NCBI RefSeq assembly: GCF_006874645.1
Contig: NZ_CP030082.1
Location: 930,001-994,000 of the forward strand
Direction: 5' to 3'
Source of the DNA: Bdellovibrio sp. ZAP7
GTDB lineage: Bacteria; Bdellovibrionota; Bdellovibrionia; Bdellovibrionales; Bdellovibrionaceae
DNA: 64,000 bases
Shown: positions 1 to 64,000 of the stretch, piece after piece
How positions within the stretch are numbered: position 1 is the stretch's first letter
How the letters are laid out: the number at the start of each line of letters is the position of its first letter
Position numbers and translations under genes: made by a program
Notes under the pieces: generated by a model
Database searches by the model: none
What the model saw: the letters and a program-made list of their open reading frames with translations, nothing else
What the model was told of the DNA's origin: nothing

Positions 1-636
1 ACCGGAGAATCCCGTGCGATGATGGAAGAATTGAAATCAGGCGTGCGCTTTGTTTTTGGTCATCCGATTTTGTTGCCAGCACTTTCACTGGATATGATTT
101 CCGTATTATTCGGCGGAGTGACAGCGTTGATGCCTATCTATGCGAAAGAAATTTTGGCTGTGGGTCCCCGTGGTTTAGGAATTTTACGAGCCGCACCGGC
201 AGTTGGTGCCATGGTGATGGGCTTTATTCTTACTCGCGTCGCTATTCGCAAAAATGCGGGTAAGTATTTGCTCACTGCCGTTTTTGGATTTGGTTTGAGC
301 ATTTTAGTTTTCGCCGTCAGCAAGAATTTTTATCTGTCCTTATTTGCTCTGGGCTTTAGCGGAATCTTTGATAGCGTCAGCGTGGTGGTCAGAAGTACCG
401 CTGTGCAATTGGCTTCTCCGGATCATATGCGTGGAAGAATATCATCTGTTAATTCGATGTTCATTGGCTCGTCTAATGAAGTCGGTGAATTTGAGTCCGG
501 TGTGGCGGCGAAGTTTCTTGGTACGGTCCCCGCAGCGTGTTTTGGTGCTGTGATGTGTTTAGTGACCGTGAGTGTGATCGCATGGAGGTCTCCAGCCTTA
601 AGAAATATGGATATGGACAAGGTCACGCCGTATTAA
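1..636 (+). CDS. MFS transporter, C-terminal part (5' end outside window)
   Basis: The frame is open from base 1, so the true start lies upstream and about 211 C-terminal residues are visible. The protein is a run of hydrophobic helices separated by short polar turns, with Gly/Ala-rich helices and a conserved-looking 'DHMRGRISSVNSMF' loop. That loop is typical of major facilitator exporters of the EntS/MFS_3 type that extrude siderophores or drugs through the inner membrane. The substrate cannot be told from this fragment. It ends 90 bases before cydA and may be separated from it by a weak hairpin. Confidence 0.8.
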   Translation, partial: TGESRAMMEELKSGVRFVFGHPILLPALSLDMISVLFGGVTALMPIYAKEILAVGPRGLGILRAAPAVGAMVMGFILTRVAIRKNAGKYLLTAVFGFGLSILVFAVSKNFYLSLFALGFSGIFDSVSVVVRSTAVQLASPDHMRGRISSVNSMFIGSSNEVGEFESGVAAKFLGTVPAACFGAVMCLVTVSVIAWRSPALRNMDMDKVTPY

Positions 637-642
637 GTGATG

Positions 643-664
643 GCAACATAGGGTTGCACTTTTA
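643..664 (+). terminator. weak hairpin after the MFS gene
   Basis: GCAAC and GTTGC can pair around a five-base loop just after the stop codon, followed by a short T-containing stretch. The stem is only 5 bp, so this is a tentative terminator. Confidence 0.3.
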
Positions 665-726
665 ACATTCGTATTTTCAATCTTTATATCTAGGGCCATA
701 CTCGCCCCGAACTGAGGGTTTCAAGT

Positions 727-2037
727 ATGGACGATTTACTTGCCGCGCGCTCAACGATGGCTTTCTCGTTGGGCTTTCATATTATTTTCGCTGCCATAGG
801 CATGGTGATGCCTTTCTTTATGGCGGTGGCCCATTTTCTGTATCTTAAAAAAAATCGCGCTGAAGATCTAGAACTCACGAAGTTGTGGATGAAGGGCGTG
901 GCGATTCTTTTCGCGGTGGGCGCTGTCTCTGGGACGGTTCTGTCGTTTGAACTGGGTTTGCTGTGGCCTGGATTTATGAAACATGCCGGCGCGATTATCG
1001 GTATGCCCTTTTCCTGGGAAGGAACCGCCTTTTTTCTTGAGGCGATCGCGATCGGACTTTACCTGTATGGTTGGAATCGCATGAATCGTTGGGTGCACTG
1101 GACGGCGGGACTGATTGTGGGAATTTCTGGATTTGCTTCCGGAGTTTTTGTGGTGGCCGCAAACAGTTGGATGAATTCACCAGCCGGGTTCGAGTGGGTG
1201 AATGGACAAGCGATTAATATCGATCCCATAGCGGCGATGTTTAATCGCGCGTGGCTGCACCAAACTCTGCATATGCAAGTCGCCGCTGTCCAAGCTGTGG
1301 GCTTTGCTGTTGCGGGAATGCACGCCTTTCTTTTGCTAAAGCGAAAACACTCAACGTTGCACCTGCGTGCCTTGAAAATCGCCATGACGTTTGCGACGGT
1401 GGCTTCTTTGATCCAACCGATGGTCGGTCACTTTGCAGCACAGAAAGTTGCCGAATATCAGCCGGCAAAATTGGCAGCCATGGAGGCGCATTTTCATACC
1501 GAACCACGGGCTTCCTTAATTATTGGTGGAATTCCAGATGTGGAAACGGGTGAAGTCCATGGCGCTGTTAAAATTCCTGGTATGCTGAGCTTCCTGGCCT
1601 TCAATGATTTCAATGCGACGGTGAAGGGCTTGAATGACTTTCCAAGGGAGGAGTGGCCTCCGGTCATGGTTACGCACTTTGCTTTTCAAATAATGGTCGG
1701 TCTTGGCACATTGATGATTGGACTGGGGCTTTTGTATCTGCTGCTTGTGCGAAAAAATGCTCTGCCGGATTGGTTTTTGAAAGTTCTGATGGCTGCCGCT
1801 CCATTGGGTTTTATTGCGATTGAGGCGGGTTGGGTTGTGACAGAAGTGGGACGACAGCCTTGGATCATTTATGGAATTATGAAAACGAAGGATGCGGTAA
1901 CGCCGATGCCCGGAGTTCAATTCCATTTCTATCTTTTTCTTGTGCTCTATTTCTTTTTATCTTTTGTGACGGCGTGGCTGTTCCGTCGTCAACTGCAGGT
2001 TGCGGAACGTAACATGGAATCGGGAGGTCCAAGATGA
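727..2037 (+). CDS. cydA: cytochrome bd ubiquinol oxidase subunit I
   Basis: Membrane subunit I of the bd-type terminal oxidase, which oxidises quinol and reduces oxygen to water at haems b558, b595 and d. It has the many hydrophobic helices of the family and the signature GRQPW at residues 375-379, in the context 'GWVVTEVGRQPW'. At 436 residues it is shorter than the E. coli protein (about 520), as in enzymes with a short quinol loop (the CIO-like subgroup). A GAGGG sequence sits 8 bases before the ATG. It overlaps cydB by 4 bases, indicating translational coupling. No cydDC assembly genes are in the window. Confidence 0.96.
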   Translation: MDDLLAARSTMAFSLGFHIIFAAIGMVMPFFMAVAHFLYLKKNRAEDLELTKLWMKGVAILFAVGAVSGTVLSFELGLLWPGFMKHAGAIIGMPFSWEGTAFFLEAIAIGLYLYGWNRMNRWVHWTAGLIVGISGFASGVFVVAANSWMNSPAGFEWVNGQAINIDPIAAMFNRAWLHQTLHMQVAAVQAVGFAVAGMHAFLLLKRKHSTLHLRALKIAMTFATVASLIQPMVGHFAAQKVAEYQPAKLAAMEAHFHTEPRASLIIGGIPDVETGEVHGAVKIPGMLSFLAFNDFNATVKGLNDFPREEWPPVMVTHFAFQIMVGLGTLMIGLGLLYLLLVRKNALPDWFLKVLMAAAPLGFIAIEAGWVVTEVGRQPWIIYGIMKTKDAVTPMPGVQFHFYLFLVLYFFLSFVTAWLFRRQLQVAERNMESGGPR

Positions 2038-3074
2038 TTGAAGTTCTTTTATTTTTTATGGCGGCCTCAATCCTTTTGTATGTGGTTTTGGGCGGCGCTG
2101 ATTATGGGGCGGGGATTTTAGAGTTGATTCCTTTGCCCCAATTGCAAATTAAGCAGCGGGCGGTCGTGAACGATGCCATGGGGCCTGTTTGGGAAGCCAA
2201 TCATATGTGGCTGATTTTAATTGTGGTTATCTTGTTCATGGGTTTTCCGACAGTTTTTACGATGGTGATGGTGCATCTGCATATACCTATGGTGGCTCTG
2301 CTGGTGGGGATTGTCGCTCGCGGAACGGCTTTTACCTTTCGGCATTACGATGCGATTCACGATGCGAAATCTCAACGCGTGTATTCGTTGATATTCAGTC
2401 TCTCCAGTCTGTGGACCACGTTTTGGTTGGGAATATTGGCTGGCAGCCTTTGGCAAGGACGCCTTGATCCTCAGGCGACAAACTTTACTGACGCCTATGT
2501 GGCCCCATGGTCGGGATTGGTACCGATTGCGATGGGATGTTTCACAGTTTGTATTTGCGCTTTTTTAGCAGCCGTTTATTTAGTCGGCGAAACTAAGGAC
2601 AGCGAGCTTAAAAAGTATTTTTGGAAGCGCGGATTCGTTTTGAATATTGCGGTGATCTTGTCAGGAGGATGTGTTTTTGCGGCCGCTTATTTTGAGCAAA
2701 GTGCTTTTTTAAAGGCGTTTTTGCAGCATCCTTTATCCATCGCTTGTGTGGTGTTGGCCACTTTGCTGTTTCTTCTTTTATGGCAGCTACTAAAACGCAA
2801 TCAGCCGTTTTTGGTTCGATTAACGGCGGCAGCGCAAGTGTCATTGATTATTTTGGGCTGGTTTTTCGCTATTGCCCCGGCGGCCTTGATAACCACCCAA
2901 GGACCTTTGTCATTTTACGAAGCTGTGGCACCTGAGGCCACGTTGCGCCAGTTAACCTATGCACTGTGCATAGGCAGTGCTTTGATATTTCCCAGCCTTT
3001 TTTACCTTATGAAAGTTTTTAAGCTTTCAGGCAAAAGTTTGCAGGGCGACTCCACAAAGAACGATGGCAAATAA
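2034..3074 (+). CDS. cydB: cytochrome bd ubiquinol oxidase subunit II
   Basis: Subunit II of the bd oxidase, which scaffolds subunit I in the inner membrane. The 346 residues form about eight or nine helices. The N-terminal 'VVLGGADYGAGILEL' segment and 'GPVWEANHMWLI' are typical of the CydB family. The ATG overlaps the cydA stop, so the two form one transcriptional unit. A very short antisense reading frame with a strong ribosome binding site overlaps its last 48 bases (see 3027-3089). Confidence 0.96.
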   Translation: MIEVLLFFMAASILLYVVLGGADYGAGILELIPLPQLQIKQRAVVNDAMGPVWEANHMWLILIVVILFMGFPTVFTMVMVHLHIPMVALLVGIVARGTAFTFRHYDAIHDAKSQRVYSLIFSLSSLWTTFWLGILAGSLWQGRLDPQATNFTDAYVAPWSGLVPIAMGCFTVCICAFLAAVYLVGETKDSELKKYFWKRGFVLNIAVILSGGCVFAAAYFEQSAFLKAFLQHPLSIACVVLATLLFLLLWQLLKRNQPFLVRLTAAAQVSLIILGWFFAIAPAALITTQGPLSFYEAVAPEATLRQLTYALCIGSALIFPSLFYLMKVFKLSGKSLQGDSTKNDGK

Positions 3075-3089
3075 TACGACGAGCTTCAT
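3027..3089 (-). CDS. possible 20-residue hydrophobic peptide, antisense to the cydB end
   Basis: On the minus strand an AGAAGGAGG sequence lies 5 bases before an ATG at 3089. The 20-codon frame reads MKLVVLFAIVLCGVALQTFA and stops. The peptide is one positive residue followed by a hydrophobic stretch, resembling a lone signal peptide or a tiny membrane peptide. The last 16 codons run antisense to the 3' end of cydB. The strong ribosome binding site is the only reason to list it. It could instead be the leftover start of a lost secreted protein gene, or chance. Confidence 0.3.
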   Translation of the reverse strand: MKLVVLFAIVLCGVALQTFA

Positions 3090-3149
3090 ACATGCCTCCT
3101 TCTAACAGCCCCAAGACTACGCCGTTGGTTTTTTAAGACAAATGGGTTT

Positions 3150-4259
3150 ATGATGTTTGATAACATGACTTCATATCGCGCACTCTACATGAGAGGTGGC
3201 ACTAGCCGTGCCCTCATTTTTATTGAAACCGATTTGCCGGCGGATCGTAAATCCTGGGACGCATTATTTTTGCGCGCTCTGGGAAGCCCTGACAGTTATG
3301 GGCGACAGTTGGACGGAATGGGTGGAGGAATCTCCTCACTTAGCAAAGTCGCTATCGTGCGATCTTCAAAGCATCCTGATGCGGATGTGGATTATACATT
3401 CGCCCAAGTATCTGTCACTGAAGCCAGGGTTGATTACAAAGGAAATTGCGGCAATATCAGCTCTGCAATCGGGCCTTTTGCAGTTATGCAGGGACTGTGT
3501 GAAGTCACGGGGAATGAGGCCTGTGTGCGCATCTTTAATACCAATACACAAAAGATAATTCATTCATATTTCCCGGTGAAAAATGGTCAACCTGAATTCA
3601 CGGGGAAATTTGAAATTCCTGGAGTGTCAGGAACTGGGGCTCCCATTCGTTTGGAGTTTCAAGAACCCGGCGGTGCCTCCACGGGAAAACTTTTGCCGAC
3701 GGGAAAGATCTGCGAAACTTTGCAAGTCCAAGGGGTCGGTCCGATTGAAGTTTCGATGGTCGATGCTGCCAACGCCTGCGTTTTCGTGCGAGCACAGGAT
3801 GTGGGTATGACTGGCAAAGAAATGCCGATTGAGCTTGAGCAAGCCAAAGATTTATTAAAAAAATTAGATCTGGTTCGTCGTCATGCATCTGTGGCGATGG
3901 GAATTTCCAAAGATCTTGAAGATGCAAAAAATTATATCGCGATTCCTTATATTGGCATCATCAGTCCTGCCACAAACGAGGACATGGATTTTGAAATGCG
4001 CGTGATCGCAAGTGGTCAGCCTCACAAGGCCTTGCCCTTGACCGTTTCTTTGTGTTCTGCTGTGACCGCCAAACTTCCGGGGAGTGTTATTCACGAAGCC
4101 GTTCATGGTCGCAGTCTTAAGCAGGTTCGCATCGGAATGCCTTCTGGAGTTTTGCAATTGGACGCCGAAGTGGAAAATAAAAATGGCCACTGGAGTGTTC
4201 GCAGTGGCAGTTTTTATAGAACGGCTCGTCCTTTATTCCAGGGCGAAGTCTTTATTTAG
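3150..4259 (+). CDS. PrpF-family isomerase (2-methylaconitate cis-trans isomerase-like)
   Basis: Member of the PrpF/DUF453 family, diaminopimelate-epimerase-like proteins that isomerise 2-methylaconitate or related tricarboxylates. Family hallmarks are near the start: 'YMRGGTSRALIF', then 'DGMGGGISSLSKVAIV', and later 'DYKGNCGNISSAIGPFAV' with the active-site-like Cys. Its 369 residues are normal for the family. No prpB, prpC or acnD is nearby, so a role in the methylcitrate cycle is not shown by context. The start could also be the second ATG before 'TSYRALYMRGG'. Its stop overlaps the decayed gene on the opposite strand. Confidence 0.88.
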   Translation: MMFDNMTSYRALYMRGGTSRALIFIETDLPADRKSWDALFLRALGSPDSYGRQLDGMGGGISSLSKVAIVRSSKHPDADVDYTFAQVSVTEARVDYKGNCGNISSAIGPFAVMQGLCEVTGNEACVRIFNTNTQKIIHSYFPVKNGQPEFTGKFEIPGVSGTGAPIRLEFQEPGGASTGKLLPTGKICETLQVQGVGPIEVSMVDAANACVFVRAQDVGMTGKEMPIELEQAKDLLKKLDLVRRHASVAMGISKDLEDAKNYIAIPYIGIISPATNEDMDFEMRVIASGQPHKALPLTVSLCSAVTAKLPGSVIHEAVHGRSLKQVRIGMPSGVLQLDAEVENKNGHWSVRSGSFYRTARPLFQGEVFI

Positions 4260-4590
4260 TATTTTTCACCGGCATTAATTCCGCGGCGGTCAGAATAGCT
4301 GCTGCGACTTCCGCAGGTTTTGAAATCATTGGCACATGGCATCGGTTCGCGGCCAGCAAATGAAGTGGTGCGGAGAAGATACATAGTCACGAATTCGTAA
4401 TCCAGAAAATCCGACCCAGTTTGACAGCGGATCATCGTACAGTGAAGAACTGTGGCTTTTTCGAAATCGTTCCATTTCTTGCAGCCATCTTGAATATTTA
4501 GGCGGTCCAGTTGTTTCAAATTGAGAAAAGTCCAGCTGGCCCAGAATGAATCCTGGATCTACAATTTCCAGAACATTATCGCTATATTTT
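4252..4590 (-). pseudogene. decayed gene remnant(s), frames disrupted
   Basis: Three minus-strand frames look protein-like one after another, none complete. From about 4583 one frame reads 'SDNVLEIVDP'. From about 4552 to 4380 another reads 'DSFWASWTFLNL' and continues into a Cys-containing stretch. From about 4365 to 4252 a third reads 'LHLLAANRCHVPMISKPAEV' followed by 'AAAILTAAELMP', which resembles the C-terminus of alpha/beta hydrolases (Gly/Cys-His-x-Pro then Pro-x-x-Val-Ala). Joining them needs at least two frameshifts, and no good start codon exists. An 87-codon frame from a TTG at 4519 is open but joins unrelated-looking halves. I read this as one or two broken genes. Confidence 0.5.
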
Positions 4591-4647
4591 TTTTAAATAT
4601 GCTCAAACTGGGCCACGGAAAATCGGGCAAAAATCCGATAAGTTTAT

Positions 4648-6099
4648 ATGCGCAAACTAGTTCTTATTTCATTCGTATTTTTAGCAGCCTGTGCCTCTAA
4701 ATCCCGTCAGCCGACGGCGGTAGCAGAGGTGGTCCAAATACCAGCTCCTGCAGGTGCATTGACATTGGATCAAGCATTGGCTCAAGGCCAGGATGCCACG
4801 ATCGAATATTTAAAATCACAACTGAAGGCACAACCTTATGGTAGCTTGGATTCCAGAGATCCAGCCGCTGATATGGCGACTTCCGTTAGGGCTGAGCGCA
4901 TTAAAAACGATAACCCGGATAAAAAGCAGCAATCTGCTTTCCTTAAAAAGTTTCGCGGTTGGAGCCCTAAGAAACGGGTGACTCATGGTGAAGAGCTAGT
5001 CGCAGACTTCAATTGTGATAAAGCACTGGAAAGCCAGGCTTTAGGATACTCCCTGGAGTTGGATTTCCCCGAGCAAGCAGCTCGCGATACTTCCAAGCAA
5101 CTGCATGAAAAAGTTTTGACGTGCGATAATATCTCTAAGACGGAAAGCGTTTTCCGTTTGGCGGTTTTCGCAATTCAACAAAATGAATGCCCTCGCGCGG
5201 TAGATTATTTGGATAAATACCCAGCTCCTATGGAGCGTGGTATGCGTGACCGTCAGGCTTACCTAAAAAGCTTTTGCGCAGTCAATGCTGAAAGCAAACA
5301 GGCAAATCCCTTGGGCGGCTATGGTATTTTGGTAAGCACATTCCAATCGCCAGCAGCCCCTTCACAATGGTATCTGGGTGTGGAGAGTGGTGATCCGGAA
5401 TGGGATCGCTTACTTGCTTCCATGGTTCGGTTGACTCATGAAGAGCGCCCTGAGACAGTTCAATACTTGGCTGGTAAAATGAACTTGGAAAAATTTCGTT
5501 CTTTGCCTCAGCCGTTTCAGACTTCTATGCTGGTATTGATGAGTGCCAATGGTGCTGACTTATCGGTGTTCCAGGCTCTTCATAAGTATTTGGCAGATCA
5601 TCCAGATTCCTTAACGACATCTGTAGCAAATCTTCTTTTCCCAATTCGTTATTGGAAAGAGATCGTTGAAAACAGCAAGAGTGCGGATCCAATCCTGGTG
5701 AAAGCTCTTATTCGTCAAGAAAGCGCTTTTAACAAGGCCGCGCGCAGCCGTGCTCGTGCTGCAGGTCTTATGCAGTTGATTTATCCGACAGCTAAGCACT
5801 TTGGCGTTAAAAAGCCCGTGCAACTGTTAAATCCGGAGACGAATATCCATGCAGGGTCTGAGTTCCTGGCTCAATTGATCGCTGATTTTGGCTCTGTAGA
5901 GTTGGCTCTCGCAGCTTACAACGCGGGACCTGCGATGGTGCGCCAGTGGCAAAAGCGTTATCCTACTGAGAACATCGATTTGTTCGTTGAAATGATTCCG
6001 TACACGGAAACACGCGAATACGTTCGCCTGGTAAAAAGAAACTATAAGATCTATCAGTCGATTTTGGTGAAGCCGCAAATTTTGGGTGCGAATCACTAA
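4648..6099 (+). CDS. membrane-bound lytic murein transglycosylase (SLT family lipoprotein)
   Basis: Peptidoglycan-cleaving lytic transglycosylase. The N-terminus is a lipoprotein signal with lipobox 'LAAC' around residue 15. The middle is a helical region resembling the superhelical U domain of Slt70. The C-terminal 140 residues are an SLT domain: 'ALIRQESAFN' holds the catalytic Glu358, followed by 'AAGLMQLIYPTA', 'NIHAGSEFLAQL' and 'ALAAYNAGPAMVRQW'. The enzyme would act in the periplasm from a membrane anchor in wall turnover. It is monocistronic and followed by a clear terminator. Confidence 0.93.
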   Translation: MRKLVLISFVFLAACASKSRQPTAVAEVVQIPAPAGALTLDQALAQGQDATIEYLKSQLKAQPYGSLDSRDPAADMATSVRAERIKNDNPDKKQQSAFLKKFRGWSPKKRVTHGEELVADFNCDKALESQALGYSLELDFPEQAARDTSKQLHEKVLTCDNISKTESVFRLAVFAIQQNECPRAVDYLDKYPAPMERGMRDRQAYLKSFCAVNAESKQANPLGGYGILVSTFQSPAAPSQWYLGVESGDPEWDRLLASMVRLTHEERPETVQYLAGKMNLEKFRSLPQPFQTSMLVLMSANGADLSVFQALHKYLADHPDSLTTSVANLLFPIRYWKEIVENSKSADPILVKALIRQESAFNKAARSRARAAGLMQLIYPTAKHFGVKKPVQLLNPETNIHAGSEFLAQLIADFGSVELALAAYNAGPAMVRQWQKRYPTENIDLFVEMIPYTETREYVRLVKRNYKIYQSILVKPQILGANH

Positions 6100-6140
6100 T
6101 TTACCCTATCATAATAGCTGTCACTCTAAGTGATCAAGAA

Positions 6141-6167
6141 AAGCAGTCGTCTTCCGACTGCTTTTTT
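6141..6167 (+). terminator. intrinsic terminator of the lytic transglycosylase gene
   Basis: AAGCAGTCG pairs perfectly with CGACTGCTT across a five-base loop, and the stem runs into a T tract (TTTTTT). It lies about 40 bases after the stop codon. Confidence 0.85.
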
Positions 6168-6493
6168 CATTTTCGATACACCAGCATTGCAGATTCCATT
6201 TTCAAAACGTTTTCACGAGAATCTATTTTCGAGAAAACCATAAACTTAATTCGGTATATAAAAGCAAATGTCGTATAGTTTAGTTATTCACGATTGCGGT
6301 ACGTAGATGTGAGTAAACTCTAAACAAATCAGAATTGGTTATTATTTGGCTTGCTTGAGAGTTATCAAGAAACTTTATTCGGATCGGACTGGAACAGAAT
6401 AATTAAGTTTCCGATATCGTAATACAAAAGTTCATACCTCATATTTTTTATGCCGAAATAGGGAACATCGAGTATTTATTAAGGAGAGAAAGA
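6168..6493 (+). promoter_or_regulatory. AT-rich leader of the chemosensory cluster
   Basis: No gene is seen here. TTGCTT (6351-6356) and TTTATT (6374-6379) are 17 bases apart and could be a weak sigma-70 promoter. GTTTTC at 6209 and GAAAAC at 6233 form a short inverted repeat. A strong ribosome binding site (AAGGAGAG) precedes the ATG at 6494. I did not find a convincing flagellar sigma-28 promoter. Confidence 0.3.
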
Positions 6494-8206
6494 ATGTCAA
6501 CTGCACGTCTTATTGAAACATCAGCGACAGAGTCAGATGAAGTGAGTCAGATAAGGCAAACCCTTGAGGCCCTTCACAAAGTACAAGCCATCATCGAGTT
6601 TAATCTTGATGGTACGATTGTTACAGCGAATGAAAATTTCTTAAAGACGTTGGGGTATTCCTTGGATGAAATCCAAGCGCAACATCACTCAATGTTTTGT
6701 GATGTGGAATATTCTCGCAGTATCGATTATAAAAAATTCTGGCAGGCTTTGGCCAGAGGCGAATTTGCTTCCGGTGAGTTCAAGCGCATCAGCAAAGATG
6801 GTCGTGCAGTTTGGATCAATGCATCCTACAATCCAGTCTTAAACAGCGAAGGTAAACCTTATAAAGTTGTAAAATTCGCCACCGACGTCACAGCGGCTAA
6901 AATGAAAAGCGCTGAAGACGAGGGTAAAATTTCTGCGATCAGCAAGGCTCAAGCTGTCATCGAGTTTAATCTCGATGGCACGGTTATCAATGCCAATGAA
7001 AACTTTCTTAAGACATTAGGCTATAGTCTGTCGGAAATCCAGGGTAAGCATCACCGCATGTTTTGTGATTCTGAGTATATTCGGTCGTCAGAGTATGAAA
7101 GCTTCTGGAAGAAGTTGAACCGTGGCGAATTTGATTCCGGTCGCTATATGCGCAAGGGTTCTGGCGATCGCACGATTTGGATTCAAGCAACTTATAATCC
7201 TATTATGGATGCAAGTGGCAAGCCTTATAAGGTTGTGAAATTCGCATCAGATATCACTGAACAGTATGAGCTTGAGCAATCCATCAAACGTAAAGCGGAA
7301 GACGACCAAAAGAAAGTCGATCAACTTTTGACGGTCGTGAACCGCGCTGCAGCTGGTGATTTGAGTACAGAGATTACTGTGGAAGGTACAGATGCTTTGG
7401 GACAGTTGGCGGCAGGTATCTCGACGATGATGCGCGACCTTCGCGGCGTTATCGGTAAAGTGGTCGAATCAGCGAGTGGTTTCGGGACATCTTCCAAATC
7501 CATCGCGGATCAATCAAATAACGTAGCCGGCGGTGCCCACAGTCTGGGCGCAACGGTTGAAGAGATGAACGCCTCGATCGAGGAGTTTACAGCGTCGATT
7601 GCTTCCATTGCTGACAATACAAAAAAAGCCAACGAGCTAGCCAAAGTCACTCATAAGGAAGCGGAAACAGGCAGCCAATCCATTTCGAAGTCAATTGAAG
7701 CGATGGAGCTGATCAATAAATCATCTGAAGATATCAGCGAGATCATCAAAGTGATCAGCGAGATCGCCAGCCAAACAAATTTGTTAGCCTTTAATGCGGC
7801 GATCGAAGCGGCGCGTGCAGGCGAGCATGGTTTAGGATTCTCGGTTGTGGCGGATGAAGTTCGTAAACTGGCAGAGCGTTCATCTCAGGCGACTAAAGAG
7901 ATCTCTAAACTGATCAACGAATCCGTAAAACGTGTTGAGCAGGGCAGTGCTATTTCCAAACAAGCAGGCGAGGCTTTCAGTAAGATCGTCTCTGGTATCG
8001 AGAAAACGACCCAGTCCATTGCTGAGGTTAACGTAGCCGCCGAGGAGCAATCTGAATCCGCAAAAGGCATCAGCCAGGCGATTCAGTACATTGCCAACGA
8101 AGCGACAAGATCAGCTCAAGCGTCAGAGAACATTGCCAGTGCGACGAAATCTCTGGTGAGTGGAGCGGAAGACTTGAACAAAACTGTTTCTAGATTCGTG
8201 GTTTAA
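6494..8206 (+). CDS. soluble methyl-accepting chemotaxis protein with two PAS domains
   Basis: Chemoreceptor without membrane segments, so probably cytoplasmic. Two PAS domains (about residues 32-140 and 148-260) are near duplicates: both contain 'VIEFNLDGT' and 'KPYKVVKFA', and the pair likely senses redox, oxygen or a ligand, as in Aer-like receptors. A HAMP-like segment (about 272-330) follows, then a long coiled-coil signalling domain. Its hairpin tip '[16 protein letters not shown]' is near residue 433 and binds CheW and CheA. It is first in an operon with cheR and a triple-CheW gene. No CheA lies nearby, so it must use a kinase encoded elsewhere. Confidence 0.95.
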
Positions 8207-8209
8207 TAT

Positions 8210-9040
8210 ATGTCGACCGAAGCTGAACGTACTTTGAGTGGGCCGGCATTGCGCCGGCTGATCAGTCTGGTAAAACAACATACGGGCATCACTATGGAGG
8301 AGCGCAAGCGGGAACTCTTGTTCTCTCGTATTCGCCCGCGTATGAAAGAACTGAGCCTTACGACAGCTGAAGCCTATATTGACTATTTGGAATCCCACAA
8401 AGAAGAGATTCAAAAGTTCGTAAATACAATTACCACGAATGAAACTATCTTCTTTCGAACACCGGTGATTTGGGATTACTTTGGAAACGAGTTCCTGAAA
8501 AACTGGAGTAAAAATAATCCCGGCGAAATTCTGCGCGTTTGGTCAGCCGCTTCCTCGACGGGGGAAGAATCCGCCAGTATTGGAATGATGTGCGAGGAAC
8601 ATAAACGCTCCACACCCGGTTTCCAGTATAAGATTTATGCCTCTGACATTGATACCGATGTTTTGGATAACGCCCGCAAAGGTGTTTATAAAGCTCGCAG
8701 TATCGACGATATTCGTTCCCGCGTGCCGCAGTTGTTTCATCGTTATTTTATCAATAGTACCAAAGCCGATCCGCACCTGTGCGAGTCGGTCTTGGGGAAT
8801 ATCGAATACTTCGTGCACAATCTGCATTCTCGCGGTACGCGCACAGTTTTTTTCGATATCGTATTTTTACGAAATGTTCTGATCTATTTTAATGAGCCGG
8901 ATCAGGAATTGGTTCTACGCAATATATATGCAAGCCTGAAACCTGAAGGGGTGCTGATTATTGGGGAAGCTGAATCCCTGGCCCGCTTGAAAACGTCTTT
9001 TGAATACTCCAAGCCCCTAATTTACAAGAGAGCCGCGTGA
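8210..9040 (+). CDS. cheR: CheR-type protein-glutamate methyltransferase
   Basis: Methylates glutamates of chemoreceptors with S-adenosylmethionine to set adaptation. It has an N-terminal helical CheR domain, then a Rossmann methyltransferase domain with the SAM motif 'WSAASSTGEE' near residue 111 and the conserved 'DIVFLRNVLIYF' segment. At 276 residues it is full length, with no added PAS or TPR part. It starts 3 bases after the receptor stop and touches the next gene, so it probably serves that receptor. The opposing methylesterase CheB is absent here. Confidence 0.95.
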   Translation: MSTEAERTLSGPALRRLISLVKQHTGITMEERKRELLFSRIRPRMKELSLTTAEAYIDYLESHKEEIQKFVNTITTNETIFFRTPVIWDYFGNEFLKNWSKNNPGEILRVWSAASSTGEESASIGMMCEEHKRSTPGFQYKIYASDIDTDVLDNARKGVYKARSIDDIRSRVPQLFHRYFINSTKADPHLCESVLGNIEYFVHNLHSRGTRTVFFDIVFLRNVLIYFNEPDQELVLRNIYASLKPEGVLIIGEAESLARLKTSFEYSKPLIYKRAA

Positions 9041-10542
9041 TGAGTGCTGTGAGTGGAAAGAAAGCATTAAATAAACTGCAAATGTTTGCCTCCTTTAAGT
9101 TGGGCACGACCGAGCTTGCGATTTCTGTCGTGTCTTTGCAGGAAGTCGTCAACGTACCGGATGCAATCAGTCCGGTGCCCTTGGCACCCTCTTACCTCAA
9201 GGGCATTTTTAATCTGCGCGGCACAGTTATTCCTGTAGTCGACATGGGGACTTTACTCGATCTAAACCACTTGGAGGGTGCGGTCGGCAAAATTGCCGTG
9301 GTGGTCGCTGAGGGTGTGAAGATCGGTTTGTACTTTGATTCCACTTCGGAAATTCTAAATGTTCCGGTGGATTCAGTTTGCCATTTTAATGACAATCCTG
9401 AAGGTGTTCGCTCTGTCGTAAAATCAGTTTTAAAATTGAACAACGGTGAGCGCTTGGTGGAAGTGATTGAACCCGCCTCCCTTCTAAAAATTGAAAATAT
9501 CGCGAGTCTTGCTACAACTTCGCAAAATGGCGCTGATGAGACCAAGAAAAAGAAGTTTACTCGTCGTCAGTGCATCACGTTTAAATCTGGCACTCGCGAT
9601 TTCGGAATGAATTTGTCGGCCATCCGGGAAATCATCCGCGTACCTGAAATTAAAAGAAGCTCGATGCAAGTAAATTACTCCCTGGGGGTGGTCAGCTTGC
9701 GTGGAGTTGTGATTCCTGTCCTGGATTTTAAAAAGTTTCTGCATGTCGAAGAGGTCGGTCCGTCACTCGACGCGGAAGCGCAGCGAATTATCATTCTTAA
9801 AATTCAAGACTTCTATGTTGGCTTCTTGGTGGACTCTGTCGACAGTATCAAAACTTATTTTGAAGAAGATCTATTGCCGATTCCGATGTTCAAGCAGGAA
9901 AAGGTCAATATGATGCGAGGGATGCTGGCCGTTTCTGAAACTTGCAATGTCCTTCTCCTAGCAGAAGATCAGCTTTTCAGTGAAGGCGAGATTCACGAAT
10001 TTACCCGGGGTCACAGTGCACTCTATTCTAAAGAAAACGCCAAAGCGTTGGAGAAAGAAACTGCGGGGGAGCGCCATCCGTATATCTCCTTTAAACTCGA
10101 ATATATGCTTTCCACTCGCTTAAGCAGCGTGGATGAGATTGCAAATCTGACTGAAGACATGGTGAAGCCTCCGGGTTATCCCGATTATGTTGTTGGTGTT
10201 CAACACATGCGCGGCGAAGTGGTGACGTTGGTGGATTTGAGAATGTATTACGGGATGACCTATACCGGTGACTACTCGAACTCGCGCATTCTGATCGTGC
10301 GCGGAGCTCAGGGCAAAATTGGTTTGCTAGTAGACTCCGTAGAGTCGATTGATACCGTTGATGAAGCTAAAAAGATTAAGATCCCAAGCTTGTTTGCCAA
10401 AGATGCCATCACCGCACTTCGGGGTGACATTCAAGAAGTGATCGAGATGCCCGACCTCTCAGGGAAAAAGAAAATCTTCATGGTGCTCGACATGCCTGAA
10501 GTTCTGAATAAGCTTCTGAATCCGAACGGGAGCGCCGCCTAG
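9040..10542 (+). CDS. triple CheW-domain coupling protein
   Basis: About 500 residues containing three CheW-like domains in a row (roughly residues 12-150, 178-325 and 345-495). Each shows the CheW pattern of 'LGVVSLRGVVIPVLDF' or 'LRGTVIPVVDM'-type strands followed by 'GLLVDSVESI' or 'GFLVDSVDSI'. CheW couples receptors to the CheA kinase, whereas ordinary CheW has one domain of about 150 residues. There is no kinase or receiver domain. The ATG at 9040 overlaps the cheR TGA by one base; a GTG three bases earlier is possible. A multi-CheW scaffold could bridge several receptors or alter array packing, but that is inference. Confidence 0.93.
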   Translation: MSAVSGKKALNKLQMFASFKLGTTELAISVVSLQEVVNVPDAISPVPLAPSYLKGIFNLRGTVIPVVDMGTLLDLNHLEGAVGKIAVVVAEGVKIGLYFDSTSEILNVPVDSVCHFNDNPEGVRSVVKSVLKLNNGERLVEVIEPASLLKIENIASLATTSQNGADETKKKKFTRRQCITFKSGTRDFGMNLSAIREIIRVPEIKRSSMQVNYSLGVVSLRGVVIPVLDFKKFLHVEEVGPSLDAEAQRIIILKIQDFYVGFLVDSVDSIKTYFEEDLLPIPMFKQEKVNMMRGMLAVSETCNVLLLAEDQLFSEGEIHEFTRGHSALYSKENAKALEKETAGERHPYISFKLEYMLSTRLSSVDEIANLTEDMVKPPGYPDYVVGVQHMRGEVVTLVDLRMYYGMTYTGDYSNSRILIVRGAQGKIGLLVDSVESIDTVDEAKKIKIPSLFAKDAITALRGDIQEVIEMPDLSGKKKIFMVLDMPEVLNKLLNPNGSAA

Positions 10543-10673
10543 CCATTCTCGAGGGAACTTCTGGGCCCTAACATCATGATACTATTGGGGGCTCGGTAAA
10601 TAAATCGAGAAGCTTAGTTGCCTTAGTAAATGACATTTGTTAAACCAAGAGCATTCCAGATGGAGTGTTCTCT

Positions 10674-11597
10674 ATGTCTTCAGTAGCAACGCCGCAATGG
10701 GCGCAAACGTTTCGTTCTCTTTCCGACAAACTTATTTCTCCGGCTTTTAAAGAAAAAATTAAGCAGAGTCCTCTGGGTAAAATCAATTTGAATCCCAAGC
10801 AGAAAAAGATCGCCAAGTGGGGTGGTATCGCCGCTTTGCTTCTGATTTCCATCGCAAGCTACAATATCTTTTTCTTTGAAAGCACCGATGATGCTTTCGT
10901 GAAAGCGCACTTACACACCGTCAGCCCACGCATTATCGGAACGGTGGTGGAAGTGATGGTGCAGGACAACCAGCATGTTAAAAAAGGCGATGTCTTAGTT
11001 CGTCTGGATAAACGTGATTATGAAGTTCAAGTCAAAGCCGCGCAAGCTCGCTACGGAAAATCGCACCGCGATCTGGGACGCTTTAAGGGATTTGAAAATC
11101 TGGGCCCTTCAGAGCGCCCGGTATTTGATCAATATCAATCGGATGCTTTAGTCACAGAGGCCGAGCTTCAAAAAGCTCAACTGCAATTGGAATACACGAC
11201 GATTGTCGCTCCTGAAGACGGAAAAATCGGTAAAAGAAATGTCGAAACCGGAGAGCTGGTGCAACCGGGACAACCCTTGATGGCATTGATCGAGGAGGAC
11301 CCTTGGATCGAAGCAAACTTTAAAGAAAATCAGATTCGCCATTTTAAGCCAGGACAAAAAGTTGAAATTAAAGTTGATGCGATTCCGGGTAAATCGTTCT
11401 TGGGTCGCTTAGACAGCGTGTCTCCGGGGTCGGGTTCTACGTTCTCGTTGTTGCCTCCCGATAACGCCACTGGAAACTTCACCAAGATCGTGCAACGTAT
11501 TCCTGTTAAAATAGTTTTCGATAAAGAAGATATGAAAGGCTACGAAGATAAACTGATCTCTGGCATGTCCACCGAAGTCTCCGTCAGAATTCACTAA
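10674..11597 (+). CDS. EmrA/HlyD-family membrane fusion protein
   Basis: Periplasmic adaptor of a tripartite drug exporter. One N-terminal transmembrane helix ('GGIAALLLISIASYNIFF') is followed by the split biotinyl-lipoyl half motifs 'SPRIIGTVVEVMVQDNQHVK' and 'TIVAPEDGKIGKRNVETGE', with a short coiled-coil hairpin between them and a C-terminal beta barrel. The ATG at 10674 is preferred over a GTG at 10665 because GGAG then lies 8 bases upstream. It overlaps the next gene (TAATG), an EmrB-type pump, so the two form an emrAB-like operon. No outer-membrane partner is adjacent. Confidence 0.92.
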   Translation: MSSVATPQWAQTFRSLSDKLISPAFKEKIKQSPLGKINLNPKQKKIAKWGGIAALLLISIASYNIFFFESTDDAFVKAHLHTVSPRIIGTVVEVMVQDNQHVKKGDVLVRLDKRDYEVQVKAAQARYGKSHRDLGRFKGFENLGPSERPVFDQYQSDALVTEAELQKAQLQLEYTTIVAPEDGKIGKRNVETGELVQPGQPLMALIEEDPWIEANFKENQIRHFKPGQKVEIKVDAIPGKSFLGRLDSVSPGSGSTFSLLPPDNATGNFTKIVQRIPVKIVFDKEDMKGYEDKLISGMSTEVSVRIH

Positions 11598-13171
11598 TGT
11601 CTACAGCGGTAGCTCATGGTTCAAGCGCTGAACCTAAAATGGATTTCAAAGCCTGGCTCGCGGTTTTCGGTGCGGTGCTGGGCGCCTTTATGGCGATCCT
11701 CGATATTCAAATCACCAATGCTTCTATTCGTGACATCACGGGCGGATTAGGCGCGACCCTCGAAGAGGGTTCCTGGATTTCCACTTCCTATCTAGTTGCA
11801 GAAATCGTGATCATTCCGATCAGCGGTTGGTTGACCCGAGTTTTTTCCCTACGCACTTATCTGACTTGGACATCTATCCTGTTTTTAATTTTCTCGGTGG
11901 CTTGTGGTCTGGCGTGGAATTTGGAATCGATGATTGTCTTTCGTGCCTTGCAAGGGGCGACAGGCGGAGCCTTAATTCCTCTGGCATTTCAGGTAATCTT
12001 AAGAATGCCACCTTCCAAACGCAATGTTGGGATGGCGATGTTTGCCATCACCGCGACCTTTGCGCCAGCGATCGGTCCCACAGTTGGTGGTTATTTGACT
12101 CAGATGTTTCACTGGTCGGTCGTGTTTTATATGAATTTGATTCCGGGCATCTTTTTGATGGCAGCGATCTATTTTGGAATCGAGAAAGCACCCAAGCAAC
12201 TGGAACTTTTAAAGCAGATCGATCGCTGGGGTATTATTACTATGGCGGTGGGACTTTCCTCGCTGACGATTTTTCTGGAAGAGGGCGAGCGCAAAGACTG
12301 GTTTAATTCTACGACGATCGTGTGGTTGGCGATTTTATCTGTGGTTTTCCTGATCGCCTTTCTGGTGATTGAATTGCGAATTAAGAATCCTTTTATCAAT
12401 TTGCGTCTGCTCATGCAGAAAAATTTTGGTTTCGGATGTCTGGTGAACTTTGTGGTAGGACTGGCGATGTATGGGGCGCTTTACTTGCTCCCACTCTATC
12501 TTGCGACCATTCAAGGTTATAACTCGATAGATATCGGGCGTACCATGATGTGGGCGGGGATTCCGCAGCTTTTGATCCTGCCTTTTGTGCCTAAGATACT
12601 GGCCCGCGTGGATGCGCGTTGGCTGGCGTTTGTGGGAATTAACATTTTTGGTATCAGCTGTTTGATGAACAGTCATCTAACTGCTGACGTGGGATATGAT
12701 CAACTGATGTGGTCCCAGATTGTCAGAGCTATGGGGCAACCTTTGCTGATGATTCCACTTTCGACGATTACCACGGGCTTGGTCGCTCCTCAGGACGTAG
12801 GCTCGGCCTCGGGTTTATTTAATATGTTGCGAAATTTGGGCGGCTCTGTTGGGATTGCCCTTTTAGGGACAATGATGAGTCACCGCGAGAAATTCCACTC
12901 GGCCATGCTTACTGAAGGTGTCAGTCTATTTCATAAAAATACTCAGCAGCGCATTTCTGATCTGCAGAATTTTTTTATGAGCAGTGGGGTTGATGTCACG
13001 ACAGCTCATCAGAAAGCCATTGCGACTGTTGATATGTTGGTTCGCAAACAGGCAAACTTACTGAGTTTCAATGATTGCTTTAAAACAGTCGCTATCGCCT
13101 TGATCGCCAGCTCTGTTTTAATTTTATTGTGCGATAAAGTGAAAGGTGGAGGCGGCGGAGAAGCCCACTAG
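11597..13171 (+). CDS. EmrB/QacA-family (DHA2) MFS drug exporter
   Basis: Inner-membrane drug:proton antiporter of 14 helices and 524 residues, a typical DHA2 length. Visible motifs are 'LDIQITNASIRDI' near residue 36 (motif D1 of the EmrB/QacA group), 'GSWISTSYLVAEI', and 'RALQGATGGALIPLAFQVI' (motif C region). The substrate is unknown; EmrB homologues export hydrophobic toxins. It is translationally coupled to the upstream adaptor gene. Confidence 0.94.
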   Translation: MSTAVAHGSSAEPKMDFKAWLAVFGAVLGAFMAILDIQITNASIRDITGGLGATLEEGSWISTSYLVAEIVIIPISGWLTRVFSLRTYLTWTSILFLIFSVACGLAWNLESMIVFRALQGATGGALIPLAFQVILRMPPSKRNVGMAMFAITATFAPAIGPTVGGYLTQMFHWSVVFYMNLIPGIFLMAAIYFGIEKAPKQLELLKQIDRWGIITMAVGLSSLTIFLEEGERKDWFNSTTIVWLAILSVVFLIAFLVIELRIKNPFINLRLLMQKNFGFGCLVNFVVGLAMYGALYLLPLYLATIQGYNSIDIGRTMMWAGIPQLLILPFVPKILARVDARWLAFVGINIFGISCLMNSHLTADVGYDQLMWSQIVRAMGQPLLMIPLSTITTGLVAPQDVGSASGLFNMLRNLGGSVGIALLGTMMSHREKFHSAMLTEGVSLFHKNTQQRISDLQNFFMSSGVDVTTAHQKAIATVDMLVRKQANLLSFNDCFKTVAIALIASSVLILLCDKVKGGGGGEAH

Positions 13172-13252
13172 GACTTTTAACAGTCCCCGCAGGTCTTCTT
13201 AGATATTCTCTGGCCGCGAACGTATCCTAGGTTCTAAAAAAAGGAACTGGAT

Positions 13253-13825
13253 ATGAGCCGAATTTCATGCGTACTGATAGCTGCAGGAAGTTTTTCACCG
13301 GTCGTGGGAAAATCCCTTATTCGTGAAAACATTCTGGATATTTTAAATATTCCATTCGAAGAAGTTATAGCCGTCACGGAGCAGGATACTGAGGCCTATT
13401 GTCAGGCTCTTCGCGATCTTCCGTTAAAGGTCACTTACAATTCTGAATTCGCCTTGGGACAACATAGTTCCATCCGCAACGGTTTGACTCATTTACGCAA
13501 ATACTATGACGGGGTTCTGGTTTTGCGTGCTGATGACGTTAATCAAGACGTGGATATTCTGCAGGACATGGTTTGCCTTTTCAGAGCCCAAATGGGTAAA
13601 AGTATTGTGCATCAGGCGGGTCGATCTTTGAATCTTCAACCGATGCTGATCCCTCGTGAATTTGTTCCCGACATTTTGCAATACGAAGATGGGGACCATG
13701 ATTGCTCTTATCTGTTGAAACGCTACCCTGTGCGTGTCGCACCTTTGGCGGTCGCCGACAATTATCTGACGGACATCGGCCCCTCTGATGACTTCTCTAT
13801 CACATTGGTGTCGCAACATGGGTGA
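13253..13825 (+). CDS. MobA-like NTP transferase domain protein
   Basis: A 190-residue nucleotidyltransferase-fold protein resembling MobA/MocA, which attach CMP or GMP to molybdopterin. The N-terminal 'VLIAAGSFSPVVGKSL' matches the family's LAAGxSxRMGxxK loop but lacks the usual Arg and Met. 'GVLVLRADDVNQD' fits the metal-binding Asp segment and 'ALGQHSSIRNGL' the Gly-x-x-x-Ser-(I/L)-R segment. AAGGA lies before the ATG. It overlaps the XdhC-like gene. No molybdenum hydroxylase genes are in the window, so the target is unknown. Confidence 0.72.
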   Translation: MSRISCVLIAAGSFSPVVGKSLIRENILDILNIPFEEVIAVTEQDTEAYCQALRDLPLKVTYNSEFALGQHSSIRNGLTHLRKYYDGVLVLRADDVNQDVDILQDMVCLFRAQMGKSIVHQAGRSLNLQPMLIPREFVPDILQYEDGDHDCSYLLKRYPVRVAPLAVADNYLTDIGPSDDFSITLVSQHG

Positions 13826-14483
13826 GGATTTCTTTAGCCTCGGCATTGAAAGAGTCCCCGTCGGTGAAACCATTCAAGTCGACATTCCATTAAAGTTTGC
13901 CGCTGCGGCAAGTGGGCTGGCAGCGACTTATGGATGGCGCTTGCACATTAACGATACGACGGAAATGGAGGGCATTGAATTCGCGGATGTCCTGATTCAG
14001 ATGGCGGCGGAAATTGCTCAGGCCCGAGGGACTAACATGCGCAGTCTTCGCGAAATCCTGGCTCCTGGAACTCCATGGATCGAACAGCCACCTTTGAAAT
14101 CTAAGAAATGCGTTTTGTATGGTCGGTCGCGCGTGACGGAAAGTCTGGAAAGGCATTTAATGCTTTTGGATTTTCAACCGCGTATTGAAACTGATTTTGA
14201 CAGCTTGGTGTTTCGCGCCGATGAGATCGTAATTGTAGCGACTCAAACGCCAAGAGACCTGGATTTGGTGGCCTGTGCCGTTATCGCTCGTTCTTCGCAT
14301 GTGGCAATTGTGGGGGATGAAAAGCGTGCGCAAAGTATTATCAGACATTTAAACCGCTCCGAGGAGAAGATGGCTAAAGAGCCCGTTTATCTTCCAGCGG
14401 GTGTAGATATCGGCGCTCGCAATGCTGATGAAATGGCCCTAAGTATCGTGGTTGAGATCCTGCTTAGAGGCAGAATGAATTGA
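13818..14483 (+). CDS. XdhC-like protein
   Basis: About 221 residues. The C-terminal half is Rossmann-like ('VVATQTPRDLDLVACAVI') and ends in 'PAGVDIGARNADEMALSIV', close to the pattern at the end of XdhC/CoxI proteins that deliver sulphurated molybdenum cofactor to xanthine dehydrogenase-type enzymes. The N-terminal Cys-x-x-Gly-Gly motif usual in XdhC is not visible. The ATG at 13818 overlaps the TGA of the MobA-like gene, which supports joint function in cofactor maturation. A longer start at 13788 is possible. Confidence 0.7.
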   Translation: MGEDFFSLGIERVPVGETIQVDIPLKFAAAASGLAATYGWRLHINDTTEMEGIEFADVLIQMAAEIAQARGTNMRSLREILAPGTPWIEQPPLKSKKCVLYGRSRVTESLERHLMLLDFQPRIETDFDSLVFRADEIVIVATQTPRDLDLVACAVIARSSHVAIVGDEKRAQSIIRHLNRSEEKMAKEPVYLPAGVDIGARNADEMALSIVVEILLRGRMN

Positions 14484-14490
14484 AACGAAT

Positions 14491-14557
14491 TCAATGGTTT
14501 TGAGCTGATAAACAAAGTGATCCCGAAAATGGGAACACTATGTTTCAAAACCATTGA
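14491..14557. repeat. 13-bp perfect inverted repeat with nested hairpin before a TIGR02147 gene
   Basis: TCAATGGTTTTGA (14491-14503) and its exact reverse complement TCAAAACCATTGA (14545-14557) flank 41 bases. A second small palindrome TCCC-gaaaat-GGGA (14521-14534) sits inside. There is no T tract, so a simple terminator for the preceding gene is unlikely. An operator or RNA-structure role for the regulator gene 49 bases downstream is more plausible. Confidence 0.7.
14521..14543 (+). promoter_or_regulatory. conserved motif upstream of the first TIGR02147 gene
   Basis: The 23 bases beginning TCCCGAAAATGGGAAC match 18 of 23 positions at 16641-16663, upstream of the second TIGR02147 gene. The core is TCCC-N6-GGAAC with a partial dyad. 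It may be an operator shared by the paralogues, or the GGAAC could be the -35 box of an ECF-sigma promoter. Confidence 0.5.
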
Positions 14558-14605
14558 TTCTATCGCATTCTCCGGCTATGTCCCTTCTTTAAAGCGGGAA
14601 CGGAC

Positions 14606-15340
14606 ATGGTTGAGATCATCAAAACAGAATTGTTACGTCGCAAGAGAGACAATAAGAGCTACTCGTTGCGCGCTTTTGCGGATTTCCTGGAAATCTCTCC
14701 AGGCCGTCTTTCCGAGCTTCTTTCAGGCAAACGTTCCCTTAGCAAAAAGATGAAAATCAAAATTTCCGAACGTCTGGGGTTATCGGAGATGAATGAGCTT
14801 CTCGAGACGCAGCCTCAAAATCTGACTTTTTCGGATCGTACGGATTATCACTTTCTTTCAAACGATGCATTTACGGTTCTGGCTGATTGGTATCACTTTG
14901 CTATTTTGTCCTTGGCAGATACTGCCGATTTTAAAGCAGATCCCAAATGGATTGCAAAACGTCTGGGGATTTCTATTCTTGAAGCCACGGAAGCCCTGGC
15001 CCGTCTTCGGAAAGTCGGCGCCATTAAATTAAGTGGCAGCAAAATGACCAAGACCAATAAAAGCGTGCGAGCTGGAAACGGCTTAGACTCCCAGGCGTTG
15101 CGAATTTCTCATCGCCAAAGTATCGAGCAGGCAGTGATTTCACTGAATGAAACACCGGTGGACCTGCGCGATATCTCCAGCATCACGATGGCTATCGATC
15201 TAAAGAAGTTACCCATAGCAAAAAAGATCATCCAAGAGTTCCGGCACAAAATGGCTGACGTGATGGAGTCTGGGAATCAAACCGAAGTGTATAATCTGAA
15301 CATTCAGCTGGTACCTGTTTCCACAAGAAGGACTTTATGA
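14606..15340 (+). CDS. TIGR02147/DUF4423-family regulator, copy 1
   Basis: A 244-residue predicted cytoplasmic protein of the TIGR02147 family, known mainly from Bdellovibrio and Fibrobacter. The first 70 residues form an XRE-like helix-turn-helix: 'SLRAFADFLEISPGRLSELL' then 'GKRSLSKKMKIKISERLGLS'. A DUF4423 domain follows and ends in 'EVYNLNIQLVPVS', shared almost exactly with the second copy at 16773. The role is presumably transcriptional regulation, since it carries a DNA-binding fold with no known ligand. Its TGA overlaps the ATG of a secreted ankyrin protein by 4 bases, so regulator and effector are co-translated. Confidence 0.9.
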   Translation: MVEIIKTELLRRKRDNKSYSLRAFADFLEISPGRLSELLSGKRSLSKKMKIKISERLGLSEMNELLETQPQNLTFSDRTDYHFLSNDAFTVLADWYHFAILSLADTADFKADPKWIAKRLGISILEATEALARLRKVGAIKLSGSKMTKTNKSVRAGNGLDSQALRISHRQSIEQAVISLNETPVDLRDISSITMAIDLKKLPIAKKIIQEFRHKMADVMESGNQTEVYNLNIQLVPVSTRRTL

Positions 15341-16635
15341 AATTTGTTTTGATAATAGCCTTTAGTTTCTTGTCTTCGCTTGCTTATGGGCAGTTTATTG
15401 ACGGTCAAGATCGTGGTAACGGCGGCGATCAGTGTGAAATGCGTATTGGCGAAATCCGCGGTGATTTTGAAAAATGGATTATCAAAGGCGGTTCTGCCAC
15501 TTTGCAACTGCCGTTGGGAATCACGCACGATCAATATTACAGAGCCATGTTGGAGCAAATGGCCAATGCATCTGTCAGTTGCACGGAAACCATTCTGAAG
15601 GTGGGAGCTGCAGAAAAAACTTGTCTGAACTTCCGCGACGGTCAGGACGTGCCTCGTATCCTTTGCAATGTGGAGCGCTTCATGAATGCGAAGGGCTCGG
15701 ATCAGTATGTTTTGATTCATCACGAGTATGCGGGGTTAGCGCATTTCGAGATCAATGACGGAGAAAAATCTGACTATCGTATCTCGATGCAGATCGCAGA
15801 TTATTACCGAGCGGACGGTGCGAATAAACTGGATAATGCTCCGGCACCAAAATGTTCGTTGGATCCGTTAAGATCTGTTTCAGACAGGATGGCAACGGCT
15901 ATTTATGAAAACAAATTAGATTGTGTTCGCATGTTGGCGTCGCAGTTGGGATACCTTGAGCAAGTCTTGACCTACCGCTATGATCCTTTGATTAAAGAAC
16001 TACCGAATGAAAATTGGTTTATTTTGCCGCCGGTTTCTTTTGCTGCGATTTTGGGACGTGTCGATGTGCTCAATATTCTGCTGGATGCGGGCTTCAATGT
16101 TAATTTCCTTCAGGGAGTGCATTATCCTCTTTCTATCGCGTCGAAGGCTGGCAACATCGAGTCCATCAAAGCTCTCGTGACAAGAGGTGCAGATCTGAAG
16201 CCAGTGAATGGAAAATGTTTCAGTCCGGTGGACGCCGCATTGACGAATCTGGAAGAGAAGTCATATCCCGTCGCTCGTGTTTATCGAACGGTGGAAACAT
16301 TGTTGGAACTGGGTGCAGACTCCAATAGTATCAGCTTTGGTCGGACCACTCTTTCAAGAGCGGTGGAGAATTCGGAATTGGTGGACTTGCTAATTAAGCA
16401 TGGAGCTTCCGTGTCTGCCGTCGATAAGTACGGCCGTAGCGCGATTTACTTTTGTCGTTCTGAAGGTTGTGTGGATCGTCTTGTAAAACTTGGTGCCGAT
16501 GTCAATGCTCTCGATTATAGCGGCAGTCGCGCTATCGATATCGTTCCAACAGCCGCAGCAGTGAAGGCTCTGTTGAATCATGGTTCACCGCCTCGACGTA
16601 AATTAGTATCTGTTCCCCGAGATGTTGCTCCCTAA
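15337..16635 (+). CDS. secreted ankyrin-repeat protein with HEYAG motif
   Basis: 432 residues with a signal peptide cleaved near 'AYG-QF'. The first mature segment reads 'DGQDRGNGGDQCEMRIGEIR', and an 'HHEYAGLAHFE' motif follows at residues 128-138. From about residue 180 ankyrin repeats follow, with several 'LLDAGFNVN', 'LVTRGADLK', 'LLELGADSN' and 'LIKHGASVS' turns. The HE motif resembles a metal site but lacks the full HExxH spacing. It would be exported to the periplasm or beyond and bind a protein partner through the ankyrins. It is coupled to the TIGR02147 gene upstream. A toxin or effector role is possible but not shown. Confidence 0.82.
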   Translation: MKFVLIIAFSFLSSLAYGQFIDGQDRGNGGDQCEMRIGEIRGDFEKWIIKGGSATLQLPLGITHDQYYRAMLEQMANASVSCTETILKVGAAEKTCLNFRDGQDVPRILCNVERFMNAKGSDQYVLIHHEYAGLAHFEINDGEKSDYRISMQIADYYRADGANKLDNAPAPKCSLDPLRSVSDRMATAIYENKLDCVRMLASQLGYLEQVLTYRYDPLIKELPNENWFILPPVSFAAILGRVDVLNILLDAGFNVNFLQGVHYPLSIASKAGNIESIKALVTRGADLKPVNGKCFSPVDAALTNLEEKSYPVARVYRTVETLLELGADSNSISFGRTTLSRAVENSELVDLLIKHGASVSAVDKYGRSAIYFCRSEGCVDRLVKLGADVNALDYSGSRAIDIVPTAAAVKALLNHGSPPRRKLVSVPRDVAP

Positions 16636-16640
16636 GTCGT

Positions 16641-16663
16641 TCCCAAAAACTGGAACAGTATGG
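16641..16663 (+). promoter_or_regulatory. conserved motif upstream of the second TIGR02147 gene
   Basis: This partner of the site at 14521 starts TCCCAAAAACTGGAAC and, together with the two preceding bases, forms a 5-bp dyad GTTCC-N8-GGAAC (16639-16656). It lies 110 bases before the start of the second regulator and just after the stop of the ankyrin gene. Confidence 0.5.
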
Positions 16664-16772
16664 CTGTTGACTGTCGTCGGTAAAATTGAATTTCGTTGCT
16701 GCGATAAAATCTTTCCTCTGAAATCGTATGTATGAAATCAGAAACTTCAGGATTCAATCGCGGTAATAGCTA

Positions 16773-17549
16773 ATGGCAAGAATCAACTCTTATCAAATTC
16801 TTTTGGCTGAGTATGAGTCTCGGCAAAGTAAGAATAAGCGGTTCTCGCGCCGTGCGTTTGCGGCCTTGTTGGGCATTTCCAGTGGGCGCCTTCATGAGAT
16901 CATGAATGGGCGTCATCCTATCACTTTGAAAATGGCGAAAAAATTAATTGCGAAGTTAAACCTGGAAGAAAGTAAAGCTGCCTATTTTTTGCGGTTGGTT
17001 GAAAGCGAAGCTTATCTTCGTGCCGATGGCCGTAAAAGAGTGCGCCCTAAAAGTACCCGCCTTTTATCTGAAGAGGAGTTTTCCATCGTTAGTGATTGGG
17101 AATACTTTGCTTTGATGGCACTCGCGGAAACGGCCACCTTTCGTTCAGAGATTCCCTGGCTTGCAAGGAAATTATCCATTCCCGAGGCACGCGCTACAGA
17201 GGTGGTTGAACATTTGCTAAAGCAAGGACTGTTGAACGTCAGTGAGAAGGGTGAGTTTAAGAACACTTATACATCGATGACCACCTTAATAGACATACCG
17301 TCAGAGGTCGTGCGGAAAGCCAATATCGAGTGTATTCGTCAGGCCATTGAAAATTTGGACAAAATTGATGTGATGAAAAGAGACGTGTCATCCTTAACTC
17401 TTCCGGTAGATATGGAGAAAATTCCCGAAGTGAAAGCTCTGATCCGGGAGTTTAAAAGCAAAGTCACCGCGTTGATGACTAAAGAGCAAACCACGGAAGT
17501 TTATAATTTAAACATTCAATTTGTCCCGGTTTCCGAGTTAGGGATATAA
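16773..17549 (+). CDS. TIGR02147/DUF4423-family regulator, copy 2
   Basis: Paralogue of the 14606 gene with 258 residues. The N-terminal helix-turn-helix reads 'SRRAFAALLGISSGRLHEIM' then 'NGRHPITLKMAKKLIAKLNL', and the C-terminal DUF4423 domain ends 'EVYNLNIQFVPVS'. The central 'DWEYFALMALAETATF' parallels 'DWYHFAILSLADTADF' in copy 1. It is probably a transcriptional regulator. Unlike copy 1 it has no partner gene downstream; a terminator follows and the next gene is on the other strand. The ribosome binding site is weak. Confidence 0.9.
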   Translation: MARINSYQILLAEYESRQSKNKRFSRRAFAALLGISSGRLHEIMNGRHPITLKMAKKLIAKLNLEESKAAYFLRLVESEAYLRADGRKRVRPKSTRLLSEEEFSIVSDWEYFALMALAETATFRSEIPWLARKLSIPEARATEVVEHLLKQGLLNVSEKGEFKNTYTSMTTLIDIPSEVVRKANIECIRQAIENLDKIDVMKRDVSSLTLPVDMEKIPEVKALIREFKSKVTALMTKEQTTEVYNLNIQFVPVSELGI

Positions 17550-17578
17550 AAAAAAGGGCCCGCGTTTCCGCGAGCCCT
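17548..17578 (-). terminator. terminator between convergent genes
   Basis: GGGCccGCG and CGCgaGCCC pair around TTTC. On the minus strand the stem is followed by a run of eight T, so it best serves the minus-strand lipoprotein gene ending at 17589. It may also slow plus-strand transcription. Confidence 0.75.
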
Positions 17579-17588
17579 GACTGCACGT

Positions 17589-18632
17589 TTATTCCAATGG
17601 TGGGGGATATTTTTCGATCATTTCCTTCATTGATGAACCATATCGGCCATTGGGAACTATCATTGTCGCTTTTCTCCAAGACGTCGTGGCCAGAATAAAG
17701 CGGCCTTGACCCACACCCGGAGCATAACCCCAAGTCTTGTTCACGGCAGCCGCATTCGGCCAGTAATCGGCACCCACATTGACTAAGTACTTCGCCACAG
17801 ATCGATCGTCTGTTCCGCTCGCATTGTCCAGTATCAGAGCGGTCTCCATGCTCACAAAAACGGCGCGTACATCCTCGGGCACGATGGTATTTTGCGTTCC
17901 ATAGCCATGGGCAAATTGCGGATACTTAGGCAAAAATGAAAGTCCACCACTTGCTTCCACTCGTGTGCCTTTATCTGCGGCGAACACGAAAGGATATCTC
18001 CAGGTATCCGTATAAGGAGCCTTATCAGTGATCAAAAGTTTCCAGGTGCGGGTTGCTTCGGAAAGAACATAGATCTTCAGATTTCTAAACTGCACACGGG
18101 TGTTGGTGGCTTTATTGCCTTCGGCTTCAAATACTTGCAGCCAAGAATTCAGCGTATAGCACCATGTCGGCTTGCTGTACTCAAACCAACTTGGAATATC
18201 CGCGCCCGAAGGTGATTGCATGATTATCATAGGATACTTTTGCCATTCGTAACGAATATCTGGAATCTTAGCTTCGTGCGAAGTCGCGAGCTGACCATTT
18301 ACGATATCAACTATCGCCTGGGCTGGTGAAGCTGATGCCGTAGGCGACGGGGACGGAGACGGTGTTACTGACGGCGTAGGCGAAGGTTTCGGCGTTACCG
18401 ACGGAGTAGGAGATGCTGAAGGTGAAGGAGATGGTTTTGGTGTCGCGGAAGGCGACGGTGTTGCGGTAGGTGTAGGTTTTCGATACCAGTTTCGTGATCT
18501 TGAAGCTTCCAAATTAACCGCTGATGAGTCTGCCTGGGGGGAACGCGTATCAGCAGGGCTGCAGCCACTTATGGCGGCGAGAAGTAAGGTCGATGTTCCA
18601 AGTCTTGTGTAAAGCCAATATCTCTTATCCAT
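17589..18632 (-). CDS. lipoprotein with Pro/Ser/Thr-rich linker
   Basis: 347 residues. The N-terminal signal ends in a lipobox 'ISGC', so it is probably membrane-anchored. Residues about 50-105 are a low-complexity spacer of repeated 'PSPSAT', 'PKPSPS' and 'TPSVTP' units, typical of extended linkers in surface proteins. The remaining 240 residues are a globular domain rich in Trp and Tyr ('KPTWCYTLNSWLQVFEA', 'YPFVFAADKGTRVEA') that I do not recognise. It may bind carbohydrate or a cell-surface partner, but there is no catalytic motif to support an enzyme. The encoding DNA is repetitive because of the spacer. Confidence 0.82.
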   Translation of the reverse strand: MDKRYWLYTRLGTSTLLLAAISGCSPADTRSPQADSSAVNLEASRSRNWYRKPTPTATPSPSATPKPSPSPSASPTPSVTPKPSPTPSVTPSPSPSPTASASPAQAIVDIVNGQLATSHEAKIPDIRYEWQKYPMIIMQSPSGADIPSWFEYSKPTWCYTLNSWLQVFEAEGNKATNTRVQFRNLKIYVLSEATRTWKLLITDKAPYTDTWRYPFVFAADKGTRVEASGGLSFLPKYPQFAHGYGTQNTIVPEDVRAVFVSMETALILDNASGTDDRSVAKYLVNVGADYWPNAAAVNKTWGYAPGVGQGRFILATTSWRKATMIVPNGRYGSSMKEMIEKYPPPLE

Positions 18633-18870
18633 TCGAAAACCTCCTGTATAAATATCGGTTGTTTAACGACAGGACTCTTGTTTTGCGCGCAAGAATATGT
18701 CGGATGTGTTCTCAAACTAAATTTGCATTTTGGGAAACATGTCGAGATTTGAATAGAAGATCGACGTTTCCTGTTTTTAAGCAACCCCTTGGGAGCTTAG
18801 AGGATTTTGATTAGTAATCAAAATAAGATAGTGAAGTCGATTTTAGGACAAACAATCAAAGGAGATTGAA
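18633..18870. other. intergenic region between divergent genes
   Basis: 238 bases between two outward-facing genes, so it must hold both promoters. A strong AAAGGAG precedes the plus-strand ATG at 18871. I see no gene or distinctive repeat in it. Confidence 0.4.
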
Positions 18871-19473
18871 ATGAAGGTTTTCAAACTAGCTCTTAGTATT
18901 CTTGCGTCTGCCGCGATTTCGCATGTGGCTCATGCCGCCGCCGACTACTCTGATTCTGCAGCTAATGAAATGCAAAAAACGGGGCCTAACACTCTTGAAA
19001 GAATGGGCTCTGTAGAGGCACGCGCGCAGGTAGTTAAGATCGATAAAAAATCTCGCGAGATTACTTTCAAGACGGAGGACGGCCAAAACGTAACGGTTGT
19101 TGCAGGGCCTGAAATCAGAAATTTTGATCAAATTAAAAAAGGCGACACACTTAAAGTGAACTACATGGAATCGTTGGTGCTAGAACTTAAGAAAAAAGTA
19201 AAAGCGGACAACGGCGTTGTTGCTTCAACAGATATTGTTCGTTCTGCGCCGGGTGAAAAACCAGGTGGTCAAGTTGTGCAGCAGCTTACTGCAACGGGCA
19301 CAGTGACGAAAGTTGACAAAAAGAAACAGGAAGTAACGGTTAAGGGGCCGCGGCGTACTATTAGCTTCCACGTAAAAGATCAAAGCGTCCTTGATGAATT
19401 GAAAAAGGGCGATCAAATCGAAGCGAAGTACACAGAAGCATTGGCTGTTTCAGTTGAAACGATCAAACGCTGA
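18871..19473 (+). CDS. secreted protein with two repeated small beta domains
   Basis: 200 residues with a signal peptide ending 'AHA-AADYS'. It contains two copies of a domain of about 60 residues: 'ARAQVVKIDKKSREITFKT' to 'GDTLKVNYMESLVLEL', then 'TGTVTKVDKKKQEVTVKG' to 'GDQIEAKYTEALAVSV'. Each is a short OB- or barrel-like set of strands with the same 'KKGD' turn, so the gene arose by internal duplication. It is probably periplasmic. The function is unknown. A very strong terminator follows. Confidence 0.82.
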   Translation: MKVFKLALSILASAAISHVAHAAADYSDSAANEMQKTGPNTLERMGSVEARAQVVKIDKKSREITFKTEDGQNVTVVAGPEIRNFDQIKKGDTLKVNYMESLVLELKKKVKADNGVVASTDIVRSAPGEKPGGQVVQQLTATGTVTKVDKKKQEVTVKGPRRTISFHVKDQSVLDELKKGDQIEAKYTEALAVSVETIKR

Positions 19474-19498
19474 TTAAAGAGCGCTCTTGTAGAAACAA

Positions 19499-19526
19499 AA
19501 CCCCGGTCTGCACCGGGGTTTTTTAT
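19499..19526 (+). terminator. strong intrinsic terminator
   Basis: AACCCCGGT and ACCGGGGTT form a perfect 9-bp stem with a CTGC loop, followed by TTTT. The A-run on the other side lets it act for the minus-strand gene at 19528 too. Confidence 0.92.
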
Positions 19527-19527
19527 T

Positions 19528-19917
19528 TTAGCGACCTGGAGGAGGTGAGCTTGGGTTGGGAGATCCCGGAGAGATCGAAGTTCCGCTGCCTGGCAGCTGA
19601 TTTGTATTTGGCATGTTATTCGATGAGGGCGATGAGTTCGTATTCCAATTGCGATTCGAAGGATTGGAGTTGATGTTCTGCGAGTCTCTCATTGTGTCCG
19701 TATTGGTGTTGGTGGGGGCAGAAGCACTGCCGCTCATAGGATTTGGTTGAGTCAGGCCCGGATTAGTTTGACTCGGATTTGGATTGGTACCCTGATAAGT
19801 GCTGGGGTTTGCCATCTGTTGTTGTTGCTGAGTTCTGTAGGGATCGTTTTGAGAAGTCTGAGCCCACGCGCAATTGGCCATTACAGTCAGAGCAGAAATT
19901 AGAGCTAAGGTTTTCAT
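19528..19917 (-). CDS. secreted Asn/Pro/Ser-rich low-complexity protein
   Basis: About 129 residues with a signal peptide ending 'AWA-QTSQ'. The mature part has almost no hydrophobic residues and is made of Asn, Pro, Ser, Gln and Thr ('YQGTNPNPSQTNPGL'), so it is likely disordered. The ATG at 19917 is preferred over an in-frame GTG six bases earlier because AGGAG then lies 5 bases upstream. It is next to a BON-domain protein on the same strand, which may share an envelope role. No family is recognised. Confidence 0.75.
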   Translation of the reverse strand: MKTLALISALTVMANCAWAQTSQNDPYRTQQQQQMANPSTYQGTNPNPSQTNPGLTQPNPMSGSASAPTNTNTDTMRDSQNINSNPSNRNWNTNSSPSSNNMPNTNQLPGSGTSISPGSPNPSSPPPGR

Positions 19918-19968
19918 AGGCACTCCTATATAAAACGGTCCCGCTTTTATGCGGGACCCGAGTTGAAC

Positions 19969-21018
19969 TTAGTGGTTCGGATTTTGAGTTGTGCTGCTCG
20001 CGCTAGAGCCTGCGCGCTTTCCCGAGGAAGACCCCTTAGTCGAAGATGTGCCTCCGTCTGTGCTGGATTCACTTTGTGAAGAAGATGAAGACCAGTCATG
20101 AGTGGATTCTTTTTGTACGCGGATGTTGTTCGTGACTTCTTTCACCGATGACACACGTTCTGCCAAATCTTCAGCCATGTGTTTCATACGACGTTCATTT
20201 ACAGTTCCTGACAAGGTGACTTCGCCATTTTTAACTTCAACTTCGATGTCATTGGCATCGATTTCAGAGTGACGAGTCAGCATCTCACACACATCTTCTT
20301 TGATGCGGTCGTCTGAACGAGTATAAGATTTTGGGCCACGTCCTTCAAAGCTTGCGCTGCTTGAGCTGCGGCGCGCCTCATCGCGGTCTTGTCCACCACG
20401 AGAAGATCCATAGCTGTCTTCACGTAGACGATCGCCCCGGCCGGAATAGGATTGGGAGCCGGAATAGTCACGGTCTGAATAACTTTGAGAACTATAGTCT
20501 CTGCCATAGCTGCCATAGCTTGGTGAAGAATCCGACTCTCTGTCTTCATTGCTGCCGAAGCGTGAACTTTCATTACGGTCCATGTTATTGCGATCCCATC
20601 CGCGGTCGCTGCGATAGTCACCACGATCTGTACGAGAATCACGGCTAGATCCACTCATGCGGTTGCGATTATTGTAATCGCGGCTGATGTTGGCGTTGGT
20701 GTCATAATCACTGGTTGCTTGCCAGTTGTTGGAATAGCGATCTTCGTTTGAGCTATAACGGTCGGTCCCGTAACGAATGTCGCCGCGATTGCTGCCACGG
20801 CCATAAGCGCCGCGTGTACCGCCTTCAAAGTCCCAGTCGCGACGGCTGCTGGAGCCTTCCATATTATAGTCGCGGGCACTTTCATCTTCATTGTAGCTTG
20901 AGAAGTTGCCACGTTGTGAATCTCTGTCGCCACTCCAACGGGATTCATTTCGGGAAGAATAGGATCCTTGTGAAGAATAAGGGCGGCGGCTTTCATTTCT
21001 ATTTGATTTATTGTGCAT
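19969..21018 (-). CDS. BON-domain protein with long Ser/Arg/Asp/Tyr-rich region
   Basis: 349 residues without a signal peptide. Residues about 1-230 are highly polar low-complexity sequence rich in Ser, Arg, Asp, Gly and Tyr. Around residues 235-303 is a BON domain: 'DRIKEDVCEMLTRHSEIDA', 'GEVTLSGTVNERRMKHMAE' and 'VTNNIRVQK'. A Ser-rich tail follows. BON domains bind phospholipid and are common in osmotic-stress proteins. The leader GGAGTATTTATG resembles that of two other polar small genes here (57156 and 58969). Whether it is cytoplasmic or exported by another route cannot be told. Confidence 0.85.
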   Translation of the reverse strand: MHNKSNRNESRRPYSSQGSYSSRNESRWSGDRDSQRGNFSSYNEDESARDYNMEGSSSRRDWDFEGGTRGAYGRGSNRGDIRYGTDRYSSNEDRYSNNWQATSDYDTNANISRDYNNRNRMSGSSRDSRTDRGDYRSDRGWDRNNMDRNESSRFGSNEDRESDSSPSYGSYGRDYSSQSYSDRDYSGSQSYSGRGDRLREDSYGSSRGGQDRDEARRSSSSASFEGRGPKSYTRSDDRIKEDVCEMLTRHSEIDANDIEVEVKNGEVTLSGTVNERRMKHMAEDLAERVSSVKEVTNNIRVQKESTHDWSSSSSQSESSTDGGTSSTKGSSSGKRAGSSASSTTQNPNH

Positions 21019-21128
21019 AAATACTCCTTTTTTGTTGGAGTATCTAAGATCTACCTCAAGATTCTATCTGCCAATTCCGGTTGTTCAAATACAGCGATTC
21101 CCTTGGAGATTTGAAGAAATCGCAAATG

Positions 21129-22211
21129 CTAGATAGCAATGATATTGCGAATCCAGGGCTGACGTAATTTTCCGCGACCAATTTCGATGCGAACTTTACT
21201 GCCCAGTTGCAACTGATCATATAGTTCCGAAGAAATCGTAATATCCAGGGGGAGCGGAAGTTCTTGTGGAGGATTGGTCGGAGAAATTTGAATGTGATAG
21301 GTGATGTAATGCCTGCCGCGCCGGCGACGATGCATCTGCGTATAGTGTCCTTCGACGGAAGCTTCAATCGTTGTGCTGGCTGAGCGATCCATATGAATAT
21401 TGATGTCAGAGAAAAGGGCAATGCCGCCGATGGGAATGCTGAAAGCTAAAATCAATACACCTTCAATAATGATTCTATGTCCACGTGAAGATCCTTTAAA
21501 AACTGAAAGAATCAAAACGATCAGACTGAGAGATAAAAATCCTGTGAATAGCAAAGCCACTTTTGCCATCGCATTGGTGTTTAAATAAACGTCTTCATGA
21601 AGTGTCGTCCATTGTAATAGGCTAGATAAGCTGTATCCTGCGAAACCCCAGATCAAGGCTTCTGATATAAGAGCTTTGATAAAAAACGGGTCAAATTCTT
21701 TAGGTTGTTTTTGAATTTCTTCAAGCTGTTTAGAAAGAGCAGCCAGGAGATTCGCCGAGTTCACATCCACACGGTGGTCGCCTCGGAAGTGGACTCGCAA
21801 AAGATTTCCATCGCCAAAAATATATTCACAGCCATTATTAAACAGCTCCAGAATCAGACGACGTGCTTCACGGTCTTGCTGAATCTTGCGCATAAAGGAA
21901 GAGCTGTCGGAGGCAATGTAAACCAAGTCATCGAAAGTTAAGTCCTGCGTCTGGATTTCGTCAGCCAGCCCCCAGTTTTTAAAAAAGCGGTCCATCTTGG
22001 ATTCCCGAGTGAGCTTAAAGATGACTTTGCTCGGGAAAACGCGATTCCAGGATGTGGCTTGGACTGTGCCACTTTTATTCGTCATCACATTGGTGAAGAG
22101 TTCTATGCCATCATGCATAGATTTATTGTCTGCCACGACTTTGATTCTGCGATTGCTATAGCGGATCGCAAACGTCACAGCGCTAAAAAAAAGTTTAAGT
22201 AGGAGCCACAT
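21129..22211 (-). CDS. membrane protein of unknown function
   Basis: 360 residues. The N-terminal part has a hydrophobic start and a basic mixed region with predicted alpha/beta character. Three hydrophobic stretches lie near the middle ('LIWGFAGYSLSSLLQW', 'VALLFTGFLSLSLIVLIL', 'GVLILAFSIPIGGIALF'). The C-terminal 80 residues, outside the helices, are rich in beta strands and Arg ('GHYTQMHRRRRGRHYITYHI'). No family was recognised. A divergent amidohydrolase gene starts 126 bases upstream. Confidence 0.75.
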   Translation of the reverse strand: MWLLLKLFFSAVTFAIRYSNRRIKVVADNKSMHDGIELFTNVMTNKSGTVQATSWNRVFPSKVIFKLTRESKMDRFFKNWGLADEIQTQDLTFDDLVYIASDSSSFMRKIQQDREARRLILELFNNGCEYIFGDGNLLRVHFRGDHRVDVNSANLLAALSKQLEEIQKQPKEFDPFFIKALISEALIWGFAGYSLSSLLQWTTLHEDVYLNTNAMAKVALLFTGFLSLSLIVLILSVFKGSSRGHRIIIEGVLILAFSIPIGGIALFSDINIHMDRSASTTIEASVEGHYTQMHRRRRGRHYITYHIQISPTNPPQELPLPLDITISSELYDQLQLGSKVRIEIGRGKLRQPWIRNIIAI

Positions 22212-22337
22212 GGGTCAATTGTATTCTGTTTTATGTGAAGTACGAAGCAAAACTTGTCTTTTAAAACTTTCAACAGCAGGGATACAGGTCTTTTCACTCT
22301 TCTTTTATAATTAACTTTTGTATGAAAGGGGATTCCC

Positions 22338-23669
22338 ATGCGCTTGAAGGTCACGGTTCTATTTTTGGCGATTTTTTTTGCGGCTTGCTCCCATAAATCT
22401 GAGCCCAGACAATTCTTTGGAGAGAATTTAACCATTCTTAAAGGTGCGCGACTGATTGACGGGATGGGAACACCCGCCCGTTATAATGTGAATATCATCT
22501 TAAAGGAAGATCGAATTAAAGCCATCTTGGATGCGAAAGAACCACTCCCAACGCGAACCAAAGTGTTTGAGTTAGAGGGTAAGACGATCATGCCGACCCT
22601 CATGTCCTCACACGTCCATTTAGGAATGACAAACGGAGTGCAGTCGGGGTCGCGCCAAATCAATGAGGTGAACGATCTTCGTCAGCTTTATAAGTTTTCA
22701 AAATACGGAGTGGGGACTGTTCTTTCCATGGGAACAGACTTGGATGTGATTTATAATATCCGCGCGAACAGTCAAAAAACTGACAGCACATTGCCTTTGG
22801 TTTTAACTGCGGGACGTGGTTTTGGAGTTCCTGCGGGGGCGCCACCAGCGGCGATGGGTATCGATCAGGTATATCGACCTAAAAATGTCTCGGAAGCACG
22901 TAAGCAAGTTAAGGAGCTTGCGCTTAAAAAGCCCAACGTAATCAAAATCTGGGTAGATGACTTTGATCATTCTATGAAAAAGAAAATGGATCCGCAAATC
23001 TATCAGGCTATTATTCAAGAAGCGCATGCCGCTAAAATTCCGGTCGTTGCCCACGTTTATTATCTGGAGGATGCAAAGCTGCTGGCTCAAGCGGGAGTCG
23101 ATGTCTTTGGACACAGCATTCGTGACCAACCTGTCGACATGGAGCTGATGTCTTTGATGAAGTTGCACAATATTGCTTACATTCCCACTCTCGCGCTGGA
23201 TGAAGCGGGATATGTATTCGCAGAAAAGCCAGTCTGGATGAAAGATGAATTTTTCCGCGCGGCCTTGGATCCCGGTGTAGAGGATTGGATCGCGAAAAAC
23301 TACAAATCCAAAGCCACGTCTCGTGAAGATCTAAAAATGGCGATGAAAAACGTGATGACTCTATTTAAATCTGGCATCGTTGTAGGTCTTGGAACTGATT
23401 CCGGCGCTAACTTGCAACGCATTCAAGGATTTTCTGAACACCGGGAGTTGCAATTGTTGGTAGAGGCGGGGATGACTCCGGTAGAAGCCATTCGCGTCGC
23501 CACTGTTAATAACGCCAACATTTTAGGAATTGCCAAAGATTATGCGGGAATCGCAGAAGGAATGAAGGCGAACCTTTTGATTTTGGATGCGGATCCTTCG
23601 GAAGACATCGCTAACACTCAAAAGATTCACTCAGTCTTTATTAACGGTAAACTTATCGAAAGACGTTAA
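22338..23669 (+). CDS. amidohydrolase lipoprotein (imidazolonepropionase-like)
   Basis: 443 residues beginning with a lipoprotein signal ('FFAACSHKS'). The rest is a metal-dependent amidohydrolase. 'SSHVHLGM' carries the HxH metal ligands, 'VVAHVYYLEDAKLLA' and 'DVFGHSIRD' the later His ligands, and 'VGLGTDSGAN' the catalytic Asp. Such secreted enzymes hydrolyse amide or lactam bonds in peptides or ring compounds; the substrate is not evident. It overlaps the end of the gltS gene by 17 bases, the two genes converging. Confidence 0.88.
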   Translation: MRLKVTVLFLAIFFAACSHKSEPRQFFGENLTILKGARLIDGMGTPARYNVNIILKEDRIKAILDAKEPLPTRTKVFELEGKTIMPTLMSSHVHLGMTNGVQSGSRQINEVNDLRQLYKFSKYGVGTVLSMGTDLDVIYNIRANSQKTDSTLPLVLTAGRGFGVPAGAPPAAMGIDQVYRPKNVSEARKQVKELALKKPNVIKIWVDDFDHSMKKKMDPQIYQAIIQEAHAAKIPVVAHVYYLEDAKLLAQAGVDVFGHSIRDQPVDMELMSLMKLHNIAYIPTLALDEAGYVFAEKPVWMKDEFFRAALDPGVEDWIAKNYKSKATSREDLKMAMKNVMTLFKSGIVVGLGTDSGANLQRIQGFSEHRELQLLVEAGMTPVEAIRVATVNNANILGIAKDYAGIAEGMKANLLILDADPSEDIANTQKIHSVFINGKLIERR

Positions 23670-24834
23670 GGCAGAAAGTGATGGCCCCGGCATTAATGAA
23701 GTCAATAAAGCAGGATCCCACCAAGGGTACGATAAGAAATGCTTTTGGTGCGGGTCCGTATTTCTGAGTAAGAGATTGCATATTGGCCATCGCATTTGCG
23801 GTCGTGCCCATCATAAATCCAGTATAGCCAGCCGCTATCACCGCAGATTCATAATTATTTCCGGCAATCCACATGACGGGACCCAATGCCGTCAATACGA
23901 CTAACAGAGTTTGTACAATTAAGAATATCAGGATGGGGCCTGCTGCATTTTGCAACTCTTCCAGTCTTAAGCTCATGATGGCCATCGCGATAAACAGGGT
24001 CAGAGAAACCGAACCGATTTCCTCGATCCATTCTGATTTGATTTTGAAAAACGATGTTGCATCTTCAATATTTCTAAATACAGCGGCGATCACCATTGAA
24101 CCGATGTAGATAGGCAAGGTCACGCCCCAAGAACTGATCCAAGAGCTGAGAGTTGTACCTAATCCCAGGATAAGACAAAGACCCAAAGCATGGAATAAAA
24201 GGTCGCGACCCGGTACAAACTTTAAAAGTTGGGATTCATCGACTTTAACATCTTCGGTCGATTTGTTGCTTTCTAAATTTCTTTTGTTGATCAGATAGGT
24301 CGCCAAGGGCGCGCCCACCAGCCCACCCAAGACAATTCCGCCCATAGCTGTGGTAAGGCCAATCACCGATGCGTTTTCAATTCCAAGCGCTGCAAACGAA
24401 GGTGCAAATGCCAATGCCGTCCCCGGGCCACCTGTTAAAGCCACGGGGCCTGTCAAAACTCCCACCAGAGGATTCAGGCCCATGATTTTTGCGGCACTCA
24501 TTCCGGCAATGATTTGTAAGGCCAACCCGCCCACGGCCAATAACAGAAAATACAGAACACCGCGGCCCCCTTTCTTGAGTAACTTAAAAGAAGCGGCATA
24601 ACCGACAGAGGCAAAGAAGGCGATCATCAGGGTTGTCTCAAAAGTTTTATCGAACTCGATGGAAAATAAGTTCTGAGACTTTAAAAATGAAATGACTAGT
24701 GCCACTAGCAAGCCACCAATCACCGGAGACGGCAGATTGTACTCATCTATAAAGTGGAACTTGGCTTTTAAATAGCGACCAAAATAGACCACAAGGGCTG
24801 CAATAGCGACTGTTTGAAGGGCTGTAAAACTCAT
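23653..24834 (-). CDS. gltS: sodium/glutamate symporter
   Basis: 393 residues, close to the E. coli GltS length (401), with about ten to twelve hydrophobic helices. Family-like segments are 'IDEYNLPSPVIGGLLVAL' near the start, 'TGGPGTALAFAPSF' in the first half, and 'YTGFMMGTTANAMANMQSL' near the end. It takes up L-glutamate with sodium. It is monocistronic, divergent from the metal operon. Confidence 0.93.
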   Translation of the reverse strand: MSFTALQTVAIAALVVYFGRYLKAKFHFIDEYNLPSPVIGGLLVALVISFLKSQNLFSIEFDKTFETTLMIAFFASVGYAASFKLLKKGGRGVLYFLLLAVGGLALQIIAGMSAAKIMGLNPLVGVLTGPVALTGGPGTALAFAPSFAALGIENASVIGLTTAMGGIVLGGLVGAPLATYLINKRNLESNKSTEDVKVDESQLLKFVPGRDLLFHALGLCLILGLGTTLSSWISSWGVTLPIYIGSMVIAAVFRNIEDATSFFKIKSEWIEEIGSVSLTLFIAMAIMSLRLEELQNAAGPILIFLIVQTLLVVLTALGPVMWIAGNNYESAVIAAGYTGFMMGTTANAMANMQSLTQKYGPAPKAFLIVPLVGSCFIDFINAGAITFCLNVFR

Positions 24835-24924
24835 ATTTCAAGGCTATTCTCTGTCTGAGTCGCTGTCCAGTGTGCATTGCGGTAATGGGTTTACAACACT
24901 TAAGAAACGACATAGATTGGAATA

Positions 24925-25281
24925 ATGATTCGCGCTTTATCCATTCAGTTGATGATTTTAATCAGCCTCTTCAGTGCTTGGAGTGTCGGCTACGCGTCTC
25001 AAATTGATGACTGTTGCATCGAGCGACTGTCGCAGTCCACTGAATCTCATGTTTCTGAAACTAAAAGCAAAGCAGTTGCAACTATTGCTGCTCATCCTGA
25101 TGATTGTGCCGCCCGTTGCGATGACTGTGTTATCTGCCAGAGCCAATGTAATCAACACGGTGTAGTTACCTTTGTGACGCCAGAGTTCGGATTCGACCTC
25201 GCACAGTCCCATGATGTTAAGTTTATTCATTCCTACTCTGATATTGATCCAACGGTTCTGAAAGAACCTCCCCGAGCATAG
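24925..25281 (+). CDS. small secreted Cys-rich protein of the metal efflux operon
   Basis: 118 residues with a signal peptide ending near 'SVGYASQ'. The mature part has a Cys pair early ('DDCCIERL') and a cluster 'HPDDCAARCDDCVICQSQC', which resembles metal-binding segments in small proteins encoded at the head of heavy-metal efflux operons. It lies 93 bases upstream of czcC on the same strand. A role in sensing or buffering metal in the periplasm is inferred from the Cys cluster and position. Confidence 0.7.
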   Translation: MIRALSIQLMILISLFSAWSVGYASQIDDCCIERLSQSTESHVSETKSKAVATIAAHPDDCAARCDDCVICQSQCNQHGVVTFVTPEFGFDLAQSHDVKFIHSYSDIDPTVLKEPPRA

Positions 25282-25374
25282 CTCTACTCGCGGCTTTTTC
25301 GGCCGTTTTATTTCCTCATAATTTAAACAGTATTCAGTCTGCGTTTATAAACGTCAGATTTCTGGAGTTATATA

Positions 25375-26661
25375 ATGATATTCCTTGTTAAAAGGCCTCT
25401 CGTGGTGGCCTTATTTGTAGCCCTTGTTTTAATGGATGTTCGTGCCTATTCTGCGAACGAGCAGAAAGAGGCCGGCCACCATCAGCATGGCAGTCATCCA
25501 GAATGTCCCATTCCTCAATCTGCGACAGATATTCTAAAGTGTGCCAGCGAAAATCACCCCAAGATCCGCGCAGCCCAACTGAATGAACAGGTGCAAAGCG
25601 GAGTTGAAAAAAAAGAAGGGCAAATTTCCAATCCCAGCTTAAACCTGGAATCTGTGTCCGGAGATATGGGAAATGTCTCTCGCAAAGAAACCAAAATATC
25701 CCTGATACAGCCATTGGAAATTGGTGGCGCGCGCGGAGCGCGAATCGATCTTGCCAAGGCAAATACTTTTTTGAGTCGTGCGGAATTCGAAGAGGTCCGT
25801 GCCGATGTTATGATTGAAACGGTAATAAATCTTTATCGATTATCGCAATTGAAACTTCAGGCCGAAAGCAGCGAACGCACGATACAAGCTTATCAAGGTA
25901 GTATCTCATCCTTAAAGCGGCGCGCAGCACTTTCGCCAGAGCAGAAAGTTTCTCTCTCTGTTTTTCAAATGGCCTTATCAGAGGCGAAACTGCGCAGGCT
26001 TTCGATCACCGAAGAACAGCGATCCTTGTCTCACTATTTCCATATGGCGACAGGAAATTCCTATGACGAAATCAAGGGGGTATTGCCAAGCCAGTATAAG
26101 TGGCCCACCTTGACAGAATCTGCGGAAATTAGATCTCCCGCCAAAGCGAAAGCCCTTGCCGGGAAAATGGCGGCCGAAGCGCAGTTAAGCCAAGAACAAG
26201 CCAATTCATGGCCAGTGTTGGCGATTGGCCCGATGGTGCAAATGGAAGAAGAGGGCAGTGACAAGGCCAATCTCTATGGTCTGCAGCTAAGTTTTCCCTT
26301 GCCTCTGTTTAATGTGAATGGTGGAGGTCGCAAAGCTGCGCAATTGAATGTGCAGCGTTCCCAGGAAATTTTGAAGATCACAGAACGTGTTGAGTCTCAT
26401 GAACGAGAAGAGATTTTGCACAACTATGAAGACAGTCTAAAAGCTCTGAAAGAAAGCCCCCAGTTTACGGACATTGATGAAGAAAATCGAAAAAATCAAA
26501 AGCTTGCCGGCAGCGGGTTGATTCCCGCCAGTCTTGCTATCGAAGCCCAGCGCTCCAATGCGGAGTTGCTTAAAACTTTGCAGGAAAGAGAACTAAAAAC
26601 CCTGCAAGCACTTTGGACCATCTATAAGTTAGACGGTCGTATTATGACGGAGAGTTTATAA
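25375..26661 (+). CDS. czcC: CzcC-like outer-membrane efflux protein (TolC family)
   Basis: 428 residues with an N-terminal signal peptide and a His-rich 'GHHQHGSHPECP' segment. It has the repeated coiled-coil architecture of outer membrane efflux channels, including 'NPSLNLESVSGDMG' and 'ISLIQPLEIGGARGARIDLA', typical for the CzcC branch. It would form the outer-membrane exit for divalent metals pumped by CzcA. Its stop overlaps the next ATG by one base. A weak hairpin lies between it and the preceding gene. Confidence 0.9.
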   Translation: MIFLVKRPLVVALFVALVLMDVRAYSANEQKEAGHHQHGSHPECPIPQSATDILKCASENHPKIRAAQLNEQVQSGVEKKEGQISNPSLNLESVSGDMGNVSRKETKISLIQPLEIGGARGARIDLAKANTFLSRAEFEEVRADVMIETVINLYRLSQLKLQAESSERTIQAYQGSISSLKRRAALSPEQKVSLSVFQMALSEAKLRRLSITEEQRSLSHYFHMATGNSYDEIKGVLPSQYKWPTLTESAEIRSPAKAKALAGKMAAEAQLSQEQANSWPVLAIGPMVQMEEEGSDKANLYGLQLSFPLPLFNVNGGGRKAAQLNVQRSQEILKITERVESHEREEILHNYEDSLKALKESPQFTDIDEENRKNQKLAGSGLIPASLAIEAQRSNAELLKTLQERELKTLQALWTIYKLDGRIMTESL

Positions 26662-27104
26662 TGAAATCATTTACACTGCTATTATCAGCTATTTTAATTT
26701 TCTCGGTGAATTCTGCTTTGGCATATAACACCAATAAAAGCGCAGAAAAAGAACATGAAGAACATCACGACGAACATGGTCACGAGGAAAAAGAAAAGTC
26801 TTTGAAAATTTCTGAAAAGGCGAAATCTCATTTAAAGATTGAATTCACGAATGTCGTTGGCAAAAGTCCCTGGACACTGCCGCGTACAGCCCTGGTTCAG
26901 GTGAAAGATCGCTCTGGAATTTACAAAAAACACGGTGACACTTTGGAGTTTGTGGAAATTCAATTGGTAAAGTCCGATAAAGAGAAAATCACCTTTACCA
27001 CCATAGATCTTCATACAGGGGATGCGGTGGTCGTTCAGGGAACTCAATTTATCCGAATCATCGAGTCAGAGCTTAACTCTGAACCCGCAGGTCACGGCCA
27101 CTAG
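26661..27104 (+). CDS. short CzcB-like periplasmic protein lacking lipoyl and hairpin domains
   Basis: 147 residues, against about 400-500 for normal CzcB. A signal peptide is followed by a His/Glu-rich stretch ('EEHHDEHGHEEKEK') that probably binds metal. Next come a strand segment 'AKSHLKIEFTNV' and then 'WTLPRTALVQVKDRSGIYKK' and 'LHTGDAVVVQGTQFIRI', which match the last, membrane-proximal part of efflux adaptors. The lipoyl domain and coiled-coil hairpin that contact the outer-membrane channel are missing. No frameshift or stop is seen, and both neighbours are coupled, so it appears to be a genuine minimal adaptor. Confidence 0.78.
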   Translation: MKSFTLLLSAILIFSVNSALAYNTNKSAEKEHEEHHDEHGHEEKEKSLKISEKAKSHLKIEFTNVVGKSPWTLPRTALVQVKDRSGIYKKHGDTLEFVEIQLVKSDKEKITFTTIDLHTGDAVVVQGTQFIRIIESELNSEPAGHGH

Positions 27105-27112
27105 GAGACAGT

Positions 27113-30100
27113 ATGATTTCAAAATTGATTCGTCTGTCGATTTCCTATCGCTGGTTGGTGATCTTGATTACGGTCATCGTGGGCGTTTTTGGCTGGTATT
27201 CATTTACCAAGCTTCCGATTGATGCGGTTCCAGATATTACTAACACTCAGGTGCAGGTTAATACCCAAGTCGAAGCACTGGGACCGGAAGAAATTGAACG
27301 TGTTGTAACCCGCCCCGTTGAAACGGCGTTGAATGGAATTCCAGGGGTGACGGAAGTCCGTTCCTTGACTCGCTTTGGACTTTCTCAAGTGACAGTGGTT
27401 TTTGAAGATCGCACGGACATCTATCGCGCCCGCCAATGGGTCGCTGAAAGATTGCAAAGTGTGACTGATAAATTGCCCAAAGGGTCCAAAGTGGAAATGG
27501 GCCCCGTGACTTCGGGTCTGGGAGAAATTTATCACTATGTCATTGAGGCTGAAAAAGTTGAGACGGGGGAACGTCGTATCAAGCAATTGATGGAGCTTCG
27601 GGCTTTACAAGATTGGTACATCAAACCGCGACTTTTAAATGTTAAAGGTGTTGCCGAGGTGAATTCCATCGGCGGCTATGAAAAACAGTTTGTGATTTCG
27701 CCGAATCCGCAAAAGATGGCGGCGTATGGTCTGCACTTTGACGATTTTAAAGATGCTTTTGCCAACATTAATCAAAATGTTGGGGGCGGATATGTCGAGC
27801 AGACGGGCGACCAATTTCTGATTCAAGGAATTGGTATTTTTAAGTCTTTGGCTGATATTGAAGATGTGACGGTTAAGACCCTTGAAAATGGACGGGTTAT
27901 CACTGTTCATGATGTGGCATCCGTGGGTATTGGCAAAGAGCTTCGCACTGGGGCGTCTCTACATAATGGTCGGGAAGTTGTTGTAGGCACAGTGTTGATG
28001 CTGTTGGGGGAAAACAGCCGCACGGTAGCTTTGCGTGTTTCTGAGCAAATGGAGCAAGTGAAAAAGTCTTTGCCCGAAGGTTATAAAATTGAAGTCGTTT
28101 ACAATCGCTCGGAGTTGGTGAATGCGACCTTAAGCACTGTGGAGCATAATCTTTTGATGGGTGCTTTTTTGGTGATTCTGGTGCTTTTCATTTTGGTGGG
28201 AAATTTCCGCGCAGCTCTCATCACCGCGATCGTCATTCCTCTGTCTTTGCTTTTCACATTTATCCTAATGCGGCGATTTGGAATCTCGGGAAATCTGGTA
28301 TCCTTAGGGGCCTTGGATTTTGGGATTATCGTCGATGGAGCGGTTATTGTTTTGGATAACTGTGTTCGCCATGTTCACGATAAAACTCAAGTATTGAAAC
28401 GAAGCCTGACTCAATCCGAGTTGGATGACACCATTCACGAAGCGACAACAGAAATTCGCACCAGTGCAGGGTTTGGCGAGCTTATTGTAGTTGTGGTCTT
28501 TTTACCGGTCTTTGCCTTTGTGGGTATCGAAGGTAAGATGTTCATTCCAATGGCATCGACATTTATCTTTGCGATCTTAGGTGCTTTGATTATGTCCTTC
28601 ACTTTCGTTCCCGCTCTGGCAACTTTGCTATTAAAAGGCAAAGTTGAAGACAAAGAACCATGGATCATGCGCAAGCTTTATACCTGGTATGAGCCCGCTC
28701 TTGCCTGGAGTTTGAAAACTCAACGTGCGATTGTGGCGGGTGCTATTATTGCGGTTGTTTTAGGGGGCGTGCTTTTCTCGAAACTGGGAGGGGAGTTCTT
28801 GCCTCAGTTGAATGAAGGCTCTTTGGCGGTGCAATTAATTCGTCCGGTATCGGTGGGACTTTCTCATTCTGTTGCGATGGAAGAAAAATCCCATGAAATC
28901 ATTCAGTCTTTCCCCGAAGTCAAAGACGTGTTCGCACGTATAGGGACCGCCGAGATTTCGATGGACCCAATGGGACCCAATATCGCCGACACATTTGTGA
29001 TGTTAAAACCAGTCAAAGAGTGGCCACGTATTGACGGTAAAAAGCGCACCAAAGATGAATTGGTCGCGGCCATACAAAAAGAGTTGCAAGAGAAAACACC
29101 TGGCCAAACTATTTTGATGAGCCAACCCATTCAATTACGGTTTAACGAATTGATGGAAGGAACTCGCGCCGATGTATCTTTGAAAATCTTTGGCGAAGAC
29201 CAGGAAGTGCTTCAACAAAAAGCACAGGAGATTGTGGAGATTCTGGAAAAGATCGAAGGTTCCGGCGATGTCGAACTTGAAGGCAAAGGAATGGTCAATG
29301 TTCTGGAAGTTACTCCGGATCGCCAAGCTTTACGTAAGCTTGGACTCTCATCTGCGGAAGTCATGCAGACGGTGAGTCTTGCCATGGGCGGTGAGAAGTT
29401 GGGAGTTTTCTATGAGGGAGCTCGTCAGGTGCCGCTGGTGCTTCGATTGGATGAAGAACATCGGCAGGATTTAAATGCGATTAAGTCTTTGCCAGTGGGG
29501 GTGGGAACGAACTTAACGAAACCACTGCATACGGTGGCTAACATTGGGTTTAAGGAGTCCCACAGTTCTTTCAGTCGTGAACAGACACAGCGTCGATTGG
29601 CGATTTTAATTAATCCCCGAGGTCGCGACACCGAGGGCTTCGTCAAAGAAGCGCAAATCAAAGTCGCAGAAGCCGTCAAACTTCCGACAGGTTACTATGT
29701 GCAATGGGGTGGGAACTTTAAAAACCTGCAGGAAGCTAAATCCAGGTTGCTCTTGTTGGGACCATTGGCCTTGTTATTGGTCGTCTTGATGATCTTTGCC
29801 GCGTTCAAAAACTGGATTGAAACGGCGTTGATCTTCCTGTGTATACCACTTGCCCTGATCGGTGGGGTGCTTGGACTACTGATCGCAGGTTTGCCATTCA
29901 GTATTTCCGCGGGGGTTGGTTTTATAGCCCTCTCAGGAATCGCTGTATTGAACGGTGTGGTATTGGTCAGCTACTTTAATGAACTTCGTAAGAAAGGCGA
30001 AAGTGGGGAGAACCTGGTTAAAAAAGGTGCCTCCCTTCGCTTAAGACCTGTCTTGATGACGGCTCTGGTGGATATCTTTGGATTCTTGCCGATGGCAGTT

Positions 30101-30259
30101 TCGTCCAGCATGGGAGCGGAAGTTCAAAAACCTCTGGCATCAGTCATCATTGGTGGAATTATCAGTTCAACGCTTTTAACATTGATTGTTTTGCCGGTGC
30201 TTTATCGTGCAGCTGATAAAAAGAATTGGCTTAAACACACAGAGGCTGGTTCAAGGTAA
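27113..30259 (+). CDS. czcA: CzcA-family heavy-metal RND efflux pump
   Basis: 1048-residue proton-driven RND transporter of the heavy-metal (HME) branch. The key signature is 'DFGIIVDGAVIVLDN' with Asp402 and Asp408, the positions known in CzcA to be needed for proton and metal transport. The usual 12 helices and two large periplasmic loops are evident. It would expel Zn, Co, Cd or Ni; the specific metal is not decidable by eye. It is last in an operon with the Cys-rich protein, czcC and the short adaptor. Confidence 0.95.
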   Translation: MISKLIRLSISYRWLVILITVIVGVFGWYSFTKLPIDAVPDITNTQVQVNTQVEALGPEEIERVVTRPVETALNGIPGVTEVRSLTRFGLSQVTVVFEDRTDIYRARQWVAERLQSVTDKLPKGSKVEMGPVTSGLGEIYHYVIEAEKVETGERRIKQLMELRALQDWYIKPRLLNVKGVAEVNSIGGYEKQFVISPNPQKMAAYGLHFDDFKDAFANINQNVGGGYVEQTGDQFLIQGIGIFKSLADIEDVTVKTLENGRVITVHDVASVGIGKELRTGASLHNGREVVVGTVLMLLGENSRTVALRVSEQMEQVKKSLPEGYKIEVVYNRSELVNATLSTVEHNLLMGAFLVILVLFILVGNFRAALITAIVIPLSLLFTFILMRRFGISGNLVSLGALDFGIIVDGAVIVLDNCVRHVHDKTQVLKRSLTQSELDDTIHEATTEIRTSAGFGELIVVVVFLPVFAFVGIEGKMFIPMASTFIFAILGALIMSFTFVPALATLLLKGKVEDKEPWIMRKLYTWYEPALAWSLKTQRAIVAGAIIAVVLGGVLFSKLGGEFLPQLNEGSLAVQLIRPVSVGLSHSVAMEEKSHEIIQSFPEVKDVFARIGTAEISMDPMGPNIADTFVMLKPVKEWPRIDGKKRTKDELVAAIQKELQEKTPGQTILMSQPIQLRFNELMEGTRADVSLKIFGEDQEVLQQKAQEIVEILEKIEGSGDVELEGKGMVNVLEVTPDRQALRKLGLSSAEVMQTVSLAMGGEKLGVFYEGARQVPLVLRLDEEHRQDLNAIKSLPVGVGTNLTKPLHTVANIGFKESHSSFSREQTQRRLAILINPRGRDTEGFVKEAQIKVAEAVKLPTGYYVQWGGNFKNLQEAKSRLLLLGPLALLLVVLMIFAAFKNWIETALIFLCIPLALIGGVLGLLIAGLPFSISAGVGFIALSGIAVLNGVVLVSYFNELRKKGESGENLVKKGASLRLRPVLMTALVDIFGFLPMAVSSSMGAEVQKPLASVIIGGIISSTLLTLIVLPVLYRAADKKNWLKHTEAGSR

Positions 30260-30274
30260 GTCCGTACCTTTATC

Positions 30275-30309
30275 AAAAAAAAGGGAGCTCGTAATGGCTC
30301 CCTTTTTTT
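30275..30309. terminator. bidirectional terminator between czcA and the RND pump gene
   Basis: GGGAGC and GCTCCC pair around an 8-base loop, with an A8 run on the left and T7 on the right. It can end transcription of both convergent genes. Confidence 0.9.
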
Positions 30310-30316
30310 GTCGAAA

Positions 30317-33300
30317 TTAAACCTCGGTCGCGTCGTGGCCGAATATTCTGTAATACTTCGCCATGAACCAAACCGAAAATCTGTGAACGTACAAGTGAAG
30401 CGCCGGGATCACATATAGTGTCAGCAACGTCGAACTGATCGTACCGCCGATAACAACGATACCTAAGCTAGTACGAGATTTAGAAGCCTCATTCAGGCCG
30501 ATCGCGACAGGGATCATACCCGCAATCAAAGCCAAAGACGTCATGATGATCGGACGAAGACGGGTAAAGCCCGCATGCACTAAGGCATCTTTTGGAGTTT
30601 TACCTTCTTTTTGTTGCTCCATCGTCGAGTCGATCAACAAGATCGAGTTTTTCGTCGCCAGACCCATCAACATCACGCAACCAATCATCGAGAACAAGTC
30701 AAAGCTTGAACGCGTGATGAACAGACTTAGGAAGGCTCCGCAGGCCGCCAAAGGAATTACGGCCATGATCGTAAACGGAGTGATGAACGATCCGTACAAG
30801 CTTGCCAGAACCAGATAGATAAACATCACACCCAAGCCCATAGAGACCAGGATGTTTTGCATAAGCTCCGCAAAACGTTCTGCTTCACCCACGAAACTGA
30901 AAGTCACGCCTGCTGGTGGTTTTAATTCACCCTTCGTCAAGGCTGTTAGTTCCGTCATCACGCCACCGATACCTTTACCACCTGGAGTGATGTCGGCAGA
31001 AAGCTGGATGTAACGATTCCGGTTTTCACGCAAGATTTGGGACGGACCTTGGGACGCTTTCACTTCCGCGACGTTCGCCAATGGTACCAAGCGATTATTC
31101 AAGTTCGGAACTTTCAGGTTTCCGTACTCTTTTCGCAGGTCACGTTGATCTGGTTGCAGGCGAACACGTACGTCGTAGCTAACACCGTTTTCACGGTAGA
31201 TCGCAGGTGTCAGGCCTTCGATCAACGTACGAAGCTCATTACCGATACTGGTTAAAGTCACACCGGACATTCTGGCGATATCGGGCTTCATTTTAATTTG
31301 GAACTCTGGTTTACCCACGCGGAATGAAGTATCCGGTTGGGACAAACTTGGGTTCTCTTTCAGTTTAGCTAAGACTTTGTTCGAGTATTCGATCAAAGCA
31401 TTCATATCCTGACCGACGATGTTCACATTGAACTGACGGCTGTTTTGCTGACCCGGATTGTCGGTCACGATGATGTTATATTTCGCAAGCAAGTCTTTGT
31501 ACTCCGTACGCAGGACTTCCTTCATTTGTGTCGTATTTTTCTTACGCTGCTTAGAGGGCACCAGGCGGATATACAAGTTCCCTTTGTGGGCTTCACCGTT
31601 GGAAGAACCAATTTGGGTTAGGACATCTTCGATCTCTTTGTGTTTTTTCAGTCGGTCCTCAAGAGTTCTGGCGACTTCATCCGTACCATCAAGGCTGGCA
31701 CCAGGAGGGAGTTCGAACATCACAAAGAATTCACCGTTATCCTGCGGTGGCAAGAACGTGAATGGAACAAAGCGGGCGATAAAGATCGAGAAAATAAAGA
31801 TTCCGACAGCCCCCAAGATAGTTTTCATGGGGTGAGCCAAGGACCATTTAAGTGATTTTACGTACTTTTCTTCCAAACGAGATTGGAAGCGGTCAAAAGC
31901 TTTCAAAGCTCTTTTGTTCCAAATACCAAATTTGGAAGTCGGCTCTGCATGTGAGTGAGAACCTGCAACGTATGCTGACAAAGCCGGGGCTACAAACAAA
32001 CCGTCAAACAAGGATACGATCATCGCAAAACAGATGGTCAGACCGAACTGTTTAAAGAACTGACCAACGATACCTTCCAAGTTTCCGATCGGACCGAATA
32101 CCGCAAGGATCGTTAGAGTTGTCGCGATAACCGCAAGAGTTACCTCTTGGGTACCCACAACAGCAGCTTTTTTGGGGGACATACCCGCTTCCAGTTTACG
32201 GAAGATGTTTTCCCGCACGACGATGGCATCATCCACCAGAAGACCTACCACCAACGACATCGCAAGCAAGCTCATGATGTTGATCGAGAATCCGAAGATA
32301 CCCATCACGATACACGCACCCAACAGGGAGTTCGGCAAAGCGAAGCCCGTGATCAACGTGGATTTCATCGAGCCCAAGAAAAAATAAACCACGATGATCG
32401 TCAGGATAATTCCGAACAAAATCGATTCGTAAACGTCATAAACGTTATCACGGATTTTCTTGCTCGTATCTTGTGTGATTTTCATCGAAGCTGCAATGTT
32501 TTGATCCGTCAGCTGTTGATTGATTTTTGTTACTTTGGCGCGGATATCATCGGCCACTTTTACGGAGTTCGCACCGGATTGACGATAGATCGCAAAGTTC
32601 ACAGATTTTTTTCCGTTCAAACGTGTGCGAGTGGACTCGTCTTGAAGAGTGTCGGTGATTTTACCCAAGGTGCTAATTGATACCGGGTGATAGACGTCAG
32701 CCAAGCGCAGAACTGTATTTCCGATTTCTTCAATAGACTGATATTGAGCAATCGTCCGGAAAGAGTACTGCGTATTGCCTTCGTCGATTTTACCTGCAGG
32801 AACGTTACGTCCACCGGATTGCAAAGCTCCATTGATGCTGGTTGCGGAAACGTCGGCTGCATTCAATTTATTGTAATCAAGACTCACGTGGATTTCACGC
32901 TTACGGCCCCCCAGGATCTCGACCTGACCCACTTGTGGGACTTGCTCGAACTGTGGAGAGATGACCTCTTTAGCTAAGTCATAGAGTTTGCCATCTTCCA
33001 TATCTGAAAGAAGCGTGATGTACATGATCGGTGCATCGGAAGGGGAGACCTTACGGATAACCGGTTGGTCGATATCGTCGGGAAGTTCGCGCATGACGTT
33101 TTGAACTTTCGCGCGGACTTCTTGTTCTGCAAAGTTCAAATTTGTTTTCAAAGAGAACTCAACCATCACCACAGAAACGGAGTCCATGTTTTGCGAAGAA
33201 ACTTTTTGCACGCCAGAGATTGTGGCAAGCTCATCTTCTAAAACCTTGGTGACTTCGGTTTCGATTTCCTGAGGACCCGCACCACCATAAGTCGTTTGTA

Positions 33301-33439
33301 CAACAACTGTAGGGAAGGTGACGTCTGGAAACAAATCGATAGGAAGACCTTTTAATGAGATCAAGCCTAGCGTAAGCATCAGAATAACGATTGATAAGAT
33401 AAAGACAGGTTGGCGAACGGAAAGTAATGCTGGTGACAT
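30317..33439 (-). CDS. RND efflux pump, HAE-1/AcrB-like
   Basis: About 1040 residues with 12 helices. 'VVGLLVDDAIVVRENIF' holds the paired Asp of the proton relay. 'LPIDLFPDVTFPTVVVQTTY' at the N-terminus and 'ATKNSILLID' late in the protein are family features. It resembles hydrophobe/amphiphile exporters more than metal pumps. The ATG at 33439 is preferred over a TTG 66 bases earlier because the family starts at 'LLSVRQPVFI'; the extra residues look non-coding. No adaptor or outer-membrane gene is beside it. Confidence 0.93.
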   Translation of the reverse strand: MSPALLSVRQPVFILSIVILMLTLGLISLKGLPIDLFPDVTFPTVVVQTTYGGAGPQEIETEVTKVLEDELATISGVQKVSSQNMDSVSVVMVEFSLKTNLNFAEQEVRAKVQNVMRELPDDIDQPVIRKVSPSDAPIMYITLLSDMEDGKLYDLAKEVISPQFEQVPQVGQVEILGGRKREIHVSLDYNKLNAADVSATSINGALQSGGRNVPAGKIDEGNTQYSFRTIAQYQSIEEIGNTVLRLADVYHPVSISTLGKITDTLQDESTRTRLNGKKSVNFAIYRQSGANSVKVADDIRAKVTKINQQLTDQNIAASMKITQDTSKKIRDNVYDVYESILFGIILTIIVVYFFLGSMKSTLITGFALPNSLLGACIVMGIFGFSINIMSLLAMSLVVGLLVDDAIVVRENIFRKLEAGMSPKKAAVVGTQEVTLAVIATTLTILAVFGPIGNLEGIVGQFFKQFGLTICFAMIVSLFDGLFVAPALSAYVAGSHSHAEPTSKFGIWNKRALKAFDRFQSRLEEKYVKSLKWSLAHPMKTILGAVGIFIFSIFIARFVPFTFLPPQDNGEFFVMFELPPGASLDGTDEVARTLEDRLKKHKEIEDVLTQIGSSNGEAHKGNLYIRLVPSKQRKKNTTQMKEVLRTEYKDLLAKYNIIVTDNPGQQNSRQFNVNIVGQDMNALIEYSNKVLAKLKENPSLSQPDTSFRVGKPEFQIKMKPDIARMSGVTLTSIGNELRTLIEGLTPAIYRENGVSYDVRVRLQPDQRDLRKEYGNLKVPNLNNRLVPLANVAEVKASQGPSQILRENRNRYIQLSADITPGGKGIGGVMTELTALTKGELKPPAGVTFSFVGEAERFAELMQNILVSMGLGVMFIYLVLASLYGSFITPFTIMAVIPLAACGAFLSLFITRSSFDLFSMIGCVMLMGLATKNSILLIDSTMEQQKEGKTPKDALVHAGFTRLRPIIMTSLALIAGMIPVAIGLNEASKSRTSLGIVVIGGTISSTLLTLYVIPALHLYVHRFSVWFMAKYYRIFGHDATEV

Positions 33440-33565
33440 AGTGGAGCGGAAACTATCAGGTCGCCGGAAAAAGACAACAGAATCTAAATTCAGGATCCAA
33501 AGCAAAATTGAAATCAGAAAGCCGATGTACTTGGCATTTACTTACCAGGGACAGTTAAAATCAAG

Positions 33566-34717
33566 CTATCGGCGGTTTCGGCAAAGTCCTTCGCGAACTT
33601 TATTCGGAGTGAAGTTATAGATCATAACTCCGCCGTCCTTAAGTAATCCTGATTTCAATTGATCCAGATAAAGTGGACGGCCGCCCATTTCGTCGGCATA
33701 GCCAAGTTTTCGGGATTCAAATGTTCCCTGAACACCTAAGCATCCAGCGGTAAAAGTGTAGGGGTTCCATCCATGAAGCAGAACGCCACGGCCATGTATG
33801 TCTTTATTACCTGCTTCCAGACCATCCAGCTCAATGCCGTCTTTGATGTTTGCGGAGCGAGGTGGGGCATATCTGCGCGTAACGACAGCTCCATTAGGTG
33901 TCTTTTGGGAGCTTGCGCCAGCTCCGAAACCGCCGGCCCCGCGGGAGACGGGAATGGGATTTTTATCGAGAACTTGAGCCACTTGACCTTGAGAATTAAA
34001 GAAATACATTTTTCCGGTCATCTCACCGTCGGCGAAGTCATTGAAAATGAAAGTGTCGGATGTAACTTTTCCGGAAGCTTTGTTTTTCTTGTAAGCCTCT
34101 AAGGCCATCTCAAGACCGCATTTGAATGTGGGATCGTTCTTAACTGAATCAGGAAGGTCTGCACACACATTGTCCTGGCCAGATAAGGTGCGATTGGTAT
34201 TTGTTACCAACGCCGTTGACGCTGCTGCGGCAGAAGATTTTGGATCCGTGATGTCTGTTGGCGTAACTAACGATTTAGGTTTATCACCCATACCGAATAG
34301 ATTTAGGAACCAATCGAAAAAGTTAAACTTACTGGATTGATACACCGGCGCATCGTAAGTCAAAGTACAAGTTCCTTTAGTGACGCAGCTTTGATCGGCC
34401 GAATTCAGTGAGGATTTGTTCAATACTAAATCTCCGCTCTTTGCGAGTGATTTTAAAGTCGTGGAATCGGCAGAGGTAGCATTGTTTTTAATGGATTTAA
34501 CTTCATACAGTGAATCGTTGGAAACTGTTTTAAAGCCGGACTCGGTTGTGGAGTCGGTCTGGTTGGGATTAAAGAAAGTATTTTTATTCCCCACCGATTT
34601 AACTGAGATTTGCGAGCCTTTAGAAATGGCGCCGAGGGGTTGAATGGCACGATAAGTGGTTTGCGCAAAAGCCTGTGCGCTCAACAAGATAAGGAATGTA
34701 CTGAGGATGAATTTCAT
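33566..34717 (-). CDS. secreted L,D-transpeptidase-like (YkuD_2 type) protein
   Basis: 383 residues with a signal peptide ending 'AFA-QTT'. The first 150 mature residues are Ser/Thr/Asn-rich with few motifs. The C-terminal half resembles murein L,D-transpeptidase catalytic domains: 'GIELDGLEAGNKDIHGRG', then 'VLLHGW' (His315) and 'TAGCLGVQG' (Cys326). His and Cys are the expected catalytic pair. It would cross-link or attach proteins to peptidoglycan in the periplasm. A ribosome binding site (AAAGGA) precedes the ATG. Family assignment is fair but not certain. Confidence 0.72.
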   Translation of the reverse strand: MKFILSTFLILLSAQAFAQTTYRAIQPLGAISKGSQISVKSVGNKNTFFNPNQTDSTTESGFKTVSNDSLYEVKSIKNNATSADSTTLKSLAKSGDLVLNKSSLNSADQSCVTKGTCTLTYDAPVYQSSKFNFFDWFLNLFGMGDKPKSLVTPTDITDPKSSAAAASTALVTNTNRTLSGQDNVCADLPDSVKNDPTFKCGLEMALEAYKKNKASGKVTSDTFIFNDFADGEMTGKMYFFNSQGQVAQVLDKNPIPVSRGAGGFGAGASSQKTPNGAVVTRRYAPPRSANIKDGIELDGLEAGNKDIHGRGVLLHGWNPYTFTAGCLGVQGTFESRKLGYADEMGGRPLYLDQLKSGLLKDGGVMIYNFTPNKVREGLCRNRR

Positions 34718-34848
34718 AGCTTTAGTTCCTTTATTTTCTTAATCACCAATCGGTTTATTCAGAGTGTTCCTTTAGTAAACAGCGGACATCCTGGACTAAG
34801 GAATGAATCCAAACCAGGACCTCGACGATAGCCTGAATTCATCAAAGT

Positions 34849-35682
34849 TTGATCAAGCAAGAACCTCACAATTCCGAAGAGAAAGTCATGATTGCTCTTT
34901 GGTGTGTGATAGGTCTGATTCTTTCTGCCATATCGGTTTCGATGTTGGGGGCGGCATTTTCAATTGTCGGTCTTGCAGCATTGTTTTCCGGTGCAGCGAC
35001 AGCCGTCATGTTGATGGCGGGATCGCTAGAGCTTTCTAAATTTGTCTTAGCAGCTTATCTGCATCAACGTTGGAATCATCTGAATGCCTTTCTTAAAACG
35101 TACCTAGTCAGTTCCGTAGTGATCTTAAGTGCAATTACATCACTTGGTATTTTTGGTTTTCTTTCTGATGCATATCAATCAGCCAGTACTGCTTTAACTG
35201 CAGAAGCGATCAAAGTGAGTTCTTTGAAAACTCAGCAGGCAAGTGCTCGCGCGGAAATTGATCGCCTAAATAAAGCCGTTGATGAAATCCCGGTTACGCG
35301 TGTAACGAAAAGAATCGAAACCCGCAAAGAAATCGAACCAGGCATCGCAGCACTGACGAAGCAAATCGAAAGCTTGCAAGTACAGATCACGCAAAGTGAT
35401 TTGCATGTGATCGAGCTGAATAAAAAAGTCGGTCCTCTGGTGTTCATCGCCAAAGCTTTTAATTTAGAAATTGATACGGTTGTAAAATACTTGATCATGC
35501 TTTTTGTCTCGGTATTTGACCCGTTGGCGATCTGTCTGGTCATCGCGACCAGCGGTGCTTTGCAATCACGCCGCGAAGAAAAGGATCAACCCCCTCAGAC
35601 TGATTCTGAACCGATTCCCACAGGCGACAATGCTGAAGTGGTGGAAATGCGCTTTGTCGACGACAAAGAGGCCGCGGGGTAG
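34849..35682 (+). CDS. membrane protein with coiled coil, phage-protein-like
   Basis: 277 residues. The N-terminal half has three hydrophobic helices ('LWCVIGLILSAISVSMLGAA', 'ALFSGAATAVMLMAGSLELS', 'LVSSVVILSAITSLGIFGFL'). Then comes a coiled coil (about 115-200) with many Glu, Lys and Gln. A last helix contains 'LFVSVFDPLAICLVIATSGA'. This order of segments and the 'FDPLA' helix resemble membrane proteins encoded by some tailed phages, as I recall them, though I could not search. It is three bases upstream of the next gene, so the two are co-transcribed. Confidence 0.78.
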   Translation: MIKQEPHNSEEKVMIALWCVIGLILSAISVSMLGAAFSIVGLAALFSGAATAVMLMAGSLELSKFVLAAYLHQRWNHLNAFLKTYLVSSVVILSAITSLGIFGFLSDAYQSASTALTAEAIKVSSLKTQQASARAEIDRLNKAVDEIPVTRVTKRIETRKEIEPGIAALTKQIESLQVQITQSDLHVIELNKKVGPLVFIAKAFNLEIDTVVKYLIMLFVSVFDPLAICLVIATSGALQSRREEKDQPPQTDSEPIPTGDNAEVVEMRFVDDKEAAG

Positions 35683-35685
35683 ACA

Positions 35686-36603
35686 ATGTTTCTAACCCGA
35701 GTCCTAGAAAAAAAAGCCGTCATCCAAACTTTCGGCGCAGCTTTAGTCTTTGCTCCCATCGGTAACACTCTAGCAAAAATGTCGACTCTTGACGGTGTCT
35801 ACGGCCAATGGACATTCGAAATGTTCAAAAAAGTAATCGCTGCAGGCTCAGTTTTTAATCAAATCCTCTATGTAGCCACCATAGCCATAGGCTTTTTAAT
35901 GCTAAGAGGCTCAAAGTCCGTGTGGAAATTCGCGCTAGCGCTATTAGGTGGCTATATTGCACTTCAAGTTTCAGACTTCAAACACGTAAAATCCAGCGGC
36001 CTTACATGGACATTCTTCCTGACGAACATCGCAGTCTTCATGTTCATCGCCGATCAATTGGTGTTTAAAGTAGAAAACACGAAGCCATCTTCAAAGCCCA
36101 AAGAGAAAGCACAAGCCCAACTGGCTACGGCAAGTGCCGTAACGACCGCACCCCCAGTAGCTGCAAAAGCACAGGCCCCAAAAGCCAATGCAGGAAAAGA
36201 CGTCGTAAGGAAACTAAAACCAACAGAATTGCCAAAAACACCAGGCAAAGTAGTTGTCCTGCAGCCTAAAATTCAAGCAAAACCAAACTCAAAGCCGACC
36301 GCTACCCGCAAAATTCAAAGCATCAGAAAAAAGATTCTATTCCAATTCGAAGGTCAAAATCCTTGGGGCCAGCTAGTATCCATTTCAAGCAAGGGAATCC
36401 AAATCAAAGGCCTCAAAACGCCGCCGTCAGATATAACAGAGAAAGAAATAGATCTCTTTCTGGCGAAGGACCTAAAACTCAGAACTAAATTCACTATGAA
36501 AAACGAAGAAATCTATTTCTTCGATTACACCGCAATCTCCAGCGCACAAAAAAAAGAACTCAACCACTGGCTAAGTTCCCTACAAGATTCTAAAGCCGCA
36601 TAG
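35686..36603 (+). CDS. membrane protein with Ala/Lys/Pro linker and PilZ-like C-terminus
   Basis: 305 residues. It has about four N-terminal helices ('LYVATIAIGFLMLRGS', 'FALALLGGYIALQVSDF', 'WTFFLTNIAVFMFIADQL'), then an Ala/Lys/Pro-rich linker (about 128-215). The C-terminal 85 residues have PilZ-like features: 'IRKKILFQFEG', then 'GQLVSISSKGIQIKG', as in the strand pattern of PilZ domains. Codons such as CTA and AGA are frequent compared with neighbouring genes. A palindromic element begins 39 bases after its stop. PilZ identity is tentative. Confidence 0.65.
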   Translation: MFLTRVLEKKAVIQTFGAALVFAPIGNTLAKMSTLDGVYGQWTFEMFKKVIAAGSVFNQILYVATIAIGFLMLRGSKSVWKFALALLGGYIALQVSDFKHVKSSGLTWTFFLTNIAVFMFIADQLVFKVENTKPSSKPKEKAQAQLATASAVTTAPPVAAKAQAPKANAGKDVVRKLKPTELPKTPGKVVVLQPKIQAKPNSKPTATRKIQSIRKKILFQFEGQNPWGQLVSISSKGIQIKGLKTPPSDITEKEIDLFLAKDLKLRTKFTMKNEEIYFFDYTAISSAQKKELNHWLSSLQDSKAA

Positions 36604-36641
36604 AGCATCAATAAAATACAACGAATGAAAGTTAGTTCGCG

Positions 36642-36785
36642 TCTGTATGAAGCCAGAAGGCCATAGCCTGCTATGCAGTCGACCTCCGTCGGCGCAGGAT
36701 GCGCGAACCGGCAAAGCCGGCGACCGTGAACCACGGATGGTGTGTCGACGGAATAGCAGGCTATGGCCTTCTGGCTTCATGCAGA
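36642..36785. repeat. 144-bp palindromic element with three mini-hairpins
   Basis: Perfect 28-bp arms lie at 36647-36674 and 36753-36780, and with one mismatch they extend to 33 bp (36642-36674 and 36753-36785). Inside, GTCGAC occurs at 36678-36683 and 36744-36749. Between them are three small hairpins with 5-bp stems and 3-base loops: GCGCA-gga-TGCGC (36692-36704), CCGGC-aaa-GCCGG (36708-36720) and CCGTG-aac-CACGG (36724-36736), each separated by 3 bases. It is GC-richer than the flanking gene and sits between two converging genes. It could be a non-autonomous mobile repeat or a structured terminator. Confidence 0.9.
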
Positions 36786-36793
36786 TCCGTGAA

Positions 36794-38362
36794 CTAAGTT
36801 ACAAGAACGTCCTGAATCTTACCCAAAAGCTCCTTGCGGCGTGCTGGTTTGGTAAGAACTCCGTCACAACCAGCGTCCATACATTTTTGACCCTCTTCCT
36901 TCATCGCATGGGCAGTTAAAGCAATGATGGGTTTGGTGTAACCAGCAGCGCGGATGCGGCGAACCGTTTCGTACCCGTCCATGATAGGCATTTGAATGTC
37001 CATCAAGATCAAGTCAGGATTGTGTCCTTCCATGATTGCAATTGCCTCGAGACCATTTGCCGCCTGCAGGATTTCTGAGTGCGTGTTGCGCATGTAGCGA
37101 TCAATCAACAGGCGATTGTCACTGACGTCGTCGACCACCAGGATTTTTGCACCTTTCAAATCAACGTCTTTGCTTAAAGCTTCCACCTTTTGCTCGATGG
37201 TTTGGTTGATGACTTGAGATTTTTCCAAAAGCATCGAAACTTCAAAGAACGAACCGACATTCGGTGCAGATGAAATAAGTTTTAAATCTCCACCCATGGA
37301 TTTTGCAAGTTCACGGGAAATAACTAATCCCAAGCCTGTACCGCCGTAGCGTTTGCGAGTTGAGATATCGGCTTGGCTAAAGGGTTGGAAAAGTTTTTTG
37401 GATTCCTCTTCAGAGATACCAATACCCGTGTCACGGATTTCAAAAACCACGCGGTCGTGATGATTACGATCGGGTTGGATGTAGCAATGAATTTTAACCG
37501 AGCCTTGGGCCGTGAACTTAATTGCGTTGCCAGTGACGTTTAAAAGAATTTGCTTAATGCGCTCAAGGTCAGAGTTATAGCAAAGCCCCGGTGGATTTTT
37601 AGCGTCCACTTCAAGAGTGATGCCTTTATCAGAAGCCTTAAGACCTAAAGTCGTTGCAATATCTTTTAGCAAATCATCAAAGTTAAAAGACGCTTTCATA
37701 AAATGAAGCTGGTTCGCTTCAATTTTTGATAGATCCAAAATATCATCTATCAGACGCAGTAATAATTCTCCGTTCCGGCGGATCGCCGCCAGGGAGTCCT
37801 GCTTTTCAGCCTCGCCTAAATCTTCTTGAACCAAAACATCTGAAAAACCCAAAACCGAAGCCAGGGGCGTGCGGATTTCGTGGGACATATTGGCCAGGAA
37901 TTGAGACTTTGAAAGGTTCGCTTGTTCCGCACGTTTGCGCAGGAATTCGACCTCTTCCATCTTAGCCTTCAAAAGTTTGTTCTGGCGATCCAAGGAAATA
38001 AAAGTTTGAACTTTGGAGCGCACGATATATGGATCCAACGGTTTAAACATCAAATCCACGGCGCCACTCTCGTAGCCCTTAAAGATAATGTTTTGATCCT
38101 GCTGTTGGGCCGTTACAAAAATAATCGGCAAGTGACGAGTTTTTTGAATACCGCGAATAAATTGCGCAAGTTCAAACCCGCTCATGTCAGGCATCTGAAC
38201 ATCGAGTAATGCCAGTGCAAAATCGTGGTCTAAAAGTAACGACAATGCCTGCTCGGGCTTGTTTGCGGTAATAAGATCCAGATCATCCGCTTTGATCAAT
38301 TCGCTCAGCGCAAAGATGTTCTCGGGGTTGTCATCCACAATAAGAATCTTCGTTTTGTCCAC
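36794..38362 (-). CDS. hybrid histidine kinase, receiver-HisKA-HATPase-receiver
   Basis: 522 residues without membrane segments, so cytoplasmic. The order is: N-terminal receiver with phosphorylatable Asp54 ('LALLDVQMPDMSG'), HisKA with His161 ('NMSHEIRTPLASV'), HATPase with 'NAIKFT' and 'GGTGLGLVIS', and a second receiver with Asp455 ('LILMDIQMPIMDG'). The leading receiver would regulate kinase activity and the trailing one accept phosphate. It lies downstream of a larger hybrid kinase and CheR on the same strand, so it probably belongs to one phosphorelay with them. Confidence 0.95.
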   Translation of the reverse strand: MDKTKILIVDDNPENIFALSELIKADDLDLITANKPEQALSLLLDHDFALALLDVQMPDMSGFELAQFIRGIQKTRHLPIIFVTAQQQDQNIIFKGYESGAVDLMFKPLDPYIVRSKVQTFISLDRQNKLLKAKMEEVEFLRKRAEQANLSKSQFLANMSHEIRTPLASVLGFSDVLVQEDLGEAEKQDSLAAIRRNGELLLRLIDDILDLSKIEANQLHFMKASFNFDDLLKDIATTLGLKASDKGITLEVDAKNPPGLCYNSDLERIKQILLNVTGNAIKFTAQGSVKIHCYIQPDRNHHDRVVFEIRDTGIGISEEESKKLFQPFSQADISTRKRYGGTGLGLVISRELAKSMGGDLKLISSAPNVGSFFEVSMLLEKSQVINQTIEQKVEALSKDVDLKGAKILVVDDVSDNRLLIDRYMRNTHSEILQAANGLEAIAIMEGHNPDLILMDIQMPIMDGYETVRRIRAAGYTKPIIALTAHAMKEEGQKCMDAGCDGVLTKPARRKELLGKIQDVLVT

Positions 38363-38486
38363 GTTACCCCTTCACTCTGAATTCTGCCCTCACGGCACTT
38401 ACTTTCAGAATTTTCATGTTGAATAATTAACGACCAACTTCCGTTTGTTTTCTAGCATTTTATCGTTACTAAAATGCAATCTAACA

Positions 38487-39323
38487 TCATTTATAAAAGG
38501 TGAGCGGTGTCCGCGCCTTCTGATAAATTTTGTCATCCTTATTAAGCTCATCAAATCCTTCCGCACAGGCGGAGAATCGAATGCTCTCTTTGCTTCCCAA
38601 TCCCAGGAAAGCACGGGACGCGAGTGATTCGTAAAAGAGTTTGAACACTCTCTCTTGAAGTTCGCGGTTAAAGTAAATCAACACGTTCCGACATAAAATC
38701 AAATGGGCTTCGACGAAGCCTTCGCCCGTGGCCATGTTATGTTCTGAAAACACAACTCGTTCACGTAGCTCCGGAATCATTCGAGCGCGGTTATAATGAA
38801 CTGTGTAGTAGTCAGAAGGGGATTTGATCCCACCGGACTCCACATAGTTCTTGGTGAACACGCGAATGCCTTCCAGGTCATAGACACCATCCTGGGCTTT
38901 TTTAAGCGCCAGGGGGTTGATGTCCGTTGCATAGATGGTGCTTCTTTCCAGAAGTCCTTCTTCGTGCAACAAAATCTGCAAACTATAAACTTCCTCTCCG
39001 GTACTGCATCCTGCGACCCAAATATTTAAATTTGGATAAGTGCGGAGGACGGGGATAACCTGAGTTCGCAGTGCCTTAAAAAAAGTGGGATCACGAAACA
39101 TCTCACTAGTGTTCACCGTGAAAAGAGGCATGATCTTGCGAAAAAAATCTTCGTCGTTCAGAAGGCGCGCCAAAAGGTCCGCTTCCGTGGGGATGGCATG
39201 CTTGCCTAGAATAACCTCTATACGTCGAGTCACAGACGCTTCCGTGTATTTTCTAAAGTCGAATCCGTACTTCAAAAAAATTCCCTCTAGCAATAAGTGA
39301 CGTTGGACGCTTGCAGTTGTCAT
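38487..39323 (-). CDS. CheR-family methyltransferase
   Basis: 278 residues. The helical N-domain with 'SVTRRIEVILGKHAI' is followed by the SAM-binding segment 'IWVAGCSTGEE' near residue 101. Late features are 'LILCRNVLIYFNREL' and 'GSKESIRFS'. It methylates glutamates in a partner, classically chemoreceptors. It is sandwiched between two hybrid kinases; its ATG directly follows the TAG of the upstream kinase gene with no gap, so it is translationally coupled. No CheB esterase is present. It is a second CheR in this window, distinct from the one at 8210. Confidence 0.94.
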   Translation of the reverse strand: MTTASVQRHLLLEGIFLKYGFDFRKYTEASVTRRIEVILGKHAIPTEADLLARLLNDEDFFRKIMPLFTVNTSEMFRDPTFFKALRTQVIPVLRTYPNLNIWVAGCSTGEEVYSLQILLHEEGLLERSTIYATDINPLALKKAQDGVYDLEGIRVFTKNYVESGGIKSPSDYYTVHYNRARMIPELRERVVFSEHNMATGEGFVEAHLILCRNVLIYFNRELQERVFKLFYESLASRAFLGLGSKESIRFSACAEGFDELNKDDKIYQKARTPLTFYK

Positions 39324-42638
<3,315 letters not shown>

Positions 42639-42851
42639 AGCGCCCTTGTAACTAACTGCGCGCCGATCGCCAAGAACGAGTCGTGGGTTTTGGTGAATTT
42701 TGTCCTCTACGACTCGGTGTGCAAGTGTAGCTTGTAAAATAGTTTTAACAAGTCACCAATAAGAGAGGATAAGTTTGAAGGAATCGCAATATGGAGTCGC
42801 CAATGGAGATCTTTTTCTTTGTGGTCCAATTCAATTTCGAGAAGCTAACAA

Positions 42852-42877
42852 GGCGGCGAATTTAGAATTTCACCGCC
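42852..42877 (-). terminator. possible terminator after the ASH-domain gene
   Basis: GGCGG and CCGCC with an imperfect AATT-rich inner stem form a hairpin just past the stop of the minus-strand gene at 42898. The T tract is poor, so it is tentative. The rest of 42639-42897 shows no convincing gene; it holds the upstream region of the large kinase gene. Confidence 0.4.
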
Positions 42878-42897
42878 ACTATTTCAAAAAATTCTAC

Positions 42898-43326
42898 CTA
42901 GTAGTTGTAACCCCAACCGCGCAGGTAAACCCAAATATCAGATCGTCCGATCAAATCAAAATGCAAACTGCCATTGTACTGTCCAACTTCTTTTGGTGCG
43001 AATTTCACAGTGGCTCTGCAAGATTGACCGGGCCATAAAACACCGCCACAGTTTTCTTTATGACTGAAGGCTTTTCCCGAAGTATCGATCTCGTTTATAT
43101 AAAACGGATAATTGCCGTTGTTGCGAAGACGAAAGCGTGCTGTTTCAGATTTCCCCTTCTTCACAAAACCAAAATTATAGTTATAGGATTCTTGAACACT
43201 CACGGAATCTTCGTTCACTGTGATTGTGTACTCCTCGGTATCCGTCGAAATTTCCTCAGAAGATTCATGGGCAAAAACGGGAACACTGATCAGAAAAGCA
43301 GTTGCTAAAAACAAAAGCGATTTCAC
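42898..43326 (-). CDS. small secreted ASH/Ig-like domain protein
   Basis: 142 residues from a GTG start with GGGGG upstream. The signal peptide ends 'VFA-HESS'. The mature domain has the pattern of ASH or 'choice-of-anchor D' beta sandwiches: 'YNFGFVKKGKSETARFRLRN', 'GNYPFYINEID', then 'PGQSCRATVKFAPKEVGQYN'. One disulphide could form between the two Cys. Such domains bind protein surfaces in the envelope. It is monocistronic. Confidence 0.78.
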   Translation of the reverse strand: MKSLLFLATAFLISVPVFAHESSEEISTDTEEYTITVNEDSVSVQESYNYNFGFVKKGKSETARFRLRNNGNYPFYINEIDTSGKAFSHKENCGGVLWPGQSCRATVKFAPKEVGQYNGSLHFDLIGRSDIWVYLRGWGYNY

Positions 43327-43415
43327 TGAGACCCCCTTTTTTTCCTCATCATCGGCAACTCAAAGTTCGTAGGCAAAATGTTATTTTCCCTCCCGGACTG
43401 GCAGGGTTGGAGAGC

Positions 43416-43567
43416 TTGCGTAATGGGCTCACTTTCTATATTTTGGTCGCTTTGATGATGCCTTCGCAAGCTAATGCCAATGTACTTAAGGACTTTACGA
43501 CAGACGGTGTAGCATGAGTCCCGATGGGACTTTTTGGGATCCGACAAAATTTTTGACTGTTGAGTAA
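43416..43567 (+). pseudogene. frameshifted fragment of a small secreted protein
   Basis: From a TTG at 43416 the frame reads 'MRNGLTFYILVALMMPSQAN' and 'ANVLKDFTTDG', a short signal peptide followed by a motif start. One base appears missing near 43507: shifting the frame continues with 'CSMSPDGTFWDPTKF' and ends at 43567. 'TDGCS.SPDG' followed by Trp is a motif I recall from small secreted proteins of this bacterial group. The usual downstream Cys-Cys/His-Asp part is absent, so this is a broken remnant. Confidence 0.5.
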
Positions 43568-43600
43568 AAAAAAGCCGCTGAATTTTCACTCAACGGCTTA
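43565..43600 (-). terminator. intrinsic terminator of the 172-residue secreted protein gene
   Basis: AAGCCG-tTGA and TCA-gCGGCTT pair around an AT loop on the minus strand, followed by a run of T. It lies about 25 bases past the stop codon of the minus-strand gene at 43625. Confidence 0.75.
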
Positions 43601-43624
43601 TTTCAAAGAATAAACTTTTAAAAA

Positions 43625-44143
43625 TTACTGTTGGATTTTTCCAGTAACTTGGAAGTGCAAACCTACAGTGGATGCACCCGCACCGCATTGAGCAGCAGCA
43701 TCTGAAACTGGAACGTAGATCGCAGCGCGGCCGTGAAGGTATTTGTAGTTATTGAACTTCAAGGCTGCATCAAGGAAGGCTTTACCAGCTGCGCAAGCAG
43801 AAGTTCCTTCGATAGCGTAAGCACGAGAATCAACAAGTTGAGCAGTTTTTGCAGTGTTGTCAGCGAATACTAGAGCTGAGTATTTACAAACAGAACCTTC
43901 TTCAGAGAATGTACCTTTGATTAAAAGGTTGTCCAAAGAGTAGTCCGTGGTAGCAGTTGCTAACTGAACGTTCAAAGCTGCGAAGTCAGCAGGAACTGTT
44001 TGCGTTTGAGTGTTGCCATCGTCGCAAACGTAAGCTGTGAATTTAGACATCCAACGCTCACCTGGAAGAGTCAAATCTTCGTTTGGTGCAGCGAAAGCTG
44101 AAGAAAGAGACAAAGTAGCTAGCAAAACTAGAACTGATTTCAT
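43625..44143 (-). CDS. secreted protein of unknown function, 172 residues
   Basis: A signal peptide ending 'SAFA-APNE' precedes a mature protein of about 153 residues with four to five Cys ('YVCDDGNTQTQ', 'GSVCKYSALVFADN', 'SACAAGKAF', 'AAQCGAG') and an Ala-rich, beta-like composition. No catalytic motif is evident and no family is recognised. The strong signal peptide, ribosome binding site (GGAGG) and terminator suggest an abundant periplasmic or surface protein. It is monocistronic. Confidence 0.8.
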   Translation of the reverse strand: MKSVLVLLATLSLSSAFAAPNEDLTLPGERWMSKFTAYVCDDGNTQTQTVPADFAALNVQLATATTDYSLDNLLIKGTFSEEGSVCKYSALVFADNTAKTAQLVDSRAYAIEGTSACAAGKAFLDAALKFNNYKYLHGRAAIYVPVSDAAAQCGAGASTVGLHFQVTGKIQQ

Positions 44144-44290
44144 GTGATATCCTCCATCGGATTTTTATTAATCGTGGAGTTGTTCTACGAACGTTTCCGT
44201 AAAAGGGTCAAGCAGACGACGAAAATAATCCCTTTGGTTTTCAATGGCTTTTCATCTTGGTTGCGTTTTGCCGTTTGACGTTTACAAAAG

Positions 44291-44896
44291 TTAATTAAGG
44301 ACACGAATTGACGTCACATGCATCAATTCACAAGCGCCAGCACCGGTGTCATCGCGACTTAAGGAACTTCTCCATTCGCCACCTTCTTTGGTGCTCACCA
44401 TAACTAAACTTCCGGTAAGTTCGATCAAATTACCTTCGCGAAGACCCACGACAACATCGCGGATGATTTTATTTGCGGGGATAATGTGCACGTTAGCACT
44501 ATGGCGCATAATTTCTTGTTCCGAGATCGGCGGATTTTTCCAGCGCACGTGATAGTAACGAAGTGACTGACCGATGCTTAGCTCATTTAAAACTTTTGAA
44601 TCCGACATCGGTCCCCAACCCAGGGCAAGATCAATCGGAGAGATACCCGAACCCGGATCAAAGTAATATCGATTCGTTGAAAGCACGCGGGCGCGAATTT
44701 TATATCGCGCTAATGGTTCGGCAACACCGACATCAATTCGGATCGGCTTTTTATCGCCGTCAGTTAGTTCTTCTTGAAGGGGGTCTTCAGGGATCAACAC
44801 TCCGTCAGCGACAGTCACAGGACGAGCTCTCCAATACAGGATAGCTGCCAGGATCAGGGCGCCGATAGTAAATGTCTTGCGATTGAATTCAAACAT
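44291..44896 (-). CDS. membrane-anchored protein of unknown function
   Basis: 201 residues with one N-terminal hydrophobic helix ('FTIGALILAAILYWRARPV'), after which all residues should lie outside the membrane. The body contains 'PLARYKIRARVLSTNRYYFD', 'SPIDLALGWGPMSDSKVLNE' and 'SANVHIIPANKIIRDVV', a pattern I recall from an uncharacterised conserved protein of proteobacteria. An isochorismatase-like gene starts 100 bases away in the opposite direction. Confidence 0.75.
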   Translation of the reverse strand: MFEFNRKTFTIGALILAAILYWRARPVTVADGVLIPEDPLQEELTDGDKKPIRIDVGVAEPLARYKIRARVLSTNRYYFDPGSGISPIDLALGWGPMSDSKVLNELSIGQSLRYYHVRWKNPPISEQEIMRHSANVHIIPANKIIRDVVVGLREGNLIELTGSLVMVSTKEGGEWRSSLSRDDTGAGACELMHVTSIRVLN

Positions 44897-44996
44897 TTCT
44901 CTTTATTCTAGATGAATCGTGGGGCTAAGCAAGTCTTTGTGCCGGATGCGAGGAGAGAGGTGGTCTATTGGGCCAGGATGAGATATTCTAGCTCCT

Positions 44997-45521
44997 ATGA
45001 ACTTGAACACTGCTCTAATGTTAGTCGATGTCCAGGCAAATATGTTTGCCCCTTTTAATCCCGTTTTTGAAGCTGAAGCGTTGATTGAAAACGTCCAAAA
45101 ACTTTTGGAATTGGCGCGAGCCTCTGGCACACAGGTGATCTTTGTGCAAAACAACGGACAGCCAGGGGAGCCCGATGAAACTCGCACCGAGGGTTGGATG
45201 CTGCATTCCGATCTAGTCATTGAAAATGGCGATTTAATAGTACAGAAGCATCATCCCGATCCATTTACGGATTCAGAACTTCATTCGACCCTTAAGAAAA
45301 AAGGTATTCACAAACTTATCATTGCGGGTCTTCAATCAGAGTACTGCATTGATGCCACTTGCAGAAAAGCCTGTGAATTGGGTTATGGTGTAACCCTGGT
45401 CAGTGATACTCACAGCACTTATCCTTCGCACGAAGGCACGGCGGAACAAATCATCAGACGTGTGAATGCGGGTCTTGGTGATCTGATCAGTCTGTGGGCT
45501 GTTTCCGAAATTCAGGCCTAA
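44997..45521 (+). CDS. cysteine hydrolase, isochorismatase/nicotinamidase family
   Basis: 174 residues with the family triad: Asp11 ('LMLVDVQANMF'), Lys84 ('IVQKHHPDPF') and Cys117 ('GLQSEYCIDATC'). Such enzymes cleave amides or vinyl ethers such as nicotinamide or isochorismate; the substrate is not evident. Monocistronic. A second, less similar member is at 58167. Confidence 0.9.
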   Translation: MNLNTALMLVDVQANMFAPFNPVFEAEALIENVQKLLELARASGTQVIFVQNNGQPGEPDETRTEGWMLHSDLVIENGDLIVQKHHPDPFTDSELHSTLKKKGIHKLIIAGLQSEYCIDATCRKACELGYGVTLVSDTHSTYPSHEGTAEQIIRRVNAGLGDLISLWAVSEIQA

Positions 45522-45536
45522 TTTTCAAAATCAAAA

Positions 45537-46238
45537 TTAGTATTCAAAGTCGATCAAAGTTTTAAAGTACGCGGGAACGCGTGCTTTAAATTGCATACGC
45601 TTTTTGTTGTGCGGATGATTGATTTCAAGCTCTGCTGAGTGCAGGAACAAGTTCTTAAATGGTGAGTTCGGCTTTCCGTATTTGGTATCACCCACGATTG
45701 GGTGACCTTCACCTGACAGATGCACGCGAATCTGATTTTTCTTACCTGTTAGCAGATTGATTTTTAAAAGACTGAATTTATCAGTTTCTTTTAAAACCGT
45801 GTATTCAGTGATGGCAAGCTTGCCTTTATCAGAATCCTGGCTGGAATGAACCACGTAATCTTCGTCTTCGCTTAAATAGCTTTGGATGGTGCCGCTTTTT
45901 TTCTCAAGCTTGCCATGAACGATGGCATAGTACGTTTTGTTAAAGGACTTCCAATTGTCCTTTAGGTAATTCATGACCTCTTCGGTTTTGGCAAAAACCA
46001 AAACGCCAGAAGTCGCCTGATCCAGCCGGTGCACCACATGGACTACTTTTGTAGAGCGGGGATTGCCCTTACGAACCCATTGATTCAAAAGGCCGTGGAC
46101 GGTGTTCTCGCGTTCCCATTTGGCTGCGACAGTTAAGATCCCTGGGGATTTGTTACCCACGATGATATCCAAATCCTCGTGCAGGATTTCGAAGCCTTTG
46201 GGCTGATATTTTTTTGGGATCTTTTTAGGAGTTGGCAT
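45537..46238 (-). CDS. RluA-family RNA pseudouridine synthase
   Basis: 233 residues with the catalytic signature 'HRLDQATSGVLVFAKT' (the Asp is the nucleophile), plus 'LTGKKNQIRVHLSGEGHPIVGD', a typical RluA-type late segment (shown split: 'LTGKKNQIRVHLS', 'GEGHPIVGD'). It isomerises uridine in rRNA or tRNA. It has no N-terminal S4 domain, unlike RluC or RluD. Its end lies 16 bases from the convergent hydrolase gene. Confidence 0.93.
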   Translation of the reverse strand: MPTPKKIPKKYQPKGFEILHEDLDIIVGNKSPGILTVAAKWERENTVHGLLNQWVRKGNPRSTKVVHVVHRLDQATSGVLVFAKTEEVMNYLKDNWKSFNKTYYAIVHGKLEKKSGTIQSYLSEDEDYVVHSSQDSDKGKLAITEYTVLKETDKFSLLKINLLTGKKNQIRVHLSGEGHPIVGDTKYGKPNSPFKNLFLHSAELEINHPHNKKRMQFKARVPAYFKTLIDFEY

Positions 46239-46277
46239 GGCTCCTTGGTAGCAGGTCTTGCACCAAGGAGCAAGGGA

Positions 46278-49112
46278 TTAGAACAGTGTCAGCTGAGTGC
46301 CCACGTATAGTTCCACGTCGTCCTGATCAGGATCTGCTTTATGGATGTAACGAACACCCCAGCTTAGAGGCAGGACGCGGAAGAGTTTCGATTGCAAGAT
46401 CAACTCTGCACCCGAGCTCTTCAGGTTGTGGTCGATACCTTCAGCTGTGTATTTCGTGTTATCCAGGAACAAATTTGCGTAAATGCGGTTTACGTAAATC
46501 CACAGGCCCGCATTCCAATCCGGATAAGCGATCGGGAACATGTAATTGAAACTTGCCTTCGCAAATTTATCAGAGGTTTTGTAATCGAAACCACGAGAGT
46601 AAACGTAGCCCACTGGATTGATAACCGGTGGCGCGAACAAATAATGTCCCGTTCCTTCTTCCCCTTGTTGGCCGCTGAAGGCCAGTAGGATGCTGTTGTT
46701 CCTGAAGATCCCCGGAGTCGTCAAAGCCAGGCTGCCATATGTACGGTAGGATCCCGGTACAGAATCTTCGTTCATTGTCGAAGCATCTTCGTATTCAGCA
46801 AGCAAAGTAATGCTCCACGGAGAAAGAATCGCACGTGTCTGAGCTTCTTTTGCGTAAGAGAATTGGAAGTTCACAGTTTGATCAACGTATTGCGAAGATC
46901 CGGTGCCTGGGACGCCCACATCATCAACACGGTAGCTTTCCGTGCGCAGGATTTTTGCGGAGTAGCCCAAGCCCATGAATCCAGAATACATATGATGCTT
47001 AAACTGGTAGGGAAGCAACATCCCCACACCGTAAGAACCCTCACGCCAAGTTAAGTCTTGTTCGGGGTCAGAGTTCATCACATTCGTCTTACGATTGCGG
47101 ATATCACCCAAAAGACTCAAGACTGGCCAGTAGCGTTTGAAATCAACTTGCAAGGACGTATACGGAACGTTTTCTTCGCCATCGCTACCCAAAGAAACAG
47201 TGGCGCCGAAATCACGTAGGTAGTTGTCGGTCATAACCGTCAGACCGAATCCCCGAGAAGCAAAGAAGCTCCAGGTGTGCGGTGTAAAGGCCCGGGCATC
47301 AAAGCCGCTGTAATCTTCTTCATGATACTTGGAAGCATTTTTAGTGTCGTAGTTCAATTGATCTGCGATTTTAACTTCAGGAAATTTGTTGTAGGCATCA
47401 CTTGGGTCGTCGCCAAGATATTTGGAATCAACCAGTTCCGTTTTAGCGATTGGCTTACAATCGTTCAAAGAACCTTTTTGAATACGGTTTCCGTAAGGGA
47501 ATTGCTCAGAATAGTAAAATTCAGAACCTGCAAATGTTGGGGAGTAAGAGGCAATCTTACTTTGTGTACACTGCGAGAAGGTCATGGTGGCTGAATTCAG
47601 TTTCAGAATTTCGATGACACCCTTGTATTGGGCCTCGAATAAAACATCACCATTTCCATTGCTGTGCAAAGAGAACATGTTGTTGCGAGAACCCGGCAAA
47701 ATCGTTGTGAATTTGTCAGACCCAAAGCTTGCCTGGATCATCGAGCGATAGCCGGCTTTATCCAAAGCAAAAACCACGACTTTATCTTTGTCCAAAGCAA
47801 CGGCTTCAACCAAATTCAAATTCGCAAGTTTCAAGGAGCGTAAGCGCTTGCCAGTTAGATCAAACTCAACGATCTGCCAAGTTTGATCTTGCAGGTACTC
47901 CGTCGCCAACACTGTTTTACCATCGTGACCGAAGTGCGGGTTGTAAACGCGCAAATCTGACGTCATGTATTTATGAGAGCCAGACTTTAGATTCACCAGA
48001 ACCAGATCTGAATAGCCTTGAAAGCCATAACGAGGATGCGGCAAGAAATCGCTATAAACAGCGTGGTCTGCAGAATAGTCCAGACGACCTAAGTCACCCG
48101 TGTAAGGAATTTCGACTACTTTTTCTGTTTCATTCGCAGTTTTTTTATAAAGAGCTGGAACCTTGTTTAAGTCATATTGAATAAAGTAAGTCGCGCCATC
48201 TTGGAATTTAGGATCTGTCGCAACCGAGAACTCCGTTTTTTCAAGGCCCGGGAATGAATCCTTGGCCCATTGTTTACGAAGCTCATCAAAGGATTCGTAA
48301 TAGAATTTTCTGAACGAAGTGCCCGAAATATCTTTGAACGCGTTTTCAAATCTCCAAGGATGAGGACCACGACTGTTTTTTTCGTTAATCTTTTCCCAGA
48401 AATCATCGCCGTACTTTTGATAAGCACGGGAAATCAGAATGTATCCATAGACGTATTGGTTAACCAGACTGTCTTGGTAGGTACCACTGATGAATTGATC
48501 GTAAGTCGGTGTCGCGCGGCCCATAAGAAGGGCTTTGAGACGGGCCAAGAAACGCGGGGAGCGGCCACGGCCTGCATCTGTGAATTTCGTTTCCGCATAA
48601 ACGGCGTCGCCTTCCTTCATCCAGGACTTATTAACTAAAGAGTCAGCAAGGGCGATACCCAAGTCACCGAACAACCAATTGAAATAATCAACTGTGTTGT
48701 GGCTAAAAGCATCGAACTGTTGAACGTGACGGTATTCATGGATGGAAAGTGTTTGATACCATTCTGTCGAACCCACGATCGGCGAGAACGTCGTTGAACC
48801 GTACCACTCCGTACGGCGTGGCATCAGAGTAACGAATCCGTTGGGCTCTGCCATCTGGTCACGAATGATCAATGTGACTTTTTTTGGAGTTTTAATTCCG
48901 TAGGAAAGACCCACGACTTGAGAGTAATGCTCAATCATGTTGGCGACGTATATCGCGCGACTTTTGAAAGTTTCTGGATAGATCACTTTCACAAAATCAT
49001 TCTCAATTGTCTTCCATTGAGTGGAGGAGGGGCTTTGATCAATGATAGAGACTTGGGCATTTGCTACCAGGGAGTTCAGCAAGAACGCAAAAACAACGAA
49101 TAAGAACCGCAT
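46278..49112 (-). CDS. secreted HExxH (gluzincin-like) protein with propeller and barrel
   Basis: 944 residues with a signal peptide ending 'VANA-QVS'. A zinc-protease-like motif 'SIHEYRHVQQF' (His125, Glu126, His129) is followed by 'SWMKEGDAVYAETKF', which could supply the third ligand. The middle (about 300-590) has repeated blade-like strands ('GKTVLATEYLQDQ', 'DKDKVVVFALDKAGY') suggesting a beta propeller. The last 340 residues alternate polar and aromatic strands and end in Phe, like an outer-membrane beta barrel. Together it suggests a surface-exposed peptidase anchored in the outer membrane. Confidence 0.82.
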   Translation of the reverse strand: MRFLFVVFAFLLNSLVANAQVSIIDQSPSSTQWKTIENDFVKVIYPETFKSRAIYVANMIEHYSQVVGLSYGIKTPKKVTLIIRDQMAEPNGFVTLMPRRTEWYGSTTFSPIVGSTEWYQTLSIHEYRHVQQFDAFSHNTVDYFNWLFGDLGIALADSLVNKSWMKEGDAVYAETKFTDAGRGRSPRFLARLKALLMGRATPTYDQFISGTYQDSLVNQYVYGYILISRAYQKYGDDFWEKINEKNSRGPHPWRFENAFKDISGTSFRKFYYESFDELRKQWAKDSFPGLEKTEFSVATDPKFQDGATYFIQYDLNKVPALYKKTANETEKVVEIPYTGDLGRLDYSADHAVYSDFLPHPRYGFQGYSDLVLVNLKSGSHKYMTSDLRVYNPHFGHDGKTVLATEYLQDQTWQIVEFDLTGKRLRSLKLANLNLVEAVALDKDKVVVFALDKAGYRSMIQASFGSDKFTTILPGSRNNMFSLHSNGNGDVLFEAQYKGVIEILKLNSATMTFSQCTQSKIASYSPTFAGSEFYYSEQFPYGNRIQKGSLNDCKPIAKTELVDSKYLGDDPSDAYNKFPEVKIADQLNYDTKNASKYHEEDYSGFDARAFTPHTWSFFASRGFGLTVMTDNYLRDFGATVSLGSDGEENVPYTSLQVDFKRYWPVLSLLGDIRNRKTNVMNSDPEQDLTWREGSYGVGMLLPYQFKHHMYSGFMGLGYSAKILRTESYRVDDVGVPGTGSSQYVDQTVNFQFSYAKEAQTRAILSPWSITLLAEYEDASTMNEDSVPGSYRTYGSLALTTPGIFRNNSILLAFSGQQGEEGTGHYLFAPPVINPVGYVYSRGFDYKTSDKFAKASFNYMFPIAYPDWNAGLWIYVNRIYANLFLDNTKYTAEGIDHNLKSSGAELILQSKLFRVLPLSWGVRYIHKADPDQDDVELYVGTQLTLF

Positions 49113-49211
49113 TATGACCTCGGAATCGAGTTAATAAATTTCGGTGTTAACTATATTTCGTTGAGTACAAACGGCAATGAAAAAGCTGGAAGCCGCAAAG
49201 TGTAATTGCGA

Positions 49212-52200
49212 TTATGGAAGTAACGGTGTCACCAGAATGCGACGTTTATACGAGTCTTGCATCACCAGACCCATCGGAGTGATTTTTAGTACAAAAGCTT
49301 TACCTCTGCTGCCTGGTAAAGTACCCGGCAGATTCAACCCAGAGACAGAAATCGATTGGAAGCCTACGCCAGGGCGGAAGCTAAAGACTTCGGTGATGCC
49401 GGTCGCGATATTATTAGCCACCATGTAGAAATCATCGTTGTCATTGTTGTAAACGGCATCAATCCAGACTCTTCCGGTTGGATAATTTGTTTGAGCAGTC
49501 AGGTCCATCACGTCAATGATCGTAGCCGGGCTGCCTGGAACGATTTTGCGAATTTTATCGGCGTCGAATACCAATAGATTGCCGTCTTTATCCGGCTGCA
49601 TGCCATAGATACGTTTTAAAGGAACTGTCGTCGCATCCGTAGCGCTGGAGACAGTCGAAGTGCCGATCGTACCATTGCCGGCAGCAACAGTTCCTGCGCC
49701 GCCACCATTGGCTTTAAAGATTTTCAAATTCGCCGACAAATTTGTATCGGAATACGCCGTGAAGTAAAAACTATTGTCTGGAAGATAAGTCCCTGTCCAG
49801 CCCCAGTCATACATCGTCCCTGTATAAATAGTGCTTGAAATACCATAGTTGGCATTTCCGGTCACACTCCAGGCACTCATATCGTGAGTCGCCCAAGTGT
49901 ACCTGCTGCTGCCATCTAAGCCATTGTACGCCAGGCTGCGGTCTGGAGCGACATGGATCGTACCAAACGTGTTCAGGGTCGCGTTCAGGGAAGAACTATA
50001 GGCCGTATCAACACGCGTGACGGCGACATCTGTGCCACCTGATGGCACACTTAGTTTTATGCGTCGTAAATGGCGAATACCACGAGTATAAAGGTAGCCC
50101 ACTTTGGTGCCGCTGTCGTACTCATAGCCAAGTCCCGCAATAGATGTAAACGCCACCTGTGATGGGTCTGTACCGTTTCCGAATGTTAGGAAAGAGTTAC
50201 CACCGATTTTTGTAGAAGACAGGGTTGTATTGAATTTTACTTCAAAAAGTTCATTCGTTTCTCTGGAAACAATGTAAACAGCCTTGTCTGAAGAGCCCAC
50301 GGATACTTGGATCGTATCAATAGTGTCGGTTGCAAGTGTTGTCTTTACCCCGGCAGTAGTGCCAGTCGAGGTGTTCATGTACGTCACATCACGACCACTA
50401 CGTGCATTTTGCATACAGAATATTTTTGAGGTGTCGCTGCCCATAAATACACCGCGAGAACAATAGCTCGCATCGCCATCCGAAGCGGATCCAGTCACAG
50501 CGGAAATATTATAACGTTGAGTCGCAGAGTCTTGGATTAAAGTAAGCTTACTTGCCTGATTGGCAGCGGTTCTCCACCATACAAAGATTTTACTTCTGTC
50601 AGGCATAACGGTAATAAACGCACCACGGGAAGTTGGTGACGTTACAAACTTACATGGCAAAGAAAGATCGTCCGTGAATACGGATGCGCTGACTGTCGGA
50701 GTATAGTCCGTACACATGGCAGTATTGCCGATAATCAGTTTTGGCGTACTTGAAGTATTGTTCAAATCAAGCTCATAGAAACCATTTGCAGAGATATTAT
50801 CTGAATAAAGAGACGGGAAGTAATAGTAACCAGATTTTAAATACTGGTCAAAACTTGGACCTGAATTTGCCAAGCGATCATCACCGGTCAACAATGGCAC
50901 TGTTCTGTTCCAGATGATGCTCTTGTCGGAAATTTTAATCCGGGTGATGGTATGACAAGGCGTTGACACGATGGTCATCGTATCACCAGTAATGTCGATA
51001 ATTCGTGGCGTGATAAATTTCGCCACAGAATTTGTCGGGCAGCCCTCAACGAACATGTCACCGAGCCATTCCGTGATCAAACCCGTTTGACGGTCAATTT
51101 TCGTGATGGCATGGCGCAGACGAGAGCCTGAGTATAAGTTGTTTTGCGCATCCCCAAAGACACCACTGGAATTTGAAATATCTGCGGCACTGATATGCAC
51201 TCCAGTTTCCAAATTCCCCGGGTCACCCACCAGAATTTGCCAAGCTGAGTTTTGAATCGCAGAAAGGGACGTCGTGATCACACCGCCCGCTGTTTTACAT
51301 GCCACCAGAACACGGATCGGAGTCGATGCAGAAATCGTAGCACCCGCCGGTGTTGTTGCCGGAATCGTCCAATTATATGTGCCTGAGGCTGGCAGATTCG
51401 AAGTTGTGTCATCAACGATCGTAAAATAACTTAAACCGTCATCAATGGTGTATTGAATACTGGAGATTGGTTTTGTTGCCAGACCGATATCGGCACTGTT
51501 ACTTGTACACTGCCAAGTGATTGGCATTACGTTACCAGGCAAATAAGTGCCGGAGCCCGAAGGTGACGTGACTTTGATACTTGGCGGGTTGCCGGTATCC
51601 AGTTTTAAAGTTACAGACTTAGTCAGGGACATGATCCCCGCATTGTTTTTAATTTGCGCATACACCGTGTGCGTGCCTGGTGTGTTTGCCATCGAGAAAC
51701 TGAATTTATCACTCGAAAACGGCATCCACCCGACATCATTATCAGTATTCACATCAAAGTCAGTTTCAGAAATACGCATATAAGAAGTCGCTGAAGTCGA
51801 AGGCGTGACAGCCAATTGTGCATTCACTGAGGCCAGACCCACAACAGCCGCACCATCTGCAATTGTCAGTGTGTTGATTACCGGTCGCTCTGATTCCACA
51901 ATAAGGTCTTTAATATAGACAGTTTGGTTTGCTGCAGCATCCGTTACGGTGACTTTGAGTTTAACTGTTTTCAAAGTTGCAGCAGTATTCCAAGTCGCAT
52001 TGTAGGTTTGGTTTGTTGCACTGCCTGCGGGTAAGGCCTGCGTTGAAATTACGGAATAGTTCGCACCCGCGTTCTCGCTATATTCAAGAACGGTATTTTG
52101 CGAGGTAGACGTATGAATATCAGTCACACGCCATGTAACTGTGGCAGCGACACTTGTTTTTTGGTCCGTCGTCGGAGTCACCCATGTAATAACCGGGGGA

Positions 52201-54020
52201 GTCGTGTCCAGAACGATAGATTTGCTATCAGATGTGGCAGAGATATTTCCGGCGACATCTTTAGCCCAAATATAAAGAGTGTGAGTGCCTTCACCCACGA
52301 CCGTATAGTTATGAACGACCGGAGTCGCTGCGCAGGCAGCCCAAGCAGGATTGCTCGCAGATGGCGCCCCAGCAGTTTCAGTTATTAGCAATGTCGCGGT
52401 ATCGGTACAGTCTGCAACCGTCAAAGCAACAACAGGATTATTAGTTAAGGTGGCAGTCGTTAAAGTGGCCACCGGAGCATTCGGTGGAGTGTTATCAAAT
52501 ACGAAAGCCGCTGGAGTTGTCGTTGTTGAATTTCCCGCAGCATCTTCACTATACAGGCGCAAATATCCGGAAGCCGCTGGAGTGTAGCCAGTATAGGGTG
52601 AAGTCGCGGCCGTCAAGATCGCAACATCTGAATAAGTCGTGTTATCTAACGAGTACTGCAGTTTCAAAACGGCGACACTGGAAGTTACATCTGATGCAGT
52701 AAAAGCCAGACTCATAGCTGAGGAGGCTTGAGTTGCCGTCGGAACAGTCAAAGATAAAACCGGAGGAGTCGTATCATATGTGACGTTAATCGAAGTCGCA
52801 GTTGTTGAAATATTTCCAGCGCCATCTTTTGCCCAAAGGTAAACAGTTTTAATTCCATCGCCCATGGATAATGTGTAGCTTTCAGGTTGGGCCGCGGCTG
52901 TGGTGCAGCTGCGTGTAAAATCAGAAAATGCAACTCCGCTTGAAGTTGCACTTTCAGAAAGCGCGAAAGTTGAAAAGGTGTCGCAGTTGGCGAGAAGGGC
53001 CCCGGTTGCGATACTCACCGTGGTGGCGGTCGAGTTGGTGACTGCCGCAGAAGTTAAGCTTAAAGTTGGCGCAATCGCCGGGAACGTATTTAAAATATTC
53101 ACTGAATATTCTTGATCGAACACAGCATAGTTCGAGTCAATCAAACCACCGCCGTCATCCGTACCGATTTTCAAACGAAGGATATTCATCCCTTGTGAAT
53201 TTTTTGTCGGAGTAAAAGCGTAGGTCGCAGAATTGCCATCAGAGTTTCCATTTAGGATCCACTCATAGGCAGCAGAGTAACTGCCGTACCAGTGAGCTGC
53301 TGTTACGGTATGACTCGCAGAACTCATCTCGTTGTACGCCGTTGGTGCTGTCAGGGTGTCAATGTAAGGTGGCACCATGGATACGAAATCTGTAATTGCA
53401 TTTAAACCGAAAGTCGAGACAACCTGAGCACTTTGTGTAGCCCCACTGCCGGCAGTCAAGCTGTCATAAACTTCGCTCATCGATTCAGAAGTAGCCACGT
53501 TCGGAGTGTTGGCGATTGTGGATATCACAGCTTCAAGCTCAGCGCTGCTAAGATCCTGAAGTTTTTTAACACCATTCACTTGCACATACGGAACTAAGCC
53601 GACCAAGCTCGTCGTGTAATTGACGATTTGATTTTCCATACCTGTCACAGGACGGCTTAATTTTTTTCCACAGGCATCGACCTTAATGAAATATTTCGCA
53701 GTCGGAGCAATAGTGAACAAGTTTGTGAATTGGAAACTATAATCAAAATCTAAATCGACAGACGCCAAGGGATTTTCGTCGACCGAGCCATCGTTGTTAA
53801 GCTGATGAAGATAGGCTTTTTTGTCACCTGCAGCGCAGGCAGCAGACGAGGTTATGCCGGTCATTTGCACTTTGCCGGTCAAAGTGTTGCCGTGTTCAGA
53901 CCAGATATTTAAATCCAGACTGCAGGCTGAAAGAAATGATAGGGCGCAAATTCCCAGATATCTAGCTATCTGAGACAGTCCAGTTTTGAGACTAAATTCG
54001 CGTGTTCCCCGTACGTGCAT
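49212..54020 (-). CDS. giant surface lipoprotein with Ig-like repeats and a C-terminal propeller
   Basis: 1602 residues. The N-terminus has a lipobox 'LSACSLDLN'. The first half contains several Ig-like or bacterial-adhesin domains, recognisable from repeated 'DTTPPVLSLTVP', 'DNTPPNAPVATLTTATL' and 'DTTPPVITWVTP' starts. The second half has strand repeats such as 'DKDGNLLVFDADKIRKI', resembling NHL/YVTN-type propellers. It is probably displayed on the surface for adhesion or prey contact, which is inference. The ATG at 54020 lacks a good ribosome binding site. Confidence 0.85.
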   Translation of the reverse strand: MHVRGTREFSLKTGLSQIARYLGICALSFLSACSLDLNIWSEHGNTLTGKVQMTGITSSAACAAGDKKAYLHQLNNDGSVDENPLASVDLDFDYSFQFTNLFTIAPTAKYFIKVDACGKKLSRPVTGMENQIVNYTTSLVGLVPYVQVNGVKKLQDLSSAELEAVISTIANTPNVATSESMSEVYDSLTAGSGATQSAQVVSTFGLNAITDFVSMVPPYIDTLTAPTAYNEMSSASHTVTAAHWYGSYSAAYEWILNGNSDGNSATYAFTPTKNSQGMNILRLKIGTDDGGGLIDSNYAVFDQEYSVNILNTFPAIAPTLSLTSAAVTNSTATTVSIATGALLANCDTFSTFALSESATSSGVAFSDFTRSCTTAAAQPESYTLSMGDGIKTVYLWAKDGAGNISTTATSINVTYDTTPPVLSLTVPTATQASSAMSLAFTASDVTSSVAVLKLQYSLDNTTYSDVAILTAATSPYTGYTPAASGYLRLYSEDAAGNSTTTTPAAFVFDNTPPNAPVATLTTATLTNNPVVALTVADCTDTATLLITETAGAPSASNPAWAACAATPVVHNYTVVGEGTHTLYIWAKDVAGNISATSDSKSIVLDTTPPVITWVTPTTDQKTSVAATVTWRVTDIHTSTSQNTVLEYSENAGANYSVISTQALPAGSATNQTYNATWNTAATLKTVKLKVTVTDAAANQTVYIKDLIVESERPVINTLTIADGAAVVGLASVNAQLAVTPSTSATSYMRISETDFDVNTDNDVGWMPFSSDKFSFSMANTPGTHTVYAQIKNNAGIMSLTKSVTLKLDTGNPPSIKVTSPSGSGTYLPGNVMPITWQCTSNSADIGLATKPISSIQYTIDDGLSYFTIVDDTTSNLPASGTYNWTIPATTPAGATISASTPIRVLVACKTAGGVITTSLSAIQNSAWQILVGDPGNLETGVHISAADISNSSGVFGDAQNNLYSGSRLRHAITKIDRQTGLITEWLGDMFVEGCPTNSVAKFITPRIIDITGDTMTIVSTPCHTITRIKISDKSIIWNRTVPLLTGDDRLANSGPSFDQYLKSGYYYFPSLYSDNISANGFYELDLNNTSSTPKLIIGNTAMCTDYTPTVSASVFTDDLSLPCKFVTSPTSRGAFITVMPDRSKIFVWWRTAANQASKLTLIQDSATQRYNISAVTGSASDGDASYCSRGVFMGSDTSKIFCMQNARSGRDVTYMNTSTGTTAGVKTTLATDTIDTIQVSVGSSDKAVYIVSRETNELFEVKFNTTLSSTKIGGNSFLTFGNGTDPSQVAFTSIAGLGYEYDSGTKVGYLYTRGIRHLRRIKLSVPSGGTDVAVTRVDTAYSSSLNATLNTFGTIHVAPDRSLAYNGLDGSSRYTWATHDMSAWSVTGNANYGISSTIYTGTMYDWGWTGTYLPDNSFYFTAYSDTNLSANLKIFKANGGGAGTVAAGNGTIGTSTVSSATDATTVPLKRIYGMQPDKDGNLLVFDADKIRKIVPGSPATIIDVMDLTAQTNYPTGRVWIDAVYNNDNDDFYMVANNIATGITEVFSFRPGVGFQSISVSGLNLPGTLPGSRGKAFVLKITPMGLVMQDSYKRRILVTPLLP

Positions 54021-54260
54021 ATGTAATTAATCGGTAAATAGGAAAGTTCGCTGAATATACACAGCGGGTAAATCATCAATAAATTTTGATCAGTGACTCC
54101 AGTTCATGTTTTTGAGTGTGTTTTACGAGAGAAATTCTGCTTAGGAGTTTGAACTACTCGCGTTTCTCATTCTCAAAATAACTACTGATTTTAAACACCA
54201 GTCCTATTACTCACTGAAAATTCCCTTATAGTCACACTCAAGAGTAAAAGGAGGTGCCAC
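54021..54260. other. intergenic region between divergent genes
   Basis: 240 bases, AT-rich, between the giant lipoprotein gene and a small Ser-rich gene that face away from each other. It must hold their promoters. Apart from the ribosome binding site AAAGGAGG at the right end no clear motif was found. Confidence 0.35.
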
Positions 54261-54425
54261 ATGGCTACCAATAAAAACAGTCGTAAAAGTTCGAGTACGA
54301 AAGCAAGTTCTCAGGGCCGTTCAAGCTCTGGCAAATCATCATCAAGCTCTTCGCGCGGCAGCAGCTCGGGCGGCAGTTCGCGCTCATCCAGAAACCAATC
54401 TTCAATGATGGAAGATGATGAATAG
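54261..54425 (+). CDS. small Ser-rich hydrophilic protein, 54 residues
   Basis: A short frame preceded by a perfect ribosome binding site (AAAGGAGG, 6 bases before the ATG) and followed by a terminator. The protein starts 'MATNKNSRKSSSTKASSQGR', is over 40% Ser with Arg, Gly and Lys, and ends acidic ('SSMMEDDE'). It is likely disordered, perhaps a nucleic-acid-binding or stress protein. The Ser-rich composition is kin to the small polar proteins at 56995 and 58763. Confidence 0.78.
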   Translation: MATNKNSRKSSSTKASSQGRSSSGKSSSSSSRGSSSGGSSRSSRNQSSMMEDDE

Positions 54426-54442
54426 GTTTCTAAAAAAAATAA

Positions 54443-54476
54443 AAAGGAGCCGTCGTAAACTGGGCTCCTTTTTTTT
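54443..54476 (+). terminator. strong intrinsic terminator
   Basis: AAGGAGCC and GGGCTCCTT pair across a 10-base loop (with one bulge), followed by a T8 tract. Confidence 0.9.
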
Positions 54477-54499
54477 ACCCTCCAAAAAAGGAGTTCACG

Positions 54500-54697
54500 A
54501 TGCAAACGAGAAATGTGATTTTAACAGCGGTCGGTGCCGTGGCGTTAGGCTACCTGATTAATAGACTAATTCAAACTCAACGGGAAGTTCCGGTTGTCGG
54601 GACCAAACCTTCTCGCGAGGAAGATGTCGACATGACTATCGACGATTCATTCCCAGCAAGTGACCCGCCATCCTGGAGTTCTGGAAACATCCATTAG
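54500..54697 (+). CDS. small membrane protein with DSFPASDPPS motif
   Basis: 65 residues: one helix ('VILTAVGAVALGYLINRLI') then a polar tail with 'DDSFPASDPPSWSSG'. The 'SFPASDPPS' motif recurs in unrelated small bacterial proteins and enzyme tails; its function is unknown to me. A ribosome binding site (AAAAGGAG) precedes the ATG. It would sit in the inner membrane with a short tail. Confidence 0.75.
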   Translation: MQTRNVILTAVGAVALGYLINRLIQTQREVPVVGTKPSREEDVDMTIDDSFPASDPPSWSSGNIH

Positions 54698-54711
54698 GCC
54701 CGTGTCTGGAA

Positions 54712-54910
54712 TTAATTTTTTTTGCGTGAGCAAAGATATTCCGCGTTCGGTTCATCTTTACGGCAAGTATTCTCTACTTCATCCCAACAGCCACGTCTTT
54801 CCTCACAACGGTCTTTGGAAATGAAATCCTTCATAAAGAAGATAAAGCCAACAGCGCACAACAATATTATGACGACAATGATGTCGTTAGATCGTCTCTT
54901 TTTGATACAT
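54712..54910 (-). pseudogene. small membrane protein gene with one-base frameshift
   Basis: An ATG at 54910 follows AGGAG by 2 bases but reaches a stop after 7 codons. If one A of the A5 run in codons 3-5 were absent, the frame would read 'MYQKRRSNDIIVVIILLCAV' then 'GFIFFMKDFISKDRCEERRG' and continue to a stop at 54712. The resulting 65-residue protein has one helix and a Cys-containing polar tail ('DRCEERRGCWDEVENTC', 'YLCSRKKN'). The homopolymer difference could be a sequencing error, a mutation or a phase-variable site. Confidence 0.55.
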
Positions 54911-55104
54911 CACTCCTGGAAAAAACGTACAGTTAGAGCTATGCTCCTGTCTTATCGGCTGGGTATTAAAAAAGTTTATGTTCCCTATCGAGAAAATAAC
55001 AATATTTTGTTCCCGTCTTTGTGAGAACTCTCTATAGCCGAAGTATTTGTTAAGAAGTTGACAAACTTTCCCCTCCCGATAGGCTTTATGTTCGAGGAGA
55101 AATT

Positions 55105-55446
55105 ATGAACGTACTCAAGACTTGTGTTGTAGTCATTCTGTTCGCAAACTCTGCCTTGGCTGAATCAACCAAATGCTTTGAAAAAATCAACCAGCAGGAG
55201 CGCAGAGACATGGTCGCTGCCTTCATGAATAAGAAATACAAGGACTTTGATGTAAAGTTCAATCAACTCTGCTTGAAGTATAAATCAGAACTTCTGTGCG
55301 ATATTAAAACCGTAAAGTCCTCTGAAGCCGCGGAAAAGATGTCGGCAGTCTCACGACAAAGCAATTGTGCTGAAGTGATGAGAGTGGAAGAAGGCAAGAA
55401 AGTTAAGATCTACGCCTTCGATGATAAATCCGCTTCTAAAAAATAA
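55105..55446 (+). CDS. small secreted protein of unknown function
   Basis: 113 residues with a signal peptide ending 'ALA-EST'. The mature part is charged with four Cys ('KCFEKINQ', 'NQLCLKYKSELLCDI', 'QSNCAEVM'), likely forming two disulphides. A GAGGAG ribosome binding site precedes the ATG. No family recognised. Its 3' end abuts the chemoreceptor gene of the opposite strand with no gap. Confidence 0.75.
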   Translation: MNVLKTCVVVILFANSALAESTKCFEKINQQERRDMVAAFMNKKYKDFDVKFNQLCLKYKSELLCDIKTVKSSEAAEKMSAVSRQSNCAEVMRVEEGKKVKIYAFDDKSASKK

Positions 55447-56880
55447 TTATAGCAGACTGTTTTGATCTTCGGCTTTGCCAGTAAGCTTTGAAAGAGTCTG
55501 CAAGATGCCACCCACATTGTGCGAGGCTTGGGAGATTCTTTCTGACATTTCAGAGACCACCTGGGCGACCTTGGCATTTTCTTGAGAAGTCTGATCAATT
55601 TTTCCAAATGCCAGGCTAATCTGCTGAATCGACGAAGACTGTTGATGTGATGATTCGGAAATCTCGGCATTAATACTGGAAACTTTTTTAACGGACTCAA
55701 GCACCTCTGACATGAACTGCTCACTTTCCTTCGCAATTCGCGCACCTTCGATTATCTGCAGCCGATTGCTTTCAATCATCTGCGAGATATCTTTGGCAGA
55801 ACCCGCACTTCGTTGGGAAAGACTGCGCACGGCTTCAGCAACCACCGCGAAACCTTTACCCAATTCTCCGGCACGGGCGGCTTCGACCGAAGCATTTAGC
55901 GCCAGCAAGTTTGTTTGAAAAGCGATATCATCAATTGCTTGAATGATATCAACCATCTTTGTAGCCGAGGACTCCAGGCTTTGCATGGACTGAATCAAAT
56001 GCTGAGTAGCTTCGGTACTTTTTAAAGAAGCCTGCAGAGTTTTTCCTGACACCTCAGCGGCAGAAATGGCCGAGTTCGAAGTGATCTTAAAAGCATTCGT
56101 AATATCTTCCAGCGAGGCTGCGGTCTCCTCTAGAGAAGCCGCAGATTGTGTCGCTCCAGAAGCAAGCATCGTCGAGGTTTCCGTTAATGCACGACTGGAT
56201 TCATCCAGTTCGCCGCCAGTTTGCTGGACACCACGAGCAATCTCACTAATTCTTTGACTCAGCTTGTGAATGATCACTGCACCGAACAGCACACACAGAA
56301 GTGCGCCCACAATCGCCGTCGTCAAATTAATAGTGCGCAGACTTGCGCCCGAATTGTGAACGGCACCGGCGTCCTTTTCAATGAGTTCGCCCAGTTTTTC
56401 CATTTCTTGTTCCAGGACTTTAAAAGACTTTTCAAAATCTGGAAGTTTTAAAATCGCCACATCAAACCCTTGGTTGGCAGAAAGGCCGACAAGAGTTTCA
56501 GATTGCTCAATGTAAGAGTTCATCGCAGGCATGACGCTGGAGAGGGCCGCTTTGGTTTCAGACTGGAGTTGAAGGGAGGTGAGCTTCTCAATATAGGTTT
56601 TAAAATTACCAGCCATCTCTTTGACTTCGGTCTGTGCTTCGTCCAATCCAGGTTTGTCATTGATCTTGGCAGAGAGCAATGCACCTCTCGCGACCGCACG
56701 AAGTCCATCATGCATCATATCAGCCAGGGTCATATAGCGAACAGCGGGGAGTTGAATCTGCGCGACATTGTCGAAATTGCGCATCAAAGTGGAGGAGTTT
56801 ACAAATGACAGAATTCCGACTGACATCAATATTACTGTAAATCCCAAAACCAAAAGCCACATCTGCTGTTTCAGTGTCAT
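55447..56880 (-). CDS. membrane methyl-accepting chemotaxis protein
   Basis: About 477 residues with helix 1 near residues 7-27 and helix 2 near 187-207; the periplasmic part between them resembles a four-helix-bundle sensor. The cytoplasmic coiled coil carries the signalling tip '[16 protein letters not shown]' and '[11 protein letters not shown]'. No clear HAMP domain is seen after helix 2. The ATG at 56880 is preferred to one at 56901 because GGGGAGG lies 5 bases upstream of it. Not in an operon with che genes. It probably feeds the same array as the 6494 receptor or another. Confidence 0.93.
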
Positions 56881-56994
56881 TAAACCTCCCCGGAGATTCA
56901 ATTATGCTGAACTTCGAAGAGGAACTAAAGTTTGTAATACATTACAAGTGACTGGCCCTGACAAAAATCAGAGCCAGCTGTAATAATCTATACT

Positions 56995-57156
56995 TTAGCG
57001 TTGTTGGGAATTTTTAGAAGTGTTGGTGGATTGCTGGCTTGTGCGAGAGCTTTCGCCTTTTTGGCCTTTATCCCACGTATTCTGAGATTGGCCCGTCTGC
57101 TGTTGATTTTGCTGAGAGCGGCCGCTGTTTTGATTTTGTTGGTTTTGGTTAGCCAT
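56995..57156 (-). CDS. small Gln/Asn/Ser-rich protein, 53 residues
   Basis: The ATG at 57156 is preceded by AAGGAGG with 5 bases of spacing, and the leader reads GGAGGTATTTATG. The protein is almost wholly Gln, Asn, Ser, Thr and Gly ('MANQNQQNQNSGRSQQNQQQ'), so likely disordered. A hairpin lies after the stop (56952-56974). It may be a stress or aggregation-modulating protein, which is speculation. Together with 54261 and 58763 it forms a set of tiny polar genes in this 5-kb stretch. Confidence 0.75.
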   Translation of the reverse strand: MANQNQQNQNSGRSQQNQQQTGQSQNTWDKGQKGESSRTSQQSTNTSKNSQQR

Positions 57157-57360
57157 AAATACCTCCTTGGTTAATTACTATCCTCCGCCTGTTTCCCTGA
57201 ATGAAAAAGACTGGAAAAGGCTAAGGATTCTTTCAATTAAGACACGATTTCGACCAGAGTAAGATCGTGGATGTGTGGTTTGACTGATTTCTTCAAAAAT
57301 ATTCCGCAGGCGCTTTGAAATTTCGCAAAATAGAAAAGTCTGAAGAGGAGGATCAACACC

Positions 57361-58170
57361 ATGGAAAATATAGGATCAGGAAAAAAGCTTGCCGTCGTAA
57401 CAGGAGCTTCCAGTGGTATCGGATTTCACCTGGCACACCAGTTTGCTAAAAATGGTTATGATCTTGTGGTCATCGCTGAGGATGAGGGAATTCATACCGC
57501 AGCTGATGCTTTTAGAGAGCACGGAAATTTGGTCCACGTGCTGCAAGCGGATCTTGCTGATAGATCTGGGGTCGAGCAAGCTTATCAGAAGATCATTTCA
57601 ATCAATTGCCCTGTGGATTCGATTGCTTTGAATGCAGGCGTCGGAGTCGGTGGAGCAAGCTTTGACAAAACCTCGTTGGATCAAGAAATAAAAATGCTGA
57701 ATCTGAACGTGATTTCAACCGTACATCTCGCAAAACTCATATTAAGAGATATGCTTAAAGTCGGGCACGGGAGAATTTTGATAACCTCATCAGTGGCAGC
57801 GATTATGCCGGGGCCTTATGAAGCGGTGTATGCCGGTACAAAAGCATTTGTACAATTTTTCGCGGAAGCTTTGCGGGCAGAGAATATCGATAAAGGCATC
57901 ACGGTGACTGCGCTTCTGCCAGGTCCAACTGAAACCAATTTCTTCCATCGTGCCGGAATGGATGAAACTAAAGTTGGTCACGCTGAAAAAGATGATGCAG
58001 CAGAAGTAGCAGAGATGGGTTATGAAGCACTTATGGCAGGTAAAGACATGGTGATTGCGGGTTCGTTTATGAACAAGGTACAAACAGCGGCCGCGAAGTT
58101 TATGCCTCAAAAGGTTGCCGCCAAAATGCATGGCCGAATGTCAAAACCTGATTCACCTGACAAACGATGA
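57361..58170 (+). CDS. short-chain dehydrogenase/reductase (SDR)
   Basis: 269 residues. The NAD(P) motif 'TGASSGIG' spans residues 14-21, 'LNAGVGVGG' is the NAG motif, Ser143/Ser144 lie in 'ILITSSVAAI', and Tyr157 with Lys161 ('YAGTK') complete the catalytic set. Substrate unknown. A strong ribosome binding site (GAGGAGGA) precedes the ATG. It overlaps the next gene, a cysteine hydrolase, by 4 bases, so the two are one operon. Confidence 0.93.
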   Translation: MENIGSGKKLAVVTGASSGIGFHLAHQFAKNGYDLVVIAEDEGIHTAADAFREHGNLVHVLQADLADRSGVEQAYQKIISINCPVDSIALNAGVGVGGASFDKTSLDQEIKMLNLNVISTVHLAKLILRDMLKVGHGRILITSSVAAIMPGPYEAVYAGTKAFVQFFAEALRAENIDKGITVTALLPGPTETNFFHRAGMDETKVGHAEKDDAAEVAEMGYEALMAGKDMVIAGSFMNKVQTAAAKFMPQKVAAKMHGRMSKPDSPDKR

Positions 58171-58733
58171 AGCCAAATGAGATTCGCCAGCGCAATACTA
58201 CGGCGTTATTGATTATTGATATGATCAATAACTTTGATTTCCCTGGAGGAGAGAAGCTTGCCGCTTCTTCTCTGCCAGTGGCGGGTAAGATCTTATCTTT
58301 AAAACAAAGAGCTTACAAAAAAGGAATTCCTGTTATTTATGTCAATGACAACTTCAAATTGTGGCGTTCCAGTTGGCAGGAAGTTTACAGATTTTGTTCT
58401 GAACCAAAATCCACAGGTCGAAAAATATCAGAGTTATTGCAACCCACTGAAAAAGACTATTTTATTTTAAAACCGCGGCATTCGGGTTTTTTTAATACTA
58501 ATCTGCCGGTTCTTCTGGAAGATCTGGGTACTAAGAAACTGATTGTTACTGGAGTTGCAGGAAATATCTGCGTACTTTTTACGGTGAACGATGCCTATAT
58601 GAATGATTTCAAGATTATAGTTCCCTGTGACTGTATCGCTTCCAACACTAAAAAAGAAAATGATTTTGCCTTAAAACAGATGAAGGATTTGATGAAGGTG
58701 AATACGGGTGCCGTGAAGGGCCTAAGATTGTAG
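58167..58733 (+). CDS. cysteine hydrolase, isochorismatase family
   Basis: 188 residues with Asp18 ('ALLIIDMINNF'), Lys102 ('ILKPRHSGFF') and Cys135 ('GVAGNICVLFTVND'), the family triad. It is translationally coupled to the SDR gene, suggesting they act on one small molecule (oxidoreduction and hydrolysis), though the compound is not known. Confidence 0.88.
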   Translation: MKPNEIRQRNTTALLIIDMINNFDFPGGEKLAASSLPVAGKILSLKQRAYKKGIPVIYVNDNFKLWRSSWQEVYRFCSEPKSTGRKISELLQPTEKDYFILKPRHSGFFNTNLPVLLEDLGTKKLIVTGVAGNICVLFTVNDAYMNDFKIIVPCDCIASNTKKENDFALKQMKDLMKVNTGAVKGLRL

Positions 58734-58762
58734 GAGGTGCGGGATGGCGCACCTCCCGGTTC

Positions 58763-58969
58763 CTAGTGCTTTGTACGTTTGGATGCAGTTTTTTTGGCAG
58801 TCGAGCTCGACTTTTTTCCTTTAGCTCCACCAGTCTTTTTATTTACCGTGGCCCAACCGATGCGCGCCGCTGACTTGGCAGAACGGCCCTGTTTCTTTTC
58901 GCTTTCTTCAATATGCTCAGCCATTCTCTTTTGTTTTGGTGAATAGCTTTCTTTTGAACCTCTTGGCAT
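58763..58969 (-). CDS. small basic protein, 'plasmid stabilisation'-like
   Basis: 68 residues starting 'MPRGSKESYSPKQKRMAEHI', with 'AARIGWATVNKKTGG' and a Lys/Ser/Thr tail. It resembles small proteins annotated as plasmid stabilisation proteins, from memory. The ATG at 58969 follows GGAGG with a 4-base gap; the leader GGAGGTATTTATG is identical to that of the 57156 gene. A longer frame upstream has no ribosome binding site. It is likely a nucleic-acid or stress-related protein. Confidence 0.75.
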   Translation of the reverse strand: MPRGSKESYSPKQKRMAEHIEESEKKQGRSAKSAARIGWATVNKKTGGAKGKKSSSTAKKTASKRTKH

Positions 58970-59108
58970 AAATACCTCCGTGATTCCAATTTGATTATTC
59001 AACGTTATAATTGGCCAGAGTACTTTTGGGACATTGCAATCAATCATATTGCCGACAATGTCCGAAAACGGCCACTCATTCGTATTTATATGTGCTATGG
59101 TGGTCTGT

Positions 59109-60554
59109 ATGAAACGGGATGATATCTATTACCAAGCAATGCTGGCGCGCGACCCACGGTTTGATGGGAAGTTCTTTGTGGGAGTAAAAACCACGGGGAT
59201 CTATTGTCGTCCTATTTGCCCGGCAAAGCCTAAGCGTGAGAATACCGAATTTTTTGCGAATTCACATCTCGCCGAGGCCGCAGGCTATCGTCCTTGTTTG
59301 CGCTGTCGTCCGGAAAGTGCTCCGCAGTCACCAGCTTGGATGGGGAAATCTGCCACCGTGCAAAGAGCACTGAAGGTTTTAAACTCTTCAGAAGTTCTTG
59401 AATTCAACGAAGACGACTTTGCCGAAAAATTTGGAGTTTCCGCTCGTCATTTACGCCGTCTCTTTATTGATGAGATAGGGAAGACGCCAAAGCAGCTCGC
59501 TTTCGAAAACCGACTCAATCTTTCTCGCAAGTTGATTGTTGAAACCAGCTTGCCCATTACTGAAGTTGCGTTCGCTGTAGGCTTTGGTTCAATTCGCCGT
59601 TTTAATGACGCTTTTAAAGAACGCTTTAAAAAAGCTCCGCGGGAAATTCGCCGCAATCGTACGTTCGAAAAGAACGGTTTGCAGATCTCTTTGCCGTATC
59701 GTCCACCGTTTGATTATGAAGGATTGTTAAATACCTATCGCAATCATCGTATCGGTAATTTGGAATGGTTTGATGGCGATAAAATGACTCGAGTGGTTTC
59801 ATTCGGAAAGCAGGTCGGGCAGATTAGTATTTCTAATATTCCGGAAAAATCATCTCTTTTAGTCGAGATTGATTTTCCCGATACCAGCGCGATTCACTCT
59901 ATTCTGCATCGGGTGCGCAGTATGTTTGATCTGGATTCTGATCCCGTGATGATTGCCAATGCTCTTGAACGCGATAGTAAAATTAAAAGGATGTTAAAGA
60001 GTTATCCGGGAATTCGAATGTTCTCGGGTTGGGATGCCTTTGAGATTTCAATCGGTGCAATATTGGGCCAATTGGTCAGTATCGAGTTCGGTCGTACCTT
60101 GGTTCATGACCTGATTGAGATTGCCGGCAGTGATTCGGGGCTAGAGCGTGACGGCAAAACGATTAAGCTTTTCCCCACACCCGCTCAAATATTAGAGGCC
60201 GATCTGTCAGCACTCAAAACGACGGGGATTCGCAAGCAAACACTTAAAGAATTTTCCAAAGCCGTCGTAGAGGGGCGACTATCACTAGACTCTACTCAGG
60301 ATATTGAGCAGTTCCAAAAGTCAGTCTTGGCAATTCGAGGGATTGGACCCTGGACGGCACACTATATTGCTCTTAAAGCTTTACGCAGTACGGATACTTT
60401 CCCGGCAAGTGATCTTATTTTAAACCGGGCTTTGCAACATCACTCTCAAGAAGTTATATCGCAAATGAGTCCTTGGCGCGGCTATGTCGCAGCACTTTTT
60501 TGGAGGACATATTCAGAAAATCTCAGTAAGAAAAAGAAAAGGAAGTCCCCATGA
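59109..60554 (+). CDS. alkA: Ada-like/AlkA fusion: zinc-finger, AraC and DNA-3-methyladenine glycosylase
   Basis: About 481 residues from the ATG at 59109. The Ada-type metal-binding domain has Cys33, Cys37, Cys63 and Cys66 ('YCRPICPAK', 'PCLRCRPE'), an alkyl-phosphotriester sensor. An AraC helix-turn-helix follows ('SARHLRRLFIDEIGKTP', 'FGSIRRFNDAFKERF'), then an AlkA N-domain and HhH-GPD glycosylase ('IRGIGPWTAHYIALKAL' and 'TFPASDLIL' with the catalytic Asp). It would excise alkylated bases and sense alkylation. It lacks the Ogt methyltransferase domain of classic Ada, which is the next gene. Overlap of 4 bases with it. Confidence 0.95.
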   Translation: MKRDDIYYQAMLARDPRFDGKFFVGVKTTGIYCRPICPAKPKRENTEFFANSHLAEAAGYRPCLRCRPESAPQSPAWMGKSATVQRALKVLNSSEVLEFNEDDFAEKFGVSARHLRRLFIDEIGKTPKQLAFENRLNLSRKLIVETSLPITEVAFAVGFGSIRRFNDAFKERFKKAPREIRRNRTFEKNGLQISLPYRPPFDYEGLLNTYRNHRIGNLEWFDGDKMTRVVSFGKQVGQISISNIPEKSSLLVEIDFPDTSAIHSILHRVRSMFDLDSDPVMIANALERDSKIKRMLKSYPGIRMFSGWDAFEISIGAILGQLVSIEFGRTLVHDLIEIAGSDSGLERDGKTIKLFPTPAQILEADLSALKTTGIRKQTLKEFSKAVVEGRLSLDSTQDIEQFQKSVLAIRGIGPWTAHYIALKALRSTDTFPASDLILNRALQHHSQEVISQMSPWRGYVAALFWRTYSENLSKKKKRKSP

Positions 60555-61030
60555 CACTGATTCAAAAAAAACTTGAAACCAAAATCGGTCCCATGTTTTT
60601 GGTCGTATCAGAGAATGGCCTTAGGGGCTTGCTCTGGAGAAAGCAAAACGTCCCCATGATTCCGGGGACGGCGAAAATGGAAGCCTTGCTTTTAAAGGTC
60701 GAGCAAGAAATCGCAGAGTATCTTTCAGGAAGTCGAAAGTCTTTTTCGATTCCTTTGGATGTGGAAGGCACTGAATTTCAAAAACGAGTTTGGAATGAGC
60801 TCGCAAAGATTCCTTACGGCGAAACCAAATCCTATAAGCAGATTGCCACGGCTCTTAAAGATGCCAATGCCTGTCGTGCGGTAGGAACAGCGAATGGCAG
60901 AAATCCAGTGAGCATTATCGTCCCTTGTCACCGGGTGATTGCGGCTAGTGGAAAACTTGCCGGATACGCAGGTGGTATTGAGGTTAAGAAAGCTCTTTTG
61001 AAAATCGAAGGGCTGACTCTTAGAGACTAG
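60551..61030 (+). CDS. ogt: methylated-DNA-[protein]-cysteine S-methyltransferase
   Basis: 159 residues. The active-site motif 'PCHRVIAASG' holds Cys126, preceded by 'VGTANGRNPVSIIVPC' and followed by 'LAGYAGG'. It removes methyl groups from O6-methylguanine in a suicidal reaction. Being co-translated with the Ada/AlkA fusion, it restores the full adaptive-response set split over two genes. Confidence 0.95.
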   Translation: MTLIQKKLETKIGPMFLVVSENGLRGLLWRKQNVPMIPGTAKMEALLLKVEQEIAEYLSGSRKSFSIPLDVEGTEFQKRVWNELAKIPYGETKSYKQIATALKDANACRAVGTANGRNPVSIIVPCHRVIAASGKLAGYAGGIEVKKALLKIEGLTLRD

Positions 61031-61158
61031 CATTTGCATTAGTTCGTAGTTAAAAAAAACAGATCTGAATTTACCAGACTCCAATTTTGACTCCAAAAAG
61101 GTATTGTCGGCAGTCAAAAGCCCTTGCCTAGCCCTGCGTATTCTCTCAATATGATCTC

Positions 61159-61641
61159 ATGATTCAAAAAGCCAACGGTGATGCCATTGAAGTTATTCTC
61201 GAGGGTCCTATCAGCGAGAAAACGGAAATCTTTGATATTAAAATTCAAAATTTCAAAGATATTAAATTGAACATGGCCAAGGTGACCTTTATCAATTCCA
61301 TTGGGGTAAAGAACTGGATCTCGTGGACCACGCGAATGGCGACGGGAGCGAAACTGACTCTGGAAGAATGCCCTTACGTGATCGTAAATCAGGTGAACAT
61401 CGTTCACGGGTTCGTTCCTAAAAACTCTGTTATCACTTCTTTCTTTGCGCCATTTTTATGTGATGCCTGCTCTCATGAGCAGGTTTTGAAACTGGAAAAT
61501 GGTGTACACTACAAATACGCGCAAAATCAGCTTCCTCATGAAGTGAACTTGCCGGAGGTTATTTGCGCAAAATGTGGCGCCGTGATGGAACCGGATTTCA
61601 TGGTCGATAAAACTTTTGGATTTCTGAAAGAAAAAACCTAG
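61159..61641 (+). CDS. STAS-like domain fused to a zinc ribbon
   Basis: 160 residues. The first 95 resemble a STAS or anti-sigma antagonist-type fold: 'KLNMAKVTFINSIGVKNW' has the strand-turn-helix around the 'NSIG' segment, where antagonists have a phosphorylatable Ser. The C-terminal part has two Cys pairs, 'CDACSHEQ' and 'CAKCGAVMEP', consistent with a zinc ribbon. The combination is unusual. It faces the convergent glycosidase gene, whose stop overlaps its own. Function unknown; perhaps a regulatory partner. Confidence 0.7.
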   Translation: MIQKANGDAIEVILEGPISEKTEIFDIKIQNFKDIKLNMAKVTFINSIGVKNWISWTTRMATGAKLTLEECPYVIVNQVNIVHGFVPKNSVITSFFAPFLCDACSHEQVLKLENGVHYKYAQNQLPHEVNLPEVICAKCGAVMEPDFMVDKTFGFLKEKT

Positions 61642-62906
61642 TTCAGATACTTTTTTAAAACATCGCGCATGGATTTTTTGTGCAGGGGAGTAAAACCCTT
61701 GTCGTTTTCAGTGGTATCTTCATCCACTAAAACCTGCCACATCCCAAAACCACTCATCCACGGCCATTGCGGCTCCCAGAAGGCTTTCAAAAAAGACTCC
61801 CATGCGGCTGACTGGTGAGCGAGATTTAATTTTCCTTTGCTGCTTTCATAGGCGGCGGGCTCCAGAAAACAATTTTCCACACTCGCGTAACCGACCTCTT
61901 GAATGTAGGCGGGCTTTTCGGCACCCAAGGTCAGTGCGATTTCTGTAAGGACGGTATCTAATTGTGACGCATGAGACTGGGGACGCGCTTCCAGTTGACG
62001 AAGCAAAGTGGAGTAGTCGGTCGAGAACTTTTCATGGGAACTGGCTAAAGCTCGGTAGTAATCAAAACCCACCACATCTAGGGAGTTCCATAACTCCTGC
62101 AGATCCTTTTGGTGTTTTTGATTTGCAGGCTTTTCAAAGTTTTCAGTCAGATAAAACTTCCACTGTTCAATTTCGCCGCCAACGATCTTTTGACCTCCGA
62201 CTTGAACATACTGATCGGTGTAGTTTATTCCGTAAGTGATTTTAGTTTCTGGTCCCAAGATTTCACGGGCCTTACGAATCATCTCGACCCACTTGCCTGG
62301 ATAACCCAAGCGCCACGTGGGCTCTCTATCTCCCAAGCCGGATGTCATGGAATTCATCTCGGCGCCGATCGAGTACATTTCGGCACCTGCTTTCGCAGCC
62401 AGTTTCAAATAGCGTTCTTGATATTTATAATAACTCTCAAACCACGCATCGGGATTTTTTGGTTGGATATTTCCGTGCCACCAGTAAATATTTTTCTTTT
62501 CAACGTAGGGGAATTCTCCCTTAGGACCGACCACCAACAGAATAGGACGGAAAGAAACGCTTAAGCCCAGGGACTTTGCGTAAGCGACGGTTTGTAAAAC
62601 CAGTTTTTCTTCCATCGCTTGTTCTTTAACCGGAACCACGGGACGGATATCTGAACTGACTCCGGTGATCATGTGGGCGCGAAAATTTAAAATGACGGAT
62701 TTAAATCCCAACTCTTTGGCAGAATTTAAAATCGAGCGAACGCGCTCGCCTTGGGCCGAGGAATCAACGGTGAAACCCCAGGACTGGTAAGTCATCAGGT
62801 GAAGACCTGCGACAGGCTTCGTTTGCGCAAAAGCCAATGCAGACATGAAAATCACAGAAATCGTGATTAAAAACGTACGCAAAATTGCTGAGCAAACAAA
62901 CTTCAT
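61638..62906 (-). CDS. secreted glycoside hydrolase, GH113-like
   Basis: 422 residues with a signal peptide ending 'AFA-QTK'. The chain fits a TIM barrel: 'HLMTYQSWGFTVD' at the start, 'GAEMYSIGAEMNSMTSG' with a likely acid/base Glu, and 'PAYIQEVGYASVENC' with a likely nucleophile Glu. This resembles the GH113 endo-mannanase-like family, but the substrate is unknown. It may attack extracellular polysaccharide or cell-wall glycans. It is convergent with the STAS-zinc gene, overlapping by 4 bases. Confidence 0.78.
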   Translation of the reverse strand: MKFVCSAILRTFLITISVIFMSALAFAQTKPVAGLHLMTYQSWGFTVDSSAQGERVRSILNSAKELGFKSVILNFRAHMITGVSSDIRPVVPVKEQAMEEKLVLQTVAYAKSLGLSVSFRPILLVVGPKGEFPYVEKKNIYWWHGNIQPKNPDAWFESYYKYQERYLKLAAKAGAEMYSIGAEMNSMTSGLGDREPTWRLGYPGKWVEMIRKAREILGPETKITYGINYTDQYVQVGGQKIVGGEIEQWKFYLTENFEKPANQKHQKDLQELWNSLDVVGFDYYRALASSHEKFSTDYSTLLRQLEARPQSHASQLDTVLTEIALTLGAEKPAYIQEVGYASVENCFLEPAAYESSKGKLNLAHQSAAWESFLKAFWEPQWPWMSGFGMWQVLVDEDTTENDKGFTPLHKKSMRDVLKKYLN

Positions 62907-62994
62907 GGCCCTGAAGTAATAAACCCCAGAGGGTTGGTCAACTTAGCGGGTATTGCTCACTGCAGAAGTATGAAATTCTGCAGCTCGTCATCAC

Positions 62995-63840
62995 TCAGTT
63001 AGCTTTGAAACCCACTTCGACGACGACGATCTCTGGTGGCACTCTGAAGCGAACGGGGAGAATGCTGTTGCCAGTTCCACTGGTCACCAAGATGTGATGA
63101 TCCTTTTCGCTGATAAGTCCATAGCGATAGCGATCACCATATCGAGAAGGTATGATCGGTGCGCCGACAATGGGAAAGTTCACCTGGCCACCGTGAGTAT
63201 GTCCTGCCAGCATCAAGGAAATGTCTTTTTTGGTTTCCGGAAAAACGTCGGGATTGTGAGTCAGCCCAATTGTGGGCAGATCAGATTTTTTATAACTCGC
63301 GATAAAATCCAAAAGTTCTTTGTCTTCCCAAAAATCACCAAAACCCACCAGATGAAAGGGATGATCTTTCCACGTAAGCTCAACCACCTGATTATCGATC
63401 AAGCGCACGCCATTGGATTTCAAGGCTTCAGAAATTTGTTCTTTGTTCGCCCACCAGTCATGATTTCCTAAGATGCTATACACACCCAAAGGGGCTTTTA
63501 ATTTTTTCATTTGGTGAGCGGCTTTCAAAAAGGCATCGGCATTTCTTTGTGCAACAAAATCACCCAGAAACACGATCATGTCGGGTTCTTCTTTTAAAAG
63601 CATACCGACAATGCGCTCTAGGCGAGCTTCATCGCTAAAATATCTTCCCAAATGAACATCCGAAACCACACCGATACGCAAAGCCGGCAATGACTTTTCA
63701 TGAGAGAATTGCAGGACATAGTTTTGCACCGTCAATGATCTAGGTTCTAACCAAAAAGCCCAGGCCGTCAGAACCCCCGCTGTGAAAATCAGAGCAATCG
63801 TTAATAGCTTGAACGCGAACTTTTTTCCTAAATTGATCAT
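62995..63840 (-). CDS. metallophosphoesterase (YkuE/YaeI-like)
   Basis: About 281 residues from the ATG at 63840, chosen over one 36 bases earlier because the hydrophobic membrane helix ('LLTIALIFTAGVLTAWAFWL') then lies near the N-terminus. The metal motifs are 'VVSDVHLGRYF', 'FLGDFVAQRN', 'LGNHDWWANKE', 'LTHNPDVF' and 'LAGHTHGGQVN'. It is probably anchored in the inner membrane with its catalytic domain outside and cleaves phosphate esters, perhaps of lipids as in YkuE-type proteins. Confidence 0.93.
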   Translation of the reverse strand: MINLGKKFAFKLLTIALIFTAGVLTAWAFWLEPRSLTVQNYVLQFSHEKSLPALRIGVVSDVHLGRYFSDEARLERIVGMLLKEEPDMIVFLGDFVAQRNADAFLKAAHQMKKLKAPLGVYSILGNHDWWANKEQISEALKSNGVRLIDNQVVELTWKDHPFHLVGFGDFWEDKELLDFIASYKKSDLPTIGLTHNPDVFPETKKDISLMLAGHTHGGQVNFPIVGAPIIPSRYGDRYRYGLISEKDHHILVTSGTGNSILPVRFRVPPEIVVVEVGFKAN

Positions 63841-63939
63841 TGTTTGAAGGGTAACACTGGTTCTTAGCCTCAGCAAGGACGGTGAGCCTTTGACTCCAGA
63901 GAAAACTAAGGGAGAATAAGTGCACCGGGGGATCCTTCA

Positions 63940-64000
63940 GTGAAGTTCATTCTAGCTATTTTCGCAGTTCTCACTTTGATGGTGGGTTGCAGTTCAAAAC
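63940..64000 (+). CDS. start of a lipoprotein gene (3' end outside window)
   Basis: From a GTG at 63940 the frame reads 'MKFILAIFAVLTLMVGCSSK' and runs off the end of the window. The hydrophobic stretch and 'MVGCSSK' are a typical lipoprotein signal with lipobox. The body is not visible. Confidence 0.6.
   Translation, partial: MKFILAIFAVLTLMVGCSSK

Follow-up and report, generated by a model that had tools for sequence, protein, structure and literature searches.

What kind of element is the long palindrome at positions 36642 to 36785 of this stretch of Bdellovibrio sp. ZAP7 DNA (64,000 nucleotides, referred to here as the window), and what keeps it paired? Its arms (36642-36683 and 36744-36785, 42 nt each) are 93% complementary and contain, as the earlier note had claimed, a perfect 28-bp run (36647-36674 with 36753-36780); no other inverted repeat in the window has arms of 20 nt or more with above 75% complementarity and a spacing below 300 nt. 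Its folding energy is far beyond chance, both as RNA (-119 kcal/mol, z -13.8 against shuffles) and as DNA (-73.8, z -15.4 against shuffles). The location between two converging genes is likewise borne out, the flanking open reading frames stopping at 36603 (+) and 36794 (-). In the window copy the right arm is not followed by a T-run, a tRNA search found nothing tRNA-like in the palindrome, and Rfam 15 gave nothing above a curated threshold, the sole match being MIR169, which scored 23.6 bits where 80 are required. The parts of the window copy are the following:

36626..36803, + strand: whole palindromic element including a weaker outer stem (self-inverted match 966626-966803, 74% identity; fold)
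36647..36674, + strand: left arm, perfect 28-bp stem, its sequence unique to the window copy (arm comparison, genome search)
36753..36780, + strand: right arm, partner of 36647-36674 (arm comparison, genome search)
36674..36754, + strand: conserved head (covariance model R1 match of 86.6 bits at G000:C1:966674-966754; family covariation)
36675..36677, + strand: GCA opposite GGA (36750-36752), a recurrent G.A / C-G / A.G step just under the head (sequence reading; recurs in the family)
36678..36683, + strand: outer head stem GTCGAC, partner 36744-36749 (4/6 pairs covary in the family)
36686..36691, + strand: inner stem CCGTCG, partner 36721-36726, with one C.C mismatch in the window copy (family alignment)
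36692..36704, + strand: hairpin 1, GCGCA-GGA-TGCGC (loop ends in GA without exception among 102 distinct copies)
36708..36720, + strand: hairpin 2, CCGGC-AAA-GCCGG (stem covaries)
36730..36741, + strand: conserved hairpin 3, ACCA-CGGA-TGGT (family alignment; the hairpin at 36724-36736 is an alternative of the window copy)

The palindrome belongs to a family. Searching its own genome (G000) with a 191-nt stretch turned up some 20 more places with a match to the core, and a covariance model (R1) built from 19 own-genome copies finds 33 scattered copies there; the absence of a second copy in any genome, which the earlier note had named as the outcome that would speak against a family, is thus not what was found. 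R1 finds 3-33 copies in 22 of 24 Bdellovibrio genomes and none in the other two, with weak, scattered matches elsewhere in the class and no credible copy found outside it. A head-pattern search of 84,980 genomes returned 63 stretches, and of these together with 10 viral pattern stretches the Bdellovibrio ones alone score as heads (57-92 bits; the rest at most 26). A phage or plasmid origin was rejected, since the phage and plasmid collections hold no match to the element and the 10 viral pattern matches fail to score as heads. A search of the openly accessible literature on Bdellovibrio repeats and hairpin RNAs found nothing on the element. It is an undescribed dispersed repeat of the genus Bdellovibrio.

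All copies carry a head of ~80 nt made up of an outer stem, an inner stem and three mini-hairpins, with the consensus GYCGAC CT CCGTCG GCGCANGATGCGC GAA CCSGC AAA GCSGG CGACGG TGA GCC(A)NGGATGGC GT GTCGRC. Hairpins 1 and 2 lie within the inner stem, hairpin 3 lies beside it and the outer stem is beneath all of them; the GTCGAC pair previously noticed on either side of the core is this outer stem (36678-36683 / 36744-36749). The three evenly spaced mini-hairpins that had been described hold for the first two, but the proposed third, CCGTG-AAC-CACGG (36724-36736), can form only in the window copy, the inner stem of which has a C.C mismatch; the layout conserved in the family is an inner stem CCGTCG/CGACGG around hairpins 1 and 2, with ACCA-CGGA-TGGT as third hairpin. 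In the first 19 copies both partners have changed in 12 of the 27 pairs, and no pair has a change confined to one partner. Covariation scores 0.235, compared with 0.080 for shuffled alignments and at most 0.034 with the partner slid. In a fitted alignment of 102 distinct heads ~2,470 cells are Watson-Crick pairs as against 7 G-T and 19 A-C, and in every copy hairpins 1 and 3 have loops ending in GA. Also invariant in the 102 are CCT and the GA ahead of hairpin 3, and the GT behind hairpin 3 is nearly so. GGA makes up ~59% of hairpin-1 loops and ~80% of hairpin-3 loops, the remainder being CGA (42/102 copies in hairpin 1). Further copies and covariation thus support the idea of a dispersed palindromic family with compensatory stem changes.

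A second hairpin repeat of ~65 nt (CAAAAATAGCAGGATGCTATTTTTG...GGGCAGGAGCCC) sits inside head loops, in the same orientation wherever checked, in L015, L022 and L103 of the own genome and in L079/L288, L277, L273, L274, L280 and L292 of other species; in the own genome 3 of its 4 copies are within heads, and elsewhere it makes up other multi-hairpin elements. Two low-scoring relatives of the head, arranged in divergent order, directly follow rplL (ribosomal protein L7/L12) at G000:C1:786514-786909 (L104), the second with 21-bp perfect inner arms.

Under every head stands a stem, typically 20-60 bp long and perfectly paired over as much as 37 bp, the sequence of which differs in almost every copy. 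When the 33 left arms were concatenated and compared with their own genome, each matched itself and most their own inverted partner, the next match having an E of 1.05; spacer-like arms, or arms copied from elsewhere, were therefore rejected, no arm matching another place in the genome. Some subfamilies do share arm motifs, e.g. CTGACTTGG / CCAAGGCAG, whose distance from the head is constant (7 loci, 10 records). The combination of a conserved head and an almost copy-specific stem points to a function carried by the folded form.

Comparison with the sister genome G022 shows that the stems are rewritten in place, both arms in concert. For 26 sites G022 has a copy at the orthologous place, with the same head orientation in 26/26. 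At the window site and at L010/L110 the two stems are largely different and near perfect in both genomes, while the flanks are 82-89% identical, and several double changes occur in other sister pairs (L003/L112, L009/L117). Within the inner 36 bp of 23 sister pairs there are 633 identical pairs and 66 double Watson-Crick changes, and the single changes there are asymmetric, with 18 G.T versus 3 A.C (p 0.0015) and 22 A.G versus 2 C.T (p 4e-5). Sites are common to G021 as well (~75% identity in places), and a few to more distant species, again with other stems; persistence of sites where flank identity has fallen to ~75% suggests that the element serves the host and is not purely mobile. Occasional loss also is seen, the head being deleted in two sister sites (L002 versus L182, L125 versus L185).

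The ends of the element are not fixable, and the sister sites compared, which are head deletions and not clean empty sites, yielded neither a target-site duplication nor a clean insertion. Insertion of the head into pre-existing hairpins was rejected: the readable sister sites are head deletions or unclear, and a second long perfect hairpin is absent from the window. A recent duplication is most plausible at L092 (G022:C1:2556555 and 2557003), where two inverted copies have an almost identical 3' arm and inner 5' arm and the second of them is missing at the corresponding G000 site (L057).

According to a published report (PMC8794818), template switching can create hairpin stems and also maintain them, and it alone could keep the arms complementary. 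The copies might thus be relics of a selfish element that spread once and now, without function, undergo neutral decay and mechanical correction of the palindrome, and the heads deleted in L002/L182 and L125/L185 would agree with this. Such correction does not predict the A.G over C.T and G.T over A.C asymmetries, however, and the invariant head bases are kept in 102/102 copies, with copies persisting at orthologous sites of diverged species; we regard a relic as the most improbable of the explanations considered here.

The mismatches also tell which strand is folded. Overall the stems contain 389 A.G versus 26 C.T mismatches; A.G and G.T are tolerated, C.T and A.C are not, and because A.G so far outnumbers C.T, one strand, here called "top", must be the one under constraint as the folded form. 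A cruciform with equal strands is contradicted by the same asymmetry. The top strand is the stabler one in 96/104 copies when folded as DNA and in 72/104 when folded as RNA. No strand bias relative to replication is evident by eye (14 versus 20, the origin position being assumed).

The G.A mismatches bear on whether this strand acts as DNA or as RNA. Those lying more than 8 bp from the head have the context 5'-RGC/5'-GAY in 155/224 cases (63/115 distinct 5-bp contexts). With DNA loop parameters G.A costs little and several of the observed contexts are favourable, which is not so with RNA parameters, and the rank correlation of context with loop energy is higher for DNA (rho 0.72, p 0.002) than for RNA (0.47, p 0.06). 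This energy argument is indirect and no more than supportive: CGC contexts are predicted to be favoured as well, which is not observed. The G.A mismatches in this outer region fall mostly at even spacings (2, 4, 6 bp), and the requirement for R in their contexts is fully explained by neither DNA nor RNA energies.

The main rival to a single-stranded DNA element is a structured RNA: transcription of the top strand would in most cases place it at the 3' end of the upstream gene's message, and the hairpins of the head, with loops resembling A-N-GGA-U, would either shield the end of the mRNA or be bound by a protein, CsrA for example. Constraint on one strand fits this, as does the co-orientation of the 5' neighbour in 22 of 30 own-genome copies. 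G.T and A.C are equal over all stem distances (116 and 108), but in the inner 30 bp G.T prevails 61 to 12, which is expected from RNA too and counts against DNA. Hairpins bound by CsrA/RsmE, of the CsrB and RsmZ type, present several A-N-GGA-like loops, as the Bdellovibrio element also does, with GGA in many loops, and CsrA is found in 60/60 relatives tested. Against this reading, CsrA also occurs in relatives that lack the element. Moreover the element differs from the CsrB/RsmZ type in that the first loop G is often C (hairpin 1 has CGA, not GGA, in 42/102), in having almost no G-U (7 in ~2,500 head cells) and in being dispersed, with 3-33 copies in a genome. Some copies come after a classical terminator that the upstream gene has of its own, and Rfam holds no matching family. 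A structured RNA is a serious but unlikely alternative. From the strand stabilities, the mismatch energies and the scarcity of wobble pairs within the head, we lean towards single-stranded DNA as the folded form.

The genomic setting raises a further possibility. Copies are intergenic, with no gene between the arms, and the right arm mostly ends near the stop codon of the 3' neighbour. By simple ORF calls, with orthologs counted separately, 70 classified copies fall between converging genes in 26 cases, are co-directional with their neighbours in 25, run against them in 12 and lie between diverging genes in 7. This preference for gene ends, together with the 60/104 copies that have no classical terminator nearby, would suit a transcription insulator or bidirectional terminator. 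But in the other 44/104 a separate classical terminator is additionally present within 320 bp, the window copy lacks a T-run, and a terminator has no need of an asymmetric head kept by conservation or of a one-strand mismatch bias; a plain terminator, one of the earlier suggestions, leaves the head unexplained. A role of this kind is accordingly improbable, if marginally less so than a selfish relic. The neighbouring genes are unrelated and without common theme, so that a regulon of one function was rejected. Copy pairs within ~650 bp are arranged divergently (- then +) in 9/9 cases (L089, L090, L091, L092, L093, L094, L063, L079, L104).

The known repeat families resemble the element in part. 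Like REP/BIME/REPIN sequences it is intergenic, dispersed and palindromic, with tens of copies and paired copies in fixed relative orientation; unlike them it has a stem whose sequence is free and different from copy to copy, a multi-hairpin head of ~80 nt and no conserved GTAG tag. The REP/RAYT tag GTAG (or CGTC) at the hairpin foot was sought, and GTAG occurs in 6/104 heads, the four bases before hairpin 1 being variable stem bases. Mobilisation by RAYT was rejected, since copy number shows no correlation with how many Y1 transposase genes a genome has (17 copies versus 0 genes in G012, 28 versus 1 in G001, 0 versus 1 in each of G003 and G004). G000 and G022 have 10-12 Y1-type (RAYT/IS200-like) transposase genes each, a number unrelated to the element. 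Integron attC sites are similar in working as one folded DNA strand with variable stem sequence, whereas the Bdellovibrio element conserves its apex and not its base, lacks an R'/R'' pair and occurs as single scattered copies instead of a cassette array; the RYYYAAC / GTTRRRY end pair is present in 1/104 copies, compared with 0.16 expected from shuffled arms. MITEs too are short, non-coding and numerous, with no internal gene, but the unique arms mean that no terminal inverted repeats are shared here, and no target duplication was seen. The earlier observation and its idea of a family are thus right, and none of the families it named (REP-like, attC-like, MITE-like) fits. A retron or other reverse-transcriptase-made element was rejected, RVT_1 being above cut-off in only 3/24 genomes and absent from most carriers. 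Tested by gene presence, CsrA, RAYT and reverse transcriptase do not fit well as partners. That neither a partner protein nor a target-site duplication or clean insertion was found counts against the explanation favoured below.

The explanation that we favour, if with somewhat less than even confidence, is a non-autonomous dispersed repeat that acts as a one-strand DNA hairpin, is recognized by a putative protein and has its stem pairing renewed by template switching together with selection. When the locus becomes single-stranded, in replication, repair or uptake, the top strand would extrude the head, and a structure-specific putative protein would bind the head hairpins with their loops ending in GA. 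The stem would be needed merely as a stalk and its sequence would therefore be free. Template switching by DNA polymerase across the hairpin would renew the stem pairing, with selection on the top strand as the filter. Only now and then would a new copy be formed, the head being mobilised or spread through ectopic conversion.

A bolder claim, and one that we consider doubtful, is that these repeats form a new class of functional single-stranded DNA element, in which a conserved multi-hairpin head is carried on a stalk of free sequence, continually rewritten by template switching, and serves predatory bacteria as a chromosomal signal read by its structure through a putative reader protein. Orthologous stems differ largely yet pair, the 23 sister pairs contain 66 double changes, and wobble is nearly missing from the head; these features make the family a natural system in which to ask how a long hairpin can change its sequence and stay paired, the question raised by template switching. 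If the element does act as DNA, a structure-read single-strand signal would be added to those of bacterial chromosomes, and an undiscovered binding protein would be implied in Bdellovibrio.
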